Shown: positions 1 through 64,000 of the stretch, in pieces
How the letters are laid out: each line of letters opens with the position of its first letter
How positions within the stretch are numbered: the first letter of the stretch is position 1
DNA from: Actinokineospora bangkokensis
GTDB lineage: Bacteria > Actinomycetota > Actinomycetes > Mycobacteriales > Pseudonocardiaceae
Assembly (NCBI RefSeq): GCF_001940455.1
Contig: NZ_MKQR01000026.1
Coordinates: 678,351-742,350, forward strand
Length of the DNA: 64,000 bases
Direction: 5' to 3'
Program-made: the position numbers and the translations under genes
The notes under the pieces: model-generated
Databases searched by the model: none
What the model was told of the DNA's origin: nothing
The model's input: only the letters and a program-made list of their open reading frames with translations

Positions 1-474
1 GGCGGCGCCGACGCGGTCGGGGACCGCTACGTCCAGCCCACCGTCCTGGTCGAGGTCCCCGAGGACTCCCCCGCCGTCCGCGAGGAGACCTTCGGCCCCA
101 CCCTCACCATCTGCAAGGTCCGCGACATGGACGAGGCCCTGGCCAAGGCCAACGACTCCAAGTACGGCCTCGGCGGCGCCGTCTTCGCCCGCGCCCGCGC
201 CGTCGAACTCGCCCGCAAGCTCCGCTCCGGCATGACCTCCATCAACTCGGTCATCAGCTTCGCGGGCGTCCCCTCCCTGCCCTTCGGCGGCGTCGGCGAC
301 TCCGGCTTCGGCCGCATCCACGGCCCCGAGGGCCTGCGCGAGTTCGGCCGCGCCAAGGCCATCACCCGCCAGCGCTTCAAGGCCCCCCTCACCCTCACCA
401 CCTTCGCCCGCACCGCCAAGGTCGACGCCCAGGTGGCCAAGCTGATCACCCTCCTGCACGGCAAGCGCCGCTAG
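1..474 (+). CDS. Aldehyde dehydrogenase, C-terminal part (5' end outside window)
   Basis: The reading frame is open from base 1 to a TAG at 472-474, giving 157 visible residues, about the last third of an NAD(P)-dependent aldehyde dehydrogenase (usual length 450-500). The family motif EETFGP lies near residue 33, followed by the typical segments KANDSKYGLGG, then PFGGVGDSGFGR about 100 residues in. The catalytic Cys and the cofactor-binding half lie upstream of the window, so substrate cannot be judged. The C-terminal tail after the GR-x-H segment is longer and more basic (ending HGKRR), as in succinate-semialdehyde or broad-range aldehyde dehydrogenases of actinomycetes. Family is certain, substrate unknown. 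Confidence 0.95.
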   Translation, partial: GGADAVGDRYVQPTVLVEVPEDSPAVREETFGPTLTICKVRDMDEALAKANDSKYGLGGAVFARARAVELARKLRSGMTSINSVISFAGVPSLPFGGVGDSGFGRIHGPEGLREFGRAKAITRQRFKAPLTLTTFARTAKVDAQVAKLITLLHGKRR

Positions 475-550
475 CCCCACAGATCCCCCCAGCCGCAACG
501 GGTGGAGCCCGGCCACCAGACCGGGCTCCACCCCGCACGCTCCCACAGGC

Positions 551-606
551 GTCCCCCGGGCAAGGGGACCCCTGTTTTCAACGCTACCGGTGCAGGGCAA
601 CGAAAC
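551..606. repeat. 56-bp direct repeat, copy 1
   Basis: This block recurs 138 bp downstream with 3 differences in 56 positions. It starts with an inverted repeat GTCCCC - 7 nt - GGGGAC followed by CCCTGTTTT, which on the plus strand looks like a terminator stem with a short T tract, and continues into a conserved GCAGGGCAACGAAAC tail. It may terminate the aldehyde dehydrogenase transcript, but its duplication suggests a repeated element rather than a simple terminator. Confidence 0.85.
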
Positions 607-626
607 CCCAGCCCGCGCACAACGCC

Positions 627-791
627 TGTGGACAGCTCAGTCCCCTGTGGACAACCCCGCCCAGCCACAACCCCGCGCGAACGCAAGGGTCCCCCGGGCA
701 AGGGGACCCCTGTTTTCAACGTTACTGGCGCAGGGCAACGAAACTCGACCCGTGCGCAAGTTCTGTGGACAACCCAGCGGGCTGTGGACAA
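627..791. promoter_or_regulatory. Four DnaA-box-like 9-mers in two pairs
   Basis: TGTGGACAA (reverse complement TTGTCCACA, the high-GC actinobacterial DnaA box) occurs at 646-654, 764-772 and 783-791; a one-mismatch copy TGTGGACAG is at 627-635. The boxes form two pairs, each with 19-bp spacing, and each pair follows one copy of the 56-bp repeat, so the whole unit of about 138 bp looks tandemly duplicated. No dnaA or dnaN gene is near, so this is not evidently oriC. It could titrate DnaA or regulate replication; binding is inferred from sequence only. Confidence 0.5.
689..744. repeat. 56-bp direct repeat, copy 2
   Basis: Second copy of the block at 551-606. Here the stem is longer: GGGTCCCC (687-694) pairs perfectly with GGGGACCC, an 8-bp stem with a 7-nt loop, again followed by CTGTTTT. 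The three differences from copy 1 are all transitions within the ACG[C/T]TA[C]... part, consistent with an old local duplication. Confidence 0.85.
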
Positions 792-911
792 CCCCGGAAC
801 CCAAGCCCAACCGCGCTTTCGCTTTGCCCACAACGCAACCACGCACGCCGCAGGGGCCCCGGCCAAACAGGACCACCGCATCGAGCCAGCCCACAAACGA
901 CCGGAGATTCT

Positions 912-945
912 CAGGGCCTTCCGGGCGACAGCACGGAAGGCCCTG
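912..945 (-). terminator. Probable terminator of the purSQL operon
   Basis: CAGGGCCTTCCG (912-923) and CGGAAGGCCCTG (934-945) form a perfect 12-bp stem with a 10-nt loop, starting 10 bp past the purL stop. There is no T tract, which is common for actinomycete terminators. Confidence 0.7.
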
Positions 946-954
946 CCGAACGCC

Positions 955-3228
955 TCAGCCGAACAGCGCGGGCAGGGTGCCCTCCCACGCCGCGCTCAGC
1001 TCGTCGAGCGGGATCTCACCGACGTCCTGGATCTCCAGCGCGCCCGATTCCGGGTCCACCACACCCGTGCGCCGGACCGGCAGCCCGCGCGTCTTGCACA
1101 TCTCGGTGAACCGCAGCTCCTCCGACCGCGGCACGGCCACCAGCACGCGGCCCGCCGACTCGCTGAACAGCTGGACGAACGGGTCCTGGTCCGGGTCGAG
1201 GAAGACGCGGGCGCCGGTCTGGCCGATGAGGCAGGTCTCCACGAGGGTCTGGGCGAGACCGCCGTCGGACAGGTCGTGGGCGGCGCTGACCATGCCGTCG
1301 CGGCTGCCCGCGAGCAGGATCTCGGCCAGCAGCTTCTCCCGGGCCAGGTCGACCCGCGGCGGGGTGCCGCCGAGGTGGCCGTGGACCTCGTGGGCCCACT
1401 CGGAGCCGCCGAACTCGTCGCGGGTGTCGCCGAGCAGGAGCAGGGTCTCGCCCGCCTCGGCGCCGATGCCGGTGGGGATGCGCCTGCGCACGTCGTCGAT
1501 GACGCCGAGGACGCCGACGACGGGGGTGGGGTGGATGGCGGTGCTGCCGGTCTGGTTGTAGAAGCTGACGTTGCCGCCGGTGACCGGGATGCCCAGCTCC
1601 TTGCAGCCCTCGGCGAGGCCGCGCACGGCCTGCTCGAACTGCCACATCACGCCCGGGTCCTCCGGCGAGCCGAAGTTGAGGCAGTTGGTGACCGCCAGCG
1701 GGGTGGCGCCGGAGACGGCGACGTTGCGGTAGGCCTCGGCCAGGGCGAGCTGGGTGCCGGTGTAGGGGTCCAGCTTGACGAAGCGGGCGTTGCAGTCGGT
1801 GGCCAGGGCCACGCCGCGGCCGGTGCGCTCGTCGACGCGGATCATGCCGGAGTCCGACGGCTGGGCCAGGACGGTGCCGCCGCGCACGTACCGGTCGTAC
1901 TGCTCGGTGACCCAGCGCCGGGACGCCAGGTTCGGCGAGGCCGCCATGCGCAGCACCAGCGCGCGCAGCTCGTCCGGCGCGGACGGGCGGGCGAGCGTGT
2001 CCGGGGTGTCCGCGACCAGGGCGTCCTGGTGCTGCGGGCGGGCGATGGGGCGCTCGTACATCGGGCCCTCGTGCGCCACCGTGCGCGGCGGGACGTCCAC
2101 GACGGTCTCACCGTGCCAGGTGATGACCAGGCGGTCGCCGTCGGTGACCTCCCCGATCTCGGTGGCGATCACGTCCCACTTCGCGCACACCCGCATGAAG
2201 GCGTCCACGTCGGCGGGCTCCACCACCGCGCACATGCGCTCCTGCGACTCGCTGGAGAGCACCTCGGCGGGGGTCATGCCGGTCGCGCGCAGCGGCACCC
2301 GGTCCAGCTCCACGCGCATGCCGCCGTCACCGGCGCTGGCCAGCTCGGAGGTCGCGCAGGACAGGCCCGCGCCGCCGAGGTCCTGGATGCCGACCACGAT
2401 GCCCTCGCGGAACAGCTCCAGGCAGCACTCGATGAGCACCTTCTCGGTGAACGGGTCGCCCACCTGCACCGCGGGCAGCTTCTTGCGCCCGGTGCCGCCC
2501 TCGTCGCCGGAGAAGGTCTCGCTGGCCAGCACGGACACCCCGCCGATGCCGTCGAGGCCGGTGCGGGCGCCGAACAGGATCACCTTGTTGCCGGTGCCGC
2601 TGGCGTGCGCCAGGTGCAGGTCCTCGGTGCGCATCGCGCCGACGCACAGCGCGTTCACCAGCGGGTTGCCCTGGTAGGACGGGTCGAACACGACCTCGCC
2701 GCCGATGTTGGGCAGGCCGAGGCAGTTGCCGTAGCCGCCGACGCCCGCGACGATCCCGGGCAGCACGCGCCGGGTGTCGGGGTGGTCGGGGGCGCCGAAG
2801 CGCAGCGGGTCCATCACCGCCAGCGGGCGCGCGCCCATGGCCATGATGTCGCGCACGATGCCGCCGACGCCGGTCGCCGCGCCCTGGTAGGGCTCGACGT
2901 AGGACGGGTGGTTGTGCGACTCCAGCTTGAACGTGACCGCCCAGCCGTCACCGATGTCGACCACGCCCGCGTTCTCGCCGATGCCCGCGAGCATCTTGGC
3001 CTTCATCTCCGGCGTGGTGTTGGCCGACCAGTGCTTCCAGTGCACCTTGGACGACTTGTAGGAGCAGTGCTCGCTCCACATCACCGAGTACATCGCCAGT
3101 TCGGCGTCGGTGGGGCGGCGGCCGAGGATCTCCCGGATGCGGGCGTACTCGTCGTCCTTGAGGCCCAGCTCGCGGTAGGGCTGCTCGTGGTCGGGGGTGG
3201 CCTTGGCGTTGTCGACCGTGTCCGTCAT
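955..3228 (-). CDS. purL: Phosphoribosylformylglycinamidine synthase subunit PurL
   Basis: 757 residues, the normal length of the small (non-fused) PurL. It catalyses the ATP-dependent amidation of FGAR to FGAM in de novo purine synthesis, acting with the glutaminase PurQ and the linker PurS. The N-terminal region carries [16 protein letters not shown], and the ATP/substrate region SHNHPS...[15 protein letters not shown] follows at about residues 95-120. The second half repeats the PurM-like fold ([16 protein letters not shown]). The ATG at 3228 overlaps the purQ stop as ATGA, implying translational coupling in purS-purQ-purL; the much longer upstream reading of this frame is shadow of purQ. 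Cytoplasmic; assignment is firm. Confidence 0.98.
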
Positions 3229-3896
3229 GCCCGCACCGCCGCGTCGAGGATGGACAGGAACAGGCCCAGGCCGTCGTCGGAGGGGCCGGTGAGCGCGTCG
3301 ATGGCGTGCTCGGGGTGCGGCATCAGGCCGACCACGCGGCCGGTGGCGTCGGTGATGCCCGCGATGTCGTTGACCGAGCCGTTGGGGTTGGCGCCCGCGT
3401 AGCGGAACACCACGCGCCCCTCGCCCTCCAGCTCGTCGATGGTGGCGGGCAGCGCGGTGTAGCGGCCGTCCATGTTCTTGACCGGGATGATGACCTCGGC
3501 GCCCGCGTCGAACCGGGTGGTCCAGGCGGTGGCGTTGTTCTCCACCTTGAGCCACTGGTCCTTGCACACGAAGTGCAGGCCCGCGTTGCGCAGCAGCGCG
3601 CCGGGCAGCAGCCCGGCCTCGCACAGCACCTGGAAGCCGTTGCAGATCCCCAGGACCGGCATCCCGCCCTTGGCCGCGGCGATGACCTCGTCCATCACCG
3701 GGGCGAACCGGGCGATGGCCCCGGCGCGCAGGTAGTCGCCGTAGGAGAACCCGCCGGGCAGCACCACCGCGTCCACGCCGCGCAGGTCGGCGTCGCCGTG
3801 CCACAGCGGCACGGCCTCGGCGCCCGCGGCGGTGATGGCGCGCAGCGTGTCGGAGTCGTCGAGCGTCCCGGGGAAGGTGACCGCGCCGATCCTCAC
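3225..3896 (-). CDS. purQ: Phosphoribosylformylglycinamidine synthase glutaminase subunit PurQ
   Basis: 223 residues of a class I glutamine amidotransferase supplying ammonia to PurL. The nucleophile is Cys85 in [10 protein letters not shown], and the His-x-Glu of the triad is in GLMPHPEHA near the C-terminus. [14 protein letters not shown] and [15 protein letters not shown] are typical of PurQ. The start is a GTG at 3896, overlapping the purS TGA as GTGA; the stop overlaps the purL ATG. The tight overlaps fix the start and show one operon with equal expression of all three subunits. Confidence 0.98.
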
Positions 3897-4132
3897 GACC
3901 CCACCCGCCGCACCACGAAGTCCTCCACCACCGGGTTGGACAGGAACCCCTCGGCGATCCGCGCCAGCGTGGCGTCGTCGACCGAGTCGTCCACCTCCAG
4001 CTCGAAGTGCTTCCCCTGGCGGACGTCGGACACCCCGGCGAACCCCAGCCGCGGCAGCGCGCGCGCCACCGCCTGTCCCTGGGGGTCGAGGATCTCCGGC
4101 TTGGGCATGACGTCGACGACGACTCGGGCCAC
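3893..4132 (-). CDS. purS: Phosphoribosylformylglycinamidine synthase subunit PurS
   Basis: 79 residues, the normal size of PurS, the small dimeric protein that joins PurQ to PurL and helps pass ammonia between them. It begins [20 protein letters not shown], the conserved PurS opening, and contains the ARALPRLGF and [11 protein letters not shown] segments. It is the first gene of purS-purQ-purL; promoter signals must lie in the 249 bp upstream, where I could not pick a clear -10/-35 pair on this strand. Confidence 0.96.
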
Positions 4133-4276
4133 GGCAGGCTGCTCCTGATTTCGAGAAGGCCGGTACCGATGAAGAGTACCTGACCTGGGGGTTCACCCCG
4201 CCGCCCCGCACCACCAGCGGTGACGCGCACCACCCCACGACCGGGTGATCCCGGTGGACCACCCGCCCGCCGGGGG

Positions 4277-4360
4277 ATAGAGTATTGCTCGTGCCCCAGC
4301 CGCTCCGGTTGGGGAAGTGAGCCCGGTTCCCCGTCCGGACGGTCGGCGGCCGGGCTTCGC
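4277..4360 (+). other. Possible small transcript: leaderless 9-codon ORF and two hairpins
   Basis: On the plus strand a -10-like TAGAGT (4278-4283) is followed 7 nt later by GTG (4291) opening a 9-codon frame (M-PQPLRLGK) that stops at 4318-4320. The frame itself folds: CCCCAGCCG (4294-4302) pairs with CGGTTGGGG (4306-4314) with one G-U. A second stem GCCCGG (4321-4326) / CCGGGC (4350-4355) follows, then TTCGCGCTTT. No plus-strand gene starts until 5028. It could be a small RNA or a leader with terminator, or merely the 3' hairpins of the minus-strand gene at 4382. Low confidence. Confidence 0.25.
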
Positions 4361-4381
4361 GCTTTCCAGGGGCAGGCCGGT

Positions 4382-4921
4382 CTACACCCCGGTGAGGTCG
4401 ACCTCCTCGACCACCACCGGCGCGATCCGGCGTCGCCAGTCCCCACCCGCCCCGTAGCACCACGCCACCGCGTCGGCGATCCACAGCAGTTCGTCCCAGC
4501 AGCTGTCCAAGTGCTCGAAGACGAACCCCTGATCGGGCGGGTAGCACGCGAGGACGCGGTGCAGGGTGGCCCGGTCGGCCTCGTCGCGGGTCTCCCGGCT
4601 GTCCAGCACGAGCCTGCCCGCACCGAGCTTCACCAGGTCGTGCCCCAACTGCTGCACGCACCGGCGGCGGGCACGCTCCTCCCCGCCCGAGCAGTGCGCC
4701 GTGTACACGCGGGCTTCGACGTCCGCCGCGCAGAGCGCGGCGATGACACCGCGCCTGCGCGAGGGCATCTCCTTCTTGAAGTGGACCTCGCGCTGGCCGG
4801 GGAGCAGCATGCCCCGCATGAGCTTGCGGGATTGCCGGAGCTTGCGGGCGTCGACGACGGCGACCGCGACGAGGTAGAGCTGGTTGCGCCGGGATTCGTC
4901 GGCGAAGGCGTGCACTGTCAC
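4382..4921 (-). CDS. Hypothetical protein, DUF3800-like
   Basis: 179 residues, no signal peptide or membrane segment. The opening [20 protein letters not shown] and the later [10 protein letters not shown] resemble the DES(G) and H-F-K-E elements of DUF3800 proteins, which are predicted to have an RNase H-like fold, often found with mobile or defence genes. The C-terminal half carries LDSRET, and [16 protein letters not shown] resembles the helix that closes this fold. Catalytic function is not established for the family. It stands alone between purS and a divergent reductase gene. The family link is from memory of motifs and is moderate; no specific role can be given. Confidence 0.6.
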
Positions 4922-5027
4922 GCGGGGGGCATCGGGTGTTTCAGGGGTTGATCTTGAGCCTTGGGGCGGGTGTTCGCCGGTGGCGAGAGCGGTGGCGGGT
5001 GGGGGTGCGGGTTGTCAGGGTTGGGGC

Positions 5028-6026
5028 ATGCGACTTCTGGTGCTGGGTGGGACGCGGTTCCTGGGGTGGGCCGCGGCGGCGGAGGCGGTGCGGCGGGGGC
5101 ACGAGGTGGTGTGCGCCGCGCGGGGGGTGGCGGGGGCGGTGCCGGAGGGGGCGCGGCTCGTGGTGGTGGACCGGGACCGGGAGGACGGGCTGGCGCCGCT
5201 GGTCGGGGAGCGGTTCGACGCCGTGGTGGACGTGGCGACGATCTCCCACCCCTGGGTGCGGCGGGCGCTCGACGCGCTGGGGGAGGGGGCGGGGCACTGG
5301 ACGTTCATCTCCTCCATCTCCGCCTACGCCGACTTCTCCACCCCGCCGACCGGCACCGGCGACCGGGTGCTGGCGCCGCGGGCCGAGCACGGGGATCGGC
5401 CGCTGACCGACCCCGGGCTCTACGGCGCGGTGAAGGTGGCCAGCGAGGAGGCCGTGCGGGCGGCGGTCGGGGACCGGGCGTTCGTGGTGCGGGCCGGGTT
5501 GATCAGCGGGCCGGGGGACGAGCACGACCGGTTCGGGTACTGGGTGAACCGGTTCTCCCGGGGCGGGCGGGCCGTGGTGCCCGACGCCGACCACCTCATC
5601 CAGCACGTCGACGTCCGGGACCTGGCGGCGTGGGTGGTGACCGCCGCGGAGCAGGGCACCACGGGCACCTTCGACGGCGTCGGGCCCGCCGTGCCGCTGC
5701 TCGACCTGCTCGACGGCGTGCGGGAGGTCGCGGGCGGGGGCGCCGAGCCGGTGCTGGTGCCCGAGCAGGCGCTGGTCGACCTGGGGGTGCGGCCGTGGGC
5801 GGGGCCGCAGTCGCTGCCGTTGTGGCTGACCCCGCCGCACCGGTACATGGGCGCGCGCGACGCCGGGCCCGCGCTGGCCGCGGGGCTGGAGCCGCGGCCG
5901 CTGGCCGACACCGTGGCCGGGGCGATGGAGCGGGAGGTCGAGCTGGGGCTGGACCGGCAGCCGCGCGGCGCGGGGCTGACCCCCGACGAGGAGCGGGCGG
6001 TGCTCGCGGCGGTGGACGCCACCTGA
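5028..6026 (+). CDS. NAD-dependent epimerase/reductase-type protein
   Basis: 332 residues with an N-terminal Rossmann motif LVLGGTRFLGWAAAAEA (G-G-T-R-F-L-G), typical of extended short-chain dehydrogenases acting on nucleotide sugars or isoflavone-like substrates. TFISSISAYADFS and the later LYGAVKVASEEAV supply the Ser and Tyr-x-x-x-Lys-like active site (Y-G-A-V-K). The start ATG at 5028 gives the proper Rossmann beginning MRLLVLGG; a longer frame upstream would add a non-homologous extension. The gene is single, divergent from the DUF3800-like gene. Substrate cannot be told. Confidence 0.85.
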   Translation: MRLLVLGGTRFLGWAAAAEAVRRGHEVVCAARGVAGAVPEGARLVVVDRDREDGLAPLVGERFDAVVDVATISHPWVRRALDALGEGAGHWTFISSISAYADFSTPPTGTGDRVLAPRAEHGDRPLTDPGLYGAVKVASEEAVRAAVGDRAFVVRAGLISGPGDEHDRFGYWVNRFSRGGRAVVPDADHLIQHVDVRDLAAWVVTAAEQGTTGTFDGVGPAVPLLDLLDGVREVAGGGAEPVLVPEQALVDLGVRPWAGPQSLPLWLTPPHRYMGARDAGPALAAGLEPRPLADTVAGAMEREVELGLDRQPRGAGLTPDEERAVLAAVDAT

Positions 6027-6191
6027 CCCACCGGCCCGCCCACTCCGGGTGGCGCGGGCTCGTTCGCCGCCGCGCCGGGTTCGCCGTGCGCGTGGAGGGC
6101 GGTCCCGGGCGGGGGCGAAGGGGCGCGACTCGGCCTGGCCCGGCGGCGCCGCAGGGGGCAGGATCGGGCTCACCGGAGCGAGGAGGCCGCG

Positions 6192-7775
6192 GTGGCGCAA
6201 GCGGAGTCGTTCGACTACGTCGTGGTGGGGGCGGGCAGCGCGGGGTGCGTGCTGGCCGCCCGGCTCAGCGAGGACCCGCAGCGCACCGTGCTGCTGCTGG
6301 AGGCGGGTGAGCCCGACGACGCCGACGCGGTGCACATCCCGGCCGCGTTCTCCTCGCTGTTCAAGACCCGGTGGGACTGGAACTACGAGACCGTCGAGCA
6401 GAAGCACATGGGCGGCCGGTCGGCGTACTGGCCGCGCGGCAAGGCGCTCGGCGGGTGCTCGTCGATGAACGCCATGATCTACATCCGGGGCAACCGCGCC
6501 GACTACGACACCTGGCGCGACGCGCACGGTGCGACCGGCTGGGGCTACGACGACGTGCTGCCCTACTTCGTCAAGGCCGAGGGCAACACCCGGTTGGCGG
6601 GCCCGCTGCACGGCACCGGCGGCCCGCTGCACGTGGAGGACCGGCGGTTCACCCACGAGCTGACGACCGCCTGGGTCGAGGCCGCCGTGGCCGCCGGGCA
6701 CAAGCGCACCGACGACTTCAACGGCGCCACCCAGGAGGGCGTGGGCCTCTACCAGGTCACCTGCCGCAAGGGCCGCCGCTGGTCGACCGCCGACGCCTAC
6801 CTGCGCCCGGCGGAGGGGCGCGCGAACCTCACGGTGCGCACGGGCGCGCTGAGCACCCGCGTCGTGCTCGACGGCACCCGCGCGGTCGGCGTCGAGTACC
6901 TGCGCGACGGGCAGACCCACGTCGTGCACGCCGACGGCGAGGTGCTGCTGGCCGGTGGCGCGATCAACTCCCCGCAGCTGCTCATGCTCTCCGGCATCGG
7001 CCCCGCCGAGCACCTGCGCGAAGTCGGCGTGGACGTGCGGGTGGGGCTGGCGGGCGTCGGGGACAACCTGCACGACCACCCCGCCGCGCCGGTGATCTGG
7101 ACGACCAAGGGCACCACCGACCTGCAGGACGCGCTCACCCCGGCCCGGCTGCTCCAGTGGCAGGCGCTGGGGCGCGGGCCGCTGTCGTCCAACGTCGGCG
7201 AGGGCGGCGGGTTCCTGCGCACCCGCGACGGCCTCGACGCGCCGGACATGCAGTTCCACGTGGCGCCGACGATGTTCTTCGACAACGGGCTGCGCGAGTC
7301 GCCCGCGGCGGGCTTCACCTCCGCCACCACCCTGGTCGCCCCGCGCAGCCGCGGCACGCTGCGGCTGCGCTCGGCCGACCCGCGCTGGCGGCCGCTGATC
7401 GACCCCGCCTACTACGCCGACCCGGTCGACATGGAGGCCACCGTGGCGGGCATCCGGGTGCTGGAGGAGATCGGCAGGCAGGCCGCGCTCAGCCGGTTCC
7501 TGGCCGACCCGTACCTGCCCGACCGCAGGGGGCTGTCCGACGAGGAGCTGGCCGAGCACGTCCGCACCTGGACCCAGACCCTCTACCACCCGGTCGGCAC
7601 CTGCGCGATGGGCTCGGGGGAGACCGCCGTGGTGGACCCGGCGCTGCGGGTGCGCGGGGTCGACGGGCTGCGCGTGGTGGACGCGTCGGTGTTCCCGGTG
7701 ATCCCGCGCGGCAACACCAACGCGCCGACCATCATGCTCGCGGAGAAGGCCGCCGACCTCATCAAGCAGGGCTGA
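6192..7775 (+). CDS. GMC family FAD-dependent oxidoreductase (choline dehydrogenase-like)
   Basis: 527 residues. The FAD-binding motif VVVGAGSAGCVLAARL lies at the N-terminus, with the second GMC signature LLAGGAINSPQLLMLSGIG near residue 260 and the C-terminal YHPVGTCAMG with its active-site His, followed by GNTNAPTIM. This is the choline dehydrogenase/alcohol oxidase branch that oxidises primary alcohols to aldehydes. The GTG start at 6192 sits 6 nt after a strong AGGAGG. No betaine aldehyde dehydrogenase or transporter is adjacent, so choline as substrate is not supported. Its stop lies in the first unit of a 20-bp tandem repeat shared with the convergent MOSC gene. Confidence 0.9.
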   Translation: MAQAESFDYVVVGAGSAGCVLAARLSEDPQRTVLLLEAGEPDDADAVHIPAAFSSLFKTRWDWNYETVEQKHMGGRSAYWPRGKALGGCSSMNAMIYIRGNRADYDTWRDAHGATGWGYDDVLPYFVKAEGNTRLAGPLHGTGGPLHVEDRRFTHELTTAWVEAAVAAGHKRTDDFNGATQEGVGLYQVTCRKGRRWSTADAYLRPAEGRANLTVRTGALSTRVVLDGTRAVGVEYLRDGQTHVVHADGEVLLAGGAINSPQLLMLSGIGPAEHLREVGVDVRVGLAGVGDNLHDHPAAPVIWTTKGTTDLQDALTPARLLQWQALGRGPLSSNVGEGGGFLRTRDGLDAPDMQFHVAPTMFFDNGLRESPAAGFTSATTLVAPRSRGTLRLRSADPRWRPLIDPAYYADPVDMEATVAGIRVLEEIGRQAALSRFLADPYLPDRRGLSDEELAEHVRTWTQTLYHPVGTCAMGSGETAVVDPALRVRGVDGLRVVDASVFPVIPRGNTNAPTIMLAEKAADLIKQG

Positions 7776-7840
7776 CCGGGATCGAGCAGGGGTGACCGGG
7801 ATCAAGCACGGGTGACCGGGATCAAGCAGGGCTGACCGGG
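7761..7840. repeat. Four 20-bp tandem repeats across two convergent gene ends
   Basis: Four abutting 20-bp units (7761, 7781, 7801, 7821) of consensus ATCAAGCAGGGSTGACCGGG. Units 1 and 4 are identical; units 2 and 3 differ by two bases each. Unit 1 encodes the last residues and TGA stop of the GMC oxidoreductase, and unit 4 contains the TGA (as TCA) of the minus-strand MOSC gene. Each unit carries a TGA on the plus and on the minus strand, so expansion adds stops in both directions. Replication slippage is the likely origin. Confidence 0.95.
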
Positions 7841-8655
7841 GCCCACTCCCGCACCAGCACCGGCTCGCCCACCGCCAGCACCCCCGGCCGCAGCACCGCC
7901 AGCTTCGCGCCGAAGCTGACGCGGTTGTCGTGGTCGGGTTCGCGGCGGTAGGACGCCAGTGCCCGGATGGGCTCGGGCCCGCGGCGGGTGCCGGTCGCCT
8001 GGTCGACCATCGGCACCGCGCACCGCACGCAGCGCACCGCGAAGCCGAACCGCGCCGACCCGATGTCCAGCACGCGCACGTCGTCCTCGGTGTGCGGGTC
8101 CGGCCAGCCGGTGACCACGACGTTGGGCCGGAACCGGTCCATCGGCACCGGCTCGGCCCCCGCGCCCGCGATCCGGTCGTTGAGGTGGTCGAGGGAGGCG
8201 GTGGAGGTCAGGAGCACGGCGTGCGCGTCGGCGAAGCCCACCTTGCCGGGGTGCACGCCGAACCCGTCGCGGTCGTGGTCCGGGGGCACCCGCACCAGCC
8301 GCACGTCGGCGCCGAGCACCCCCGAGCACCAGGCCGCCACCTCGTCGCCCTGGTCGACCCCGGTGCCGAACCAGCGCCCGAACAGGCTCACCGGCCTGCG
8401 CGGGCCGTCCACGCGCACGACCAGCTCGTGCTCGTCGCCCCCGGCCCGCAGGCGCAGGCCACCGGGCACGGGCTCGGGCCGGACGGCGGCCATGGCGGGC
8501 AGGGTGCGCTGGCTGTGGAAGGACCCGTCCTCGGCGGAGACGACCATGAGCAGCCGGTCGCCCGGCAACCCGGTGCCACCGACCTCGGCGCGGTCGAGCG
8601 GCACCCCGGCGAAGCCCTTCACCGGGTACGTGATCAGCGCGGAAACCGTTGGCAC
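7822..8655 (-). CDS. MOSC domain-containing protein
   Basis: 277 residues. An N-terminal MOSC_N beta-barrel (TVSALITYPVKGFAG...) precedes the MOSC domain, whose FAVRCVRCAVPMVDQATG segment near residue 220 carries the conserved Cys that binds the molybdenum cofactor in this family (mARC/YcbX type). Such proteins are molybdoenzymes reducing N-hydroxylated compounds or carriers of sulfurated cofactor. I chose the GTG at 8655 (VPTVSALITYPVKG) because the family begins there; a longer frame would overlap the divergent lipoprotein's promoter region. No ferredoxin domain is fused. Confidence 0.88.
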   Translation of the reverse strand: MPTVSALITYPVKGFAGVPLDRAEVGGTGLPGDRLLMVVSAEDGSFHSQRTLPAMAAVRPEPVPGGLRLRAGGDEHELVVRVDGPRRPVSLFGRWFGTGVDQGDEVAAWCSGVLGADVRLVRVPPDHDRDGFGVHPGKVGFADAHAVLLTSTASLDHLNDRIAGAGAEPVPMDRFRPNVVVTGWPDPHTEDDVRVLDIGSARFGFAVRCVRCAVPMVDQATGTRRGPEPIRALASYRREPDHDNRVSFGAKLAVLRPGVLAVGEPVLVREWAPVSPA

Positions 8656-8714
8656 CCCGCCACGGTAACGCTGCGTGCGACAATGGTGACCGGGGAACGC
8701 GGAGGGAGGCACCT

Positions 8715-9302
8715 GTGCGCGTCTGGTCGGCCCTGCTGGTCGTGCTGTCCGCGGCCGCGCTCACCACCACCCTCGCCGCCTGCACCAACGTCGTCGGCGG
8801 CACCCCCGCGGGCATCGCGGGCGCGGTCACGCCCCCCACCCCGCCCACGCCCACCACCCGCGCCGTCACCCTGCTGCCCAAGAAGCTCGGCGAGCAGGCG
8901 GGCATCCGCGACGACGCCCTCGGCCTGATGGTCTCCTTCAGCTTCGACAAGATCCAGGTCGACCCCCGGTGCACGGCCAAGGCCCGGGTGAAGCCGACCA
9001 ACGGCCACTTCCTCGCCATCACCGTCACCGCCGAGACCGGCCCCAACTACGACGGCGCCACCCTCACCGACCTCAGCACCGCCGAGTTCAAGGTCCTCGG
9101 CCCCGACACCACCCAGGACACCGCCGTCCGCACCCCCGCGGCCGACAAGTGCTTCCCCGCCGCCCAGAAGCTGCCCGTCCTCGACGCACCGGGCGAGGTC
9201 TTCACCGGCAAGATCGTCCTCGACACCCGCTTCACCACCGGCACCATCGTCTTCCGCCCCGGCACCCTGGAGGGCAACGGCGGGTGGGCCTGGTCCTTCT
9301 GA
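8715..9302 (+). CDS. Putative lipoprotein of unknown function
   Basis: 195 residues. The N-terminus MRVWSALLVVLSAAALTTTLAAC is a lipoprotein signal peptide with lipobox LAAC, followed by a Pro/Thr-rich spacer (PPTPPTPTTR) and a beta-rich domain of about 140 residues with two Cys. The domain resembles DUF4352-like immunoglobulin folds, but I cannot name the family. The GTG start at 8715 follows GGAGGGAGG at 8701-8709; earlier codons in frame lack a ribosome site. Anchored on the outer face of the membrane; role unknown. Confidence 0.8.
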   Translation: MRVWSALLVVLSAAALTTTLAACTNVVGGTPAGIAGAVTPPTPPTPTTRAVTLLPKKLGEQAGIRDDALGLMVSFSFDKIQVDPRCTAKARVKPTNGHFLAITVTAETGPNYDGATLTDLSTAEFKVLGPDTTQDTAVRTPAADKCFPAAQKLPVLDAPGEVFTGKIVLDTRFTTGTIVFRPGTLEGNGGWAWSF

Positions 9303-9356
9303 CCACCCCACCCCACCGCCAGCCCCACAATCCCCGGAATCCTTGACCTCGAAGGG

Positions 9357-10796
9357 TCAGAGGATCGCGGCAGGCACGTACCCCGCGGCCTCCGGGAAGC
9401 GGGACAGCACCTCCTCCACCCTGCCCACCACCCGCGCCACCTGCGTCCCCGCGGTCCCGGTGAACGGCAGCCGGTCCGCCAGCAGCACGTCGAGCGCGGC
9501 CCGGTCCAGCGGCAGCCGGGGGTCGGCGGCCAGCCGGTCCAGCAGGTCGTTGTCGGCCAGCCCGCGCTCGCGCATCGCCAGGGCGACTGCGACCGCGTGC
9601 TCCTTGATGGCCTCGTGCGCGGTCTCCCGGCCGATGCCCGCCTGCACCGCCGCCATCAGGACCTTGGTGGTGGCCAGGAAGGGCAGGTAGCGGTCCAGCT
9701 CCCTGGCGATGACGGCCGGGTAGGCGCCGAACTCGTCGAGGACGGTGAGCAGGGTCTCCAGCAGGCCGTCGATGGTGAAGAAGGCGTCCGGGAGGGCGAC
9801 CCGGCGCACGACCGAGCAGGAGACGTCGCCCTCGTTCCACTGGTCGCCGGACAGCTCGCCCGCCATGGAGGCGTGGCCGCGCAGGATCACGGCGAAGCCG
9901 CTGATGCGCTCGCAGGAGCGGGTGTTCATCTTGTGCGGCATGGCCGAGGAGCCCACCTGGCCGGGCTTGAAGCCCTCGGTGACCAGCTCCTGGCCCGCCA
10001 TCAGGCGGATGGTCTTGGCCAGGCTCGCGGGGGCGGCGGCCAGCTGCACCAGCGCGGTGACGACCTCGTAGTCCAGCGACCGCGGGTAGACCTGGCCGAC
10101 GCTGGTGAGGGTGGTGGCGAAGCCGAGGTGGTCGGCGACGGTGCGCTCCAGGGCGGCGAGCTTGTCCTCGTCGCCGCCGAGCAGGTCGAGCATGTCCTGG
10201 GCGGTGCCGACCGGGCCCTTGACCCCGCGCAGCGGGTAGCGGGCGATCAGCTCGTCGAGGCGGGCGAAGGCCACCAGCAGCTCGTCGGCGGTGGTGGCGA
10301 AGCGCTTGCCCAGGGTGGTGGCCTGCGCGGCGACGTTGTGCGAGCGGCCCGCCATGACCAGGTCGGCGTGCTCGGTGGCCAGCCGGGCGAGCCGGGCCAG
10401 GACGGCGGCGACGCGGGCGCGCACCAGCTCCAGCGAGCGCTTGACCTGGAGCTGCTCGACGTTCTCGGTGAGGTCGCGGGAGGTCATGCCCTTGTGCACG
10501 TGCTCGTGGCCCGCGAGCGCGTTGAACTCCTCGATGCGCGCCTTGACGTCGTGGCGGGTGACCCGCTCGCGCTCGGCGATCGAGGCCAGGTCCACGGTGG
10601 GCAGCGCGGCCCGGTAGTCCTCGACCGCGCCCGCGGGCACGTCGATGCCGAGGTCGGCCTGGGCGGTGAGCACGGCGAGCCACAGCTCCCGCTCCATCCG
10701 CACCTTCTCCTCGGGCGACCACAGGGTCGCCATCTCGGTCGAGGCGTAGCGCTCGGCGAGGACGTTGGGGATGCTGGGCTTCTGCGGCGCGGTCAC
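9357..10796 (-). CDS. purB: Adenylosuccinate lyase
   Basis: 479 residues. PurB performs two eliminations of fumarate, from SAICAR and from adenylosuccinate, in purine synthesis. The fumarase/aspartase superfamily signature GSSAMPHKMN with the mobile loop Ser is present near residue 285, and the TSRDLTENVEQLQ segment with the catalytic-region residues lies at about 105. The GTG at 10796 (VTAPQKPSIPNVLAERYAS) gives the standard start; further upstream in the frame is shadow of the TetR gene. It is separate from the purSQL operon 5 kb away but on the same strand. Confidence 0.97.
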   Translation of the reverse strand: MTAPQKPSIPNVLAERYASTEMATLWSPEEKVRMERELWLAVLTAQADLGIDVPAGAVEDYRAALPTVDLASIAERERVTRHDVKARIEEFNALAGHEHVHKGMTSRDLTENVEQLQVKRSLELVRARVAAVLARLARLATEHADLVMAGRSHNVAAQATTLGKRFATTADELLVAFARLDELIARYPLRGVKGPVGTAQDMLDLLGGDEDKLAALERTVADHLGFATTLTSVGQVYPRSLDYEVVTALVQLAAAPASLAKTIRLMAGQELVTEGFKPGQVGSSAMPHKMNTRSCERISGFAVILRGHASMAGELSGDQWNEGDVSCSVVRRVALPDAFFTIDGLLETLLTVLDEFGAYPAVIARELDRYLPFLATTKVLMAAVQAGIGRETAHEAIKEHAVAVALAMRERGLADNDLLDRLAADPRLPLDRAALDVLLADRLPFTGTAGTQVARVVGRVEEVLSRFPEAAGYVPAAIL

Positions 10797-10846
10797 GTCC
10801 GCGCAGCTTAGGCGGGTCGTCGGCGCCGCGCCGAGGGGCCCCGCGC

Positions 10847-11419
10847 CTACGTGAGGAAGTCGGTGAGCATCCGGCGGGCGGCGGCGCGGGGGTCGGGGTT
10901 GACCTCGATGAGCGCGTTGACCACCGCGCCGTCGACCAGGGCGATCAGCTGCTCCAGCCGCCCGGCGGCCACCGGGCGGCCGAAGCGGTCGAAGGCCTGG
11001 GCGAGCAGCACGCGCAGCTCCTCGCCCAGCGCCAGGGTCAGCGGCCGCAGGTAGGGCCTGCGGCCGGTGGCGACCAGGCGCTCGTAGCGCAGCAGCACGG
11101 CCTCGGCGTCGTTGTCGCCGGGCGGGCCCAGCAGCAGGTCCAGCACCAGCCGGATGAGCCCGGCGGTGTCGGCGGCGCTGGTGTCGGCGGCGTCGAGGGC
11201 GGCGCGGCCCCAGCGCAGCTCGGTGCGCCCGTGGTGCTCGACGGCGGCGGCGATGAGGTCGTCGAGGCGGTCGAAGTAGTAGGTGGTCGAGGCCAGCGGC
11301 AACCCGGCCCGCTCGGCCACCGCCCGGTGCCGGACGGCGTCGAAGCCGCCCTCGACCAGCAGGGTCGTGGCGGCCTCGACGAGGGCCTGCTTGCGGCGTT
11401 CGCCCTTGGGGGTGGTCAC
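10847..11419 (-). CDS. TetR family transcriptional regulator
   Basis: 190 residues. The N-terminal helix-turn-helix is at residues 8-55: RKQALVEAATTLLVEGGFDAV then VAERAGLPLASTTYYFDRLDDL, the standard TetR pattern. The rest is an all-helical ligand domain of the TetR_C type, of unknown ligand. It starts with GTG at 11419 and lies 45 bp downstream of the sigma-linked membrane protein gene and 50 bp upstream of purB, all on the same strand; whether it controls either is unknown. Confidence 0.92.
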   Translation of the reverse strand: MTTPKGERRKQALVEAATTLLVEGGFDAVRHRAVAERAGLPLASTTYYFDRLDDLIAAAVEHHGRTELRWGRAALDAADTSAADTAGLIRLVLDLLLGPPGDNDAEAVLLRYERLVATGRRPYLRPLTLALGEELRVLLAQAFDRFGRPVAAGRLEQLIALVDGAVVNALIEVNPDPRAAARRMLTDFLT

Positions 11420-11464
11420 GGTGGTCCGGTCCGGGGTGTCGTTCGGCTGGTCGTCCGGGTCGGG

Positions 11465-12241
11465 TCAGAGCCCGGCGGCGAGCTTCTCCCCGATGGTGCG
11501 CAGCGCGGCGTCGTCCAGCGGCGGGGCGTCCGACCCGGCCAGCGGCTCCTGGGAGACCACCAGCACCTTGCCCGACCTCGCCGGGACCACCACGCCGATC
11601 GTGCCCTGCGGCCGGTCGCCCCACGGCGGCTGCGCCAGCTGCGCGCCCGCGGGCGCCAGCAGGATCGACACGACGCCCTTGTTCGGCCCGTTCTGCGCCG
11701 CCACGGCCCCGGAGCTCGCCCCGGCCGGGCAGGTCAGCGGGCTGGCCACGAAGGAGCCGCTGGTGGCGGTGGGGGCCGGGAGCTCGCCCGCGAGGGCAGC
11801 GGCGAGCTCCCGGTCCACACTGCCGCACCCGCGGGGGGTGCCGCCGGATTCACCGGCGCCCCCACCCGAGCCGCCTCCCTGCAAGGACGTCTCGGGCGAG
11901 GAGTTCGAGGGGGGTGCCTCCGGTCCGGTGGGGACGGTCAGCACCCGCGGTTCGCCACTGCTCGGTACCTCGTTCGGAGCAGCGGTCGCGTTACCCGATC
12001 CGGTGACGGGTGCGGCGGCCGCCGCTGAATCGTTACCGGACACCTGCTGCGGCACGATCGTCAGCGCGGCCGTGGCCACCCCGGTCACCACCAGCACGCC
12101 CAGGGCGGTGCCGCCCAGCACGCGGTTGCGCCTGCGGGTCAGCCGCGCGGACTCCGCGGCCACCTCGCCGGGGCCGAAGGACGGCGGGGGCGGGGTCGGG
12201 ACCGCGTCCTCGAACAGCTCAGCGATCTTGCGCTCGTCCAT
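11465..12241 (-). CDS. Single-pass membrane protein linked to a sigma factor
   Basis: 258 residues. A cytoplasmic N-terminus of about 38 residues (MDERKIAELFEDAV, then a basic RRRNRV) precedes one transmembrane helix (GTALGVLVVTGVATAALTIV) and an extracytoplasmic part that is Gly/Ser/Pro-rich and then a compact domain with two or more Cys. The gene follows the SigE-family sigma factor by 62 bp on the same strand, the usual place of a membrane anti-sigma factor or sensor. I see no zinc-binding anti-sigma motif, so an anti-sigma role is only suggested by position. Confidence 0.75.
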   Translation of the reverse strand: MDERKIAELFEDAVPTPPPPSFGPGEVAAESARLTRRRNRVLGGTALGVLVVTGVATAALTIVPQQVSGNDSAAAAAPVTGSGNATAAPNEVPSSGEPRVLTVPTGPEAPPSNSSPETSLQGGGSGGGAGESGGTPRGCGSVDRELAAALAGELPAPTATSGSFVASPLTCPAGASSGAVAAQNGPNKGVVSILLAPAGAQLAQPPWGDRPQGTIGVVVPARSGKVLVVSQEPLAGSDAPPLDDAALRTIGEKLAAGL

Positions 12242-12303
12242 CGTTCAGCTCCACCTCCTCGTCCGGGCACCGGCCTCGGTCCTGGCCCACCGCGCGCGGG
12301 CGC

Positions 12304-12822
12304 TCACGGCGTGGACCGCAGGTCGTCGAGCGCGTCGCCGAGCACCTCGCGCAGCGCCTCCAACCCGCGGGCGGTCTGGCTCTTCACGGTCCCCTCCGAG
12401 CAGCGCATCGCCTTGGCCGTGGCCGCGACGTCGAGCCCCTCGAGGAAGCGCAGCACCAGCGCCGCGCGCTGCCGGGGCGGCACCTTCGCCAACCCCTCCA
12501 GCAGCGCCGAGCGCGTGGCGACCCGCTCACCCACCTCGCGCTCGGGGGCCGGTGTCTCCGGGACCTCGTCGACACCGCGCTCCCGCCGCCAGGGGCGCCG
12601 GGTCTCGTCGATCATCGCCCGCACCACGCTGCGCCGGACGTAGGCGTCCAGGGCCTGCCGGTCCCGGATGCCGCGCCAGCGCCGGTGCAGGGCGACGAAC
12701 GCCGTCTGCGCCAGGTCGTCCGCCCGGTGCCAGTCGCCGCAGAGCATGAACGCGGTGCGCCGCACGGCATCCCGCCGGGCGGCGAAGTACTCCGCGAACT
12801 CCTGCTCCTCGCGCTCTTCCAC
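12304..12822 (-). CDS. SigE-family ECF RNA polymerase sigma factor
   Basis: 172 residues, the normal size of the actinobacterial SigE family. Sigma region 2 is at about residues 8-75 (FAEYFAARRDAVRRTAFMLCGDWHRADDLAQTAFV in part), region 4 at 115-165 with LAKVPPRQRAALVLRFLEG and the helix-turn-helix KAMRCSEGTVKSQTARGLEAL. It starts with GTG at 12822. The downstream membrane protein gene is probably its partner. The target promoter is not visible. A second member of the same family is at 38464. Confidence 0.93.
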   Translation of the reverse strand: MEEREEQEFAEYFAARRDAVRRTAFMLCGDWHRADDLAQTAFVALHRRWRGIRDRQALDAYVRRSVVRAMIDETRRPWRRERGVDEVPETPAPEREVGERVATRSALLEGLAKVPPRQRAALVLRFLEGLDVAATAKAMRCSEGTVKSQTARGLEALREVLGDALDDLRSTP

Positions 12823-12965
12823 GCGGACGCTCTCCGCTCAGTCGTTCCGATGGGGGGACGGACGCACCACCGGTATAGGTTGCACGACGCCCCGGTGAGA
12901 CCTGCGCCACCCCCACCCCCCGGGCGTGGCGGGTAGCCGCGCGGCCCGTGTGGTGTGATCGGATC

Positions 12966-14012
12966 GTGACCACACCGCGCCGGATCGACCTCAGGTCGGA
13001 CACCGTGACCCAGCCCGACGAGACCATGCGCGTGGCGATGTCGGCCGCCCAGGTCGGCGACGACGTGCTCGACCACGACCCCACCGTGCGCAGGCTGGAG
13101 GAGCAGGTCGCGGCCACCCTGGGCACCGCGGCGGCGCTGTGGGTGCCCAGCGGCAGCATGGGCAACGTCATCGCGCTGGTGCTGCACCTCGACCGCGGCG
13201 ACCGGTTCCTGGCCCCGCGCGGGGCGCACGTGCTGGACTCCGAGCTGGGCACCTCGGCGTGGCTGGCGGGCGGCATGCCGCACCCGCTGGAGTGGACGCA
13301 CGGGCCCGGCCGGGTCTCCGCCGAGCAGGTCCGCCAGCTCGGCGCGGCGGGCGGGCCCTACTACGCGCTGCGCACCCGGCTGCTGTGCCTGGAGAACACC
13401 CACAACCTCGCGGGCGGCACGGTCACCCAGCCCGACGAGCACGCGCTGCTGGTGTCGGCGGCCAAGGAGGTGGGCCTGCGGGTGCACCTCGACGGCGCGC
13501 GGCTGTGGAACGCCTCGGTGGCCCTGGGCGTGCCGCCCGCGGCGCTGGCGGTCGGGGTGGACACCGTGCAGGTGTGCCTGAGCAAGGGCCTGGGCGCGCC
13601 GGTCGGCTCGGTGCTGGCCGGGCCCACCGCGCTGGTGGCCGAGGCGCGCCGGGTGCGCAAGATGCTCGGCGGCGGCCTGCGGCAGGTGGGGGTGCTGGCC
13701 GCGGCGGGCATCGTGGCGCTGGAGCGGGTGGCCGACCTGGCGGCCGACCACGCCAACGCCCGCGCGCTGGCCGACGGGCTCACCGAGCTGGGCTGGGACG
13801 TCGACCGGCCGCAGACCAACATCGTGCTCGCGCACGTGCCGGACGTGCGGGTGGCGCTGGCGAACCTGGCCAGGGTCGGGGTGCTGGCCACCCCGGTCGG
13901 CGCCGACGTGCGGTTCGTGACCCACCGCGACGTGCCCACCGCCGACATCGGGGAGGCGCTGCGCCGCATCGGGGCCGACCGGGTCAGCCCGGACCGGGCG
14001 GCCCGCGTCTGA
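12966..14012 (+). CDS. Low-specificity L-threonine aldolase (beta-eliminating lyase family)
   Basis: 348 residues. PLP enzyme that cleaves L-threonine (and allo-threonine) to glycine and acetaldehyde. The beginning [16 protein letters not shown] is diagnostic, followed by [11 protein letters not shown] and the PLP region [16 protein letters not shown]; the Schiff-base Lys is in [16 protein letters not shown] near residue 205. The GTG at 12966 is the likely start. Its last 29 bp overlap, tail to tail, with the potassium channel gene. Cytoplasmic. Confidence 0.93.
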
Positions 14013-14754
14013 GCGCGGCCTCGGCCAGCACCTCGCGCAGCGCGGCGACCTCCGCGCGCAGCGCCGCCACCTCGGCCCTGGTGGTCTCCTCGATCGACTC
14101 CTCGACCCCGGAGATCTTCTCCACGAACCAGGACGCGATGACGCCGGTGACCACGCCGAGCAGGGCGATCCCGCCGACCATGAGGCTGACCGCCACCAGC
14201 CGCCCCTCCGGGGTGACCGGGTAGCGGTCGCCGTAGCCGACGGTGGAGATCGTCGTCATCGTCCACCACAGCGCGTCCCCGAACCCGGTGATGGTGGCGT
14301 CCGGGCTGCGCCGCTCGGCGTCGTAGACCGCGAGGGCCGCGCAGAACACCACCAGCGCGGTGGTGCCCGCGACGTAGACGCCGATGCGGCCGCGGAAGTC
14401 CGCCCCCAGCCGCTTGTTGAGCACCTTGAACACCGTGACCAGCCGCAGCGCGCGCAGCTGCCGCACCATCGGCAGGGCCACCGCGAGCAGGTCGAACAGG
14501 TGCCGCCAGACGAACCGACCCTTGTTGCGGGCCAGGCTGAAGCGCACCGCGTACTCGGCGGCGAACACCGCCCAGATGACCCACAGGGCCACCTCCAGCA
14601 CCCCGTGCAGCCGCGGCGACGACCCGGCGCCGAGGACCTGCCAGGCGTAGGTGCCCAGGAAGGCGACCGCCAGCGAGGTCATGGCCCAGTCGGTGCGCGC
14701 CTCCCACCGGGAGAGCCGCTGTTCAGGATCGTCCCGCCCGCTCACGGACGCCAT
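13984..14754 (-). CDS. Voltage-gated-type potassium channel
   Basis: 256 residues. The pore signature [12 protein letters not shown] with selectivity filter TVGYGD is at about residue 180. About five hydrophobic segments precede it, including an Arg-bearing S4-like helix ([15 protein letters not shown]), and one follows, so it has the six-helix Kv layout. The C-terminal 45 residues ([25 protein letters not shown]) form a heptad-repeat coiled coil that probably tetramerises the channel. The stop codon lies inside the convergent threonine aldolase gene (29-bp overlap). Confidence 0.93.
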
Positions 14755-14841
14755 CTTGCGCGGCGCGCCCGGTCAGCACAATGTGGACGGACCCGGCGAG
14801 GTCCCCGCGGCCCGCGGGTGGGCGGGTCCGTGCGGCACGAC

Positions 14842-15024
14842 CTAGCCGCGGATCTGGCGGTTGCGGTTGCCGCCGAGCGACTTCTTGGCGGCGCCGTAGG
14901 CGATGACGCCGACGGTGGCGACGGCGGCGACGAGGAGCAGCGTCCCGATCGCCTTGAAGATGAACCCGATGACGCTGAAGGCGATCCAGATGACGATGAT
15001 CGCGCCGATGACCTTGAGCAGCAC
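14842..15024 (-). CDS. Small membrane protein
   Basis: 60 residues with two hydrophobic stretches (VIGAIIVIWIAFSVIGFIF and LLLVAAVATVGVIAYGA), probably two membrane helices, and a basic, Asn/Arg-rich C-terminus (KKSLGGNRNRQIRG). The third codon positions are strongly G/C, supporting a real gene. It is followed 87 bp later by the channel gene and preceded by the aminotransferase gene, all on the minus strand. Function unknown. Confidence 0.75.
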   Translation of the reverse strand: MLLKVIGAIIVIWIAFSVIGFIFKAIGTLLLVAAVATVGVIAYGAAKKSLGGNRNRQIRG

Positions 15025-15045
15025 GGCTGTTCCTCCCCGAGACAG

Positions 15046-16212
15046 TTACCCCTCCAACGGGCGGGCCGGGGCGTTCGTTCCCAACCAGGGCCCCAGCCTG
15101 CGCAGGCCCTCGCGCACGTCCTCGGTGCTCCCGGCGAAGGAGAACCGGATCCAGCGCCGCCCGTCCACCGGGTCGAAGTCCACCCCCGGCACCACCGCGA
15201 CGCCGGTGTCGGCGAGCAGGCGGTGGCAGAACGACATCGAGTCGTCGGTGAGGTGGGCGACGTCGGCGTAGGCGTAGAAGGCGCCGTCGGCGGGCGCCAC
15301 CCGGGTGATGCCCAGCGCCGCGAGCCCGGAGAGCAGCACCTGCCGGTTCACCGCGTAGCGGGCGACGTGCGCGTCCTGCTCGGCGTAGGTCTCCTCGGCG
15401 AACGCCGCCACGGCGGCCTGCTGGGACAGGGTGGGCGGGCAGATGGTGAAGTTCGCGGTCAGGCACTCCACGGCGTAGCGCAGTTGCTGGGGCACCAGCA
15501 GCCAGCCCAGCCGCCACCCGGTCATGCCCCAGTACTTCGAGAACGAGTTGACCACGATGGACTCGCGGGTGGTGGCCCAGGCGGTCGCGGTGCGCGCGCC
15601 GTAGGAGATGCCGTGGTAGATCTCGTCGCTGACCAGGCGCGTCCCGTTCGCGGTGCACCACGCGGCCAGGTCGGCCAGCTCCTCGGGCGCGAGGACGGTG
15701 CCGGTCGGGTTGGCCGGGCTGGCCACCACCACCCCCGCCAGCGGACCCGCCGCCGCCAGGTCCGCGGGGGTGGGGCGCAGGGTGGGCAGGTCGACGACCT
15801 CGCAGCCCAGCGCGGTGAGGATGTTGCGGTAGGCCGGGTAGCCGGGCCGGGTGAGCGCCACCCGGTCGCCCGCGTCGAAGGCGGCCAGGAACGCCAGCAG
15901 GAACCCGCCGCTGGACCCGGTGGTCACCACCACGTCCGCCGGGTCGACGTGCGTGCCGTACCAGCGGTCGTAGTGGCCCGCGATGGCCGCGCGCAGCGCG
16001 GGCAGCCCCAGCGACTCGGTGTAGCCGGGGTCGGCGGACACCGCGTCCGCCACCGCCGCCCGCACCGCGGCCGGGGCGCCGGTGGCGGGCTGGCCGGCCG
16101 CGAACGACACCACGTCGCCGTGCGCGCGCTGCCGGGCGTTGGCCGCGGCCAGCACGTCCATCACGTAGAACGGCGGGACCTGGGCGCGGGCGGCGACCTT
16201 CAACGGGTGCAT
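15046..16212 (-). CDS. PLP-dependent aminotransferase, class I/II
   Basis: 388 residues. Fold-type I aminotransferase: FAAGQPATGAPAAVR near residue 38, the ASPANPTGTVL segment near 165, the PLP-binding Lys in NSFSKYWGMTGWRLGW near residue 230, and Arg in WIRFSFAG near the end which binds the substrate carboxylate. The family covers aspartate, aromatic and branched-chain aminotransferases; specificity cannot be read. It ends 21 bp before the small membrane protein gene. Confidence 0.9.
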   Translation of the reverse strand: MHPLKVAARAQVPPFYVMDVLAAANARQRAHGDVVSFAAGQPATGAPAAVRAAVADAVSADPGYTESLGLPALRAAIAGHYDRWYGTHVDPADVVVTTGSSGGFLLAFLAAFDAGDRVALTRPGYPAYRNILTALGCEVVDLPTLRPTPADLAAAGPLAGVVVASPANPTGTVLAPEELADLAAWCTANGTRLVSDEIYHGISYGARTATAWATTRESIVVNSFSKYWGMTGWRLGWLLVPQQLRYAVECLTANFTICPPTLSQQAAVAAFAEETYAEQDAHVARYAVNRQVLLSGLAALGITRVAPADGAFYAYADVAHLTDDSMSFCHRLLADTGVAVVPGVDFDPVDGRRWIRFSFAGSTEDVREGLRRLGPWLGTNAPARPLEG

Positions 16213-16247
16213 GCCCGCACCCTAGGTCGTGCCCGGCACCCCCCGGG

Positions 16248-17441
16248 TCAGTAGCCCACGTACCCGCCGCCGCCGTGGGTGGCCTTGATGCCGGGCACGC
16301 CGGAGAGCGACCCGTACCGCTTGATCGCGTAGTTCACGCCTGCGCAGATGTTGTCCACCGGGTTCCAGATGTCGCCGTGCCCGGGCAGCTTGTAGGACTG
16401 GAACGTGGGGTCGATCGTCTGCATGAGGCCCTTGGACGGGGTGCCCTTGGCGGCGTTGGAGTCCCAGTTGTTGATCGCGTTGGGGTTGCCGCTGGACTCG
16501 TGCTGGATGATCTCCCAGATCAGCTGCTTGTCCTGCTCGGTGACGTTGATGCCCGCCTTGCGCAGCTCCTCGACGGCCTCGTCGATCCACTGCTGGACGT
16601 TGCCCGGCGGCCTGCTCGACGGCGGCGCGCCGCTGGAGCCGGACCCGCCGGACCCGCCCCCGGGCTCACCGCCGCCGCCCCCGCCGGAGCTGGAGCCCCC
16701 GCCGGACCCGCCGCCGGAGTCGGAGCCGCCGCCCCCACCGCCGCCGCCGGTGCTCGCCGGGGTCGCGGTGGCCGTCCCGCTGCCGCCCGCGCTCGCCGCC
16801 GACGTGCCGCCGCCGACCTGCACCGGGCTGGGGGTCCACTCGACGCCGTGCCCCGGGCCGGGGGTGAACGCCTGGCCGTTGGGGTCGGGGATCGCGGAGA
16901 ACGTGGGGCCGACCGTCCCCATCCGGCCCTTGAGGGTCGTCGCGGCGGTCTCCAGGGCCCGGTCGGCGTTGCCGATCTGCTCGTTGACCCGGCCCGCGTA
17001 CCCGCTCGCCAGGCCCTCCACGTACTGCAACCGCTCCTCGGGGGTGGCCTCCGGGTGCGCGTTGACCCAGCTCATCGCGTTGTCGTAGAGCTCGCCGAAC
17101 ACGCCCTCCAGCGCGTCCCTGGCGCCCTGGACGCCCGTCGCCGCCGAGCTGAGGTCGCTCGCGGCGGCGGTCAGCGCGTCGTTGAGCGAGGTGCCCGCCT
17201 TGGCCACGCCGCCCATGTAGCCGACGAACGCGTCCGCGGAGGCGCCCTGCCAGGCCCCGTCGAGCTGCTTGACCGACCCGTCGAGCTTGCCCAGGGCGTC
17301 GACCGCCGCCGAGCCCGCCGTGGTGAACCGGGTGCCCAGGTCCGCGATCACCGAGGGCTGGGCGGTGTAGACCTTGTCCGCCGCCGCGGCCAGGCGGGCG
17401 GCCGTGCCACCCAGGCTCGCGGCGGAGTCCTTCGCGGTCAT
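16248..17441 (-). CDS. ESX-type exported protein with C-terminal lytic transglycosylase domain
   Basis: 397 residues. Residues 1-190 are helical and WXG100/LXG-like (LDGAWQGASADAFVGYMGGV around residue 70 has the W-x-G turn), then comes a long Gly/Ser/Pro linker (about 210-285), then an SLT lysozyme-like domain: IWEIIQHESSGNPNAINNWD with the probable catalytic Glu315, and SKGLMQTIDPTFQSY. There is no Sec signal, so export by type VII secretion is inferred from the N-terminal domain and operon. It would cut peptidoglycan outside the cell. Last gene of the ESX-like operon; ATG overlaps the preceding stop as ATGA. Confidence 0.85.
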   Translation of the reverse strand: MTAKDSAASLGGTAARLAAAADKVYTAQPSVIADLGTRFTTAGSAAVDALGKLDGSVKQLDGAWQGASADAFVGYMGGVAKAGTSLNDALTAAASDLSSAATGVQGARDALEGVFGELYDNAMSWVNAHPEATPEERLQYVEGLASGYAGRVNEQIGNADRALETAATTLKGRMGTVGPTFSAIPDPNGQAFTPGPGHGVEWTPSPVQVGGGTSAASAGGSGTATATPASTGGGGGGGGSDSGGGSGGGSSSGGGGGGEPGGGSGGSGSSGAPPSSRPPGNVQQWIDEAVEELRKAGINVTEQDKQLIWEIIQHESSGNPNAINNWDSNAAKGTPSKGLMQTIDPTFQSYKLPGHGDIWNPVDNICAGVNYAIKRYGSLSGVPGIKATHGGGGYVGY

Positions 17442-17755
17442 CGCCGCCCCCCGCCGACCGCGGTGAGCGACTGGGTCGCCGCCTGCTCGGTGTTCGCCAC
17501 GGAGGTGCCGATGGCGTCGAGGGCGTGGTTGACCTGGTCCAGCAGCGCCCCCGCCCGGTCCAGCTCGGTGCCCGCGGCGGTGGCCAGCGCCCGCACCGCC
17601 TCGGCCAGGGCGCCGGAGCTGGGCAGCTGCCCGAAGGCGGCCGCGTCCACCTCCACCGGCAGGCCGTCCCCGGCCGCGGCGACCGGCCCGGCCTGGCCCG
17701 CGACGGCGGCCCGGCACTGCTCGATGGCCTGCAGGTTGTAGTTCGCGCCCGTCAC
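17438..17755 (-). CDS. Small ESX/EspC-like secretion protein
   Basis: 105 residues, all-helical, no signal peptide. It is similar in size and place to the EspC/WXG-like partner proteins of type VII loci (DUF-type 'type VII secretion target'), with two long amphipathic helices (residues 6-20 and 45-95). No clear W-x-G is visible. The start codon ATG at 17755 and the ATGA overlap with the following gene suggest co-translation; it may be the partner that is exported with the hydrolase-bearing protein. Confidence 0.65.
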   Translation of the reverse strand: MTGANYNLQAIEQCRAAVAGQAGPVAAAGDGLPVEVDAAAFGQLPSSGALAEAVRALATAAGTELDRAGALLDQVNHALDAIGTSVANTEQAATQSLTAVGGGRR

Positions 17756-17830
17756 CGGCGACCCCCTGGGTGGTGGCAGTTCCGTGGTGCGGCTGAGACG
17801 AGCGGGGCGCCCCGTCGGTTCCCCACGGGG

Positions 17831-18610
17831 TCAGACTTCGTCCAGCAACTCCCACACGCACGCCGAGAGCCGCGCGTTGTCCGCGGGGCCGATCGTGCTC
17901 CACATCCGCCCGTCCGGGCTGGGCCTGGCCAGGTAGACGTAGCGGCCCGCCTCGGTGTCGTGGAAGGCCACGACCCGCTCCGCCCGCTGCCGCCTGCGCT
18001 CGCGGCCGGTGCTGCGCTCGGCGCCGAACTGCCCGCGCGCGGTGACACCGGTGAGCATCGACGCCAGCGCCTGCGCGTCGGCCAGCAGCACCCCGCCCTG
18101 GTACAGCGTGGTGACCATGCCCTGCGGGTTGCCGCCCGCGGCCTTGTCCGCCTCCAGCAGCAGCTCGGTCGGCAGCGTCACCGAGCGCCCCGGCCCGGCG
18201 GGGGCGGAGCCGGAGATCGACACGGCCGCCTCGGCCAGCGCGGTCGGCCGGGCGGGGATGAGCCACACCTCGTCGTTGTCCACCGCGGCGAGCACCGCCT
18301 GCTCGGCGCCCGCGGCGGCGAACGAGCGGATCTGCCGGTCGGTCCACACCCAGCCGTCGACGCTCACCTTGGGGTGGGCGAGCAGGGTCAGCGCGTCCAC
18401 CAGCTCCGGCACCGCCCGGCCGCGGCTGACCAGCCCGCGCGCCTGCAACCCGTCGAGCGCGGCAGCCACCAGCGCGGCCCGCTCGGTGTGCGTGGTACCG
18501 GGGCTGGGCACGTCGAACGCCACGTGCCTGCGGGGCAGCCGCTCGGCCTCCCACAGCACGTCCAGCTCCAGGGCCGACAGGACCGTGGTGGTCGCCGCGG
18601 TCCCCCTCAC
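17831..18610 (-). CDS. ESX secretion-associated protein EspG
   Basis: 259 residues, the normal length of EspG, a cytosolic chaperone that binds the tip of PPE-type substrates and keeps them soluble until export through type VII secretion. The opening LSALELDVLWEAERLPRRHV and the central ISGSAPAGPGRSVTLPTELL match the family. The GTG start at 18610 overlaps the stop of the PPE-like gene as GTGA, the substrate-chaperone arrangement expected. A gap of 75 bp separates it from the next gene. Confidence 0.88.
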   Translation of the reverse strand: MRGTAATTTVLSALELDVLWEAERLPRRHVAFDVPSPGTTHTERAALVAAALDGLQARGLVSRGRAVPELVDALTLLAHPKVSVDGWVWTDRQIRSFAAAGAEQAVLAAVDNDEVWLIPARPTALAEAAVSISGSAPAGPGRSVTLPTELLLEADKAAGGNPQGMVTTLYQGGVLLADAQALASMLTGVTARGQFGAERSTGRERRRQRAERVVAFHDTEAGRYVYLARPSPDGRMWSTIGPADNARLSACVWELLDEV

Positions 18611-19911
18611 TCGTCCTGGCCGAGCACCGGGGAGACGACCATCCGCTCGTCGCCGAACACGTCGTCGGAGTCGATGCCGTACTTGCGCACGTGCTCCTCG
18701 TCCTCGTCGCCGCCCGCCCCGGCGCCCGCGGCGGCGGGGGACATCAGCGAGGACCCGCCGCGCCCGCCCCGCGCCCCGCCCAACCGCTCGGCGTTGCGCG
18801 CCGCGCGCGCCTCCTCCTCACCCGCCCCGGCCAGCGGCGTCTTGCCGTTCGCGCGCCCCTCGGCGCCCTCGGCCCCGGGCGCCCCGGCCACCGCGCCCCG
18901 ACCACCGCGCACGACCCGGTCCTTCTCCAGCGACGAGCCGATCCCGGCCCCGGCGCCCCCGGCGGCGGCGATGCCCGCGGCGGTCGCGGCCCCGTCGACG
19001 AAGCCCAGCGGCACCCCCGGCCGCACCCCGCCCAGGCCCCCGCCGCCGAACGCCAGCCCACCCGGGTTGGCGCCGGTGGGGCCGATCGCGGCGAGCCTGC
19101 CGGGCCCGTTCGGGCCGCCCACCCCCGGGCTGCCGGGGCTGTTCGGGGTGCCGGTGCCGCCCGCGCCCCCGCCACCACCGCCGCTGCCGCCGGAGATCCC
19201 CGAGAAGCCCGCCACACCGCCCTGGCCCGCGCCGACGCTCACGCCACCGGGCGAACCGGGCGCGCCGGAGCCGCCGGTCGGCGTGTAGGACCCGGGGCTG
19301 CTGGTGAAGCCCTGCGCGGAGGTCTGCCCCAGCTCCGGCGCGGGCTTGGCCACCAGGTCGAGCCCGGGCGGCACGGGCAGCGTCCGCGCCCCCGCGATCG
19401 CCGACTGGCTGCCCTGGCTGTACCCGTTCATCGCCGCCGCGGCCGCGTCGTGCGCCGCCCGCGTCTGCTCCACCTTGGCGGCGTGGTCGGTGGTGTACCC
19501 GAACGACCCGAGCACGTCGTCCACCACGGTGGTCTGGGTCGGCCCCCGCAGCTCCCCGCCCTGCGGCGCGGAGTTGCGCGTGGAGTCGAACACCGCCCCC
19601 TGCACGTTCACGTTCGCCCCGGTCGCGTCCACCCGCACCCCGGCGTCCTCCGCGAACACCGACGCCTGCCGCGTGGCCTCCATGCCGCCCTCGGAGGCGT
19701 TGCCCTCCCAGGCCACGCCGATCTTGGCGAGCTCGTTGCGCAGGGTCCGGTCGGTGCGCTCCAGGCTCTGGGAGAGCTGCTTGAGCGCGTCGACGGCCTC
19801 GTTGAGGCTGCTGGACCCCGGCCCCTTGCGCAGCCCGTCGAGCTGGCCAGCGAGCTGCTGGAAGCTGTAGCCCTCGAAGCGGAGGTCGCCCAGCCCGTAG
19901 TCGTTCGCCAT
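18607..19911 (-). CDS. PPE-like ESX substrate with Gly-rich region
   Basis: 434 residues. Residues 1-175 are helical and resemble a PPE/WXG domain (GYSFQQLAGQLDGL, AWEGNASEGG with the W-x-G turn near residue 68). Residues 195-310 are Gly/Pro/Ser-rich (SGGSGGGGGGAGGTGTPN, then NSPGSPGVGGPNGPG), and the C-terminus is charged (DEDEEHVRKYGIDSDDVFG). No signal peptide. Followed immediately by its probable chaperone EspG. The C-terminal acidic part ending VVSPVLGQDE resembles actinobacterial PPE-like proteins; it is not a mycobacterial PPE in the strict sense. Confidence 0.8.
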   Translation of the reverse strand: MANDYGLGDLRFEGYSFQQLAGQLDGLRKGPGSSSLNEAVDALKQLSQSLERTDRTLRNELAKIGVAWEGNASEGGMEATRQASVFAEDAGVRVDATGANVNVQGAVFDSTRNSAPQGGELRGPTQTTVVDDVLGSFGYTTDHAAKVEQTRAAHDAAAAAMNGYSQGSQSAIAGARTLPVPPGLDLVAKPAPELGQTSAQGFTSSPGSYTPTGGSGAPGSPGGVSVGAGQGGVAGFSGISGGSGGGGGGAGGTGTPNSPGSPGVGGPNGPGRLAAIGPTGANPGGLAFGGGGLGGVRPGVPLGFVDGAATAAGIAAAGGAGAGIGSSLEKDRVVRGGRGAVAGAPGAEGAEGRANGKTPLAGAGEEEARAARNAERLGGARGGRGGSSLMSPAAAGAGAGGDEDEEHVRKYGIDSDDVFGDERMVVSPVLGQDE

Positions 19912-19920
19912 GTCAGCCCC

Positions 19921-20559
19921 TCACCTCGACGCCTTCAGGGTGGTCACCGCGAGCCCGGCGGCCTGCTCGCTCATCTGGCACACCTGCTGCTGGGAGAACT
20001 TGCCGATGGACACCGGCACCGCGTCGACCTTGAGCTGCTGGTCGTCGGCCACGTCCACGGTGGTCGTGCAGTTGCTCTCGGTCTCGCCCGCCTCGGCGCC
20101 CGCGAGGGTGTAGCGCGCGGCGCCGTAGCCCGCGACGGACACCAGCTCGGCGTCGACGTTGCGCTGCCCGTCGAGCCAGGGCGCGATGCCCTCGGAGGTC
20201 ACCGCGGACACCACGAAGTAGTAGTAGTTGCCGCCCCCGCCCGCGTTGAGCAGGCACTGCTTGGAGCCCTCGAACGGCGCCGAGCTGTCGGTCCTGGCCT
20301 GGGACCTGGTGATGCCGAGCTGCTTCTGCTGGTCGGCGCTGAGCAGCGCGCACGGGTCCACCGAGTCGAGCGGGAGCGCGGCCGGGCGCGGCGGGATGGC
20401 CACGGTCGGAGTCGGCTCGCCGGTGGTGGTGCTGGTGGGCTCGCTGCCGCCGCCCCCGCCGCCCCCGGCCACCGCGGTGCCGCCTTCGGTGCTCGTGCAC
20501 GCGGAGGCGCCGATCGCCAGCGCGGCGACCGACCCGACCAGCAGCACCCGGCTACGCAA
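19921..20559 (-). CDS. DUF3558 family lipoprotein
   Basis: 212 residues. Signal peptide with n-region RSR, hydrophobic core and lipobox (IGASAC), then a Gly/Thr linker and a DUF3558 domain (DSVDPCALLSADQQKQLG, with paired Cys residues later). I take the TTG at 20559 as start because it gives a proper positively charged signal peptide and overlaps the preceding stop by 8 bp; an internal GTG would cut the charged part. DUF3558 lipoproteins often sit with ESX genes in Pseudonocardiaceae; role unknown. Confidence 0.85.
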   Translation of the reverse strand: MRSRVLLVGSVAALAIGASACTSTEGGTAVAGGGGGGGSEPTSTTTGEPTPTVAIPPRPAALPLDSVDPCALLSADQQKQLGITRSQARTDSSAPFEGSKQCLLNAGGGGNYYYFVVSAVTSEGIAPWLDGQRNVDAELVSVAGYGAARYTLAGAEAGETESNCTTTVDVADDQQLKVDAVPVSIGKFSQQQVCQMSEQAAGLAVTTLKASR

Positions 20560-20974
20560 CGCGCGGCCCCCCGAGGGCCTGGGTGATCTGCTCCTCGTTG
20601 TACCCGTAGTCCCGCGCGGTGGCCTGCAACTGCTCGACGAGCTTGTTCAGCCCCTCGATGTACTGGCGGACGCGGTTGGCGTACGAGTCGCCCTTCTGGA
20701 CCAGGATGTCGTTCCAGGAGCGCGCCATCCTGGTGGAGACGTCGTCGGTGCCGGGCGCGGCGATGGTGAGCTTGTCGTAGGCGGCGGCGAAGTCCGCCTG
20801 CAGCTCGTTGACCTGGTCCTGGATGACCTTGGCGGCGAGCAGCACGTTCTCGTGGTCGACGACGAAGCGACCACCGCCACCGCCGCCGGGTTGGGCGTCC
20901 AGCAGGCCCTCGACGGTGCGCAGGGCACCCCCGACGAGTCCCCCGACCAGGTTGACCAGCGGATTGCCGTCCAT
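20552..20974 (-). CDS. WXG100-like small secreted protein
   Basis: 140 residues, helical throughout, no signal peptide. A Gly-rich loop (PGGGGGGRFVVDHENVL) is followed by long amphipathic helices (VIQDQVNELQADFAAAYD, then MARSWNDILVQKGDSYANRV with a W near residue 88). It is the first gene of the ESX-like operon, and may be the export partner of the PPE-like protein. ATG at 20974 chosen; an in-frame GTG 9 bases earlier is possible. Confidence 0.7.
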   Translation of the reverse strand: MDGNPLVNLVGGLVGGALRTVEGLLDAQPGGGGGGRFVVDHENVLLAAKVIQDQVNELQADFAAAYDKLTIAAPGTDDVSTRMARSWNDILVQKGDSYANRVRQYIEGLNKLVEQLQATARDYGYNEEQITQALGGPRVA

Positions 20975-21083
20975 CCCGCGCACCCCCGCACACACATCGC
21001 GACGTCGTCTGCTCCGCAGGTTACCAACGGACCGCCGGCTCCCACTGGGAGTTGGACGCACGGAGGAGGGGTGCGGTTCCCCC

Positions 21084-22352
21084 TCAGCGGGTGGCGGGGA
21101 CGGCCACCTGGCCCTCGACCGCGCGCAGGGCGATGTCGGTGCGGTGGTGCGAGCCGGGCAGGTGCACGCCCTCGACCCGCCGGTAGGCGTCCTCCCGGGC
21201 GCCCGCCAGGTCAGGGCCGGTGCCGACCACCGACAGCACCCGCCCACCGGCGCTGACCAGCGCCCCGTCGTCGCGCCGCCGGGTGCCCGCGTGCAGCACC
21301 CCCTCACCCTCGCCCCCGGTGATGGGGTCACCCGTCCGGGGCCGCCCGGGGTACCCCTCGGCGGCCACCACCACGGTCACGGCGGCCCCGTCGGCCCACT
21401 CCAGCGGCGGGTGCTGCGCCAGCGCCCCGGTCGCAGCGGCGTGCAGGAGGGTCGACAGCGGGCTGCGCAGCAGGGCGAGCACCGCCTGGGTCTCGGGGTC
21501 GCCGAACCGGCAGTTGAACTCGATGACCTCCGGCCCGTTCGAGGTCAGCGCCAACCCGGCGTAGAGCAGCCCGGAGAACGGCACCCCCCGCGCGGCCATC
21601 TCGTCCACGGTGGGCTGCACGACCCGCGCCACCACGTCCTCGACCAGCCCCTCCGGCGCCCAGGGCAGCGGCGAGTACGCCCCCATCCCGCCGGTGTTGG
21701 GCCCGGAGTCCCCGTCCCCGACCCGCTTGAAGTCCTGCGCGGGCAGCAGCGGCACCACGGTCCGCTCCTCGTCCACCAGGCAGAACAACGACACCTCGGG
21801 CCCGTCCAGGAACGATTCGAGCAGCACGGGGTGCCCCCCGTCCAACAACGTCATCGCGTGCGCCCGAGCGGCCCGCAGGTCGGAGGTGACCACCACCCCC
21901 TTGCCCGCCGCCAACCCGTCGTCCTTCACCACCCACGTCGGCCCGAACCGCCCCAGCGCCGCGTCCAACCGAGCCGGGTTGTCCACCACCTCGCTGCGGG
22001 CCGTGGGCACCCCCGCCGCCACCATCACGTCCTTGGCGAAAGCCTTCGACCCCTCGATCCGCGCCGCCCCGGCCCCCGGGCCGAAGCACGCCACCCCCGC
22101 CCCCCGCAACGCATCAGCCACCCCGGCCACCAGCGGCCCCTCCGGCCCCACGACGACCAGATCAGCCCCCCACCGCCGCGCCAGCTCCACCACAGCCCCG
22201 GGGTTCCCCGCATCCACCCCGTAGGTCTCCGCCAACCCCGCGATCCCGGCGTTGCCCGGCGCACAAGCCAACGCCACCACCCCCGGGTCCCCGGACAACG
22301 CGAGGACAAGGGCATGTTCGCGGGCACCAGCCCCAACAACCAGGACGCGCAC
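21084..22352 (-). CDS. purD: Phosphoribosylamine-glycine ligase
   Basis: 422 residues, the standard length of PurD, which joins phosphoribosylamine and glycine with ATP to give GAR, the second step of purine synthesis. It begins [20 protein letters not shown], has the ATP-grasp region with [16 protein letters not shown] near residue 135 and the signature [10 protein letters not shown] near 230, and the metal-binding [12 protein letters not shown] near 290. The GTG at 22352 is the family start; the longer upstream frame is non-homologous. Same strand as purSQL and purB but separate. Confidence 0.97.
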
Positions 22353-22570
22353 GGCACCAAAGCCTAGAGCCTCCCACCCCGAACGGCGTAACCGACCATC
22401 CCCGGCACCCCCATGCCCCGTGGCGAAGCCCATCCCCAAACAACGCCACCCCCACCCCGCAAACCATGGTGCCCAGCCCCACCACCAGTTCGGCACCCCC
22501 AACACCGCTCAGCTGAGCAAAAGGTCATGGGCTTTGCTCAGACCCCGGCCTGACCCAGTCCCGGCCGCTC

Positions 22571-22661
22571 GTAGCTCGGGAGGTGGCGTGTCCAGGGTGG
22601 GCAAAGCCCATCGCGAAGCGACGCCCGCAGGGCGCCCTTGACTCGCCACCTCCCGAGTTAC
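22571..22661. repeat. 18-bp inverted repeat, 91-bp span
   Basis: The left arm (22571-22588, GTAGCTCGGGAGGTGGCG) and right arm (22644-22661) are inverse complements with one mismatch. The 55-bp interior includes TGGGCAAAGCCCA (perfect palindrome) and CGCGAAGCG. A second pair, ATGGGCTTTGC (22527-22537) and GCAAAGCCCAT (22601-22611), interlocks with it. This looks like a miniature palindromic element or a structured RNA; no transposase is near and no target duplication was found. Confidence 0.7.
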
Positions 22662-22895
22662 ACACTCGCGGCCCTTGAGGACAGGCCCCCCACTAGGCCC
22701 AGCACCCCGTCCACACCGAGCCCCACTCCACCTGCCCCCACCGCGCCCCATGAACCCCCGTCCACATCGAGCCAAGATCAACTCCACGCGCCCCCACGCG
22801 TCACCATCCGCAGCCCCCACCCACCCAAGGGGCTCTGGTCCCTTGCGGCCATTCTACCCGCTGACCAGCGCAAACAAGCCCCAAACGATCTTGCC

Positions 22896-22904
22896 TGTGG
22901 ATAA
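22896..22904 (-). promoter_or_regulatory. DnaA-box-like site
   Basis: TGTGGATAA, the exact complement of TTATCCACA, the classic bacterial DnaA box. Single copy in an intergenic region; other boxes of the window carry the TTGTCCACA form. Functional binding not shown. Confidence 0.35.
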
Positions 22905-23041
22905 CCCCGCCCGAAATGACCGGAACAGCGCCACCGCATCGGGTGAAGTTGGGCATCTGGCGTTCATGCGGTCGTGGGGTGGTGGACGCCTCGGCTTCGG
23001 GCTGGGTGGTGAGGGTGTGGTCACTCATCTCGGGAGGTCGG

Positions 23042-24163
23042 ATGTCGTTCGGGCGAGTTGTGGGGGTTGCCGTGGCTTCTGCGGCGTTGGTCGGGGTGGC
23101 GCTGGGGTCCAGCGCCTCGGCGGGGCCGGAGGTGGCGCAGCGGCACGGGCAGGAGGCGGGGCCGCTGGTGATCGGGCACCGGGGGGCGTCGGGGTACCGG
23201 CCGGAGCACACGCTGGCGAGCTACGAGCTGGCGGCGCGGATGGGCGCGGACTACATCGAGCCGGACCTGGTGTCCACGAAGGACGGGGTGCTGGTGGCGC
23301 GGCACGAGCCGGAGATCGGGGGGACGACCGACGTCGCCGAGCACCCCGAGTTCGCCTCGCGCAAGACGACCAGGGACCTGGACGGGGTCCGGGTGACCGG
23401 GTGGTTCACCGACGACTTCACCCTGGCCGAGCTCAAGACGCTGCGGGCGACCGAGCGGATCCCGGACCTGCGCCAGGAGAACACGATCCACAACGGCCGG
23501 TACGAGGTGCCGACGCTGCAGGAGGTCATCGACCTCAAGAACCGGCTGTCCCGGGAGCTGGGCCGCGACATCGGCATCTACCCGGAGACCAAGCACCCGA
23601 CGTACTTCCAGCGGCTCGGCCTGGCGCTGGAGCCGAAGCTGGTGCAGGCGCTCAACCGCAACGGGCTGAACACCCCGAAGGCGAAGGTGTTCGTGCAGTC
23701 GTTCGAGGTGGCCAACCTCAAGCAGCTGCACCGCGAGCTGCGGGTGCCGCTGGTGCAGCTGACGTCGGCCAGCGGGCGCCCCTACGACTTCACCGCCGCC
23801 GGTGACCCGCGCACCTACGCCGACATCGTCAGCGCGCGGGGCCTCAAGGAGGTCGCGACGTACGCCGCGGGCGTGGGCCCGGACAAGAACCAGGTCATCA
23901 CCCGCGACGCCGCGGGCAACCTCGCCGCGCCCACCGCCCTGGTGGCCGACGCGCACGCGGCGGGCCTGAAGGTGCACCCCTACACCTTCCGGGCGGAGAA
24001 CAGCTTCCTGCCCAAGGACCTGCGCTCGGACGCGGTCGCGGCCGACTACGGCGACCTGTTCGGCGAGCTGCGCGCGTTCTGGCGCGCGGGCGTCGACGGC
24101 GTGTTCAGCGACAACCCGGACATCGCGGTGGCCTCCCGCGCGGAGAACTTCCCGCGCTCCTGA
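23042..24163 (+). CDS. Secreted glycerophosphodiester phosphodiesterase
   Basis: 373 residues. A Sec signal peptide (MSFGRVVGVAVASAALVGVALGSSASA) precedes a GlpQ-type GDPD domain: VIGHRGASGYRPEHTLASYE with the metal/catalytic His and Arg, DYIEPDLVSTKDG with the metal-binding Glu-x-Asp and the second His in LVARHEPEIG. It hydrolyses glycerophosphodiesters, outside the cell, to glycerol 3-phosphate and alcohol, supplying phosphate or carbon. The start ATG at 23042 has GGGAGG 5 nt upstream. No adjacent uptake system. Confidence 0.95.
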   Translation: MSFGRVVGVAVASAALVGVALGSSASAGPEVAQRHGQEAGPLVIGHRGASGYRPEHTLASYELAARMGADYIEPDLVSTKDGVLVARHEPEIGGTTDVAEHPEFASRKTTRDLDGVRVTGWFTDDFTLAELKTLRATERIPDLRQENTIHNGRYEVPTLQEVIDLKNRLSRELGRDIGIYPETKHPTYFQRLGLALEPKLVQALNRNGLNTPKAKVFVQSFEVANLKQLHRELRVPLVQLTSASGRPYDFTAAGDPRTYADIVSARGLKEVATYAAGVGPDKNQVITRDAAGNLAAPTALVADAHAAGLKVHPYTFRAENSFLPKDLRSDAVAADYGDLFGELRAFWRAGVDGVFSDNPDIAVASRAENFPRS

Positions 24164-24177
24164 CCGCCCGACCCCGC

Positions 24178-24213
24178 GACGGCCGTCCACCCCTTCCCCG
24201 GTGGGCGGCCGTC
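24178..24213. terminator. Bidirectional terminator-like hairpin
   Basis: GACGGCCGTCCACC (24178-24191) pairs with GGTGGGCGGCCGTC (24200-24213), 13 of 14 pairs, between the convergent phosphodiesterase and antiporter genes. Confidence 0.75.
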
Positions 24214-24222
24214 GCCGTGCGG

Positions 24223-25773
24223 TCAGTCCCGGGAGAGGGCGGCCTCCTCCAGGTCGAGCTCGCGCTGGACGCGGCGGAGGATCTCGTCGTCGATGTCGCC
24301 GCGGTCGCGGGCGGCGACGAACTCGGCCCGCTCGGCGGCGAGCATCTCCCGGCGCAGGCGGCGGAAGGACGCCGAGGGCGGTTCCTCCTCCTGGCGGCCG
24401 AGCCGCTCCCAGGCGGCGTTGCCGCGGTGCTCGGCGAGGGCGCGCAGGCGGTGGGCGACGTGCTCCGGCACGCCGTCGGTCAGCTCGTCCAGCCGGGACA
24501 CCGCGGCGATGGCGGCGTTGTTCTGCACCTGGGCCTCGGCGAGCACGCGCTCGGTGCCGTCGGTGTCGCGCACGTCGAGGCGGCGGATCACCGCGGGCAG
24601 GGTCAGGCCCTGGAGCAGCAGGGTGCCGACGGTGACGACGAAGGTCAGCAGCAGCACCACCTCGCGGCCGGGCATCTCCAGCGGGATCGCCGCGGCGGCG
24701 GCCAGCGACACCACGCCGCGCATCCCGGCCCAGCCGATCACCGACACCTGCCGCCACCCCGGGGCCGGTTCGCGCTCGCGGATGCGCCGGGAGGACCACC
24801 TCGGCAGGTACGCCGAGGGGAAGACCCAGGCGAACCGCACCAGGATGGCCGCGAGCAGCACCGCGCCGGAGGCCGCCACCAGCGACCAGTCCGGCTGGGC
24901 GTCCTCGATGACGGTGCGCACCTGCAACCCGATCAGGGCGAACACCAGCGACTCCAGCAGCACGTCCAGCGACCGCCAGACCGCCGTCTCCTGCAACCGC
25001 GTCGAGTACCCGGCGGCGGGGGCGTTGTGGCCCAGGTAGAGGCCCGCGACGACGACGGCCAGCACGCCGGAGGTGTGCAGCTCCTCGCCGAGCAGGTACG
25101 CGGCGAACGGCACGAGCATCCCGAGCGCGCTCTCCGGCACCCCGTCGCCGAGGCGCATCCGCACCCAGTGCACCGCCACGCCCAGCACCAGCCCCACGGC
25201 CACGCCGCCGACGGCCGCGGCGAGGAACGTCAGCGCGCCCCGGCCCCAGGAGATCGACGAGCCCGCGACCGCGGCGGCCACGGCGACCTTGTAGGCGGTC
25301 AGCGCCGTCGCGTCGTTGCCCAGGCTCTCGCCTGTGAGCAGCGTCATGGCCCGGCGCGGCAGCCCGAGCCTGCGCCCGATGGCCACGGCGGCCACCGCGT
25401 CGGGCGGCGCCACCACCGCCCCGAGCACCAGCGCCGCGGCCAGCCCCAGCTCAGGCACCACCCAGTACGCCACCATCCCGACCACGGCGGTCGAGGCCAG
25501 CACCAACCCCACGGCCAGCAGCCCGATGGGCCGGATGTTGGCCTTGATGTCGAGGTAGGAGCTGTCCAGCGCGGCGGAGTACAGCAGCGGCGCGAGCACC
25601 AGCGGCAGCACCAGCTCCGGGTCGATGCGGAACTCCGGCACACCGGGTATGAACGACACGCCGATGCCCACCGCGGTCAGCACCAGCGGTGCGGGCCAGT
25701 CCACCTTCTTCGCCAGCACCGCGACCGCCAACGACCCGACCACCAACAGCAGCAGCTCCACGCGCACCTCCAT
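24223..25773 (-). CDS. Na+/H+ antiporter, CPA1 (NhaP-like) family
   Basis: 516 residues, about twelve membrane helices (starting LLLVVGSLAVAVLAKKV) in the first 400, then a cytoplasmic helical tail of about 110 residues. The CPA1 ion-binding stretch GAVVAPPDAVAAVAIG and the GESLGNDATALTAYKVAVA segment (with N-D) are present near residues 115 and 150. It exchanges Na+ (or K+) for protons across the membrane for pH and salt homeostasis. ATG at 25773. Adjacent to a UBP zinc-finger gene transcribed the other way. Confidence 0.92.
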   Translation of the reverse strand: MEVRVELLLLVVGSLAVAVLAKKVDWPAPLVLTAVGIGVSFIPGVPEFRIDPELVLPLVLAPLLYSAALDSSYLDIKANIRPIGLLAVGLVLASTAVVGMVAYWVVPELGLAAALVLGAVVAPPDAVAAVAIGRRLGLPRRAMTLLTGESLGNDATALTAYKVAVAAAVAGSSISWGRGALTFLAAAVGGVAVGLVLGVAVHWVRMRLGDGVPESALGMLVPFAAYLLGEELHTSGVLAVVVAGLYLGHNAPAAGYSTRLQETAVWRSLDVLLESLVFALIGLQVRTVIEDAQPDWSLVAASGAVLLAAILVRFAWVFPSAYLPRWSSRRIREREPAPGWRQVSVIGWAGMRGVVSLAAAAAIPLEMPGREVVLLLTFVVTVGTLLLQGLTLPAVIRRLDVRDTDGTERVLAEAQVQNNAAIAAVSRLDELTDGVPEHVAHRLRALAEHRGNAAWERLGRQEEEPPSASFRRLRREMLAAERAEFVAARDRGDIDDEILRRVQRELDLEEAALSRD

Positions 25774-25817
25774 CCCGTGCGCGATGGTGCCCCACGATGC
25801 CCCCGGGAGGACACCCC

Positions 25818-26078
25818 ATGACTTGCGCGCACACCGAAGACCTCCCCGCCGCTACAACCGCGGACGCCACCGATTTCTGCCCGGACTGCCGCGCCGCCGG
25901 CTACCAGGTGTGGGTGCACCTGCGCCAGTGCCTCACCTGCGGCCACGTCGCGTGCTGCGACTCCAGCCCGCACCGGCACGCCACCGCCCACCACGAGGCG
26001 ACCGGGCACCCGGTGATGCGCTCCTACGAGCCCGGCGAGAACTGGCGGTGGTGCTACCTGGACAAGGCCCTGGTGTGA
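25818..26078 (+). CDS. UBP-type zinc finger protein
   Basis: 86 residues, essentially one ZnF-UBP domain: C-x2-C pairs (FCPDCRAAG, CLTCGHVACC) and His residues in SPHRHATAHHEATGHPV, ending RWCYLDKALV. In eukaryotes it binds ubiquitin C-termini; in actinobacteria the ligand is unknown, and it is often encoded next to a CPA1 antiporter, as here. The ATG at 25818 follows GGGAGG. Stop is 7 bp from the stop of the convergent LLM gene. Confidence 0.9.
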   Translation: MTCAHTEDLPAATTADATDFCPDCRAAGYQVWVHLRQCLTCGHVACCDSSPHRHATAHHEATGHPVMRSYEPGENWRWCYLDKALV

Positions 26079-26085
26079 CCGGGGG

Positions 26086-27162
26086 TCAGCGCCCGACCAG
26101 CGGCAGGACGCCCTCGGCGAACCAGTAGGCCTCCTCCAGGTGCGGGTAGCCGCTGAGGATGAACTCGTCGATGCCGACCGCCCGGTACTGCTCGACGAGC
26201 GCGGCGACCTCGGCGTGGCTGCCGACCATGGCGGTGCCCGCCCCGCCGCGCACGAGGCCGACGCCCGCCCACAGCCCGGGGTGGACCTCCAGGGCGCGGG
26301 CGTCGTCGGTGCGCCTGCCCCGGTGCAGCTCGCGCATCCGCTGCTGCCCGGTGGACTGGCTGGTGGCCAGCACCTGCTGGGCGGCGGCGACCTGGTCGGG
26401 GTGCAGGGCGTCGAGCAGGCGCTGGGCCTCGCGCCAGGCGTCCTCGGAGGTGTCGCGGGTGATGGTGTGCAGCCGCAGCCCGAACCGCAGCGGCCGGGGG
26501 GTCAGCGCCCGCACGGCCGCGATCTTGTCCGCGACCTGCTCCGGTGGCTCGCCCCAGGTGAGGTAGACGTCGGCGTGGTCGGCGGCGACGGGCAGCGCCG
26601 CGCGGGAGGAGCCGCCGAAGTAGATCGGGGGCACGGGGTCGGGCGGGGCGAGGGTGGTGGCGCCGGTGATCTCGTAGTGCCTGCCGCTGTGGTCGACCGG
26701 CTCGGCGCCCCACGCGCCGCGCAGCACGGTGAGGAACTCGTCGGCGCGGGCGTAGCGGGTGTCGTGGTCGGCGGTGTCGCCGAAGCGCCGCTGCTCGGCC
26801 TCGTCCCCGCCCGCGACGACGTTGAGCAGCAACCGCCCGCCGGACACCCGCTGGTAGGTCGAGGCCATCTGCGCGGCGAGGGTGGGGCTGATCAACCCCG
26901 GCCGGAAGGCGACCAGGAACTTCAGCGTGCTGGTGTGCCCGAGCAGCGCGGCGGTGGTGATCCAGGCGTCCTCGCAGAACGTCCCGGTCGGGGTGAGCAC
27001 CCCGGTGAACCCCAGCGACTCCGCCGCCCGCGCCACCTGGGCCAGGTAGTCCAGGGTGGGCGGGCGGTGCGCCGACTGCTCGGCCCGCTGCGCGTGGAAC
27101 CGCTCCACGATGGTGCGGCCGTCCCCGGCGGTGGGGAGGAACCAGTGGAAGGTCGGCGCCAT
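26086..27162 (-). CDS. LLM class flavin-dependent oxidoreductase (alkanesulfonate monooxygenase-like)
   Basis: 358 residues with the bacterial luciferase-like TIM barrel. FHWFLPTAGDGRTIVE at the start, EDAWITTAALLGHTSTLKFLVAFRPG near 85, and RLLLNVVAGGDEAEQRRFGD near 135 match SsuD, which uses FMNH2 and O2 to desulfonate alkanesulfonates. The phosphate-binding segment IYFGGSSRAAL near 205 is also typical. No ssuABC transport or SsuE reductase gene is adjacent, so the substrate is uncertain. ATG at 27162. Confidence 0.9.
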   Translation of the reverse strand: MAPTFHWFLPTAGDGRTIVERFHAQRAEQSAHRPPTLDYLAQVARAAESLGFTGVLTPTGTFCEDAWITTAALLGHTSTLKFLVAFRPGLISPTLAAQMASTYQRVSGGRLLLNVVAGGDEAEQRRFGDTADHDTRYARADEFLTVLRGAWGAEPVDHSGRHYEITGATTLAPPDPVPPIYFGGSSRAALPVAADHADVYLTWGEPPEQVADKIAAVRALTPRPLRFGLRLHTITRDTSEDAWREAQRLLDALHPDQVAAAQQVLATSQSTGQQRMRELHRGRRTDDARALEVHPGLWAGVGLVRGGAGTAMVGSHAEVAALVEQYRAVGIDEFILSGYPHLEEAYWFAEGVLPLVGR

Positions 27163-27267
27163 GCACGCTCCCTGGGTCGGCGGTCCGCCCAGCTTGCGCC
27201 GCTGACACGGCCCCGGTCCAAGCCGTCCGCCATGCGGGACGCCCGTCCCGCGCGGGGACCGGACGCG

Positions 27268-27304
27268 CCGCGGGCAGGCAACCGGGTCGGCTGCCTGCCC
27301 GCGG
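27268..27304 (-). terminator. Terminator hairpin after purA
   Basis: CCGCGGGCAGGCA (27268-27280) and TGCCTGCCCGCGG (27292-27304) form a perfect 13-bp stem, ending 14 bp past the purA stop. Confidence 0.75.
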
Positions 27305-27318
27305 GTGTGGGGGTGTGC

Positions 27319-28686
<1,368 letters not shown>

Positions 28687-28704
28687 CTAGACCAGGGGGC
28701 TCCG

Positions 28705-29373
28705 ATGAGCGCACTCGTGCTGGCCTGCGGAAACGCGACAGGTACCGCACGTCCGCCGGTGATCACCGACGGTGAGGTGGTCGAACTGGGCGCCCGGCCG
28801 GGGCGCGGCGCGCTGGACCCGCTGCTCAGGGCGTTCGACGGCGGCCGGTTGGTGGTGCTGGGCACCGACGCCGACCTGGCCGCGGTGGTGCTGCGGTTGA
28901 TGCACAAGTCCCGGCTCGGTGACGTGGCCGTCGGGTACGTGCCGGACGACCCGGGGTCACGGGTGGCGGAGGTGTGGGGGTTGCCGCGCGACCGCGACGC
29001 GCAGGCGCGGGTGGCGTTCGAGGGCGAGGTGGACGCGGTCCCGCTGGTCCGCGACGACGCCGGGGGCTGCCTGGTGGGGCACGGGGTGATCGACCAGCCG
29101 CAGGGGGTCGTGTACTGCGACGACGCGGTGGCGCTGCGGGGCAGGGCGCGGCGGATCGAGGTGGCGCCGGACCTCGACGGCGGCCCGGGGCTTGTGGCGA
29201 CGGTGACCCGCGGCGGGTTCTTCGGGCGCAAGGTGGAGCGGTTCCACTCCCGGGCGATGCAGGTGGGGTGCCTGCGGACGCGGTTCGAGCGCGACGGCGT
29301 GCCCACCGACGCGGCCAAGTGGACCTGGTACCGGCACACCGAGGACCTGCGGGCGGTGCGCGGGGTGCTGTGA
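28705..29373 (+). CDS. Conserved hypothetical protein, divergent from purA
   Basis: 222 residues, cytosolic, no membrane segment. It begins MSALVLACGNATGTARPPVI, contains LLRAFDGGRLVVLGTDADLA and RLGDVAVGYVPDDPGSRVAEVWGLP, and ends with FHSRAMQVGCLRTRFERDGV. From memory it matches the protein encoded beside purA in M. tuberculosis (Rv0358), about the same length. The G-T-D-A and GYVP segments resemble the nucleotide-binding part of lipid/diacylglycerol kinases, but no kinase catalytic motif is clear. Function unknown. Confidence 0.8.
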   Translation: MSALVLACGNATGTARPPVITDGEVVELGARPGRGALDPLLRAFDGGRLVVLGTDADLAAVVLRLMHKSRLGDVAVGYVPDDPGSRVAEVWGLPRDRDAQARVAFEGEVDAVPLVRDDAGGCLVGHGVIDQPQGVVYCDDAVALRGRARRIEVAPDLDGGPGLVATVTRGGFFGRKVERFHSRAMQVGCLRTRFERDGVPTDAAKWTWYRHTEDLRAVRGVL

Positions 29374-29463
29374 GAGCAGCGGTGTTGACCGTGTGCGCAC
29401 TACCGCTGTACCTGGTGGGCGCTTGACCCGCTTACTGGGTCCCTCAGACACGAGGGAGGCGCA

Positions 29464-30324
29464 GTGAAGCGAGTTGGTTGGGCGCTCGCGCTGGCCGGGG
29501 CTGCGGCGGTTGCCGTCGTGGCGGCCCCCGCCAGCTCGGCCGCCACGACGGACACCATCTCCAGCGACCGGGCGACGGTGCGGGAGTACCCGGGCCGGTT
29601 GGTGCTGGCGAACGGGGCGGCGGGCGACCGGGTCGAGCTCACCGCGTACTGCGGGGACTGGGTGCGCATCCGGGTCACCTCGACCGCGCACGTGATGGCG
29701 ACGCCGGTGGGGTGGGTGCTGCGGTCGAACCTGACGAGGGGGTCGCAGTCCGGCGGCCTGTCGGGGGTGCCGGAGCAGTGCGGCACCGACGCCGACCGGT
29801 GGCGCGACTGGGTGGGGGCGATCAACGCGCCGTTCCACTCGCTGCGCAAGACCACCGCGGACGGGGTCACCGGGTGGCGGCGGATCACCTTCGGCACCCG
29901 GGTGACCCTGGCCGCGGGTGAGCAGTGCACGCCGTCGCTGAACTACACCCGGGTCACCGACGGGCCGGACGTGGTGGACCCGGCGCAGCGGGTGGCGCTG
30001 GACCTGGACACGGTGTCGTACCGGTACGTGACGCAGGACGGGTCGGTCGCCCTGGTGAGCGCGCAGCGGGCGGGCGGCAGCACCTACGGGGTGTGGTCGT
30101 TCGTGCCGTCGTCGTGCGTGCAGCCCCGGGGCCGCGAGCACGTGTACTTCGACGAGCCGGTGGTGCAGCTGACGGACATCAGCGGGCTCCAGACCGGCAC
30201 CGCGTACTCCGACGCGACGATCCGCTCGCGCGGGTGCTCGGCGGGGCTGATCAGCCCGACCCGGCCCGCGTTCGGGTACTGGCCGGACCCGCAGCCCGCC
30301 AACCGGCCCGCGTGCCCGGTCTAG
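29464..30324 (+). CDS. Secreted protein of unknown function
   Basis: 286 residues. Sec signal peptide (MKRVGWALALAGAAAVAVVAAPASSAA) then a mature protein with about six Cys residues, beginning with an SH3-like stretch (VREYPGRLVLANGAAGDRVELTAYCGDWVRIRVT) and a beta-rich C-terminal part (YRYVTQDGSVALVSAQ). No catalytic motif or family I recognise. GTG start at 29464 gives the positively charged signal peptide. The mature protein may be a cell-wall or environment-facing binding protein; that is inference. Confidence 0.7.
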   Translation: MKRVGWALALAGAAAVAVVAAPASSAATTDTISSDRATVREYPGRLVLANGAAGDRVELTAYCGDWVRIRVTSTAHVMATPVGWVLRSNLTRGSQSGGLSGVPEQCGTDADRWRDWVGAINAPFHSLRKTTADGVTGWRRITFGTRVTLAAGEQCTPSLNYTRVTDGPDVVDPAQRVALDLDTVSYRYVTQDGSVALVSAQRAGGSTYGVWSFVPSSCVQPRGREHVYFDEPVVQLTDISGLQTGTAYSDATIRSRGCSAGLISPTRPAFGYWPDPQPANRPACPV

Positions 30325-30471
30325 CGATCCGGCCGCCAGTGACACAGCGGTAACCCAGCGCTTCTACATTCAGTCGTCGGAGTGTCACTCAGTGGTGATG
30401 GGCGCTCCACCTGCACCCGGCATGGTCGTCCTGCCCTGCCGGTCCTCCTGACCCCCTGCACTGGAGGAGAC

Positions 30472-31101
30472 ATGAGCAAGTTCCGGGCGCTCGCGAGCGC
30501 CCTGCTGCTGTCCGCCGCGATGGTCATCGGCCTCGCGGGCACCGCCGCCGCGACCCCGCCGGGGATCCCGTCCGAGGCGACCGCGCGGTCGTACCTGTCG
30601 GGCCTCACCGTGCGCGCCGCGGGCTCGATGACCGGGTACTCCCGCGACCTGTTCCCGCACTGGATCACCATCTCCGGGGCCTGCAACACCCGCGAGACGG
30701 TGCTCAAGCGGGACGGGTCCTCGGTGGTCACCGACTCGTCCTGCGCGGCCGCCTCGGGCCGCTGGTACAGCCCCTACGACGGCGCGACCTGGTCGGCGGC
30801 CGCGGACGTGGACATCGACCACGTGGTGCCGCTGGCGAACGCGTGGCGCTCCGGCGCGGCGTCGTGGACCACGGCCAAGCGCCAGCAGCTGGCCAACGAC
30901 CTGAGCGCGCCGCAGCTGATCGCCGTGACCGACAACGTCAACCAGGCCAAGGGCGACCAGGGCCCGGAGTCCTGGAAGCCGCCGCTGACCTCGTACTGGT
31001 GCACCTACGCGAAGATGTGGGTCGCGGTGAAGGACAAGTACGCGCTGTCGGTGACCTCGGCGGAGAAGTCGGCGCTGTCGTCGATGCTCGACCGCTGCTG
31101 A
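30472..31101 (+). CDS. Secreted HNH-type nuclease (DUF1524-like), copy 1
   Basis: 209 residues. Signal peptide of about 27 residues (MSKFRALASALLLSAAMVI, cut at AAA-TPPG). The catalytic core has DVDIDHVVPLANAWRSGA with D116-H117, then TDNVNQAKGDQGPESWKPP, the His-Asn-x-Asp layout of DUF1524/GmrSD C-terminal HNH nucleases. Four Cys (CNTRET, SSCA, WCTY, final DRC) are all kept in the copy at 31277 and probably form two disulfides. Strong GGAGGA ribosome site. Likely a secreted DNA- or RNA-degrading enzyme; nuclease activity is inferred from family motifs. Confidence 0.88.
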   Translation: MSKFRALASALLLSAAMVIGLAGTAAATPPGIPSEATARSYLSGLTVRAAGSMTGYSRDLFPHWITISGACNTRETVLKRDGSSVVTDSSCAAASGRWYSPYDGATWSAAADVDIDHVVPLANAWRSGAASWTTAKRQQLANDLSAPQLIAVTDNVNQAKGDQGPESWKPPLTSYWCTYAKMWVAVKDKYALSVTSAEKSALSSMLDRC

Positions 31102-31107
31102 CACCGC

Positions 31108-31139
31108 GGGCGGAGGGGCCCTCCCGGGCCCCTTCGCCC
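31108..31139 (+). terminator. Hairpin between the two nuclease genes
   Basis: GAGGGGCCC and GGGCCCCTTC (31113-31121 / 31126-31135) pair, extended by GGGC/GCCC, 6 bp after the first nuclease stop. Confidence 0.6.
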
Positions 31140-31276
31140 GTTCGGCCGTCGACCAAAGTTCCGACTCTCCCCGTATTCGCCGTCGATCGCCCGTGTGTCA
31201 CCCGAAGGTATTGCCACCGCCACACGCCTCCGTCAGGGTCGTGATCGTTCCACGAACCGCATGAGGAGGAAGTGGC

Positions 31277-31915
31277 ATGTTTTCGTCGGGGAAACTGCGC
31301 ACTGCCGGTGTGACGGTCCTGCTGACCGCGGGCGCCCTGGTCGGCGCCGCGGGGACGGCCTCGGCCACCCCGCCGGGCATCCCGAGCCCGGCCACGGCGG
31401 CCTCGGAGCTGAGCGGGCTGACCGTGGCCGCGGACGGCTCCATGGACGGCTACTCCCGGGACGAGTTCCCGCACTGGCACACCGTCGAGGGCTCCTGCGA
31501 CACCCGCGAGGAGGTCCTCAAGCGCGACGGCGACGGCGTGTCGGTCGACTCCTCGTGCAAGGCCACCGCGGGCAGCTGGACCAGCCCGTACGACGGGGAG
31601 ACCTGGACCGAGACCTCGGACGTCGACATCGACCACATGGTGCCGCTGGCCGCCGCGTGGCGCTCCGGGGCCGCGGGCTGGACCACCGCCGAGCGCGAGG
31701 CGTTCGCCAACGACCTCGACGGCCCGCAGCTGTGGGCGGTGACCGACAACGTCAACCAGTCCAAGAGCGACCAGACCCCCGACCAGTGGAAGCCGCCGTC
31801 GGAGTCGGCCTGGTGCGAGTACGCCAGCGCGTACGTCCGCGTCAAGCACACCTGGGACCTCACGGTCACCTCCGCCGAGAAGGCCGCCCTGTCCGACATG
31901 CTGGGGACGTGCTGA
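31277..31915 (+). CDS. Secreted HNH-type nuclease (DUF1524-like), copy 2
   Basis: 212 residues. Signal peptide of about 30 residues (MFSSGKLRTAGVTVLLTAGA, cut at ASA-TPPG). Its mature part aligns without gaps over 182 residues with the enzyme at 30472, roughly two thirds identical by eye. D119-H120 lies in DVDIDHMVPLAAAWRSGAAG and the TDNVNQSKSDQTPDQWKPP motif follows, with the Lys-Gly-Asp of copy 1 read as Lys-Ser-Asp. The ATG at 31277 has GAGGAGGA upstream. A small gene overlaps its stop codon. Confidence 0.88.
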   Translation: MFSSGKLRTAGVTVLLTAGALVGAAGTASATPPGIPSPATAASELSGLTVAADGSMDGYSRDEFPHWHTVEGSCDTREEVLKRDGDGVSVDSSCKATAGSWTSPYDGETWTETSDVDIDHMVPLAAAWRSGAAGWTTAEREAFANDLDGPQLWAVTDNVNQSKSDQTPDQWKPPSESAWCEYASAYVRVKHTWDLTVTSAEKAALSDMLGTC

Positions 31916-32163
31916 GCGAATACGTCTCCCCCCTGACCGCGCCGCCCGGCGGCCTGATGACCGAGGACGCGGGCGCCATCACCGGCGACCTCGACCTCCG
32001 CAGCACCTGCACCGCCGACGGCGTCGTGCAGGTCAAGGTCCGCTACACCGGCGCCGAGGACTGGTACCGCGTCCGCGGCGGCCAGTGCAAGCTGTCCGAC
32101 CCCGCCGACCACGGCGCCGTCCACGCCCTGCTCGTCGGCGTCCTCAACCGCCCGGCGGGCTGA
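31909..32163 (+). CDS. Small protein coupled to the second nuclease
   Basis: 84 residues. The frame opens with GTG at 31909, overlapping the nuclease stop (GTGCTGA), with GGGGA at 31903-31907 as ribosome site, and ends with TGA at 32163. Nearly all third codon positions are G or C, which argues strongly for a real gene. No signal peptide; two Cys (RSTCTADG, GGQCKLSD) and a WYRVRGGQCKLSD core. Function unknown. A cytosolic partner or inhibitor of the secreted nuclease is possible by analogy with barnase-barstar, but there is no sequence evidence for it. An internal ATG at 31957 is an alternative start. Confidence 0.65.
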   Translation: MLSEYVSPLTAPPGGLMTEDAGAITGDLDLRSTCTADGVVQVKVRYTGAEDWYRVRGGQCKLSDPADHGAVHALLVGVLNRPAG

Positions 32164-32170
32164 ACCCCCA

Positions 32171-32207
32171 GGTCAGGCCGCACCCGCCCCTCGGGTGCGG
32201 CCTGACC
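32171..32207 (+). terminator. Perfect 16-bp terminator-like hairpin
   Basis: GGTCAGGCCGCACCCG (32171-32186), a 5-nt loop, then its exact inverse complement (32192-32207), beginning 8 bp after the stop of the small gene. No T tract. Confidence 0.8.
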
Positions 32208-32223
32208 CGTCGCCCACTATTCG

Positions 32224-32239
32224 CAGTGTGTATACACTG
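32224..32239. promoter_or_regulatory. Palindromic operator-like site upstream of the VanZ-like gene
   Basis: CAGTGT-GTAT-ACACTG, a 6-bp inverted repeat with 4-bp centre containing GTGTATACAC, 40 bp before the next start. The TGTATACA core is common in GntR (YtrA-type) operators. No GntR gene is in the window. Confidence 0.45.
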
Positions 32240-32278
32240 AGAGAGTAGTAGCGGACGACGAGTCGGGGGACTTCCGAG

Positions 32279-33055
32279 ATGGTGCTGACGCGAGCGGCGT
32301 GGACGACGGCGAAGATGTTCACCTCGCCCTACCTGGTCACCGGCCTGCTGCTGGGCGGCGCCGCACTGGCGTGGCTGGCCCTGCGCCTGGCCGACCACCG
32401 GCACTGGCCCCGCCTGCCCACCGCCGTCGCGGGCCTGGGCGCCGCACTCGCCATCGCCGTCACCCTCTGCCGGGGCGGCAACGACATCTCCGCCACCACC
32501 GCCGCCGCGGGCACCCTCTGCACCCTCAACGGCCCCTCGTGGTCCGGCCCCCTCCAACTGCTCAACCTCGCCATGCTCGCCCCGTTCGCCGCCGCCGCCA
32601 CCCTCGCCACCCACCGGCCCTGGGCCGTCCTCGCGGCGTCGGCGACCCTCAGCGCGGCCATAGAACTCACCCAGACCCTCACCGCGCGAGGACTGTGCGA
32701 AACCGAGGACTTCGCCAACAACACCACCGGCGCCGCCCTGGCCGTCCTCGCCGCAGCCCTCCACCTCCGCTGGACGACCCACCCGCGCGGGCGGGGCGGG
32801 CCGGGCGAGGCGGGTGGTGCCCCGAGGGGCACCACCCGGGGGGATCAGAGGCCGATCGCCTGGTGGGCGGCGGGGTCGGAGTCGGCGAGGAAGGTGGCGC
32901 AGCGGTCGTACTCCTCGGTCTCGCCGATGGCCTTGGCGGCCTTGGCGAGGGCGCCGAGGGAGCGGAGGAAGCCCTGGTTGGGGCGGTGGTCCCAGGGGAT
33001 GGGGCCGTGGCCCTTCCAGCCGGAGCGGCGGAGCTGGTCGAGGCCGCGGTGGTAG
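32279..33055 (+). CDS. VanZ-like membrane protein with run-on 3' end
   Basis: 258 residues as an open frame. Residues 1-180 are a VanZ-like membrane protein: helices at about 14-40 (TSPYLVTGLLLGGAALAWLAL), 45-65, 90-115 and 120-150, with ASATLSAAIELTQTLTARGL and CETEDFANNTTGAALAVLAA, the ELxQ/D-x-x-x-N features of the family. After residue 180 (about 32820) the frame runs on through a strong hairpin and 210 bp antisense to the DUF3151 gene before a stop. The last 75 residues are probably not conserved; the stop may have been lost. Role in cell-envelope stress unknown. Confidence 0.75.
   Translation: MVLTRAAWTTAKMFTSPYLVTGLLLGGAALAWLALRLADHRHWPRLPTAVAGLGAALAIAVTLCRGGNDISATTAAAGTLCTLNGPSWSGPLQLLNLAMLAPFAAAATLATHRPWAVLAASATLSAAIELTQTLTARGLCETEDFANNTTGAALAVLAAALHLRWTTHPRGRGGPGEAGGAPRGTTRGDQRPIAWWAAGSESARKVAQRSYSSVSPMALAALARAPRERRKPWLGRWSQGMGPWPFQPERRSWSRPRW
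32811..32838. terminator. Strong bidirectional terminator hairpin inside the VanZ-like frame
   Basis: CGGGTGGTGCCCC (32811-32823), a 2-nt centre, and GGGGCACCACCCG (32826-32838) form a perfect 13-bp stem. It starts 7 bp after the minus-strand DUF3151 stop codon and is within the run-on part of the VanZ-like frame. Confidence 0.8.
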
Positions 33056-33252
33056 CCGGTGCGGGCGTAGGCGTACGCGGTGACGTCCTGGCCGTCGGCG
33101 AGGGCCTGCTCGGCGAGGGCGGCCCAGGCCGCGGAGAAGTCGGGGGCCCGCTTGATGAGGTCGACGGGGTCGGTGCCCGCGTCCAGCGCGTCCTGCAGCT
33201 CGGCCCGCTCCGGCAAGCGCGTGGGGTCCGGTCCGCCCAAGAGGTTCTGCAT
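32845..33252 (-). CDS. DUF3151 family protein
   Basis: 135 residues, cytosolic. It matches the actinobacterial DUF3151 family: MQNLLGGPDPTRLPERAELQ, RAPDFSAAWAALAEQALADG, YARTGYHRGLDQLRRSGWKG and PIPWDHRPNQGFLRSLGALA. In M. tuberculosis the corresponding gene (Rv0360c, from memory) also sits between purA and fba, as here. Function unknown; possibly linked to glycolysis by constant neighbourhood. ATG at 33252. Confidence 0.88.
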   Translation of the reverse strand: MQNLLGGPDPTRLPERAELQDALDAGTDPVDLIKRAPDFSAAWAALAEQALADGQDVTAYAYARTGYHRGLDQLRRSGWKGHGPIPWDHRPNQGFLRSLGALAKAAKAIGETEEYDRCATFLADSDPAAHQAIGL

Positions 33253-33362
33253 GGGGCCATGATGCCCGGGGTGGCACCGCCCCCGCCCGGTGGTCCGGGC
33301 GGGGGACGCGGTCCGCGACCACCCGGTCCGCACCACCGGTGCGGGTCGCGGGAGGGCCGCGG

Positions 33363-34397
<1,035 letters not shown>

Positions 34398-34523
34398 CGG
34401 TGCTCCTCCTCGGGGTGGTGCGCTGTCGCCCGGATCCTACGAGCAGCGCGCGCCCCGCCGCTCCGTCAGCGCGGCCACACGACCTCCGGTCGGACCGATC
34501 CAGAGAGCGATCACACAGCCCGG

Positions 34524-35360
34524 TCAGGCCGTCAGCGCGGGCCCGAGCCTGCGGTAGGCGGCCAGCGCGGGCCCCTCCTCGTCGGTGAGCACCTGCACGC
34601 ACACGTGGTCGGCGCCCGCGGCCAGGTGCTCGTCCACGCGCGCCTTCACCGCGTCCTCGTCGCCCCAGGCCACCAGGGCGTCGACGAGCCGGTCGCTGCC
34701 CTTGACGTCGTCCTCGGAGAAGCCCAGGCGGCGCCAGTTGTTCGTGTAGTTCGGCATGCCGAAGTACGGGGTGAGGTGGCGCCGCGCGGTCTCCCTGGCC
34801 TTGGCCGGGTCGGTCTCCAGCAGCACGTGCTGCTCGGGGGCCAGCAGGGCGGTGCCGAGCACCTCGCGGGCCTGGGCGGTGTGCTCCGGGGTGACCAGGT
34901 AGGGCAGCGCGCCCCGGGTGCGGCTCGCGGCCAGCTCCAGCGACCGGGGGCCCTGCACGCCCAGCGCCACCGCGTCCGCGGGGACGGCGAGCTGGTCGAG
35001 GTACTCGACGAGCTTGGTGTAGGGCTTGGCGTAGGTCTTGTCGGTGATGGCCTCGACGACGACCTGGTGGCTGGCGCCGAGGCCGAGCACGAACCGGTCG
35101 GGGTGGCGGGTGGCGATGCGGTCGAAGGCGGTGGCGATGCCCGCCGGGCCGTCGGCCCAGATGTTGACGATGCTCGTGCCCACCGCCAGCGCGCGGGTGC
35201 CCGCCAGCAGGGTGTCGACGATGGCGAGGTCACCACCGGGGTTGACGCCCAGCCACAGCGCGCCGAAGCCCAGCTCCTCGACCTCGGCGGCCGCGTCGGC
35301 GCGGTCCACCCACGCGGTGTGCGCGGCCCAGACGCCCACCCGGCCCAGCTCGGCAGCCAT
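34524..35360 (-). CDS. LLM class oxidoreductase, probable F420-dependent type
   Basis: 278 residues with the luciferase-like barrel: GRVGVWAAHTAWVDRADAAAEVEELGFGALWLG opening (in part), VGTSIVNIWADGPAGIATAFD, HPDRFVLGLGASHQ. The length and these motifs match the F420-dependent TIGR03620 group of actinobacteria rather than the FMN-using SsuD type. Cofactor F420 is inferred from the family. Substrate unknown. ATG at 35360; monocistronic and divergent from an aldo/keto reductase gene. Confidence 0.85.
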   Translation of the reverse strand: MAAELGRVGVWAAHTAWVDRADAAAEVEELGFGALWLGVNPGGDLAIVDTLLAGTRALAVGTSIVNIWADGPAGIATAFDRIATRHPDRFVLGLGASHQVVVEAITDKTYAKPYTKLVEYLDQLAVPADAVALGVQGPRSLELAASRTRGALPYLVTPEHTAQAREVLGTALLAPEQHVLLETDPAKARETARRHLTPYFGMPNYTNNWRRLGFSEDDVKGSDRLVDALVAWGDEDAVKARVDEHLAAGADHVCVQVLTDEEGPALAAYRRLGPALTA

Positions 35361-35435
35361 CCGCCCTCCATCCGCTCGGCAGGACCGAGATCCTACAACC
35401 GGCGGGCAGCGGCGCAGGACGAGTAGGTTCGGGCC

Positions 35436-36374
35436 ATGGCGAACATCGGCTCATCGGACCTGGACGTCTTCCCCCTCAACCTCGGCGGCAACGTCTTCGG
35501 CTGGACCGCGGACGAGGCGGCCTCGGCGGCCGTGCTCGACGCGTACACCGAGGCGGGCGGCAACTTCGTCGACACCGCGGACGTGTACTCGGCGTGGGCC
35601 CCCGGCAACTCCGGTGGCGAGTCCGAGCGGGTGCTGGGCGGTTGGATGGCCGCGCGGGGCAACCGGTCGCAGGTCGTGGTGGCGACGAAGGTGGGCTCGC
35701 ACCCGGAGCGCAAGGGCTTGCGGGCGGAGAACATCCTGGCCGCAGCGGACGACTCGCTCCAGCGCCTGGGCACCGACTACATCGATCTCTACTACGTGCA
35801 CCGCGACGACGACCACGACATCCCGGTCGAGGAGTTCCTGGGCGCGTTCGGGCAGCTCGTCGAGGCGGGGAAGGTGCGCTACATCGCCGCGTCGAACATG
35901 ACCCCCGAGCGGCTGGAGGCGTCGTTCGCGGCGGCCGAGGCGGACGCGGGCCTGCCCAGGTTCGTCGCGCTCCAGCCCAACTACAACCTCGTCGACCGGG
36001 CGGACTACGAGTCGACTTACCCGGAGGTCGTGGCCAAGCACAACCTGGGCGTGCTGCCCTACTGGTCGCTGGCGAGCGGCTTCCTCACCGGCAAGTACCG
36101 CGACGGCGCCACCGTGCACAGCCAGCGCGCGTCGGGGGCGAGCAAGCACCTCAACGACCGCGGCCGCAAGGTCCTCGCGGCGCTGGACCACGTCGCCGAG
36201 GGGCACGGGGTGCCGGTGGCGGCGGTGGCGCTGGCCTGGTTGAAGGCGCAGCCGGGCATCGTCGCGCCGATCGCGAGCGCGCGGACGGTGGAGCAGCTGG
36301 CGGACCTGCTGCCGGTGGCGACCCTGGAGCTGTCGGCGGACGAGCTGGCCGCGCTCACGGCCGCCTCGGAGTGA
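35436..36374 (+). CDS. Aldo/keto reductase
   Basis: 312 residues. NADPH-dependent reductase of the AKR fold: FPLNLGGNVFGWTAD opening, catalytic Asp-Tyr in VDTADVYSAWAPG, Lys in VVVATKVGSHPERKG, and His in IDLYYVHRDDDHD. The C-terminal cofactor segment ASARTVEQLADLLPV is present. Substrate not known; similar proteins reduce aldehydes. It ends 89 bp before an SDR gene with its own operator-like sequences. Confidence 0.94.
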   Translation: MANIGSSDLDVFPLNLGGNVFGWTADEAASAAVLDAYTEAGGNFVDTADVYSAWAPGNSGGESERVLGGWMAARGNRSQVVVATKVGSHPERKGLRAENILAAADDSLQRLGTDYIDLYYVHRDDDHDIPVEEFLGAFGQLVEAGKVRYIAASNMTPERLEASFAAAEADAGLPRFVALQPNYNLVDRADYESTYPEVVAKHNLGVLPYWSLASGFLTGKYRDGATVHSQRASGASKHLNDRGRKVLAALDHVAEGHGVPVAAVALAWLKAQPGIVAPIASARTVEQLADLLPVATLELSADELAALTAASE

Positions 36375-36387
36375 CGCGCGACACCTG

Positions 36388-36414
36388 TTACTCGCGGTAG
36401 CTTACTCGGGGTAA
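36388..36414. promoter_or_regulatory. Tandem TTAC-N5-GTA operator-like repeats
   Basis: TTACTCGCGGTA (36388-36399) and TTACTCGGGGTAA (36402-36414) repeat with a 14-bp period; the second is a TTAC-N5-GTAA palindrome. They lie 50-76 bp before the SDR start, the place of a TetR-type operator. No regulator gene is next to it. Confidence 0.5.
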
Positions 36415-36463
36415 GTTGCGCTACGGTCGGGTCCTCCACCCACTCGTTCGAGGAGGAACGCCG

Positions 36464-37411
36464 ATGGGCGCGACGAACCTGCTGGCCCGGCCGCGCAGCG
36501 TGCGGGGCAAGGTCATCCTCATCACCGGGGCCGCGCGCGGGTTCGGCGCCGGGCTGGCCAAGCGGCTGGCCCGGCGCGGGGCGAAGGTGGCCCTGGTGGG
36601 CCTGGAGCCCGAGGTGATGCGCGAGGTCGCCGCCGAGTGCGGGCCGGACGCGGCGGTGTTCGAGGCCGACGTCACCGACTGGCAGGCCCTGGAGGCCGCC
36701 ACCGCCGGGGTCGTCGAGCGGTTCGGGCGCATCGACATCGTGGTGGCCAACGCGGGCATCGCCGCGGCGGGCTTCATCCGCTCGATCGACCCGAAGGCGT
36801 TCGAGAAGACCATCGAGGTCGACCTGCTCGGCGTCTGGCGGACCGTGCGCACCACGCTGCCGCACGTCATCGAGGCCAAGGGCTACGTGCTCATCGTGTC
36901 GTCGTTCGCCGCGATCGCGCACGCCCCGGCGATGGCCGCCTACGCCGCGGCCAAGGCGGGCGTGGAGGCGTTCGGCAACAGCCTGCGCGCCGAGGTCAAG
37001 CACCTGGGCGTGCGGGTGGGCATCGCGCACCCGTCGTGGATCGCCACCGACCTGGTCAACGGCGCCGACGAGCACCCGGTGTTCGGCCCGCTGCGCCGCT
37101 CCATGCCGGGCCCGCTGGGCAAGGCGTACCCGGTGCCGCTGGCGCTGGACGCGCTGGAGAAGGGCCTGCTGCGCCGCGACCGCACCATCCACGTCCCCGG
37201 CTGGGTGGGCCTGCTCAAGCTGGTCCGCTGGTCGATCCCGCTGACCATCGAGCAGGGCGCGAAGTTCACCGGCAACATCGTCGCGAAGGCCGACAAGGCC
37301 GCGCTGGAGGACATCGCCGAGCGCGGTGCCGAGGTGTCGTCGCGGCCGGTGGGCGCGGGCGGCGAGGCCGCCATGAAGTCCGGCGCGCGCACCGCGCAGG
37401 CGCCGCGCTGA
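36464..37411 (+). CDS. Short-chain dehydrogenase/reductase with C-terminal extension
   Basis: 315 residues. N-terminal Rossmann TGAARGFGAGLAKRLARRGA (TGxxxGxG), NAG in VVANAGIAAAG, catalytic Ser in VSSFAAIAHAP, and YAAAK as the Tyr-x-x-x-Lys. The C-terminal 90 residues are longer than in a minimal SDR (about 250) and include GLLKLVRWSIPLTIEQG, possibly membrane-associated. Such longer SDRs act on lipids or steroids in actinomycetes. ATG at 36464 follows AGGAGGA. Substrate not identified. Confidence 0.9.
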   Translation: MGATNLLARPRSVRGKVILITGAARGFGAGLAKRLARRGAKVALVGLEPEVMREVAAECGPDAAVFEADVTDWQALEAATAGVVERFGRIDIVVANAGIAAAGFIRSIDPKAFEKTIEVDLLGVWRTVRTTLPHVIEAKGYVLIVSSFAAIAHAPAMAAYAAAKAGVEAFGNSLRAEVKHLGVRVGIAHPSWIATDLVNGADEHPVFGPLRRSMPGPLGKAYPVPLALDALEKGLLRRDRTIHVPGWVGLLKLVRWSIPLTIEQGAKFTGNIVAKADKAALEDIAERGAEVSSRPVGAGGEAAMKSGARTAQAPR

Positions 37412-37482
37412 ACCGAGCGGGGCCACGCGGGCCTGGGCTATAAACCGGGGCGACGAGGGCGCAGGCCCGCGGGAGGAGAGCG

Positions 37483-37947
37483 ATGTCGAGGCGCGCGCAG
37501 ATCGTGATGACCGACGAGGAGGTCGCCGCCTTCCTGGCCGAGGAGCGGGTGGTCACCGTGGCCACGCTGGGCCCCGGCGGCAGGCCGCACCTCGCGCCGC
37601 TGTGGTACGTGCCCGAGGGCGCGGTGCTGCGCGGGTGGACCTACGGCAGCTCGCAGAAGGTGGCCAACCTGCGCAGGCTCGCCCAGGCCACCCTGCTCGT
37701 CGAGGCGGGCGACAGCTACGAGCTGCTGCGCGGGGTGTCGCTGGAGTGCGACGTCGAGGTGGTCGACGCCCCCGAGCGCGTTGCCGCCATCGGGGTCGAC
37801 GTGCTGACCAGGTACGCGGGCAGCCCGGAGGTCGCCGCGTCGGCCACCCAGTTCGTCCGGGTGCAGGCGGCCAAGCGCGTCGGCCTGGTCTTCACGCCCA
37901 CCAAGGTCGTCAGCTGGGACCACCGCAAGCTCGACGGCGGGTACTAG
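37483..37947 (+). CDS. PPOX-class flavin/F420-binding protein
   Basis: 154 residues with a split beta-barrel: RVVTVATLGPGGRPHLAPLWYVPEG, GWTYGSSQKVANLRRLAQATLLVEAG. This is the pyridoxamine 5'-phosphate oxidase-like (FDOR-B) family that uses FMN or F420. Active substrate unknown. A TATAAA-like -10 lies at 37440-37445. ATG at 37483 after GGAGGAG. Confidence 0.85.
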   Translation: MSRRAQIVMTDEEVAAFLAEERVVTVATLGPGGRPHLAPLWYVPEGAVLRGWTYGSSQKVANLRRLAQATLLVEAGDSYELLRGVSLECDVEVVDAPERVAAIGVDVLTRYAGSPEVAASATQFVRVQAAKRVGLVFTPTKVVSWDHRKLDGGY

Positions 37948-37952
37948 TTCTC

Positions 37953-38003
37953 ATTTCTCCCGCCACCCGCCCCCTTTCTTATTTCTCCCGCCACCCGCCC
38001 CCT
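37953..38003. repeat. Two 23-bp direct repeats
   Basis: ATTTCTCCCGCCACCCGCCC (and CCT) occurs at 37953-37975 and 37981-38003, period 28 bp, directly after the PPOX gene. Purpose unknown; may be slippage. Confidence 0.75.
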
Positions 38004-38105
38004 CGTCCCCGCCCGGCATCGTCCCCCAGCCGGCACCACGGCCTGCCCCGTGCGGGGCAGGCCGGAACCGGCGCCGGGGTGGCGCTTCCCCGCCCGTGGC
38101 GCTGG

Positions 38106-38390
38106 TCAGGGTTGGGCGATGCGGCCGAGGACCGGCTTCCACTCGCGCACGACCTGCCGGGCCACCACGCCCTCGGTCGTGTACGGGTCGGCGGCGAGGA
38201 CGGCGTCCAGCTCGGCGCGGTCGGCGACGGCGGCGATGAACATGCCGCCGAGGTCGTCGCCCCACGGCCCAGCGCCCACCACCACGCCGCGGTCGACCAG
38301 CGCGCGCAGGTAGTCGCGGTGGGCCGGGCGGGTGGCCTGGAGCAGGTCGCGGTCGTCGGTGTAGGTGGTGTCGATGATGAACCAGGTCAT
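38106..38390 (-). CDS. YCII-related domain protein
   Basis: 94 residues, one dimeric alpha-beta barrel domain: MTWFIIDTTYTDDRDLLQATRPAHRDYL, LDAVLAADPYTTEGVVARQVVREWKPV, the D-P-Y segment being typical. YciI-like proteins are usually hydrolase or sensor domains, and in actinobacteria often accompany ECF sigma factors. Here a SigE-family sigma gene is divergent, 73 bp away, and may be related. Confidence 0.85.
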   Translation of the reverse strand: MTWFIIDTTYTDDRDLLQATRPAHRDYLRALVDRGVVVGAGPWGDDLGGMFIAAVADRAELDAVLAADPYTTEGVVARQVVREWKPVLGRIAQP

Positions 38391-38463
38391 GGGGGTGATC
38401 CTCGCACCGCCGTTCCCACCGGAGGGCGGTGTGCTCACCACCTGGGACCGGTAGGGTTCCAGC

Positions 38464-39093
38464 GTGGCAGGGGACGGCGGTCGACACTCCGGTGAGCACA
38501 CTCCCGCGCGCGGGGGGCAGGTCGAGGGGCAGGCGGAGCGCAGCGTCGAGCAGACGCTGACGCGGTTGCGCGCCATCGACACCCGCACGGCCCCGCCCCC
38601 GGCGCCCGAGGCGCCGCTCACCCTCGAAGACCTCTACCGCACGCACCGCATGCGGCTCATCCGCCTGGCGCTGCTGCTGGTCGACGAGCCCGCCACGGCC
38701 GAGGACGTGGTGCAGGAGGCGTTCACCGGGCTGCACCGCAACTGGGGGAACCTGCGCGACGCCGCCGCCGCCGTCGGCTACCTGCGCACCGCGGTGGTCA
38801 ACGGCTCGCGCAGCGTGCTGCGCAGGCGCAAGACCGCCCGCGAGTACACCCCGCCGCACGCGGTGAACGCGCGCTCGGCGGAGAGCCTGGCGATGCTGAC
38901 CGCCGAGCACCAGGGCGTCGTGCGGGCGCTGTCGCAGCTGCCGCCGCGCCAGCGCGAGGTGCTGGTGCTGCGCTACTACGGCAACCTCACCGAGGCGGAG
39001 ATCGCCGAGGCGGCGGGCATCTCCAAGGGTACGGTGAAGTCGACGGCCAGCCGGGCCCTGGAGGCGCTGCAGAAGATCATGAACCAGCCCTGA
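38464..39093 (+). CDS. SigE-family ECF RNA polymerase sigma factor
   Basis: 209 residues, longer at the N-terminus (about 45 residues, EGQAERSVEQTLTRLRAID) than the member at 12304. Sigma region 2 is in LEDLYRTHRMRLIRLALLL with ATAEDVVQEAFTGLHRNW; region 4 in LSQLPPRQREVLVLRYYG with the helix-turn-helix EIAEAAGISKGTVKSTASRAL. GTG start at 38464. No obvious anti-sigma gene follows; the YCII protein gene is divergent. Confidence 0.9.
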   Translation: MAGDGGRHSGEHTPARGGQVEGQAERSVEQTLTRLRAIDTRTAPPPAPEAPLTLEDLYRTHRMRLIRLALLLVDEPATAEDVVQEAFTGLHRNWGNLRDAAAAVGYLRTAVVNGSRSVLRRRKTAREYTPPHAVNARSAESLAMLTAEHQGVVRALSQLPPRQREVLVLRYYGNLTEAEIAEAAGISKGTVKSTASRALEALQKIMNQP

Positions 39094-39114
39094 CGCGCAC
39101 CCCTCCGGGTCATA

Positions 39115-39145
39115 TTTGGTCCAGACCATTGCGGTCCAGACCAAT
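39115..39145. promoter_or_regulatory. Two DasR-type operators (dre-like) upstream of nagA
   Basis: The cores TGGTCCAGACCA (39117-39128) and GGTCCAGACC (39133-39142, flanked CAATT) match the DasR-responsive element consensus TGGTCTAGACCA, each with one base change at the centre. They are spaced by 15-16 bp and end 50 bp before the nagA start, the place of a repressor site. DasR (GntR family) represses amino-sugar genes until glucosamine phosphates appear. Confidence 0.8.
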
Positions 39146-39194
39146 TCTTGCCAGTGTTGGCGGCTGGCGGCGGACACCCTCGGAGGGGCGTGGG

Positions 39195-40355
39195 ATGGCG
39201 GGACAGGTCATCGCGGGCGGCAGGCTGGTCACCCCGGACGGGGTGCTCGACGACGGCTGGCTGCTGGTGGAGGACGGCCACATCGCCGCGCTGGGCACCG
39301 GTGAGCCGCCGCGCGCCGAGGAGGTGCTCGACGCCGCGGGCTCCTGGGTGGTGCCCGGCTTCGTCGACATCCACTGCCACGGCGGCGGCGGGGCGGCGTT
39401 CACCAGCGCCCGCGCCGAGGACGTGCGCCGGGCCGCCGACGCGCACGCCGCGCACGGCACCACCACCCTGGTCGCGAGCCTGGTGTCGCGGCCGGTCCCC
39501 GAGCTGGTCGAGCAGGTCGCGGCGCTGCGCGAGCTGGTCGAGGAGGGCCTGGTCGCGGGCATCCACCTGGAGGGCCCGTTCCTGTCGGCCGCCCGCTGCG
39601 GCGCGCACGACCCGGCCGTGCTGCGCGCCCCGGACCGCGGGTCCGTCGCCGCGCTGCTGGCCGCGGGCCGCGGTGCCGTGCGGATGGTCACCCTCGCCCC
39701 CGAGCTGCCCGGCTCCACCACCGCCGTCCGCCAGCTCGTCGACGGCGGGGCGATCGCCGCCCTCGGCCACACCGACGCCGAGGAGGCGCAGGTGCTGCCC
39801 GCCGTGGACGCGGGCGCCACGGTGGCGACCCACCTGTTCAACGGGATGCGCCCGCTGCACCACCGGGAGGCGGGCCCCATCGGCGCCCTGCTCGACGACG
39901 ACCGGGTCAGCGTGGAGCTGATCTGCGACCTGGTGCACCTGAGCCCCACCGTCGTCCGGCTGGCCGCCCGGCACGCGGGCCCCGACCGCACGGTCCTGGT
40001 CACCGACGCCATCGCCGCCGCCGCCGCGGGTGACGGCCGCTACGACCTCGGCGGCCTGTCCGTCGACGTCCGCCAGGGCGTGCCCACCCTCGCCGACACC
40101 GGCGCGCTCGCGGGCAGCAGCCTCACCATGGACACCGCCTTCCGCAACCTGGTGCACCACTGCGGCCTCGACGTCACCGACGCGGTCCAGGCCACCGCCA
40201 CCCGCCCCGCCGCGCTGCTGGGCCTGGCGGACACCACCGGCAAGCTGGCCAAGGGCCTCGCCGCCGACCTCGTCCTGCTCGACCGCGACCTCTGCCTCAC
40301 CCGCGTGTGCCGCCGCGGCACCTGGTCGGAGCCGCACGCCCTCACCCGCGCCTGA
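39195..40355 (+). CDS. nagA: N-acetylglucosamine-6-phosphate deacetylase
   Basis: 386 residues. Metal-dependent amidohydrolase removing acetate from GlcNAc-6-P, key to chitin and cell-wall recycling. FVDIHCHGGGGAAF (metal His-x-His), HLEGPFLSAARCGAHDP with the substrate-binding residues, HLFNGMRPLHHR and VTDAIAAAAAG with the catalytic Asp are in place. ATG at 39195; the extended upstream reading overlaps the DasR sites. Regulated most probably by DasR. No nagB is adjacent. Confidence 0.96.
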   Translation: MAGQVIAGGRLVTPDGVLDDGWLLVEDGHIAALGTGEPPRAEEVLDAAGSWVVPGFVDIHCHGGGGAAFTSARAEDVRRAADAHAAHGTTTLVASLVSRPVPELVEQVAALRELVEEGLVAGIHLEGPFLSAARCGAHDPAVLRAPDRGSVAALLAAGRGAVRMVTLAPELPGSTTAVRQLVDGGAIAALGHTDAEEAQVLPAVDAGATVATHLFNGMRPLHHREAGPIGALLDDDRVSVELICDLVHLSPTVVRLAARHAGPDRTVLVTDAIAAAAAGDGRYDLGGLSVDVRQGVPTLADTGALAGSSLTMDTAFRNLVHHCGLDVTDAVQATATRPAALLGLADTTGKLAKGLAADLVLLDRDLCLTRVCRRGTWSEPHALTRA

Positions 40356-40369
40356 GTAGGGTCGGGGGC

Positions 40370-40699
40370 ATGGGCGAAGCGGATCCGGAGCGGCTGCTCG
40401 CCGAGGCGTTGCGGGCCCAGGCCGCCCGGACCCCGGTGGGGCACGGCGACGGGACCGCGGGCACGCCCGGCGAGCCGGTGGCCGGGTCCGGGGGGACCAC
40501 GGGGCCGGTGGCGGGGTACGGGCTGCTCTCCGGCAGCGACCTGCCGCTGGCGCTGGGCACCGGGGCGGTGGACCGACGGCCGGAGCGGACCGCGCGGCTG
40601 CGGGAGCCGGAGGCGCCCCGGGCGTGGTGGGTACTCGGGTTGGCCGTGATGCTGGGGGTGGCGGCGGGCGCCGTCGTGGGGTTGCTGACGCTGATCTAG
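40370..40699 (+). CDS. Hypothetical single-pass membrane protein
   Basis: 109 residues. A Gly/Pro-rich cytoplasmic N-terminus (residues 1-80) and one C-terminal membrane helix (WWVLGLAVMLGVAAGAVVGLLTLI). ATG at 40370, 15 bp after the nagA stop, suggests an operon with nagA. No recognised domain; GC bias at third positions supports coding. Confidence 0.75.
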   Translation: MGEADPERLLAEALRAQAARTPVGHGDGTAGTPGEPVAGSGGTTGPVAGYGLLSGSDLPLALGTGAVDRRPERTARLREPEAPRAWWVLGLAVMLGVAAGAVVGLLTLI

Positions 40700-40767
40700 G
40701 CGAACCGGGCATAACCGGCGCCCAGGCTCTCAGCCCGCGCACAAGCGCGCCCTGTACCTTGGCCCCC

Positions 40768-41445
40768 GTGCACGCGACAGATCTGCCCGTGACCATGGCC
40801 CTGCTGCCCAGCTGGCTCGACCCCGAGGTGATCCTCAGCGGGCTGGGCGGGTTCCTGGTGCCCGGCCTGTGCCTGATCATCTTCGCCGAGTGCGGCCTGC
40901 TGCTCGGGTTCTTCCTGCCCGGCGACTCGCTGCTGTTCACCGCGGGGCTGTTCATCGCCAAGGAGGCCGCGGGCGACGGGCTGGTGGACATGCCGCCGCT
41001 GTGGCTGACCTGCCTGCTGCTCACCGCGTGCGCGTTCCTGGGCAACGTCGTGGGGTACTGGATCGGCGCCAAGGCCGGGCCCGCGCTGTTCAACAAGCCG
41101 GACTCCAGGCTGTTCAAGCAGGAGCACGTCACCAAGACCCACGAGTTCTTCGAGAAGTACGGGCCGCGGGCGATCGTGCTGGCGCGGTTCGTGCCGGTCA
41201 TCCGGACCTTCATCACCGCCGTGGCCGGGGTGGGGCGGATGGACGCGCGGAAGTTCTTCTCCTACTCGGCCGTCGGCGCGGTGCTGTGGGCCAGCGGGGT
41301 GACCGTGCTCGGGTACTTCCTCGGGCAGATCGACTTCATCCACCGCAACCTCGAAGCCATGCTCGTGCTGATCGTGTTCATCTCGATCGTGCCGATCATC
41401 GTCGAGTACGTGAAGGCGCGGCGGGAGCGCAAGCGCGCCGCCTGA
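40768..41445 (+). CDS. DedA family membrane protein
   Basis: 225 residues, about five membrane helices. The DedA (SNARE-associated) signature is seen in FAECGLLLGFFLPGDSLLF near residue 40 (E and the FLPGDS motif) and VLARFVPVIRTFITAVAG with the Arg residues near 140. DedA proteins flip undecaprenyl phosphate or phospholipids. GTG at 40768 lies about 13 nt after TGTACC, so it is probably leaderless or nearly so. Tail-to-tail with the gene at 41450, 4 bp apart. A second member is at 49814. Position after fba matches Rv0364 of M. tuberculosis (from memory). Confidence 0.92.
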   Translation: MHATDLPVTMALLPSWLDPEVILSGLGGFLVPGLCLIIFAECGLLLGFFLPGDSLLFTAGLFIAKEAAGDGLVDMPPLWLTCLLLTACAFLGNVVGYWIGAKAGPALFNKPDSRLFKQEHVTKTHEFFEKYGPRAIVLARFVPVIRTFITAVAGVGRMDARKFFSYSAVGAVLWASGVTVLGYFLGQIDFIHRNLEAMLVLIVFISIVPIIVEYVKARRERKRAA

Positions 41446-41449
41446 GCGG

Positions 41450-42055
41450 TCAGGGCGCGGCCCACACCTGCTGGGCGGCGGTCACCGCCGCCGCGTGGTA
41501 GGGCGGCAGCAGCCCGCCGTCGGCGATGACGTCCAGCGGCCAGCGCTGCTGGGTGCGCACCCACACCCGGGCGGCCAGGGTGCCCAGCACGCTCAGCTCG
41601 TCCACCCCCGCCGCCACCTGCACCAGGTGCACCCAGGTGGGGCGGTTGGGGGCCTCCGGCAGCGGGTCGCGCCAGGCCCGGCGGACGCGGCGGGCGCCCA
41701 GCGGCGGGGCCTCGGCGGCCAGCACCCGGTCGACCGGGGTGGGGTCCGGGGCCTCCGGCGGCCCGGTCGGGCTGAACCGGTAGGCGGGCGGCGGGGCCAG
41801 GTCGGCCAGCGCCAGGTCGGCGCGCGCGAGGTCGGCGGTCGAGGGGTCCTCGGCGGCCAGCGCGCGCACCAGCGCCGCCTCCTGGGTGGTGACCGCGACC
41901 CCCTCGGCCTGGAGGTTGAGCACCAGCGCGGCGACGGCCAGCCCGTGCTCGCCCGCGGCGAACCAGGACTGCACCACCGCGACCACCTCGTCCGACAACC
42001 GGCCGGACAGCCTGCGCGCGACCTCGGTCGCGGTGGCGTGGTGTGCGACGTCCAC
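41450..42055 (-). CDS. Hypothetical protein
   Basis: 201 residues, cytosolic, no recognised motif. The N-terminal half is helical and resembles short helical repeats (EVARRLSGRLSDEVVAVVQSW, VAALVLNLQAEGVAVTTQEAALV). Start taken as GTG at 42055, where VDVAHHATATEVARR begins; the frame continues upstream for a long way over the divergent and antisense GC-rich DNA without homologous content. Function unknown. Confidence 0.6.
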   Translation of the reverse strand: MDVAHHATATEVARRLSGRLSDEVVAVVQSWFAAGEHGLAVAALVLNLQAEGVAVTTQEAALVRALAAEDPSTADLARADLALADLAPPPAYRFSPTGPPEAPDPTPVDRVLAAEAPPLGARRVRRAWRDPLPEAPNRPTWVHLVQVAAGVDELSVLGTLAARVWVRTQQRWPLDVIADGGLLPPYHAAAVTAAQQVWAAP

Positions 42056-42114
42056 TCGACGGCTCCCCTGGGCTGAGCGGGTGGGCGGGCGCCCGGTGCG
42101 GTGTACGGTATCGG

Positions 42115-43512
<1,398 letters not shown>

Positions 43513-43596
43513 CCGAAGACGTTAACCCGTGAGCGCTATTCGCGGGGCACCGCTCATCGGGCGACAAATTGCGTGCTCCATTCGACCGATGGGGAA

Positions 43597-43621
43597 TTCA
43601 CCAGGAGCTTTCCCTGGTGAA
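43597..43621. promoter_or_regulatory. Inverted repeat upstream of the lipase gene
   Basis: TTCACCAGG (43597-43605), 7-nt spacer, CCTGGTGAA (43613-43621) is a perfect 9-bp inverted repeat, followed at once by ACCGGTTTAAACTGG. It is 61 bp before the lipase start, so an operator or a divergent-gene hairpin is possible. Confidence 0.5.
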
Positions 43622-43681
43622 CCGGTTTAAACTGGGTGTGGCAGGCGTCACTGGCGACGCCCGCGTCGGGGAGGTGTCGAG

Positions 43682-44638
43682 ATGCGCGAGGTGATGGCCG
43701 GACCCAGCGTCGCGGCCCGCACCCTGGCCAACGTGCTGCGCACCAGCCTGCGGCCGGTGGCCGACCGGGTCCGGTTGCAGGGCTCGGGGCTGCGGGTGGT
43801 GCGGGAGGCGTTCGACACCGTGGGGCTCGCCCCGCTGCCGCGCGGCACCCGGGTGCGCGCGGTGTCGGAGTCGCACGGCTACGGCGACGTGACCGGGTTG
43901 TGGATCACCGCCCGGGAGGCCGACCCGGCCGCGGGCGCGGTGCTCTACGTGCACGGCGGCGGGTTCGTCTTCGGCTCGCTGCGCAGCCACCGGCACCTGG
44001 CCGCGGCGGTGTCGCAGGCCACCGGGCTGCCGGTGCTGCTGCTGGACTACCGGCTGGCGCCCGAGCACCGGTTCCCGGCCGCCGAGCAGGACGCGATGGC
44101 CGCCTACCGCTGGCTGCTCGACCAGGGCTACCGCAGCGACCAGCTGGTCGTGGCGGGCGACTCGGCGGGCGGGCACGTGATCGCGGGCCTGCTCGGCGGG
44201 CTGACCCGCGACCGCGCGCCGATGCCGGGCGCGGGCGTGCTGTTCTCGCCGTTCCTGGACCTGACCTGCGCGCGGCTCGACGAGCGCGACGCGGCGGTGC
44301 GCGACCCGTACATCCCGCCCGCCCGCGCGCGCGAGGCCGCCCGGCACTACGCGGGGGAGCTGGCCGTCGACGACCCGCGGCTGGACGTGCTGCGCGGCAG
44401 CAAGCGGCGCTGGCCCCCGCTGCTGGTGCAGGTGGGCGACGCCGAGTGCCTGCTGCCGGACTCCGAGCGGCTGGCCGCGGCGGTGCTGGCCGCGGGCGGG
44501 CACTGCGAGCTCCAGGTCTGGCCCGGGCAGGTGCACGTGTTCCCGGCCTTCCACCAGCTGGTGCCCGAGGCGCGACTGGCCATCGGGCACGTCGGCTCGT
44601 TCGTCCGCGCGGCCCTGGCCCAGCGCGCCGCGGCGTAG
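43682..44638 (+). CDS. Alpha/beta hydrolase, HSL-type lipase/esterase
   Basis: 318 residues. Hormone-sensitive-lipase family: oxyanion hole motif YVHGGGFVFGS near residue 82, nucleophile Ser in VVAGDSAGGHVIAG near 160, catalytic Asp region in VQVGDAECLLPDSERL, and His in WPGQVHVFPAFHQL near 285. It hydrolyses short- to medium-chain esters. ATG at 43682 with GGGAGG 8 nt upstream; no signal peptide, so cytosolic. Strong terminator follows. Confidence 0.93.
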   Translation: MREVMAGPSVAARTLANVLRTSLRPVADRVRLQGSGLRVVREAFDTVGLAPLPRGTRVRAVSESHGYGDVTGLWITAREADPAAGAVLYVHGGGFVFGSLRSHRHLAAAVSQATGLPVLLLDYRLAPEHRFPAAEQDAMAAYRWLLDQGYRSDQLVVAGDSAGGHVIAGLLGGLTRDRAPMPGAGVLFSPFLDLTCARLDERDAAVRDPYIPPARAREAARHYAGELAVDDPRLDVLRGSKRRWPPLLVQVGDAECLLPDSERLAAAVLAAGGHCELQVWPGQVHVFPAFHQLVPEARLAIGHVGSFVRAALAQRAAA

Positions 44639-44653
44639 CTCCGCCACCAGCGC

Positions 44654-44692
44654 CGACCGGCCCCCGCCCCGACCCGGGGCGGGGGCCGGTCG
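44654..44692 (+). terminator. Very strong terminator-like hairpin
   Basis: CGACCGGCCCCCGCCCC (44654-44670), loop GACCC, then its exact inverse complement (44676-44692): a perfect 17-bp stem, 16 bp after the lipase stop. Confidence 0.85.
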
Positions 44693-44759
44693 CGTGAGGG
44701 ACGCCATGGCCTGACCGGGGTCCTCGGGTTGCGCCGTCCGGGCGAGAAGAACATGCTTG

Positions 44760-44778
44760 GACAACACAACCAGTTGTC
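44760..44778. promoter_or_regulatory. Palindromic MarR-type operator
   Basis: GACAAC-N7-GTTGTC with inner ACAAC-CA-GTTGT (44766-44777), and further ACAAC copies at 44783-44787 and 44792-44796. It lies 48 bp before the marR start, the expected place for autorepression of the marR-exporter operon. Confidence 0.7.
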
Positions 44779-44825
44779 TCGTACAACCAAGACAACGGCC
44801 CCACACCTCACAAACAGGACATTCC

Positions 44826-45320
44826 ATGGCGGACGCACCCGCACCCCCCGCCGCCCGGGACCAGGCCGAGCGGCTGCGCACAGCCGACCAGCTCGGGTTG
44901 CAGCTGGTCCGCTTCCTGCGGCTGTCGCACCACGCCAAGCAGCACATCATGGCGGGCGCCAAACCCGCGATCGAGCGCAGCAACTACGCGCTGCTGGCCA
45001 CCCTGGTCAAGCTCGGCCCGCTGCGCGCCACCGCGCTCGCCGACGCGCTGCGCTCGGACCCGTCCACGGTGTCGCGGCAGGTCAGCGCCCTGGTCGGGCA
45101 GGGGCTGGTGCGCCGCGAGCCGGACCCGGAGGACGGCAGGGCGTGCGTGCTGGCGCCCACCGACGAGGGCAGCGAGGTGTTCCGGGCCAACCACGAGCAC
45201 CGCACCCGCCTGCTGGCCGAGCTGCTCGACGGGTGGTCGACCACCGACCAGCAGGCCCTGGTGCGACTGCTCACCAGGCTCAACACCGAGTTCGAGAACC
45301 ACCAGGGGGAACCCGCATGA
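44826..45320 (+). CDS. MarR family transcriptional regulator of an exporter
   Basis: 164 residues. Winged-helix MarR fold: RSNYALLATLVKLGPLRATALADALRSDPSTVSRQVSALVGQG holds the recognition helix (residues 50-100 in part), followed by the wing LVRREPDPEDGRACVLAPTD. ATG at 44826 (AGGA 7 nt before). The stop overlaps the exporter start as ATGA, and an operator lies upstream. Probably a drug-sensing repressor of the exporter. Confidence 0.93.
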   Translation: MADAPAPPAARDQAERLRTADQLGLQLVRFLRLSHHAKQHIMAGAKPAIERSNYALLATLVKLGPLRATALADALRSDPSTVSRQVSALVGQGLVRREPDPEDGRACVLAPTDEGSEVFRANHEHRTRLLAELLDGWSTTDQQALVRLLTRLNTEFENHQGEPA

Positions 45321-47941
45321 CCGCGCTCGACGAGAAGAAGACCGCCGGGGCGGCCAAGCACGCCGCGGCCGAGCAGTCCGCGCCCGCGCTCAGCCACCGG
45401 CAGATCCTGGTGATCCTGTCCGGGCTGATGCTGGGCATGTTCCTGGCCGCGCTCGACCAGACCATCGTCGGCACCTCGATCCGCACCATCGCCGACGACC
45501 TCAACGGGCTGAGCCTGCAGGCCTGGGCCACCACCGCCTACCTCATCACCTCGACGATCTCGACCCCGCTCTACGGCAAGCTCTCCGACATCTACGGCCG
45601 CAAGCCGTTCTTCATCACCGCCATCTCGATCTTCGTCGTGGGCTCGCTGGCCTGCACGTTCTCCACCTCGATGTACGAGCTGGCGGCGTTCCGGGCGTTG
45701 CAGGGCCTGGGCGCGGGCGGGCTGATGTCGCTGGCGCTGACGATCATCGCCGACATCGTGCCGCCCCGGGAGCGGGCCAAGTACCAGGGCTACTTCCTGG
45801 CCGTGTTCGGCACCTCCAGCGTGCTCGGCCCGGTGATCGGCGGGTTCTTCGCGGGCACCGACTCGATCCTGGGCATCACCGGGTGGCGCTGGGTGTTCCT
45901 GGTCAACGTCCCGATCGGCGTCATCGCGCTCATCGTCGTGTCACGGGTGCTCAACATCCCGCACGAGCGCCACGACCACCGGATCGACTACTTCGGCGCG
46001 GTGTTCCTGTCGCTGTGCGTGGTGCCGCTGCTCATCGTCGCCGAGCAGGGCCGCGAGTGGGGCTGGGACTCCCAGCGGGCGTTGGTCTGCTACGGCCTCG
46101 GCGCCGTGGGCCTGGTGCTGTTCCTGGTGGTGGAGCACCGGATGGGGGACGAGGCGCTGATCCCGCTGCGGCTGTTCAAGACCTCCACCTTCGCCATGAC
46201 GATCATCGCGGGCACGATCATCGGCGTCGGCATGTTCGGCGGCATCTCGATGATCCCGCAGTACCTGCAGATCGTGCGCGGGCAGACGCCCACCGAGGCG
46301 GGGCTGTTCATGCTGCCGCTGATGCTGGGCATCATGTCCGGGTCGATCATCTCCGGGCAGATCACCTCGCGCACCGGCCGCTACAAGGTGTTCCCGATCA
46401 TCGGCTCGGCGCTGCTGGTCACCGGCATGGTGCTGTTCCACACCGTCCAGGTCGACACCCCGATCTGGCAGCCCATGGTGTTCATGGTCGTGTTCGGCCT
46501 CGGCCTCGGCAACTGCATGCAGACGCTGACCATCGCGGCGCAGAACGCGGTGCCGCGCCGGGACATGGGCGTGGCCACGGCGTCGGCGACCTTCTTCCGC
46601 CAGCTCGGCGGCACGCTCGGCGTCGCGGTGTTCCTGTCGATGCTGTTCAGCACCGTCGGGGACAACATCGCCTCGTCGTTCCGCACCGCGGCGCAGACCC
46701 CGCAGTTCCAGGCGGCGGTGGCCGACCCGGCGGTGCGGGCGAACCCGGAGAACCAGCCGGTGCTCGCGCTGCTCAACGGCGGCGGCGCCGAGGGCGGCGG
46801 CGGTGTCCTGCAGGACTCGTCGTTCCTGCAGCGCATCGACGCGCGGTTGGCGCTGCCGTTCCAGCAGGGCTTCGTCGAGTCGATCCACCTGGTGTTCCTC
46901 ACCGGCGCGTTCGTGATGGGCCTGGCGTTCCTGGTGTCGCTGTTCATCAAGGAGATCCCGCTGCGGATGACCGCGGGTGCCGCGTCCACCATGGAGGGTG
47001 GCGAGGCGATGCTGCCCACCGAGGACGCCGTCCCGGACGGTGCGGCGAACGGGCGCTTCCACGGCGAGGTCGAGCAGCCAGCACACAGCGCCGAACAGCC
47101 CGAGCACAGCGCCGAACAGCCACAGCGCAACGGGTCCGCGCCGCAGCCCGCGGCGGGCACCCCGGGACCGGGCGGGTCCACCCCGGCGCTGTCGGGGCAG
47201 GTGCGCGGCGAGGGCGGGTCCGCCCTGGTCGGCGCGGCGCTGACGCTGATCGACGCCGAGGGCCGCCAGGTGGCCAGGGGCGTCGCCGACGACGGCACCT
47301 ACCTGCTCGACGCGCCGCTGCCCGGGGCGTACACGCTCATCGCCTCCGCCCCCGACCACCAGCCGCGGGCCACCGCGGTGAAGGTGCGGCCGGGTCTGTC
47401 CACGGTGGACGTCGTGCTGGTCGGCGCCGCGGTCCTGCACGGGTACGTGATGTCCGCCGACGGGCACACCCCGGTGACCACCGCGCGGATCACCCTGGCC
47501 GACCCGCGCGGCGCGGTGGTCGACACCCAGCCCAGCGCCTCCGACGGCAGCTACCGGTTCAGCGCCGTGCAGCCGGGGGCGTACACGCTGGTGGTGACCG
47601 CCCCGGCCTACCGGCCCGCCGCGCTGCCGCTGGCCGTCCCGGAGACCGGCGAGCACCGGCACGACGTGGAACTGGTCGGCGGGGCGGAGCTGTCCGGGGT
47701 GGCCAGGACGACCGCTGGCGCGCCGGTGCCGGACGCGCGGATCACCGTGCTCGACGCCGCGGGCGGGGTGGTCACGGTGACCTCCACCGACGACGAGGGC
47801 CGCTACGCCGTGGACGACCTGGCCGAGGGTGAGTACACGGTGATCGCCAGCGGCTACTCGCCCACGGCCCACCAGGTCGCGCTGCGCGGCGGCGAGGCGG
47901 GCACGCACGACGTGACCCTGGGCTACGACGAGTGGAAGTGA
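45317..47941 (+). CDS. DHA2-type MFS exporter with three C-terminal carboxypeptidase-regulatory-like repeats
   Basis: 874 residues, far above the usual 450-550. Residues about 30-560 are a 14-helix EmrB/QacA exporter: LMLGMFLAALDQTIVGTSIR and GKLSDIYGRKPFF (motif A), WRWVFLVNVPIG (motif D-like). After a polar linker with repeated HSAEQPEHSAEQP (residues about 595-605), three repeats of about 80 residues (from about 625, 708 and 792 to the end) each have the Ig-like carboxypeptidase regulatory pattern, as in DDGTYLLDAPLPGAYTLIAS, SDGSYRFSAVQPGAYTLVVT and DEGRYAVDDLAEGEYTVIAS. The repeats may bind ligand or neighbour proteins. Drug or metabolite export is inferred. Confidence 0.9.
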   Translation: MTALDEKKTAGAAKHAAAEQSAPALSHRQILVILSGLMLGMFLAALDQTIVGTSIRTIADDLNGLSLQAWATTAYLITSTISTPLYGKLSDIYGRKPFFITAISIFVVGSLACTFSTSMYELAAFRALQGLGAGGLMSLALTIIADIVPPRERAKYQGYFLAVFGTSSVLGPVIGGFFAGTDSILGITGWRWVFLVNVPIGVIALIVVSRVLNIPHERHDHRIDYFGAVFLSLCVVPLLIVAEQGREWGWDSQRALVCYGLGAVGLVLFLVVEHRMGDEALIPLRLFKTSTFAMTIIAGTIIGVGMFGGISMIPQYLQIVRGQTPTEAGLFMLPLMLGIMSGSIISGQITSRTGRYKVFPIIGSALLVTGMVLFHTVQVDTPIWQPMVFMVVFGLGLGNCMQTLTIAAQNAVPRRDMGVATASATFFRQLGGTLGVAVFLSMLFSTVGDNIASSFRTAAQTPQFQAAVADPAVRANPENQPVLALLNGGGAEGGGGVLQDSSFLQRIDARLALPFQQGFVESIHLVFLTGAFVMGLAFLVSLFIKEIPLRMTAGAASTMEGGEAMLPTEDAVPDGAANGRFHGEVEQPAHSAEQPEHSAEQPQRNGSAPQPAAGTPGPGGSTPALSGQVRGEGGSALVGAALTLIDAEGRQVARGVADDGTYLLDAPLPGAYTLIASAPDHQPRATAVKVRPGLSTVDVVLVGAAVLHGYVMSADGHTPVTTARITLADPRGAVVDTQPSASDGSYRFSAVQPGAYTLVVTAPAYRPAALPLAVPETGEHRHDVELVGGAELSGVARTTAGAPVPDARITVLDAAGGVVTVTSTDDEGRYAVDDLAEGEYTVIASGYSPTAHQVALRGGEAGTHDVTLGYDEWK

Positions 47942-47953
47942 GCTGAGCCGCCT

Positions 47954-47987
47954 GCGGCGCCCGTCCCCACCCGGGGGCGGGCGCCGC
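47954..47987. terminator. Bidirectional terminator hairpin
   Basis: GCGGCGCCCG (47954-47963) and CGGGCGCCGC (47978-47987), a perfect 10-bp stem, between the convergent exporter and ABC permease genes. Confidence 0.7.
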
Positions 47988-47992
47988 TGCCG

Positions 47993-49123
47993 TCAGAGCA
48001 GGCCCACCAGCAGCGCCCCGGCGGCGAGCAGGTCGGGCCCGCGCAGCACCTGGTAGACCAAACCCACCGGCAGCACACCCATCCCGACCGGCACCACGCC
48101 CAGGGCGGCGTAGTCGACCTGCGGCCGGGTCACCGTCCGCAGCACGGCCAGCGCGGCCACCGGTGCCGCCAGCGGTTCGAACGGCAGCCCGAGCAGGGCC
48201 ACCCCACCGACCGCGACCCCGCCCACCACCAGCGCCAGCAGACCGGTCCACGCGACCAGCACCCGCTTGCGCGCGGGCACCCACCGCGCCAACCCCCGCA
48301 CCCGGTGCACCTCGGCCAGCGCCCCCGCGAACGGCAACGCCGCCAGGTAGGCGGCCACGGCCACCCACACCAGCCCGGGGACCCCGGTCACCACGCGGGC
48401 CACCAGGGGAGCGGTGAGGACCACCAGGGCGACCAGCGGCAGGGCGGGCCACCGGCCGAGCGCCCCGGCCAGCACCACCCCGCCCGCGCCGCGGACCCGC
48501 AGCCGCCGCACCGGGCGCGCCGCGGGCAGCAGCCCGAGCAGGTCCCCGAACAGCACCGACGTCGAGCGCACCTGCCTGGCCCGCCACCCGCGCACGAGTT
48601 CGTCGCGGGTCGGGACGTGCTTCGGCCGCCACAGCCCGCCCAGCGCGGACCCCAGCACCGTCCCCAGCCCCACCCACAGCCCCGGCCAGTAGGCCACGAC
48701 CACCGCGGCCGCCGGGTCGAGGAGACCGTCTGGGCTCTTGCGGGAGGCCGACACCAGCGCGGCGGCCCCGAACCCGGCCACCGAGATCAGCGCCTTGGAG
48801 TCCTGCTCGCCCACCACCAGGCAGGCGACCACCGCCGCGTAGAAGACGGCCGCGAACCGCACCCCGCCGGTGAGGAGCAGGCGCCTGCGCACGCGCTTGT
48901 CGCGGTCGTCCCCGGGCTCCCACGTCAGCCGCGCCGGGTCGGCCCACACGTGCGCGCCGCGCAGCACCGAGTACGCCGCGAGCGCGCTCAGCGCCAGGGC
49001 GAACGGCAGCACCGCGGCCGGGTCGTCCGCCACCCACGGGTCCAGGGCCCGCGGGTCGACCAGCGGCGTCACCAGGACACCGGCGGTCACCAGCCCGGGG
49101 ACCACCCACTCGCCGCCCCTCAC
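47993..49123 (-). CDS. Integral membrane protein, probable ABC permease
   Basis: 376 residues with about ten predicted membrane helices (LVTAGVLVTPLVDP, ALALSALAAYSVLRGAHVW, FYAAVVACLVVGE, AALVSASRKSP, and more to LAAGALLVGLL). Its GTG start at 49123 overlaps the stop of the ABC ATPase gene as GTGA, which marks it as the likely permease of that transporter; no specific permease signature is visible. The basic stretch RRKHVPTRDELVRGWRARQV (as PKHVPTRDELVRGWRARQVR) may be cytoplasmic. Substrate unknown. Confidence 0.75.
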   Translation of the reverse strand: MRGGEWVVPGLVTAGVLVTPLVDPRALDPWVADDPAAVLPFALALSALAAYSVLRGAHVWADPARLTWEPGDDRDKRVRRRLLLTGGVRFAAVFYAAVVACLVVGEQDSKALISVAGFGAAALVSASRKSPDGLLDPAAAVVVAYWPGLWVGLGTVLGSALGGLWRPKHVPTRDELVRGWRARQVRSTSVLFGDLLGLLPAARPVRRLRVRGAGGVVLAGALGRWPALPLVALVVLTAPLVARVVTGVPGLVWVAVAAYLAALPFAGALAEVHRVRGLARWVPARKRVLVAWTGLLALVVGGVAVGGVALLGLPFEPLAAPVAALAVLRTVTRPQVDYAALGVVPVGMGVLPVGLVYQVLRGPDLLAAGALLVGLL

Positions 49124-49698
49124 CCGAGGTCGACCACCACGTCCGCCACCCGCTCGACCAACCGCTGGTCGTGGGTGGTGAGCACGACCGCGGCGCCGCG
49201 CCCCTTGGCCGCCACGACCTCGTCGGCGAGCCAGCGCCGGGCGGTGGCGTCGAGGGCGCGCTCGGGTTCGTCGAGCAGCAGCACCCGGTGCTCGCGGCGC
49301 AGGGCCCCGAGCAGCAGGAGCTTGCGCCGCTGGCCGGAGGACAGGGTGTAGGCGGGGGTGTCGGGCAACTCCGGGTCCAGGTCCAGGCCCAGGGCGTCGA
49401 GGTGCTGGCGCGGGGTGAGGGCGTCGAACAGCGCGGAGTCGTCGAACAGCACCGACACCACCGCGCGGAAGGCCGGGTCGCGCTCGTCGGGCACCCGGCC
49501 GTCGACGGTCAGCGCGCCCTCGGTCAGCTCCTGCTCGCCGTGGCAGGCGCGCAGCAGCGTCGTCTTGCCCGTGCCGTTGTCCCCGAGCAGGGCCGCGCAG
49601 CTCCCCGCGGGCACCCGCAGGTCCAGCTTGTGCAGCAACCAGCGGGCGCCGATGCGGATGCCCATGCCCTGACCGTCGATCCCGTCCCCAGGTGTCAC
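49120..49698 (-). CDS. ABC transporter ATP-binding protein
   Basis: 192 residues, slightly short. Walker A LLGDNGTGKTTLLRAC (near 45), signature TLSSGQRRKLLLLGALR (near 125), Walker B VLLLDEPERALDA, and the switch His in VVLTTHDQRL are intact. I chose GTG at 49698 because it restores the first beta strand (IDGQGMGIRIGARWLL); an ATG at 49665 is possible but would clip it. It pairs with the membrane protein at 47993. Shares a 115-bp divergent upstream region with the DedA gene. Confidence 0.9.
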   Translation of the reverse strand: MTPGDGIDGQGMGIRIGARWLLHKLDLRVPAGSCAALLGDNGTGKTTLLRACHGEQELTEGALTVDGRVPDERDPAFRAVVSVLFDDSALFDALTPRQHLDALGLDLDPELPDTPAYTLSSGQRRKLLLLGALRREHRVLLLDEPERALDATARRWLADEVVAAKGRGAAVVLTTHDQRLVERVADVVVDLG

Positions 49699-49813
49699 GC
49701 TCAGCGAACGAGGGGACGCGGGGGGAAGTTCCGGGTGACCCGGCGGCCACGGCTCGATGAAACTGTCCCCGATGGGGCGGCCCCGGGGCGGGCGGCGTCC
49801 TAACCTGTCGGAC

Positions 49814-50455
49814 GTGGACTTCGTCGTCGACTGGCTCGACTCGGCCGGTCCGGTGCTGGTGTGGGCGATCGTGCTCGGGATGGTCTTCACCGAGTGCGCC
49901 TTCATCGTGGGCCTGTTCCTGCCCGGCGACTCCCTGCTGTTCGCCGCGGGCGTCGTCCTCGCCCAGCACCACCACGAGCACCAGGCCTGGTGGCTGTCGC
50001 TGGTGGCCAGCCTCGTCGCGGTCGCGGGCAACCAGACCGGGTACGTCATCGGCGCCAAGACCGGCCACCACGTCATCGCCCGCCGCGGCGGGCGGGTGCT
50101 CACCGCGGAGAGGCTCGACAAGGCCCGCCGCTTCCTCGACGAGCGCGGTTTCCTCGCCATCGTCATCGCCCGCTGGGTGCCGTGGGTGCGGACCCTGGCC
50201 CCGCTGGTGGCGGGCGCGGCCAGGATGGACGCCCGCCGGTTCGCCCTGGCCACCTCCGTCGGCGCCCTGGCCTGGGTGCCCATCCTCGTGCTGGCCGGTT
50301 ACTACGCGGCGGGCCTGCTCGACCAGCTCCCGTGGCTCAAGACCGCCGCGGTGATCGCCAGCATCGCCTTCTTCGCCGTGGGCACCGGGTGGGGCATCTG
50401 GCGCTACCGCCAGGAGCTGCGCAAGCCCGCCGAAGAGGTCTCCCTGACCGAGTAG
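49814..50455 (+). CDS. DedA family membrane protein, second copy
   Basis: 213 residues, about five membrane helices with DedA signatures FTECAFIVGLFLPGDSLLF and VIARWVPWVRTLAPLVAGAA (Arg pair near 125). The GTG at 49814 lies 7 nt after TAACCT, a -10-like element at 49801, so translation is probably leaderless; a frame from 49757 exists but lacks a ribosome site. Similar in layout to the gene at 40768 (which has a comparable TGTACC near its start). Lipid flippase role inferred. Confidence 0.9.
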   Translation: MDFVVDWLDSAGPVLVWAIVLGMVFTECAFIVGLFLPGDSLLFAAGVVLAQHHHEHQAWWLSLVASLVAVAGNQTGYVIGAKTGHHVIARRGGRVLTAERLDKARRFLDERGFLAIVIARWVPWVRTLAPLVAGAARMDARRFALATSVGALAWVPILVLAGYYAAGLLDQLPWLKTAAVIASIAFFAVGTGWGIWRYRQELRKPAEEVSLTE

Positions 50456-50480
50456 CTGCCCGCCCCTGGTGGAACACGGG

Positions 50481-50867
50481 CTAGCGGGGCCCGGCCAGGA
50501 CGAGGTTGATGCCGTCCGGGTCGCGCAGGGCGAGGGTGCCGGGCTCCCCGGCGGCGGGCGCCTCGGTGCAGGGGACGCCGAGGTCGGCCAGGCGGCGCGC
50601 CCAGTCCGAGAGGGTGGGGACGGGCAGGGTGAGGTGGTCGAGGCCGGGGCGGCACTCGTCGAAGGCGGCCCGGCAGGCGCCGGGGTGCTGGACCAGGGTG
50701 AGGACCATGCCGAAGCCGCGCAGCGACACCCGGCGCACGCCGTGGTCGCCCGCCTCGTCCTCGCGCGCCTCGGTGGTGAAGCCGAGGACGCGCTCGTACC
50801 AGGGAACGCTGCGGTCCACGTCGGTCACCGTGAGGGCGACGTGGTGCGCACCGGTGAGAGCGGGCAT
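50481..50867 (-). CDS. VOC (glyoxalase/bleomycin-resistance) family protein
   Basis: 128 residues, one pair of beta-alpha-beta-beta-beta modules: GAHHVALTVTDVDRSVPWYERVLGF at the start, FDECRPGLDHLTLPVPTLSDW in the middle, LRDPDGINLVLAGPR at the end. Metal-binding His and Glu positions are partly present (HHVALTV; GINLV in place of the IxxEL form lacks a Glu), so metal use is unsure. Could be a lyase, dioxygenase or resistance protein. ATG at 50867. Confidence 0.88.
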   Translation of the reverse strand: MPALTGAHHVALTVTDVDRSVPWYERVLGFTTEAREDEAGDHGVRRVSLRGFGMVLTLVQHPGACRAAFDECRPGLDHLTLPVPTLSDWARRLADLGVPCTEAPAAGEPGTLALRDPDGINLVLAGPR

Positions 50868-50949
50868 GGCGCCGACCGTCCTTCCTTGACCCGTTCGGGG
50901 GCAGGTCCTACGCCATGGTGCCGCAGCGGGGCGCCGCCGGTCACGGTCG

Positions 50950-51564
50950 TTATTGGATCTTTCGCAGGACGAGATCCGCCCTGGACGCGCTCGCCGCGAC
51001 CAGCCGGGCGTTGCGCTCGTCCCAGCCGTCGGTCTTGGCCCTGGCCTGCTCGGGGGTGCGGCCGAAGTCGCGGTGGCGCTGGTAGAGCCGGTCGCGGCGC
51101 AGCCGGTCGTCGGTGGCCAGGAACCACACCTCGTCGAGCAGGTCCGCCACCGCGGGCCAGTGCAGCAGGTAGTTCCCCTCGGTGACCACGAGCGGCACCC
51201 CGCGCGGCACCGGCACCGCGCAGGCGATCGGCTCCTCCAGGTCGCGGCGGAACTCCGGGGCGTAGACCACCTCGTCGGCGCTGGTCCGCAGCCTGCGCAG
51301 CAGGTCGGCGTACCCGTCGGCGTCGAAGGTGTCCGGCGCGCCCTTGCGCCCGGCGCGGCCCAGCCGCTCCAGCTCGGCCTGGGCGAGGTGGAAGCCGTCC
51401 ATGCCGACCAGGGCGGCCCGGCCGTCGAGGGCGGCCACCAGGCGCGCGGCGAGGGTCGACTTGCCCGCGCCGGGGGCGCCCGCGATGCCCAGCAGCCGCC
51501 GCGGCCCGGTGGCCAGGGCGGCGGCCCGGTCGACGAGCCCGGCGAACGTGCGGGGCGGCTCCAC
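50950..51564 (-). CDS. P-loop nucleoside/sugar kinase-like protein
   Basis: 204 residues. Walker A GIAGAPGAGKSTLAARLVAAL near residue 32, then VGMDGFHLAQAELERLGR with the catalytic-region Asp, TFDADGYADLLRRLR and VVTEGNYLLHWPAVADLLDE. This is the uridine-kinase/pantothenate-kinase-like family of nucleoside or sugar kinases (including actinobacterial fructose kinases). The GTG at 51564 follows GGAG; a longer frame would span the operator. Divergent from a LacI regulator with a shared operator, so a sugar substrate is plausible. Confidence 0.8.
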   Translation of the reverse strand: MEPPRTFAGLVDRAAALATGPRRLLGIAGAPGAGKSTLAARLVAALDGRAALVGMDGFHLAQAELERLGRAGRKGAPDTFDADGYADLLRRLRTSADEVVYAPEFRRDLEEPIACAVPVPRGVPLVVTEGNYLLHWPAVADLLDEVWFLATDDRLRRDRLYQRHRDFGRTPEQARAKTDGWDERNARLVAASASRADLVLRKIQ

Positions 51565-51596
51565 GGCGACTCCGAACGGGTGAGTAGGGTTGGTGC

Positions 51597-51608
51597 GCAA
51601 GCGCTTGC
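51597..51608. promoter_or_regulatory. LacI-type operator between kinase and regulator
   Basis: GCAAGCGCTTGC, a perfect 12-bp palindrome with central CG, the classic LacI/GalR half-site form. It lies 23 bp before the lacI start and 33 bp before the kinase start, so it could control both divergent genes. Confidence 0.85.
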
Positions 51609-51631
51609 CAGCGGAGGGAGGAGCGGCGACC

Positions 51632-52675
51632 GTGGCCACCATGGAGGACGTCGCCAAGCTGGCGGGCGTGTCCATCAGCACCGTCTCGCACGTGGTGAAC
51701 CGGACCCGCCCGGTGGCGAAGTCCACCCTGCAGCGGGTGCAGGCGGCGATCGAGGCCACCGGCTACACCGGCAACGCCATCGCCCGCTCGCTGGTCACCG
51801 GGGGCACCCGGTCGATCGGGGTGGCGATGTCGCTGCTGGCCAACCCGCACCTGGCCCAGCTCATCCACGCCGTCGAGGCCGAGGCGACCGCGGCGGGCTA
51901 CCAGGTGCTGCTCGGCGACACGCTCGACTCCGCGGACGGCGAGCGCGCCGCGGTCCGCAAGCTCCAGGCCCGCCGGGTCGACGGCGTGCTGCTCACCCCC
52001 GCGCCCGGCGACACCGCCACCCTGGAGCAGCTGGAGCGCACCGGGGTGCCCGCCGTGCTGGTCGACCGGGTGTCGCACAAGATCAAGCTGGACCAGGTCG
52101 GCGCGGAGAACATCCAGTCCACCTCGGCGCTGGTCTCGCACCTGGCCCAGGCCGGGCACCGGCGGATCGCCTTCATCAGCGGCGTGGAGTGGATGACCGC
52201 CAGCGAGGAGCGCACCCTGGGCTACCGGCTCGGCCTCGGCCGCGCGGGCCTGCGCTGGGACAGCAACCTGGTCGCGGGCGGCGGCGCCACCACCGCCGAC
52301 GGCATCCTGGCCATGCGCAGGCTGCTGACCGTCCCGGACCGCCCCACGGCGGTGGTGACCGGCAACGGCGCGATGACCGCGGGCGCCTACAAGGAGGCCC
52401 GCGACCACGGCCTGCGCATCGGCACCGACCTCGCCCTGGTGGGCCACGACGAGGTCGACTGGGCCGAGCTGGCCCGCCCCGCGATCACCACCATGGCGCA
52501 CCCGGTCGACGAGATCGGCCGCACCGCCGTCAAGCTCCTGCTGACCCGCCTGGAGGACCGCGACCGGGCACCGGAGACGGTGCTGCTGCCCCCGGTCCTC
52601 AACCACCGCTCCTCCTGCGGCTGCGACACCCCGGCGCCGGAACCCCTCGCGGGAGCGGGCTTCCCGGGCCTGTGA
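51632..52675 (+). CDS. LacI family transcriptional regulator
   Basis: 347 residues. The N-terminal helix-turn-helix MEDVAKLAGVSISTVSHVVN with hinge ARSLVTGGTRSIGVAMSLL is followed by a periplasmic-binding-protein-like ligand domain (residues 60-330: DGVLLTPAPGDTATLEQLE, VAFISGVEW, TAVVTGNGAMTAGAYKEA). GTG at 51632 is preferred over ATG at 51641 because GGAGGGAGGA lies 9 nt before it. Probably binds the sugar linked to the divergent kinase and autoregulates at the operator. Confidence 0.94.
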   Translation: MATMEDVAKLAGVSISTVSHVVNRTRPVAKSTLQRVQAAIEATGYTGNAIARSLVTGGTRSIGVAMSLLANPHLAQLIHAVEAEATAAGYQVLLGDTLDSADGERAAVRKLQARRVDGVLLTPAPGDTATLEQLERTGVPAVLVDRVSHKIKLDQVGAENIQSTSALVSHLAQAGHRRIAFISGVEWMTASEERTLGYRLGLGRAGLRWDSNLVAGGGATTADGILAMRRLLTVPDRPTAVVTGNGAMTAGAYKEARDHGLRIGTDLALVGHDEVDWAELARPAITTMAHPVDEIGRTAVKLLLTRLEDRDRAPETVLLPPVLNHRSSCGCDTPAPEPLAGAGFPGL

Positions 52676-52697
52676 CCGGGCCGCGCCCGCCGCGGGG

Positions 52698-52880
52698 TCA
52701 GGCGGCCTTGGCGCCGCGGGCGCCCTTGCCCTCCTGCGGGGCCAGGCCCAGCATGTCCAGCAGCTGCGCGCACTCGTCGGCGTCCACGGCCACCGAGGCC
52801 ACGGTCCGGGCCGCCCGGCGGCGGACTTCCGCCGACAGGCTGGTGTCGATGTCGGTCGGGTCGGTGAGTCCGTCCGCCAT
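52698..52880 (-). CDS. Small acidic protein of unknown function
   Basis: 60 residues (MADGLTDPTDIDTSLSAEV start, then ECAQLLDMLGLAPQEG). ATG at 52880 with GGAGGGA 10 nt upstream gives good ribosome-site support. No domain recognised; the helix EVRRRAARTVASVAVDADE is amphipathic. Confidence 0.7.
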   Translation of the reverse strand: MADGLTDPTDIDTSLSAEVRRRAARTVASVAVDADECAQLLDMLGLAPQEGKGARGAKAA

Positions 52881-52997
52881 GGTCTCGTCCCTCCGCTGCT
52901 GGTCCGCTGTCGTGGGGCGAGGTACCCGGTGCCGGGGGGACTGACACTCACCCGTTCCGACCACTTCGGCCGGTCCACCCGGGTCCTGTGTGGAGGG

Positions 52998-54098
52998 TCA
53001 GGGGGCGGTGACGCGCTCGAGGTGGGCCGCGGACTCCATGAGCATCCACCCGGAGAGCTGGACCGACAGCCGCTGCTCCGCCCGACCGCGGCGGGCGGCG
53101 TCGGCCGGGCGCGACCAGTCGGGCCCGAACAGCGGACCGCCGGGGGCGATGGCGCGGTGGTGCCAGGCCGCGTCGGCGGAGTCCAGGACCAGGCCCCGGG
53201 CCACCCGGGCGGCCGAGCCGGGCAGGTGCGGCGCCGAGCGGGCCAGGTAGCGGGCGAGGATGCCCGCGAACAGGCCGCCGTCGCCGCCGGGGGTCTGCTC
53301 GATGACCCCCTCGGGCGCCAGGTGCTCGGCGGTGGCGTGCACGACCTCCGCGGCCCGGTGCAGCCAGGTGCCGGTGGGGTCGTCGGCGGCCAGCTCCACG
53401 CACGCGCCCAGGTGCACGCCCTGGCAGTAGGTGTAGAACACGCGGGTCACGTCGACCACCGAGCCGTCCTCGGCGACGTGCAGCCCGTCGAACACCAGCC
53501 CGGAGTCCGGGTCGCGCAGCGCCCGGTGCACCCACGACGCCATCGACCGGGCGCGCTGGCGGTCGGCGCGGGCGCCCCCGGCGCGGGCGAGCAGGATCGC
53601 CGCCGGGGCGTTGGCGGGCACGTTCTTGAACGTGTCGTGCCGCCGCCACCAGATGCCGCCGCCGCCGTGGTCGGTCCACGCGCCGCGCAGCGGCACCAGC
53701 AGCCGGGACACCGCGGCGCGGGTGTCGAGGCCCACCTCGTCGGAGGCGCGCAGCAGCGCCAGGCCCATCCAGGCCATGTCGTCGAAGTAGTCGTTGGTCC
53801 AGCCGGGGTTGCGGGTGCGCACCCCGCGCACGACCCGCCGGACGACCCGGGCCCGGCCGCCGCCGGGGTCGCGGTCGTGCGCGTCGAGCAGGCAGTCCAG
53901 CAGGTGCGCCTGCCACCAGTAGTTCCAGCGCCCGAACAGCCGCTCCGCGGGGGCCGCGGGCCAGCCCACCACGCCCAGCGCGGTGCCGGGCAGCCCCCAC
54001 AGCCTGCGCAGGTGCCGGGTGCGCACCGCCCGCTCGGCCACGGCGGCGCGCGCGGCCCACAGCGCGGGGGAGACGGCGCTGCGGGTGTGGCGGGTCAT
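52998..54098 (-). CDS. Glycoside hydrolase family 76-type protein (alpha-1,6-mannanase-like)
   Basis: 366 residues. GH76 (alpha/alpha)6 barrel: NDYFDDMAWMGLALLRA near residue 105 holds the catalytic Asp-Asp, GGIWWRRHDTFKNVPANAPAA the substrate region, and YTYCQGVHLGACVEL and TPGGDGGLFAGILARYLA follow. The family cleaves alpha-1,6-mannans. No signal peptide is seen: the N-terminus is Arg/Ala-rich (RAAVAERAVRTRHLRRLWG) without a hydrophobic core, so it may act inside the cell, unusual for this family. Confidence 0.85.
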   Translation of the reverse strand: MTRHTRSAVSPALWAARAAVAERAVRTRHLRRLWGLPGTALGVVGWPAAPAERLFGRWNYWWQAHLLDCLLDAHDRDPGGGRARVVRRVVRGVRTRNPGWTNDYFDDMAWMGLALLRASDEVGLDTRAAVSRLLVPLRGAWTDHGGGGIWWRRHDTFKNVPANAPAAILLARAGGARADRQRARSMASWVHRALRDPDSGLVFDGLHVAEDGSVVDVTRVFYTYCQGVHLGACVELAADDPTGTWLHRAAEVVHATAEHLAPEGVIEQTPGGDGGLFAGILARYLARSAPHLPGSAARVARGLVLDSADAAWHHRAIAPGGPLFGPDWSRPADAARRGRAEQRLSVQLSGWMLMESAAHLERVTAP

Positions 54099-54163
54099 AC
54101 CCCATGATCGCTGCTCGGGCGCGCCGCGCGCCCCCGGCGGGCACCGGGTTCACCCGGTCGGGA

Positions 54164-54814
54164 TCACCAGGCCCGGTCGAGGTCGGCGTGCTCGCGCACC
54201 CAGGAGTGCATGACGACCCCCGCGGCGACGCCCGCGTTGATCGAGCGGGTGGACCCGAACTGGGCGATCGACACCACCAGGTCGGCGCCGTCGCGGGTCG
54301 GCGCGGACAGCCCGGGGCCCTCGGCGCCGAACACCAGCACGCACCGGCGCGGCAGCGGGGTCCGCTCGACCGGGACGGCGCCGGGGGTGTTGTCCACGCC
54401 CACCACGGCCAGGCCCGCCGCGGCGGCGAACGCCAGCAGCGACGCGGTGTCCGGGTGGTGGTGGACGTGCTGGTAGCGGTCGGTCACCATGGCGCCGCGG
54501 CGGTTCCAGCGCTTGCGGCCGACGATGTGCACGGCGCGGGCGGCGAAGGCGTTGGCGGTGCGCACCACGGTGCCGATGTTGTGGTCGTGGGCGAAGTTCT
54601 CGATGGCCACGTGGAAGTCGTGCCTGCGCCGGTCGAGGTCGGCCACCACGGCCTCGCGGCGCCAGTAGCGGTAGGCGTCGACGACGTTGCGCCGGTCGCC
54701 CTCGGCCAGCAGCACCGGGTCGTAGCGCGGGTCGTCGGGCGGCTCCCCGACCCACGGCCCCACCCCGACCGGTTCACCGGCCACCCACTCGGTCGGCCCC
54801 GCCTCCTCGTCCAC
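54164..54814 (-). CDS. TrmH/SpoU family RNA 2'-O-methyltransferase
   Basis: 216 residues. SpoU fold with a deep trefoil knot: FAHDHNIGTVVRTANAFAARAVHIVG (motif 1), VFGAEGPGLSAPTRDGAD (motif 2), IAQFGSTRSINAGVAAGVVMHSW (motif 3). It 2'-O-methylates tRNA or rRNA using S-adenosylmethionine. From memory, the matching position in M. tuberculosis is Rv0380c, also beside pyrE. GTG at 54814. The exact target is unknown. Confidence 0.93.
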   Translation of the reverse strand: MDEEAGPTEWVAGEPVGVGPWVGEPPDDPRYDPVLLAEGDRRNVVDAYRYWRREAVVADLDRRRHDFHVAIENFAHDHNIGTVVRTANAFAARAVHIVGRKRWNRRGAMVTDRYQHVHHHPDTASLLAFAAAAGLAVVGVDNTPGAVPVERTPLPRRCVLVFGAEGPGLSAPTRDGADLVVSIAQFGSTRSINAGVAAGVVMHSWVREHADLDRAW

Positions 54815-54832
54815 CGGACGATGATGGCTGGC

Positions 54833-55219
54833 CTACTTGAGAACGAGCGCGGAGGGGGCCCTGCGGTGCCGCCAGAGCTGGTAGGCACCGGTGTAGGACA
54901 CGACCAGCACCACCACGGCGATGACGGCGACGTACTCGGTCATGCCGTCGGGGATGACCGGCCCGAAGATGTAGTGGTCGTTGAACCCGCCCGGCAGGTC
55001 GCCCAGCCCCTGCTGGTGGCGGAAGTGGTTCTCCAGCGCCGTCAGCGGGCAGGCCAGCGGGGTCACGTTCACCACCACGCCCCAGGCGGCGAAGAACACG
55101 TGGACGAAGATCGACCGGGGCCAGCGCCAGGCCAGGAACCCGCCGAACCCGATGTAGAGCAGCGCCGCGAAGTGCACGACCACGGTCGCGCCTGCGAGCA
55201 GACCGGCCACTGCGGGCAC
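54833..55219 (-). CDS. DUF2784 membrane protein
   Basis: 128 residues, about four membrane helices. DUF2784 features: FAALLYIGFGGFLAWRWP at the start, TPLACPLTALENHFRHQQG with the C-P-L-T-x-x-E motif, and a C-terminal helix (VAVIAVVVLVVSYTGAYQL). Function unknown. GTG at 55219. It ends 18 bp before the TrmH-type gene. Confidence 0.9.
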   Translation of the reverse strand: MPAVAGLLAGATVVVHFAALLYIGFGGFLAWRWPRSIFVHVFFAAWGVVVNVTPLACPLTALENHFRHQQGLGDLPGGFNDHYIFGPVIPDGMTEYVAVIAVVVLVVSYTGAYQLWRHRRAPSALVLK

Positions 55220-55299
55220 CTCCCCCCGGCCACCGTGGAACGGCGGTCACTTTCCACCGTAACCCGGGGCCGGGGGGTGCACACCTCGGTAGCCGCTGG

Positions 55300-55869
55300 T
55301 CAGCCCGACTTGTCCAAACCGAGATCGGCGAGGTCGAGCAGGTACCGGTAGGGCAGGCCGCGGGCCTCGATGGCCTCCCGGGCGCCGGTGGCCCGGTCGA
55401 CCACGGTCACCACGCCGATGACGGTGGCCCCGGCCTCGGTGAGGGCGTCGACGGCGGTGAGCACGCTGCCGCCGGTGGTGGAGGTGTCCTCCACGGCCAG
55501 CACGCGCTGGCCCGCGACCTCGATGCCCTCGATCCGCCGCCCCATGCCGTGCTCCTTGGCGGCCTTGCGGACCACGAAGGCGTCGAGCACCTCCCCGGCC
55601 GCGGCCGCCGCGTGCATCATCGCGACCGCGACCGGGTCGGCGCCGAGGGTCAGGCCCCCGGCGGCGACGTAGTCCCAGTCGGCGGTGAGCTGGCGCAGCA
55701 GCGTGCCGATGAGCGGGGCGGCCGCGTGGTGCAGCGTCGCCCGGCGCAGGTCGACGTAGTAGTCGGCCTCCTTGCCCGAGGACAGGGTCACCCGTCCGCG
55801 CACGACGGCCAGTTCGCTGACGAGCCTGGCCAGCTCGGACTTCGCCGAGGTGTCAAGAGCAGTTCGCAC
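55300..55869 (-). CDS. pyrE: Orotate phosphoribosyltransferase
   Basis: 189 residues. Converts orotate and PRPP to OMP in pyrimidine synthesis. The PRPP-binding signature VLAVEDTSTTGGSVLTAVDAL near residue 120 and the GRVTLSSGKEADYYVDLRR opening with catalytic Lys match PyrE; the flexible loop RKAAKEHGMGRRIEG is intact. GTG at 55869, leaderless or nearly so, 80 bp before the DUF2784 gene. Confidence 0.97.
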   Translation of the reverse strand: MRTALDTSAKSELARLVSELAVVRGRVTLSSGKEADYYVDLRRATLHHAAAPLIGTLLRQLTADWDYVAAGGLTLGADPVAVAMMHAAAAAGEVLDAFVVRKAAKEHGMGRRIEGIEVAGQRVLAVEDTSTTGGSVLTAVDALTEAGATVIGVVTVVDRATGAREAIEARGLPYRYLLDLADLGLDKSG

Positions 55870-55892
55870 GGGTCCCTACCCTCTCACGCCGG

Positions 55893-56780
55893 TCAGCCCC
55901 AGCCCCGGCTGTCCTGCTTGAGCGCCGTGTCGACCGTCAGCGCGGAGCCGATGACCAGGCTGAGCAGCGGGTCGGGGAGCCGGCGGTGGATCTGCAGGAC
56001 GTAGTTGTCCGCGGTGGTGAACATGGTCTTGGCGAAGCCCTCCCAGGTCTTGGTGATCCTGGCGACCTCCTGCCCGGTGTGGTCGGTGATGGCGAAGTTC
56101 CACGCCCGCCAGTTCTCGGCCTGGATGCCGCCGACCTTCTGGCCGTTCACCAGGAAGCCGAAGCGGATCTTGCCGATGGCGTTCTCCTGGGAGATCTCGC
56201 CCACCGGGGAGCCGTCGGGGCGGGTGACCAGCATCCGCGACTTGATGAACTTCGCCGGGCGCACCAGCTGCAGCTGCACCTGCCCGTGGGCGTCGCGCAG
56301 CTCGAAGCGGTGGGTCATGAACTGGTCGTAGCTGCTGACGAAGCGCATGACCTTCTTGAAGGTGCTCTGCCCGACCTGGGCCACCGAGCCGAGCTGGCGG
56401 CCGTGCTGGTCGAACACCGAGTACTCGTTGGCCATCTCGATGAGCTTGACCTTCTGGTTCACCACCAGCACGGGCTCGGTGAACAGGGTGCCGCCGCCCT
56501 GGCCGACCTGGCCGACGCCCGCCTTGCGCTGCTGCTCGCGGATCCGGTCGGGATCGGCGGCGCCACCGAGCTCCAGCTCCCACGCGGAGGCGTCGCTGCG
56601 CGGCTGCTGGGGCGCGTGCTGCTGGGCGTACTGCTGCTGGCCGTACTGCTGCGGCTGGGCCGGGTGGGGCTGCTGCTGCGGGGCGGGCTGGGTGTGCTCG
56701 GTCCAGCGGGCACCGTCCCAGTAGCGCAGCAGCGGGCTGCCAGGGCGATCCGGGTACCACCCGGGCTGCGGGTTCGTCAT
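55893..56780 (-). CDS. DUF2510 plus LURP-one/phospholipid-scramblase-like protein
   Basis: 295 residues. N-terminal DUF2510 (PGWYPDRPGSPLLRYWDGARWTEHT, residues 6-30), a Gln/Pro/His-rich linker (PAPQQQPHPAQPQQYGQQ), then a LURP-one/scramblase-like beta barrel (residues 98-290): GTLFTEPVLVVNQKVKLIEM, EYSVFDQHGRQLGSVAQV, GFLVNGQKVGGIQAENWRAW. ATG at 56780 matches DUF2510 start. Membrane-side lipid binding is inferred from the family; scramblase activity is unproven in bacteria. Confidence 0.85.
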   Translation of the reverse strand: MTNPQPGWYPDRPGSPLLRYWDGARWTEHTQPAPQQQPHPAQPQQYGQQQYAQQHAPQQPRSDASAWELELGGAADPDRIREQQRKAGVGQVGQGGGTLFTEPVLVVNQKVKLIEMANEYSVFDQHGRQLGSVAQVGQSTFKKVMRFVSSYDQFMTHRFELRDAHGQVQLQLVRPAKFIKSRMLVTRPDGSPVGEISQENAIGKIRFGFLVNGQKVGGIQAENWRAWNFAITDHTGQEVARITKTWEGFAKTMFTTADNYVLQIHRRLPDPLLSLVIGSALTVDTALKQDSRGWG

Positions 56781-56866
56781 GGGCGAGGAGGGTAGTCCGG
56801 CAACCCGGTGATCGGCGGCGGATCCGCCGGGCTCGCGCTGGGTGACGCGGTGCTCACCGCCCCCGC

Positions 56867-57646
56867 TCAGCCCCGGTTGCGCCCCTTGGCCGTGCGCTTC
56901 TCCAGCGCGCGCAGGATGCCCGTCGGCACCAGCTTGGTCACCGCGAGCAGCACCTTGTACTGCGGTCCGGGCACCGACCGCGCGCGGCCGTGCGCCAGGT
57001 CCCGCAGCGCGTCGGCCACCACCCGGTCGGCGTCGAGCCACAGGAACGCGGGCAGGTCGGTCATGTCGTCGCCCGCGCGGTCGTGGAACTCGGTGTGGGT
57101 GAACCCGGGCACCAGGGCCACCACCCGCACACCGGTGCCCGCCAGGTTCGCCGCCAGCCCCTCCGACAGCGCCGTCACGTACGCCTTGGTCGCGGCGTAG
57201 GAGGGCCCGGTGGCCGGGAAGAAGCCCGCCACGCTGGACACGTTGATCACCCCGCCGCGCCCCCTGGCGATCATGCCGGGCAGCGCGGCCCTGGTCAGCC
57301 GCAGGACGGTGGTGACGTTGAGGTCGAGCTGCTCCTGCAACCAGTCCGGGTCGGCCTCGGCGAAGGCGCCCCTGGTGCCGAAGCCCGCGTTGTTGACCAG
57401 CAGGTCCACCGGCTTGTCGGTGTCGGCGAGGCGGGCCTCGACGCGCTTGCGGGCGCGGGTGGTCGACAGGTCGGCGGTCATCGGCTGCACGTGCACGCCG
57501 TGCGCCGCCGACAGGTCCGCCGCGACCTGCTTCAACCGCTCGGTGGTGCGGGCGACGACGACGAGGTCCCAGCCGTCGGCGGCGAGCCTGCGGGCGAAGG
57601 CGGCGCCGATGCCTGCGGTGGCGCCGGTGATCAGGGCGGTGGGCAT
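56867..57646 (-). CDS. Short-chain dehydrogenase/reductase
   Basis: 259 residues. [20 protein letters not shown] (cofactor), NNAGFGTRG, Ser in [19 protein letters not shown] (Tyr-x-x-x-Lys). The N-terminal [11 protein letters not shown] and the basic start suggest NADPH; the C-terminal basic tail ([13 protein letters not shown]) is like the DltE/SDR-191C type. Substrate unknown. ATG at 57646. Confidence 0.93.
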
Positions 57647-57699
57647 GCCGCTACGTTACTGATCGGTAGTCACCCACCGGAAGGGCGAGGGGCGCGCGG

Positions 57700-58458
57700 T
57701 CACGCCTCCGCGTCGGACTTGGCCCCCCGCGCGGTCCCGGTCTCGTCCGGGGTGGCCTGCGGCTCGACCTCGGCGGCGGGGTCGGCGGACTGCTCGGGCA
57801 CCTCGCCCGCGGGGTCGGCGTCGGCGTCGAACGGGTCCACCACGTCGGCGACCTCCCCGATCCCGCGCAGCAGCCGCTCCAGCCGCGACGGGCTGGAGTT
57901 CGGCGGCGCGGCGGCGAGCACCCAGCCCTCCTCGACCCACACCACGGCGATGTCGCGGCCGATCTCCTCGGTGGCGTCCACCAGGTCCGGGGTGATCAGC
58001 GCGCGGGCGGCGGCGATGTCGGAGACGAAGGCGTAGCGCTGCCCGACCGGGCCGAGCAGCTCGGGCATGTGCTCGCGCTGGAACGGGGTGCTCGGCACCC
58101 ACAGCTCGACGACCACGGGGTGCTTGCGCCGGGTCTGCACGGCGGCGATCACGGTGTTGACCCGGCCGCCCGCCTCCAGGTCGTAGACGTAGACCTTGCG
58201 CCTGCCGTCGGAGGTGAAGGTCGTCCCGGCGACGACGTCGCGGGCGACCCCGTCGCCGTAGTAGGCCACCGCCCCGCCGCTCCAGCGGCGCGGCAGCGCC
58301 ATGTCCGTCTCGGCGAACTGCCAGCCGCGCAGCCCGGCCCAGCGGCGGCGCTCGCGGTTTCTGGAGGTGAGCACCGCCCGGTCGCGCAGCAGGAACCCGC
58401 CGCCGACGACGAAGGCGGCCACGGCGATGACGAACCAGACCCAAGCGGGAACACCCAC
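57700..58458 (-). CDS. Membrane-anchored conserved protein (Rv0383c-like)
   Basis: 252 residues. One N-terminal membrane helix (VGVPAWVWFVIAVAAFVVGGGFLL), then a soluble domain (RRRWAGLRGWQFAETDMAL, YYGDGVARDVVAGTTFTSDG, VELWVPSTPFQREHMPELLG), then an acidic Pro/Ala tail. From memory it matches Rv0383c, which also lies between pyrE and clpB. GTG at 58458; upstream frame reading is shadow of clpB. Function unknown. Confidence 0.8.
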   Translation of the reverse strand: MGVPAWVWFVIAVAAFVVGGGFLLRDRAVLTSRNRERRRWAGLRGWQFAETDMALPRRWSGGAVAYYGDGVARDVVAGTTFTSDGRRKVYVYDLEAGGRVNTVIAAVQTRRKHPVVVELWVPSTPFQREHMPELLGPVGQRYAFVSDIAAARALITPDLVDATEEIGRDIAVVWVEEGWVLAAAPPNSSPSRLERLLRGIGEVADVVDPFDADADPAGEVPEQSADPAAEVEPQATPDETGTARGAKSDAEA

Positions 58459-58546
58459 ACCGGGCAGCGTAGTCGTCGCGGCCACTTCTTCAAGATCACG
58501 GCCCCCGCGCCGCGCCGCCGGGTGTCGCGAATGCGCCCCCGGGCAC

Positions 58547-58586
58547 GACCAGGGCCCGTCCCCCCGCGGGGGGACGGGCCCTGGTC
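58547..58586 (-). terminator. Perfect 19-bp terminator hairpin after clpB
   Basis: GACCAGGGCCCGTCCCCCC (58547-58565) and its exact inverse complement (58568-58586) with a 2-nt centre. It starts 7 bp past the clpB stop. Confidence 0.85.
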
Positions 58587-58592
58587 TGCCGA

Positions 58593-61178
<2,586 letters not shown>

Positions 61179-61231
61179 CTCCACCTCGTCTCACCACACC
61201 CAACTCTGTCGACAGGTACAACGTCAGAAAA

Positions 61232-61252
61232 GTTGAGCGTGTTCCGCTCAAC
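61232..61252. promoter_or_regulatory. HAIR-type (HspR) operator
   Basis: GTTGAGC (61232-61238), 7-nt spacer, GCTCAAC (61246-61252): the CTTGAGT-N7-ACTCAAG form of HspR operators with two changes per arm, in matching positions on both arms, just upstream of clpB. Confidence 0.8.
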
Positions 61253-61352
61253 CCGGAGAACTTTCCGGCGGGTCCGGGCGGAGGTGACGCAGCGTCGGCG
61301 GTTGCGCTGCGAAATCACCGGGACGGGTGGTCACCCACTTGGCTCAACAGGG

Positions 61353-61417
61353 TTGTCCACAACTGTGAGCGAAGTTGTCCACAAACCCCAGGTGGTCTTC
61401 CCCAGGCATGTGGACAA
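61353..61417. promoter_or_regulatory. Three DnaA-box-like 9-mers between clpB and marR
   Basis: TTGTCCACA at 61353-61361 and 61375-61383 (plus strand) and TGTGGACAA at 61409-61417 (minus-strand box), spaced 22 and 34 bp. They lie between the divergent clpB and marR coding regions, near the HAIR site. Confidence 0.5.
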
Positions 61418-61450
61418 CCGGTCGCCAGGGCCCCTGAGCAGGCAGGACGC

Positions 61451-61900
61451 TCAGAGGTCGGCGTTCAGCTTGCCGAGCAGCCGGGAGAACTCGCGGATGT
61501 CGTCGGTCGACCACTCACCCAGCTGGGCGCGCAGCCGCGCCCTGCGGTCGGAGCGGACCTCCGCGAGCCGCTGCGCGCCCACCGCGGTCAGCTGCACCAG
61601 CCGCGCGCGGCCGTCGGAGGGGTCGGGCACCCGCTCGATCAGCTCCAGCTCCTCCAGCCGGGCGATCTGCCTGCTCACGGTGGACTTGTCCAGGCCGGTG
61701 CGCTCGACGACCTCGGCCGCGCGCACCGGGCTGATGTCGGACAGGTGCAGCAGCAGCGCGTAGGAGGCGCCGTCGAGGCCGGGGTGCACGCGGGCGGCCA
61801 GCGTCAGCGACAGGCTGCGGGCCCGGCCGAACAGCTTCGACAGCTCCCGCTCGAGGTCCTGCGCGGCGTCCTCGCGCCCACCCGGTCGTGCCTCGGCCAC
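61451..61900 (-). CDS. MarR family transcriptional regulator
   Basis: 149 residues. Winged helix-turn-helix: ASYALLLHLSDISPVRAAEVVERTGLDKSTVSRQIARLEELELIERV in part (residues 52-95), wing DPSDGRARLVQLT. I take GTG at 61900 as the start because GGAGGG lies 7 nt before it; an ATG at 61930 adds 10 residues without a ribosome site. Target unknown; it is divergent from the flavohaemoglobin gene, a good candidate to be regulated by it. Confidence 0.9.
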   Translation of the reverse strand: MAEARPGGREDAAQDLERELSKLFGRARSLSLTLAARVHPGLDGASYALLLHLSDISPVRAAEVVERTGLDKSTVSRQIARLEELELIERVPDPSDGRARLVQLTAVGAQRLAEVRSDRRARLRAQLGEWSTDDIREFSRLLGKLNADL

Positions 61901-62037
61901 CTCGGTCCCTCCTCGTCCTGTGCCGGGCATTCAACCGGGGCGGCCGTGGGGCCCGTGTGGGCACCCGGCCCCGGGCGGGTCGAGTAGCCTGGTGGCGCCT
62001 CGGGACCCGCCCGAGAGGTGGAGCCACCGCCAGGACC

Positions 62038-63210
62038 ATGCCCCCCACCGCGAACCCCTTCCCCGGCCCGCACCCGCGACCGGAGCCGCCGGGTGCGCTC
62101 AGCGCCGTGGTCCGGCTGGTGCGGGAGAGCTTCGCGCTGGTCGAGCCGCGCACCGCCGAGGTGGCCAGGGACTTCCACGGCAACCTGTTCCACATCGCGC
62201 CGAGCGCGCGGGAGATGTTCCCGATCAACATGTCGGTGCAGCGCCCCCGGCTGCTGCTGGCCCTGGTGCGGCTGGTCCAGCTGGTGGACCGGCCCGACGA
62301 CCTGCTGCCGCAGCTGCGCCAGCTGGGCCGCGAGCACCGCAAGTTCGGGGTGCTCAGCGAGCACTACGAGGCCGTCGGCACGGCGCTGATCCACGCCGTG
62401 CGCGAGCACAGCGGCCCGCGCTGGACCGACGAGGTCGAGCGCGCCTGGGCCGAGGCCTACACGATCATGGCCAGGGCGATGCTCGACGCCGCCGAGGCCG
62501 ACGACGGCCCGCCGCTGTGGACCGCCGAGGTGGTCGACCACGAGCGCATCGGCTGGGACCTGGCCGTGGTGCGGGTCCTGCCCTCGGAGCCGCTGCCGCA
62601 CCGGGCGGGCCAGTACGTCAGCGTCGAGGTGCCCCAGCGGCCCCGGCTGTGGCGCTCCCTGTCCCCGGCGAGCGCCCCCGGCGCGGACGGCGTGCTGGAG
62701 TTCCACGTCCGCGCCGTCGAGGGCGGCTGGGTCAGCCGGTCCATCGTCGCCCACGCCCAGCTCGGCGACCAGTGGCGCGTCGGCGCCCCGATGGGCCACC
62801 TCACCGTCGACCGCACCAGCGACCGCGACGTGCTCATGGTCGCGGGCGGCACCGGCATCGCCCCGATGCGCGCCATCGTCGAGGACCTCGCCCAGTGGGG
62901 CCAGAACCCCCGCGTCCACCTGTTCAACGGCGGCCGCGTCCGCGAGGACCTCTACGACCTGCCCCACCTGCGCAACATCGCCGCCACCAACCCCTGGCTC
63001 ACCGTCATCCCGGTCGTCGAGCACGCCCCCGACGAGGAGGGCGCCGAGCACGGCACCCTCGCCCAGGCCATCGCCCGCTACGGCTCCTGGGACGACTGCG
63101 ACATCCTCGTCGCGGGCAGCCCCGCCATGATCAAGGCCACCGTCGCCACCCTCCGCCGCGGCGGCGCCCCCGAGCACCGCATCCACCACGACCCCGTCCC
63201 CTGGGACTGA
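62038..63210 (+). CDS. Flavohaemoglobin-like protein (type II, Rv0385-like)
   Basis: 390 residues. Globin domain (about 20-155) with proximal His100 (QLGREHRKFGV) and distal Gln68 (NMSVQ); then an FAD domain (GQYVSVEV, RLWRSLSPASAP) and an NAD domain (MVAGGTGIAPMRAIVEDLA). The usual distal Tyr (B10, in FYxxLF) is replaced by His47 (DFHGNLF), which should change ligand binding, so nitric oxide dioxygenase activity is uncertain. From memory the length and layout match Rv0385 of M. tuberculosis, described as an unusual type II flavohaemoglobin. A TAGCCT -10-like element is at 61984. Downstream terminator at 63243. Confidence 0.88.
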   Translation: MPPTANPFPGPHPRPEPPGALSAVVRLVRESFALVEPRTAEVARDFHGNLFHIAPSAREMFPINMSVQRPRLLLALVRLVQLVDRPDDLLPQLRQLGREHRKFGVLSEHYEAVGTALIHAVREHSGPRWTDEVERAWAEAYTIMARAMLDAAEADDGPPLWTAEVVDHERIGWDLAVVRVLPSEPLPHRAGQYVSVEVPQRPRLWRSLSPASAPGADGVLEFHVRAVEGGWVSRSIVAHAQLGDQWRVGAPMGHLTVDRTSDRDVLMVAGGTGIAPMRAIVEDLAQWGQNPRVHLFNGGRVREDLYDLPHLRNIAATNPWLTVIPVVEHAPDEEGAEHGTLAQAIARYGSWDDCDILVAGSPAMIKATVATLRRGGAPEHRIHHDPVPWD

Positions 63211-63242
63211 CCGCCCCCGAACGCCGCTGGGAGCGGAGAACG

Positions 63243-63280
63243 CAGCAGCGGGCCGGTCCTGGTGGACCGACCCGCTGCTG
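63243..63280. terminator. Convergent terminator hairpin
   Basis: CAGCAGCGGG with CGGTCC (63243-63259) pairs with GGACCG and CCCGCTGCTG (63264-63280), 16 pairs with one mismatch, between the flavohaemoglobin and hspR genes. Confidence 0.8.
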
Positions 63281-63282
63281 GG

Positions 63283-63314
63283 GTTCTGCGCTCAGCGGTG
63301 TTCTGCGCTCAGCG
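63283..63314. repeat. 15-bp direct repeat at the hspR gene end
   Basis: GTTCTGCGCTCAGCG at 63283-63297 and again at 63300-63314. The second copy contains the hspR stop (TCA at 63309-63311), and the first carries an equivalent TCA. Confidence 0.8.
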
Positions 63315-63734
63315 CCTGCGCTGGGGCTTCCAGACCACCAGGGCGGTTTCCTGGCGGAAGGGCACCAGCTCGTGCCGGTAGCTCTTGTGGATGGCGGCCG
63401 CGGCCTGCTCGGCGGCGGCGTGGACGTGGGCCAGCTCCTCGGTGAGGCGGCGGACCTCGTCGCGCAGGGCGTCGACCTGGTTCTCCAGCTCGATGATGCG
63501 CTTGATGCCCGCGAGGTTGACGCCCTGCTCCTGGGAGAGGCGCTGGACCTCCTTGAGCAGGGCGATGTCGCGGACCGAGTAGCGCCTGCCGCCGCCGGAG
63601 GTGCGGCCGGGGGAGACCAGGCCCAGGCGGTCGTAGCTGCGCAGGGTCTGGGCGTGCAGGCCGGAGAGCTGGGCGGCCACCGAGATCACGAAGACCGGGG
63701 TGTCCTCGTCCGCGCCGGGCGGGAACGGGTTCAC
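63309..63734 (-). CDS. hspR: MerR-type heat-shock repressor HspR
   Basis: 141 residues. N-terminal MerR helix-turn-helix VFVISVAAQLSGLHAQTLRSYDRLGLVSPGRTSGGGRRYS (residues about 13-52 in part), then a coiled coil (LENQVDALRDEVRRLTEELAHVHAAAEQA). It represses dnaK-operon and clpB genes by binding HAIR elements, with DnaK as co-repressor. GTG at 63734 overlaps the dnaJ stop as GTGA, the usual dnaK-grpE-dnaJ-hspR order. The HAIR-like site upstream of clpB at 61232 is its probable target. Confidence 0.93.
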   Translation of the reverse strand: MNPFPPGADEDTPVFVISVAAQLSGLHAQTLRSYDRLGLVSPGRTSGGGRRYSVRDIALLKEVQRLSQEQGVNLAGIKRIIELENQVDALRDEVRRLTEELAHVHAAAEQAAAAIHKSYRHELVPFRQETALVVWKPQRRR

Positions 63735-64000
63735 GACTGCCTCGCCTTCTCGACCAGCGCGGTCAGCTCGGGCCGCGGGTCGTGCTGCTTGGTCGCCTCC
63801 GCGTAGGCCTGCAGGGCCGCCAGCGCCGCCTCGTCGAGCGCGGGCGGGACGGTGACCTGCAGGGTGACCATGAGGTCGCCGGTCTCCCCGGACCGCTTGG
63901 CCACGCCCTTGCCCTTGACCCGCAGGACGCGGCCGGACGGGGTGCCCGGGGCGACCCTGGCCGTCACCACCCCCTCCAGGGTGGGCACGGTCAGCGTGGT
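63731..64000 (-). CDS. dnaJ: Chaperone DnaJ, C-terminal part (start outside window)
   Basis: The frame is open from base 64000 to a TGA at 63731-63733, giving 89 visible residues of the DnaJ C-terminal domain: TVPTLEGVVTARVAPGTPSG, RVLRVKGKGVAKRSGETGDL, VTLQVTVPPALDEAAL, then a tail of about 25 residues. VKGKG and GETGDL match the CTD II of DnaJ1-type proteins. The J domain and zinc-binding part are beyond the window. Coupled to hspR by GTGA overlap. Confidence 0.95.
   Translation of the reverse strand, partial: TTLTVPTLEGVVTARVAPGTPSGRVLRVKGKGVAKRSGETGDLMVTLQVTVPPALDEAALAALQAYAEATKQHDPRPELTALVEKARQS

Follow-up and report, generated by a model that had tools for sequence, protein, structure and literature searches.

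What is a small cytosolic protein doing directly behind a pair of secreted nucleases? The question is raised by a locus in the window, the 64,000-nucleotide stretch of Actinokineospora bangkokensis DNA that was analysed, in which two paralogous nuclease genes are followed by a short gene whose start overlaps the stop of the second (Table 1). The order of nuclease and small gene is a conserved and apparently undescribed association. As to its meaning, we tentatively favour the reading in which the product of the short gene, 84 residues long, acts in the cytosol as an antagonist (inhibitor) of secreted PF07510-type nucleases, and give it somewhat less than an even chance.

Table 1. Features of the nuclease locus and its flanks in the window
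Feature	Coordinates	Strand	Remarks
purA, adenylosuccinate synthetase; left marker of the conserved locus	27319..28605	-	Pfam PF00709, 594 bits
222-aa ORF, function unassigned, adjoining purA	28705..29373	+	No Pfam match; tblastn matches in most fetched purA loci
Copy 1, predicted secreted PF07510 (GmrSD_C/DUF1524) HNH-type nuclease	30472..31101	+	209 aa; mature charge +1; KGD
Strong hairpin directly 3' of the copy 1 stop	31104..31145	+	RNA fold -39.4 kcal/mol, z -4.9
Copy 2, paralogous predicted secreted nuclease	31277..31915	+	212 aa; mature charge -18; KSD
Small gene, GTG start overlapping the copy 2 stop (GTGCTGA)	31909..32163	+	84 aa; no signal peptide seen
Strong hairpin directly 3' of the small gene	32171..32207	+	RNA fold -37.0 kcal/mol, z -6.1
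DUF3151 gene; right marker of the conserved locus	32845..33252	-	Pfam PF11349, 200.5 bits
Class II fructose-bisphosphate aldolase (fba); right marker of the conserved locus	33363..34397	-	Pfam PF01116, 274.6 bits

Both nuclease copies, inspected by eye, have a signal peptide ending in an AxA site and a mature part of 182 residues, and both mature parts carry four cysteines and a DIDH...N motif. BLASTP aligned them without a gap, with 134 of 207 residues identical (65%). They score 39.4 and 43.7 bits against PF07510 (GmrSD_C), for which the Pfam cut-off is 23, and I115-D116-H117 and N157 are invariant in 25 aligned nuclease rows, both copies included. On score and DH...N motif, both are predicted to be HNH nucleases of the PF07510 type. 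In a larger set of 124 nuclease rows, DH[VIM] was present in 123, and the four cysteines likewise in 123. The 65% identity and the PF07510 matches bear out the earlier note, made from the letters alone, which had described two adjacent gapless paralogues with four cysteines and an intact DH-N motif in mature parts of 182 residues.

That note had also called the nucleases duplicates. The paralogy is real, but the term is imprecise. In the tree of 124 nuclease rows, whose bootstrap was not fully settled, copy 1 groups with L009 from its own genus (support 100/76), and copy 2 groups with L008 and the second copies of L005 and L140, with support 100/97, in another genus. Nine loci had been dropped before the tree was made, four as repeats (L001, L002, L148, L149) and five as incomplete or broken (L003, L053, L093, L108, L127). 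A recent local duplication was rejected on this grouping, in which the copies fall into separate older lineages; they appear to be old paralogues. The glycine-to-serine change in the KGD motif of copy 2, from which a difference in activity had been proposed, is present. As a sign of altered activity it is weakened by its sporadic occurrence, in only 4 of the 124 rows: copy 2 itself and the second copy of L140, both within the copy 2 lineage, and the solitary nucleases L139 and L151. Strong acidity marks the copy 2 lineage (-17 to -20), whereas the first copies of tandem loci have charges of +1 to +3; no reason was found for this acidity beside neutral neighbouring copies.

Tandem nucleases precede the small gene at two loci, the window's own (L006) and L005 from another genus, and L140 has tandem nucleases without a small gene. 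Two further nucleases are encoded in the genome of the window, matched at E values of 2.8e-61 and 2.6e-55 against a level of 1e-109 for copy 1, and neither has a small gene nearby. A metagenomic protein of 330 residues (P0131), the one long homologue inspected, joins one truncated and one full nuclease unit in a single chain; it was considered as a fusion of nuclease and small protein and rejected, being made of two nuclease units. An ORF of 286 codons just 5' of copy 1 (29464-30324) has no Pfam match, and relatives of it are found in L001, L009, L012, L128 and L140.

The small ORF can be taken as a real gene, rather than a chance reading frame, from its G+C content by codon position (0.74/0.52/0.98), from the first search, which gave seven close relatives at 64-70% identity if the entry for the window itself is set aside, and from 1875 relatives found by profile at E values up to 0.001, among 2626 candidates. 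It comprises 84 codons counted from the GTG, in agreement with the earlier reading of the GTGCTGA overlap. The family has neither a Pfam entry nor a name. Among the 120 matches listed, the named relatives are hypothetical or uncharacterised, except for two UniRef clusters entitled 'DUF5753 domain-containing protein'. Pfam gave no match for the small protein of the window. When 96 members of the family were compared with Pfam-A at E values up to 1, ten weak and scattered families were returned (best E 0.039), and none of the 96 matched a known inhibitor at E 0.03 or better. Among PDB chains there was no match below E 1.2 for the family, and none up to E 10 with the single sequence.

A structural model of the small protein (mean pLDDT 95.3) predicts six strands and one C-terminal helix, with no clear match among solved structures nor any among viral models. 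Nearly all of the 50 Foldseek rows listed were weak matches to the peptide-binding beta-sandwich of Hsp70 (best E 0.29), and the best score in a second structure comparison (Z 4.2, rmsd 3.7 over 58 residues) was not above that of unrelated folds. Across 35 diverse members of the family the surface-type residues G14, T17, G21, G25, Y45, A48, Y52 and H71 are invariant. The protein has an invariant loop, GGVMTDEVG. The protein is acidic, with a mean net charge of -6.5 over 104 pairs. It is predicted to be cytosolic, having no signal peptide, whereas its partner nuclease has one.

The hairpin after copy 1 is a possible transcript end between the two copies, and that after the small gene a possible end of a transcript holding copy 2 and the small gene. 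Together they suggest two units, copy 1 alone and copy 2 with the small gene; the split is put no more strongly because a consensus scan of the locus detected no promoter and no T-tailed terminator. Between the small gene and the DUF3151 gene lies a VanZ-like ORF (PF04892, 32279-33055), which among the fetched loci was matched only in the window's own.

How widely the two genes are found together was determined in genomes of the same bacterial family and class. A single-sequence scan of genome contigs gave three loci, and an alignment query would have served better. In the family sample of 249 genomes, 95 gave 96 small-gene places by the first profile, all of which were fetched (L004-L099); 30 of these loci, and the class loci, span only 1.5 kb, and some others end at contig ends. 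At 83 of the 96 places a same-strand nuclease is found upstream. With distances taken to the first position of the small-protein profile, and not to an annotated start, the two genes overlap or are at most 10 nt apart in 42 of the 83, at most 30 in 51 and at most 200 in 74, and all are within about 1 kb. At the other 13 places the nuclease is downstream once (L004), on the opposite strand four times (L053, where it is broken, L062, L076 and L084), and not found eight times; these eight are five loci of genus g20 (L036, L037, L045, L046, L054), L082 of g25, and the partial matches L098 and L099.

A broader profile matched the small gene in 96 of the 249 family genomes, the extra one being a broken gene in G160; three of the 96 (G137, G160, G162) hold only broken or partial matches. 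The nuclease was found in 211. Both genes were found in 96 genomes, the nuclease only in 115, neither in 38, and the small gene only in none (Fisher p 1.7e-9, a value that ignores kinship). Absence here means 'not detected', since scoring was confined to the 7-22 best first-look candidates of each genome. Counted by genus, the small gene occurs in 24 and the nuclease in 39 of the 46 genera in the family sample. In the class sample of 394 genomes the small profile matched 30 and the nuclease 308, all 30 lying within the 308. Of 32 small-gene places in this sample, 30 had a locus and the other two were left out; the nuclease is upstream in 17 of the 30, always within about 1 kb and with divergent small proteins included, and no nuclease lies within 1.5 kb in the other 13.

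Most of the paired family loci sit in a purA-DUF3151-fba neighbourhood. Eight family pairs lie outside it, the marker queries giving no match there (L078, L080, L083, L087, L090, L093, L095, L096). The pair is also present in other families of the class (L100-L112, L121, L127) at what look like other loci, having no purA or DUF3151 marker match within a reach of only 1.5 kb. The earlier note had proposed co-occurrence in other actinobacteria as a check, and from the side of the small gene the outcome is positive, since every genome with a small-gene match carries a nuclease (96/96 and 30/30) and the pairing, usually in an operon-like layout, recurs in many genera. It had also held that frequent separation of the two genes would speak against a functional pair, and this was found in part: the nuclease often stands alone, and five g20 genomes have the small gene without a neighbouring nuclease. 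The partner is not required wherever the nuclease is present, as 115 of the 211 nuclease genomes show none.

Separation has occurred in both directions. Twenty nuclease loci without a neighbouring small gene were fetched, 16 of them from genomes lacking a full small gene and four from genomes with one elsewhere or a remnant; an intact small gene was found in none of the 20 loci. In 14 of them purA, the 222-aa ORF or DUF3151 stands beside the nuclease, which points to loss of the small gene from this same ancestral locus. In L146 (G160) an intact nuclease adjoins a small gene broken over three frames. Conversely, in L053 (G120) an intact-looking small gene faces a convergent nuclease broken over three frames, and the five g20 loci keep the small gene at the purA-DUF3151 locus with no nuclease there; g20 genomes keep two or three other nuclease matches. 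Among the 13 nuclease-less class loci, 11 belong to a stand-alone subfamily from Streptomyces-like genomes whose proteins start like [ST]WASWTT (L114-L120, L122-L125); L126 resembles it and L113 does not. The neighbours are varied at the ten of these 13 loci looked at. On the tree of 124 nucleases the paired or solo state changes at least 13 times, nine of the changes being forced by well-supported branches; the 13 are not to be read as a rate, because the solo rows were hand-selected.

The small gene is under purifying selection also where it has no neighbouring nuclease. Its median dN/dS is 0.15 in genus g8 (eight paired loci, 28 pairs), 0.15 in g20 (10 pairs), where no nuclease adjoins it, and 0.20 in eight stand-alone copies (28 pairs). 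Mirror-tree analysis of 46 loci gave no excess covariation between small protein and nuclease, with a partial r of 0.30 against 0.47 for the small protein and the 222-aa ORF, an unrelated neighbour. The tree distances of the 222-aa ORF follow the small protein more closely than do those of the nuclease. Charge complementarity between the partners was not found in 104 pairs (r -0.09).

If the small protein is an inhibitor, the nuclease would be made first and the small protein would be translated by coupling at the overlapping stop and start. It would bind any nuclease molecules that fold while still in the cytosol, whether these are exported later or not at all. Its role would be that of a backup and not of an obligate antitoxin, since the nuclease, with its four conserved cysteines, probably needs disulfides, and lineages could then lose the small gene. 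Where the neighbouring nuclease has been lost, the small protein could act in trans on remaining paralogues. The reading leads because known pairs have the nuclease gene first, because Nin provides a precedent, because the small protein is acidic and because it is found only in genomes with a nuclease. Counted against it are the 115 of 211 nuclease genomes without a small gene, L146, the g20 loci, the 13 of 30 class loci without a nuclease within 1.5 kb, and the lack of excess covariation and of charge complementarity. Ease of loss, persistence where the neighbour is gone, a stand-alone subfamily and the lack of specific co-evolution bring close behind it a second reading, in which the small protein has a cytosolic job of its own, such as regulation or ligand binding, and is simply expressed together with the nuclease, perhaps so that both act in the same circumstances, the layout having been inherited from an ancestral purA-nuclease-small-DUF3151 locus. 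This is quite possible, though short of probable. It agrees with the varied neighbours and the median dN/dS of 0.20 of the stand-alone subfamily in Streptomyces-like genomes, with the retention of the gene in the five g20 genomes, with the absence of excess tree covariation, and with surface-type residues that are invariant across 35 members and do not display the fast change of an arms race. It accounts less readily for the lack of any small-gene genome without a nuclease in either sample, for the 24 genera with the small gene beside 39 of 46 with the nuclease, and for the recurrence of the pairing in other families at what look like other loci (L100-L112).

The division into a secreted and a cytosolic partner, with putatively coupled translation, would also suit a chaperone dedicated to export, which would hold the nuclease in an unfolded state for Sec, any inhibition being a by-product, and the modelled fold carries the weak hint of Hsp70 mentioned above (best E 0.29; Z 4.2). 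Yet 115 of the 211 nuclease genomes export, or at least retain, the enzyme with no small gene detected, and the stand-alone copies would have no client beside them; we regard a chaperone as improbable. It is less probable still, indeed very unlikely, that two unrelated genes have simply been kept adjacent by vertical descent of a conserved locus. The purA-DUF3151-fba neighbourhood shared by most paired family loci would be explained in this way, but the pair also occurs away from it, both in the family and in other families of the class (where the loci reach only 1.5 kb), and overlap of stop and start or close spacing is seen in 42 of 83 pairs. To return to the inhibitor, a bolder version can be drawn, in which the small family is an undescribed class of inhibitors with a fold not among solved structures, which was ancestrally the second gene in many Actinomycetes beside an endonuclease-I-like nuclease and was later freed, in Streptomyces-like genomes and g20, to act as a brake alone or in trans. 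We consider this whole scenario rather unlikely.

Few cytosolic proteins are known to hold secreted nucleases in check; inhibition, if it occurs, would make this family, whose fold is unassigned, one of them. The pair would then be a simple two-gene system in which to ask why an internal partner is needed by a nuclease that should fold only outside the cell, and why half of the owners of the nuclease manage without one. Even if inhibition is wrong, a family of 1875 related proteins that has a close gene partner but no entry in Pfam is worth an assay.

The pair is named nowhere in the portions of the open-access literature searched, including PMC5758888, PMC3482391 and PMC5305256, but several known systems resemble it. 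By Pfam, the PF07510 domain is common to these nucleases and the GmrSD/BrxU type IV restriction enzymes (DUF1524). The copies have the fold of endonuclease I (EndA/Vvn) across most of their mature part; they differ from the Vibrio enzymes in identity, which is 13-18%, and in the four cysteines found in 123 of 124 rows. We know of no dedicated protein inhibitor of Vibrio EndA/Vvn.

The likeness to barnase-barstar proposed in the earlier note holds for the layout, a secreted nuclease and a small cytosolic partner with the nuclease gene first (PMC3482391). At the level of the proteins no likeness was seen: the nuclease here is a DNase-type HNH enzyme and not a barnase-type RNase, and the small family gave no sequence match to barstar, either in Pfam-A (96 members, E up to 1) or among PDB chains, and no clear fold match. 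Anabaena NuiA is a proteinaceous competitive inhibitor of NucA, a non-specific His-Me nuclease (PMC5758888); to it, too, the small family has neither a sequence match in Pfam and PDB nor a clear fold match. A further parallel in layout is NucA/NucB-Nin (ComI/ComJ) of Bacillus, in which Nin inhibits NucA and NucB in lysates (PMC5758888). The present pair differs in that its enzyme belongs to the PF07510 family, inhibition is putative, and the small family has no Nin match in Pfam or PDB and no clear fold match. In both, a beta-beta-alpha (His-Me) nuclease gene is followed by the gene for a small cytosolic partner (PMC5758888, PMC3482391). Nuclease first and inhibitor second is the order typical of exported toxins with immunity proteins and of ComI/ComJ (PMC3482391), and it is the order, with the partner adjacent and second, of 83 of the 96 family places and 17 of the 30 class loci.
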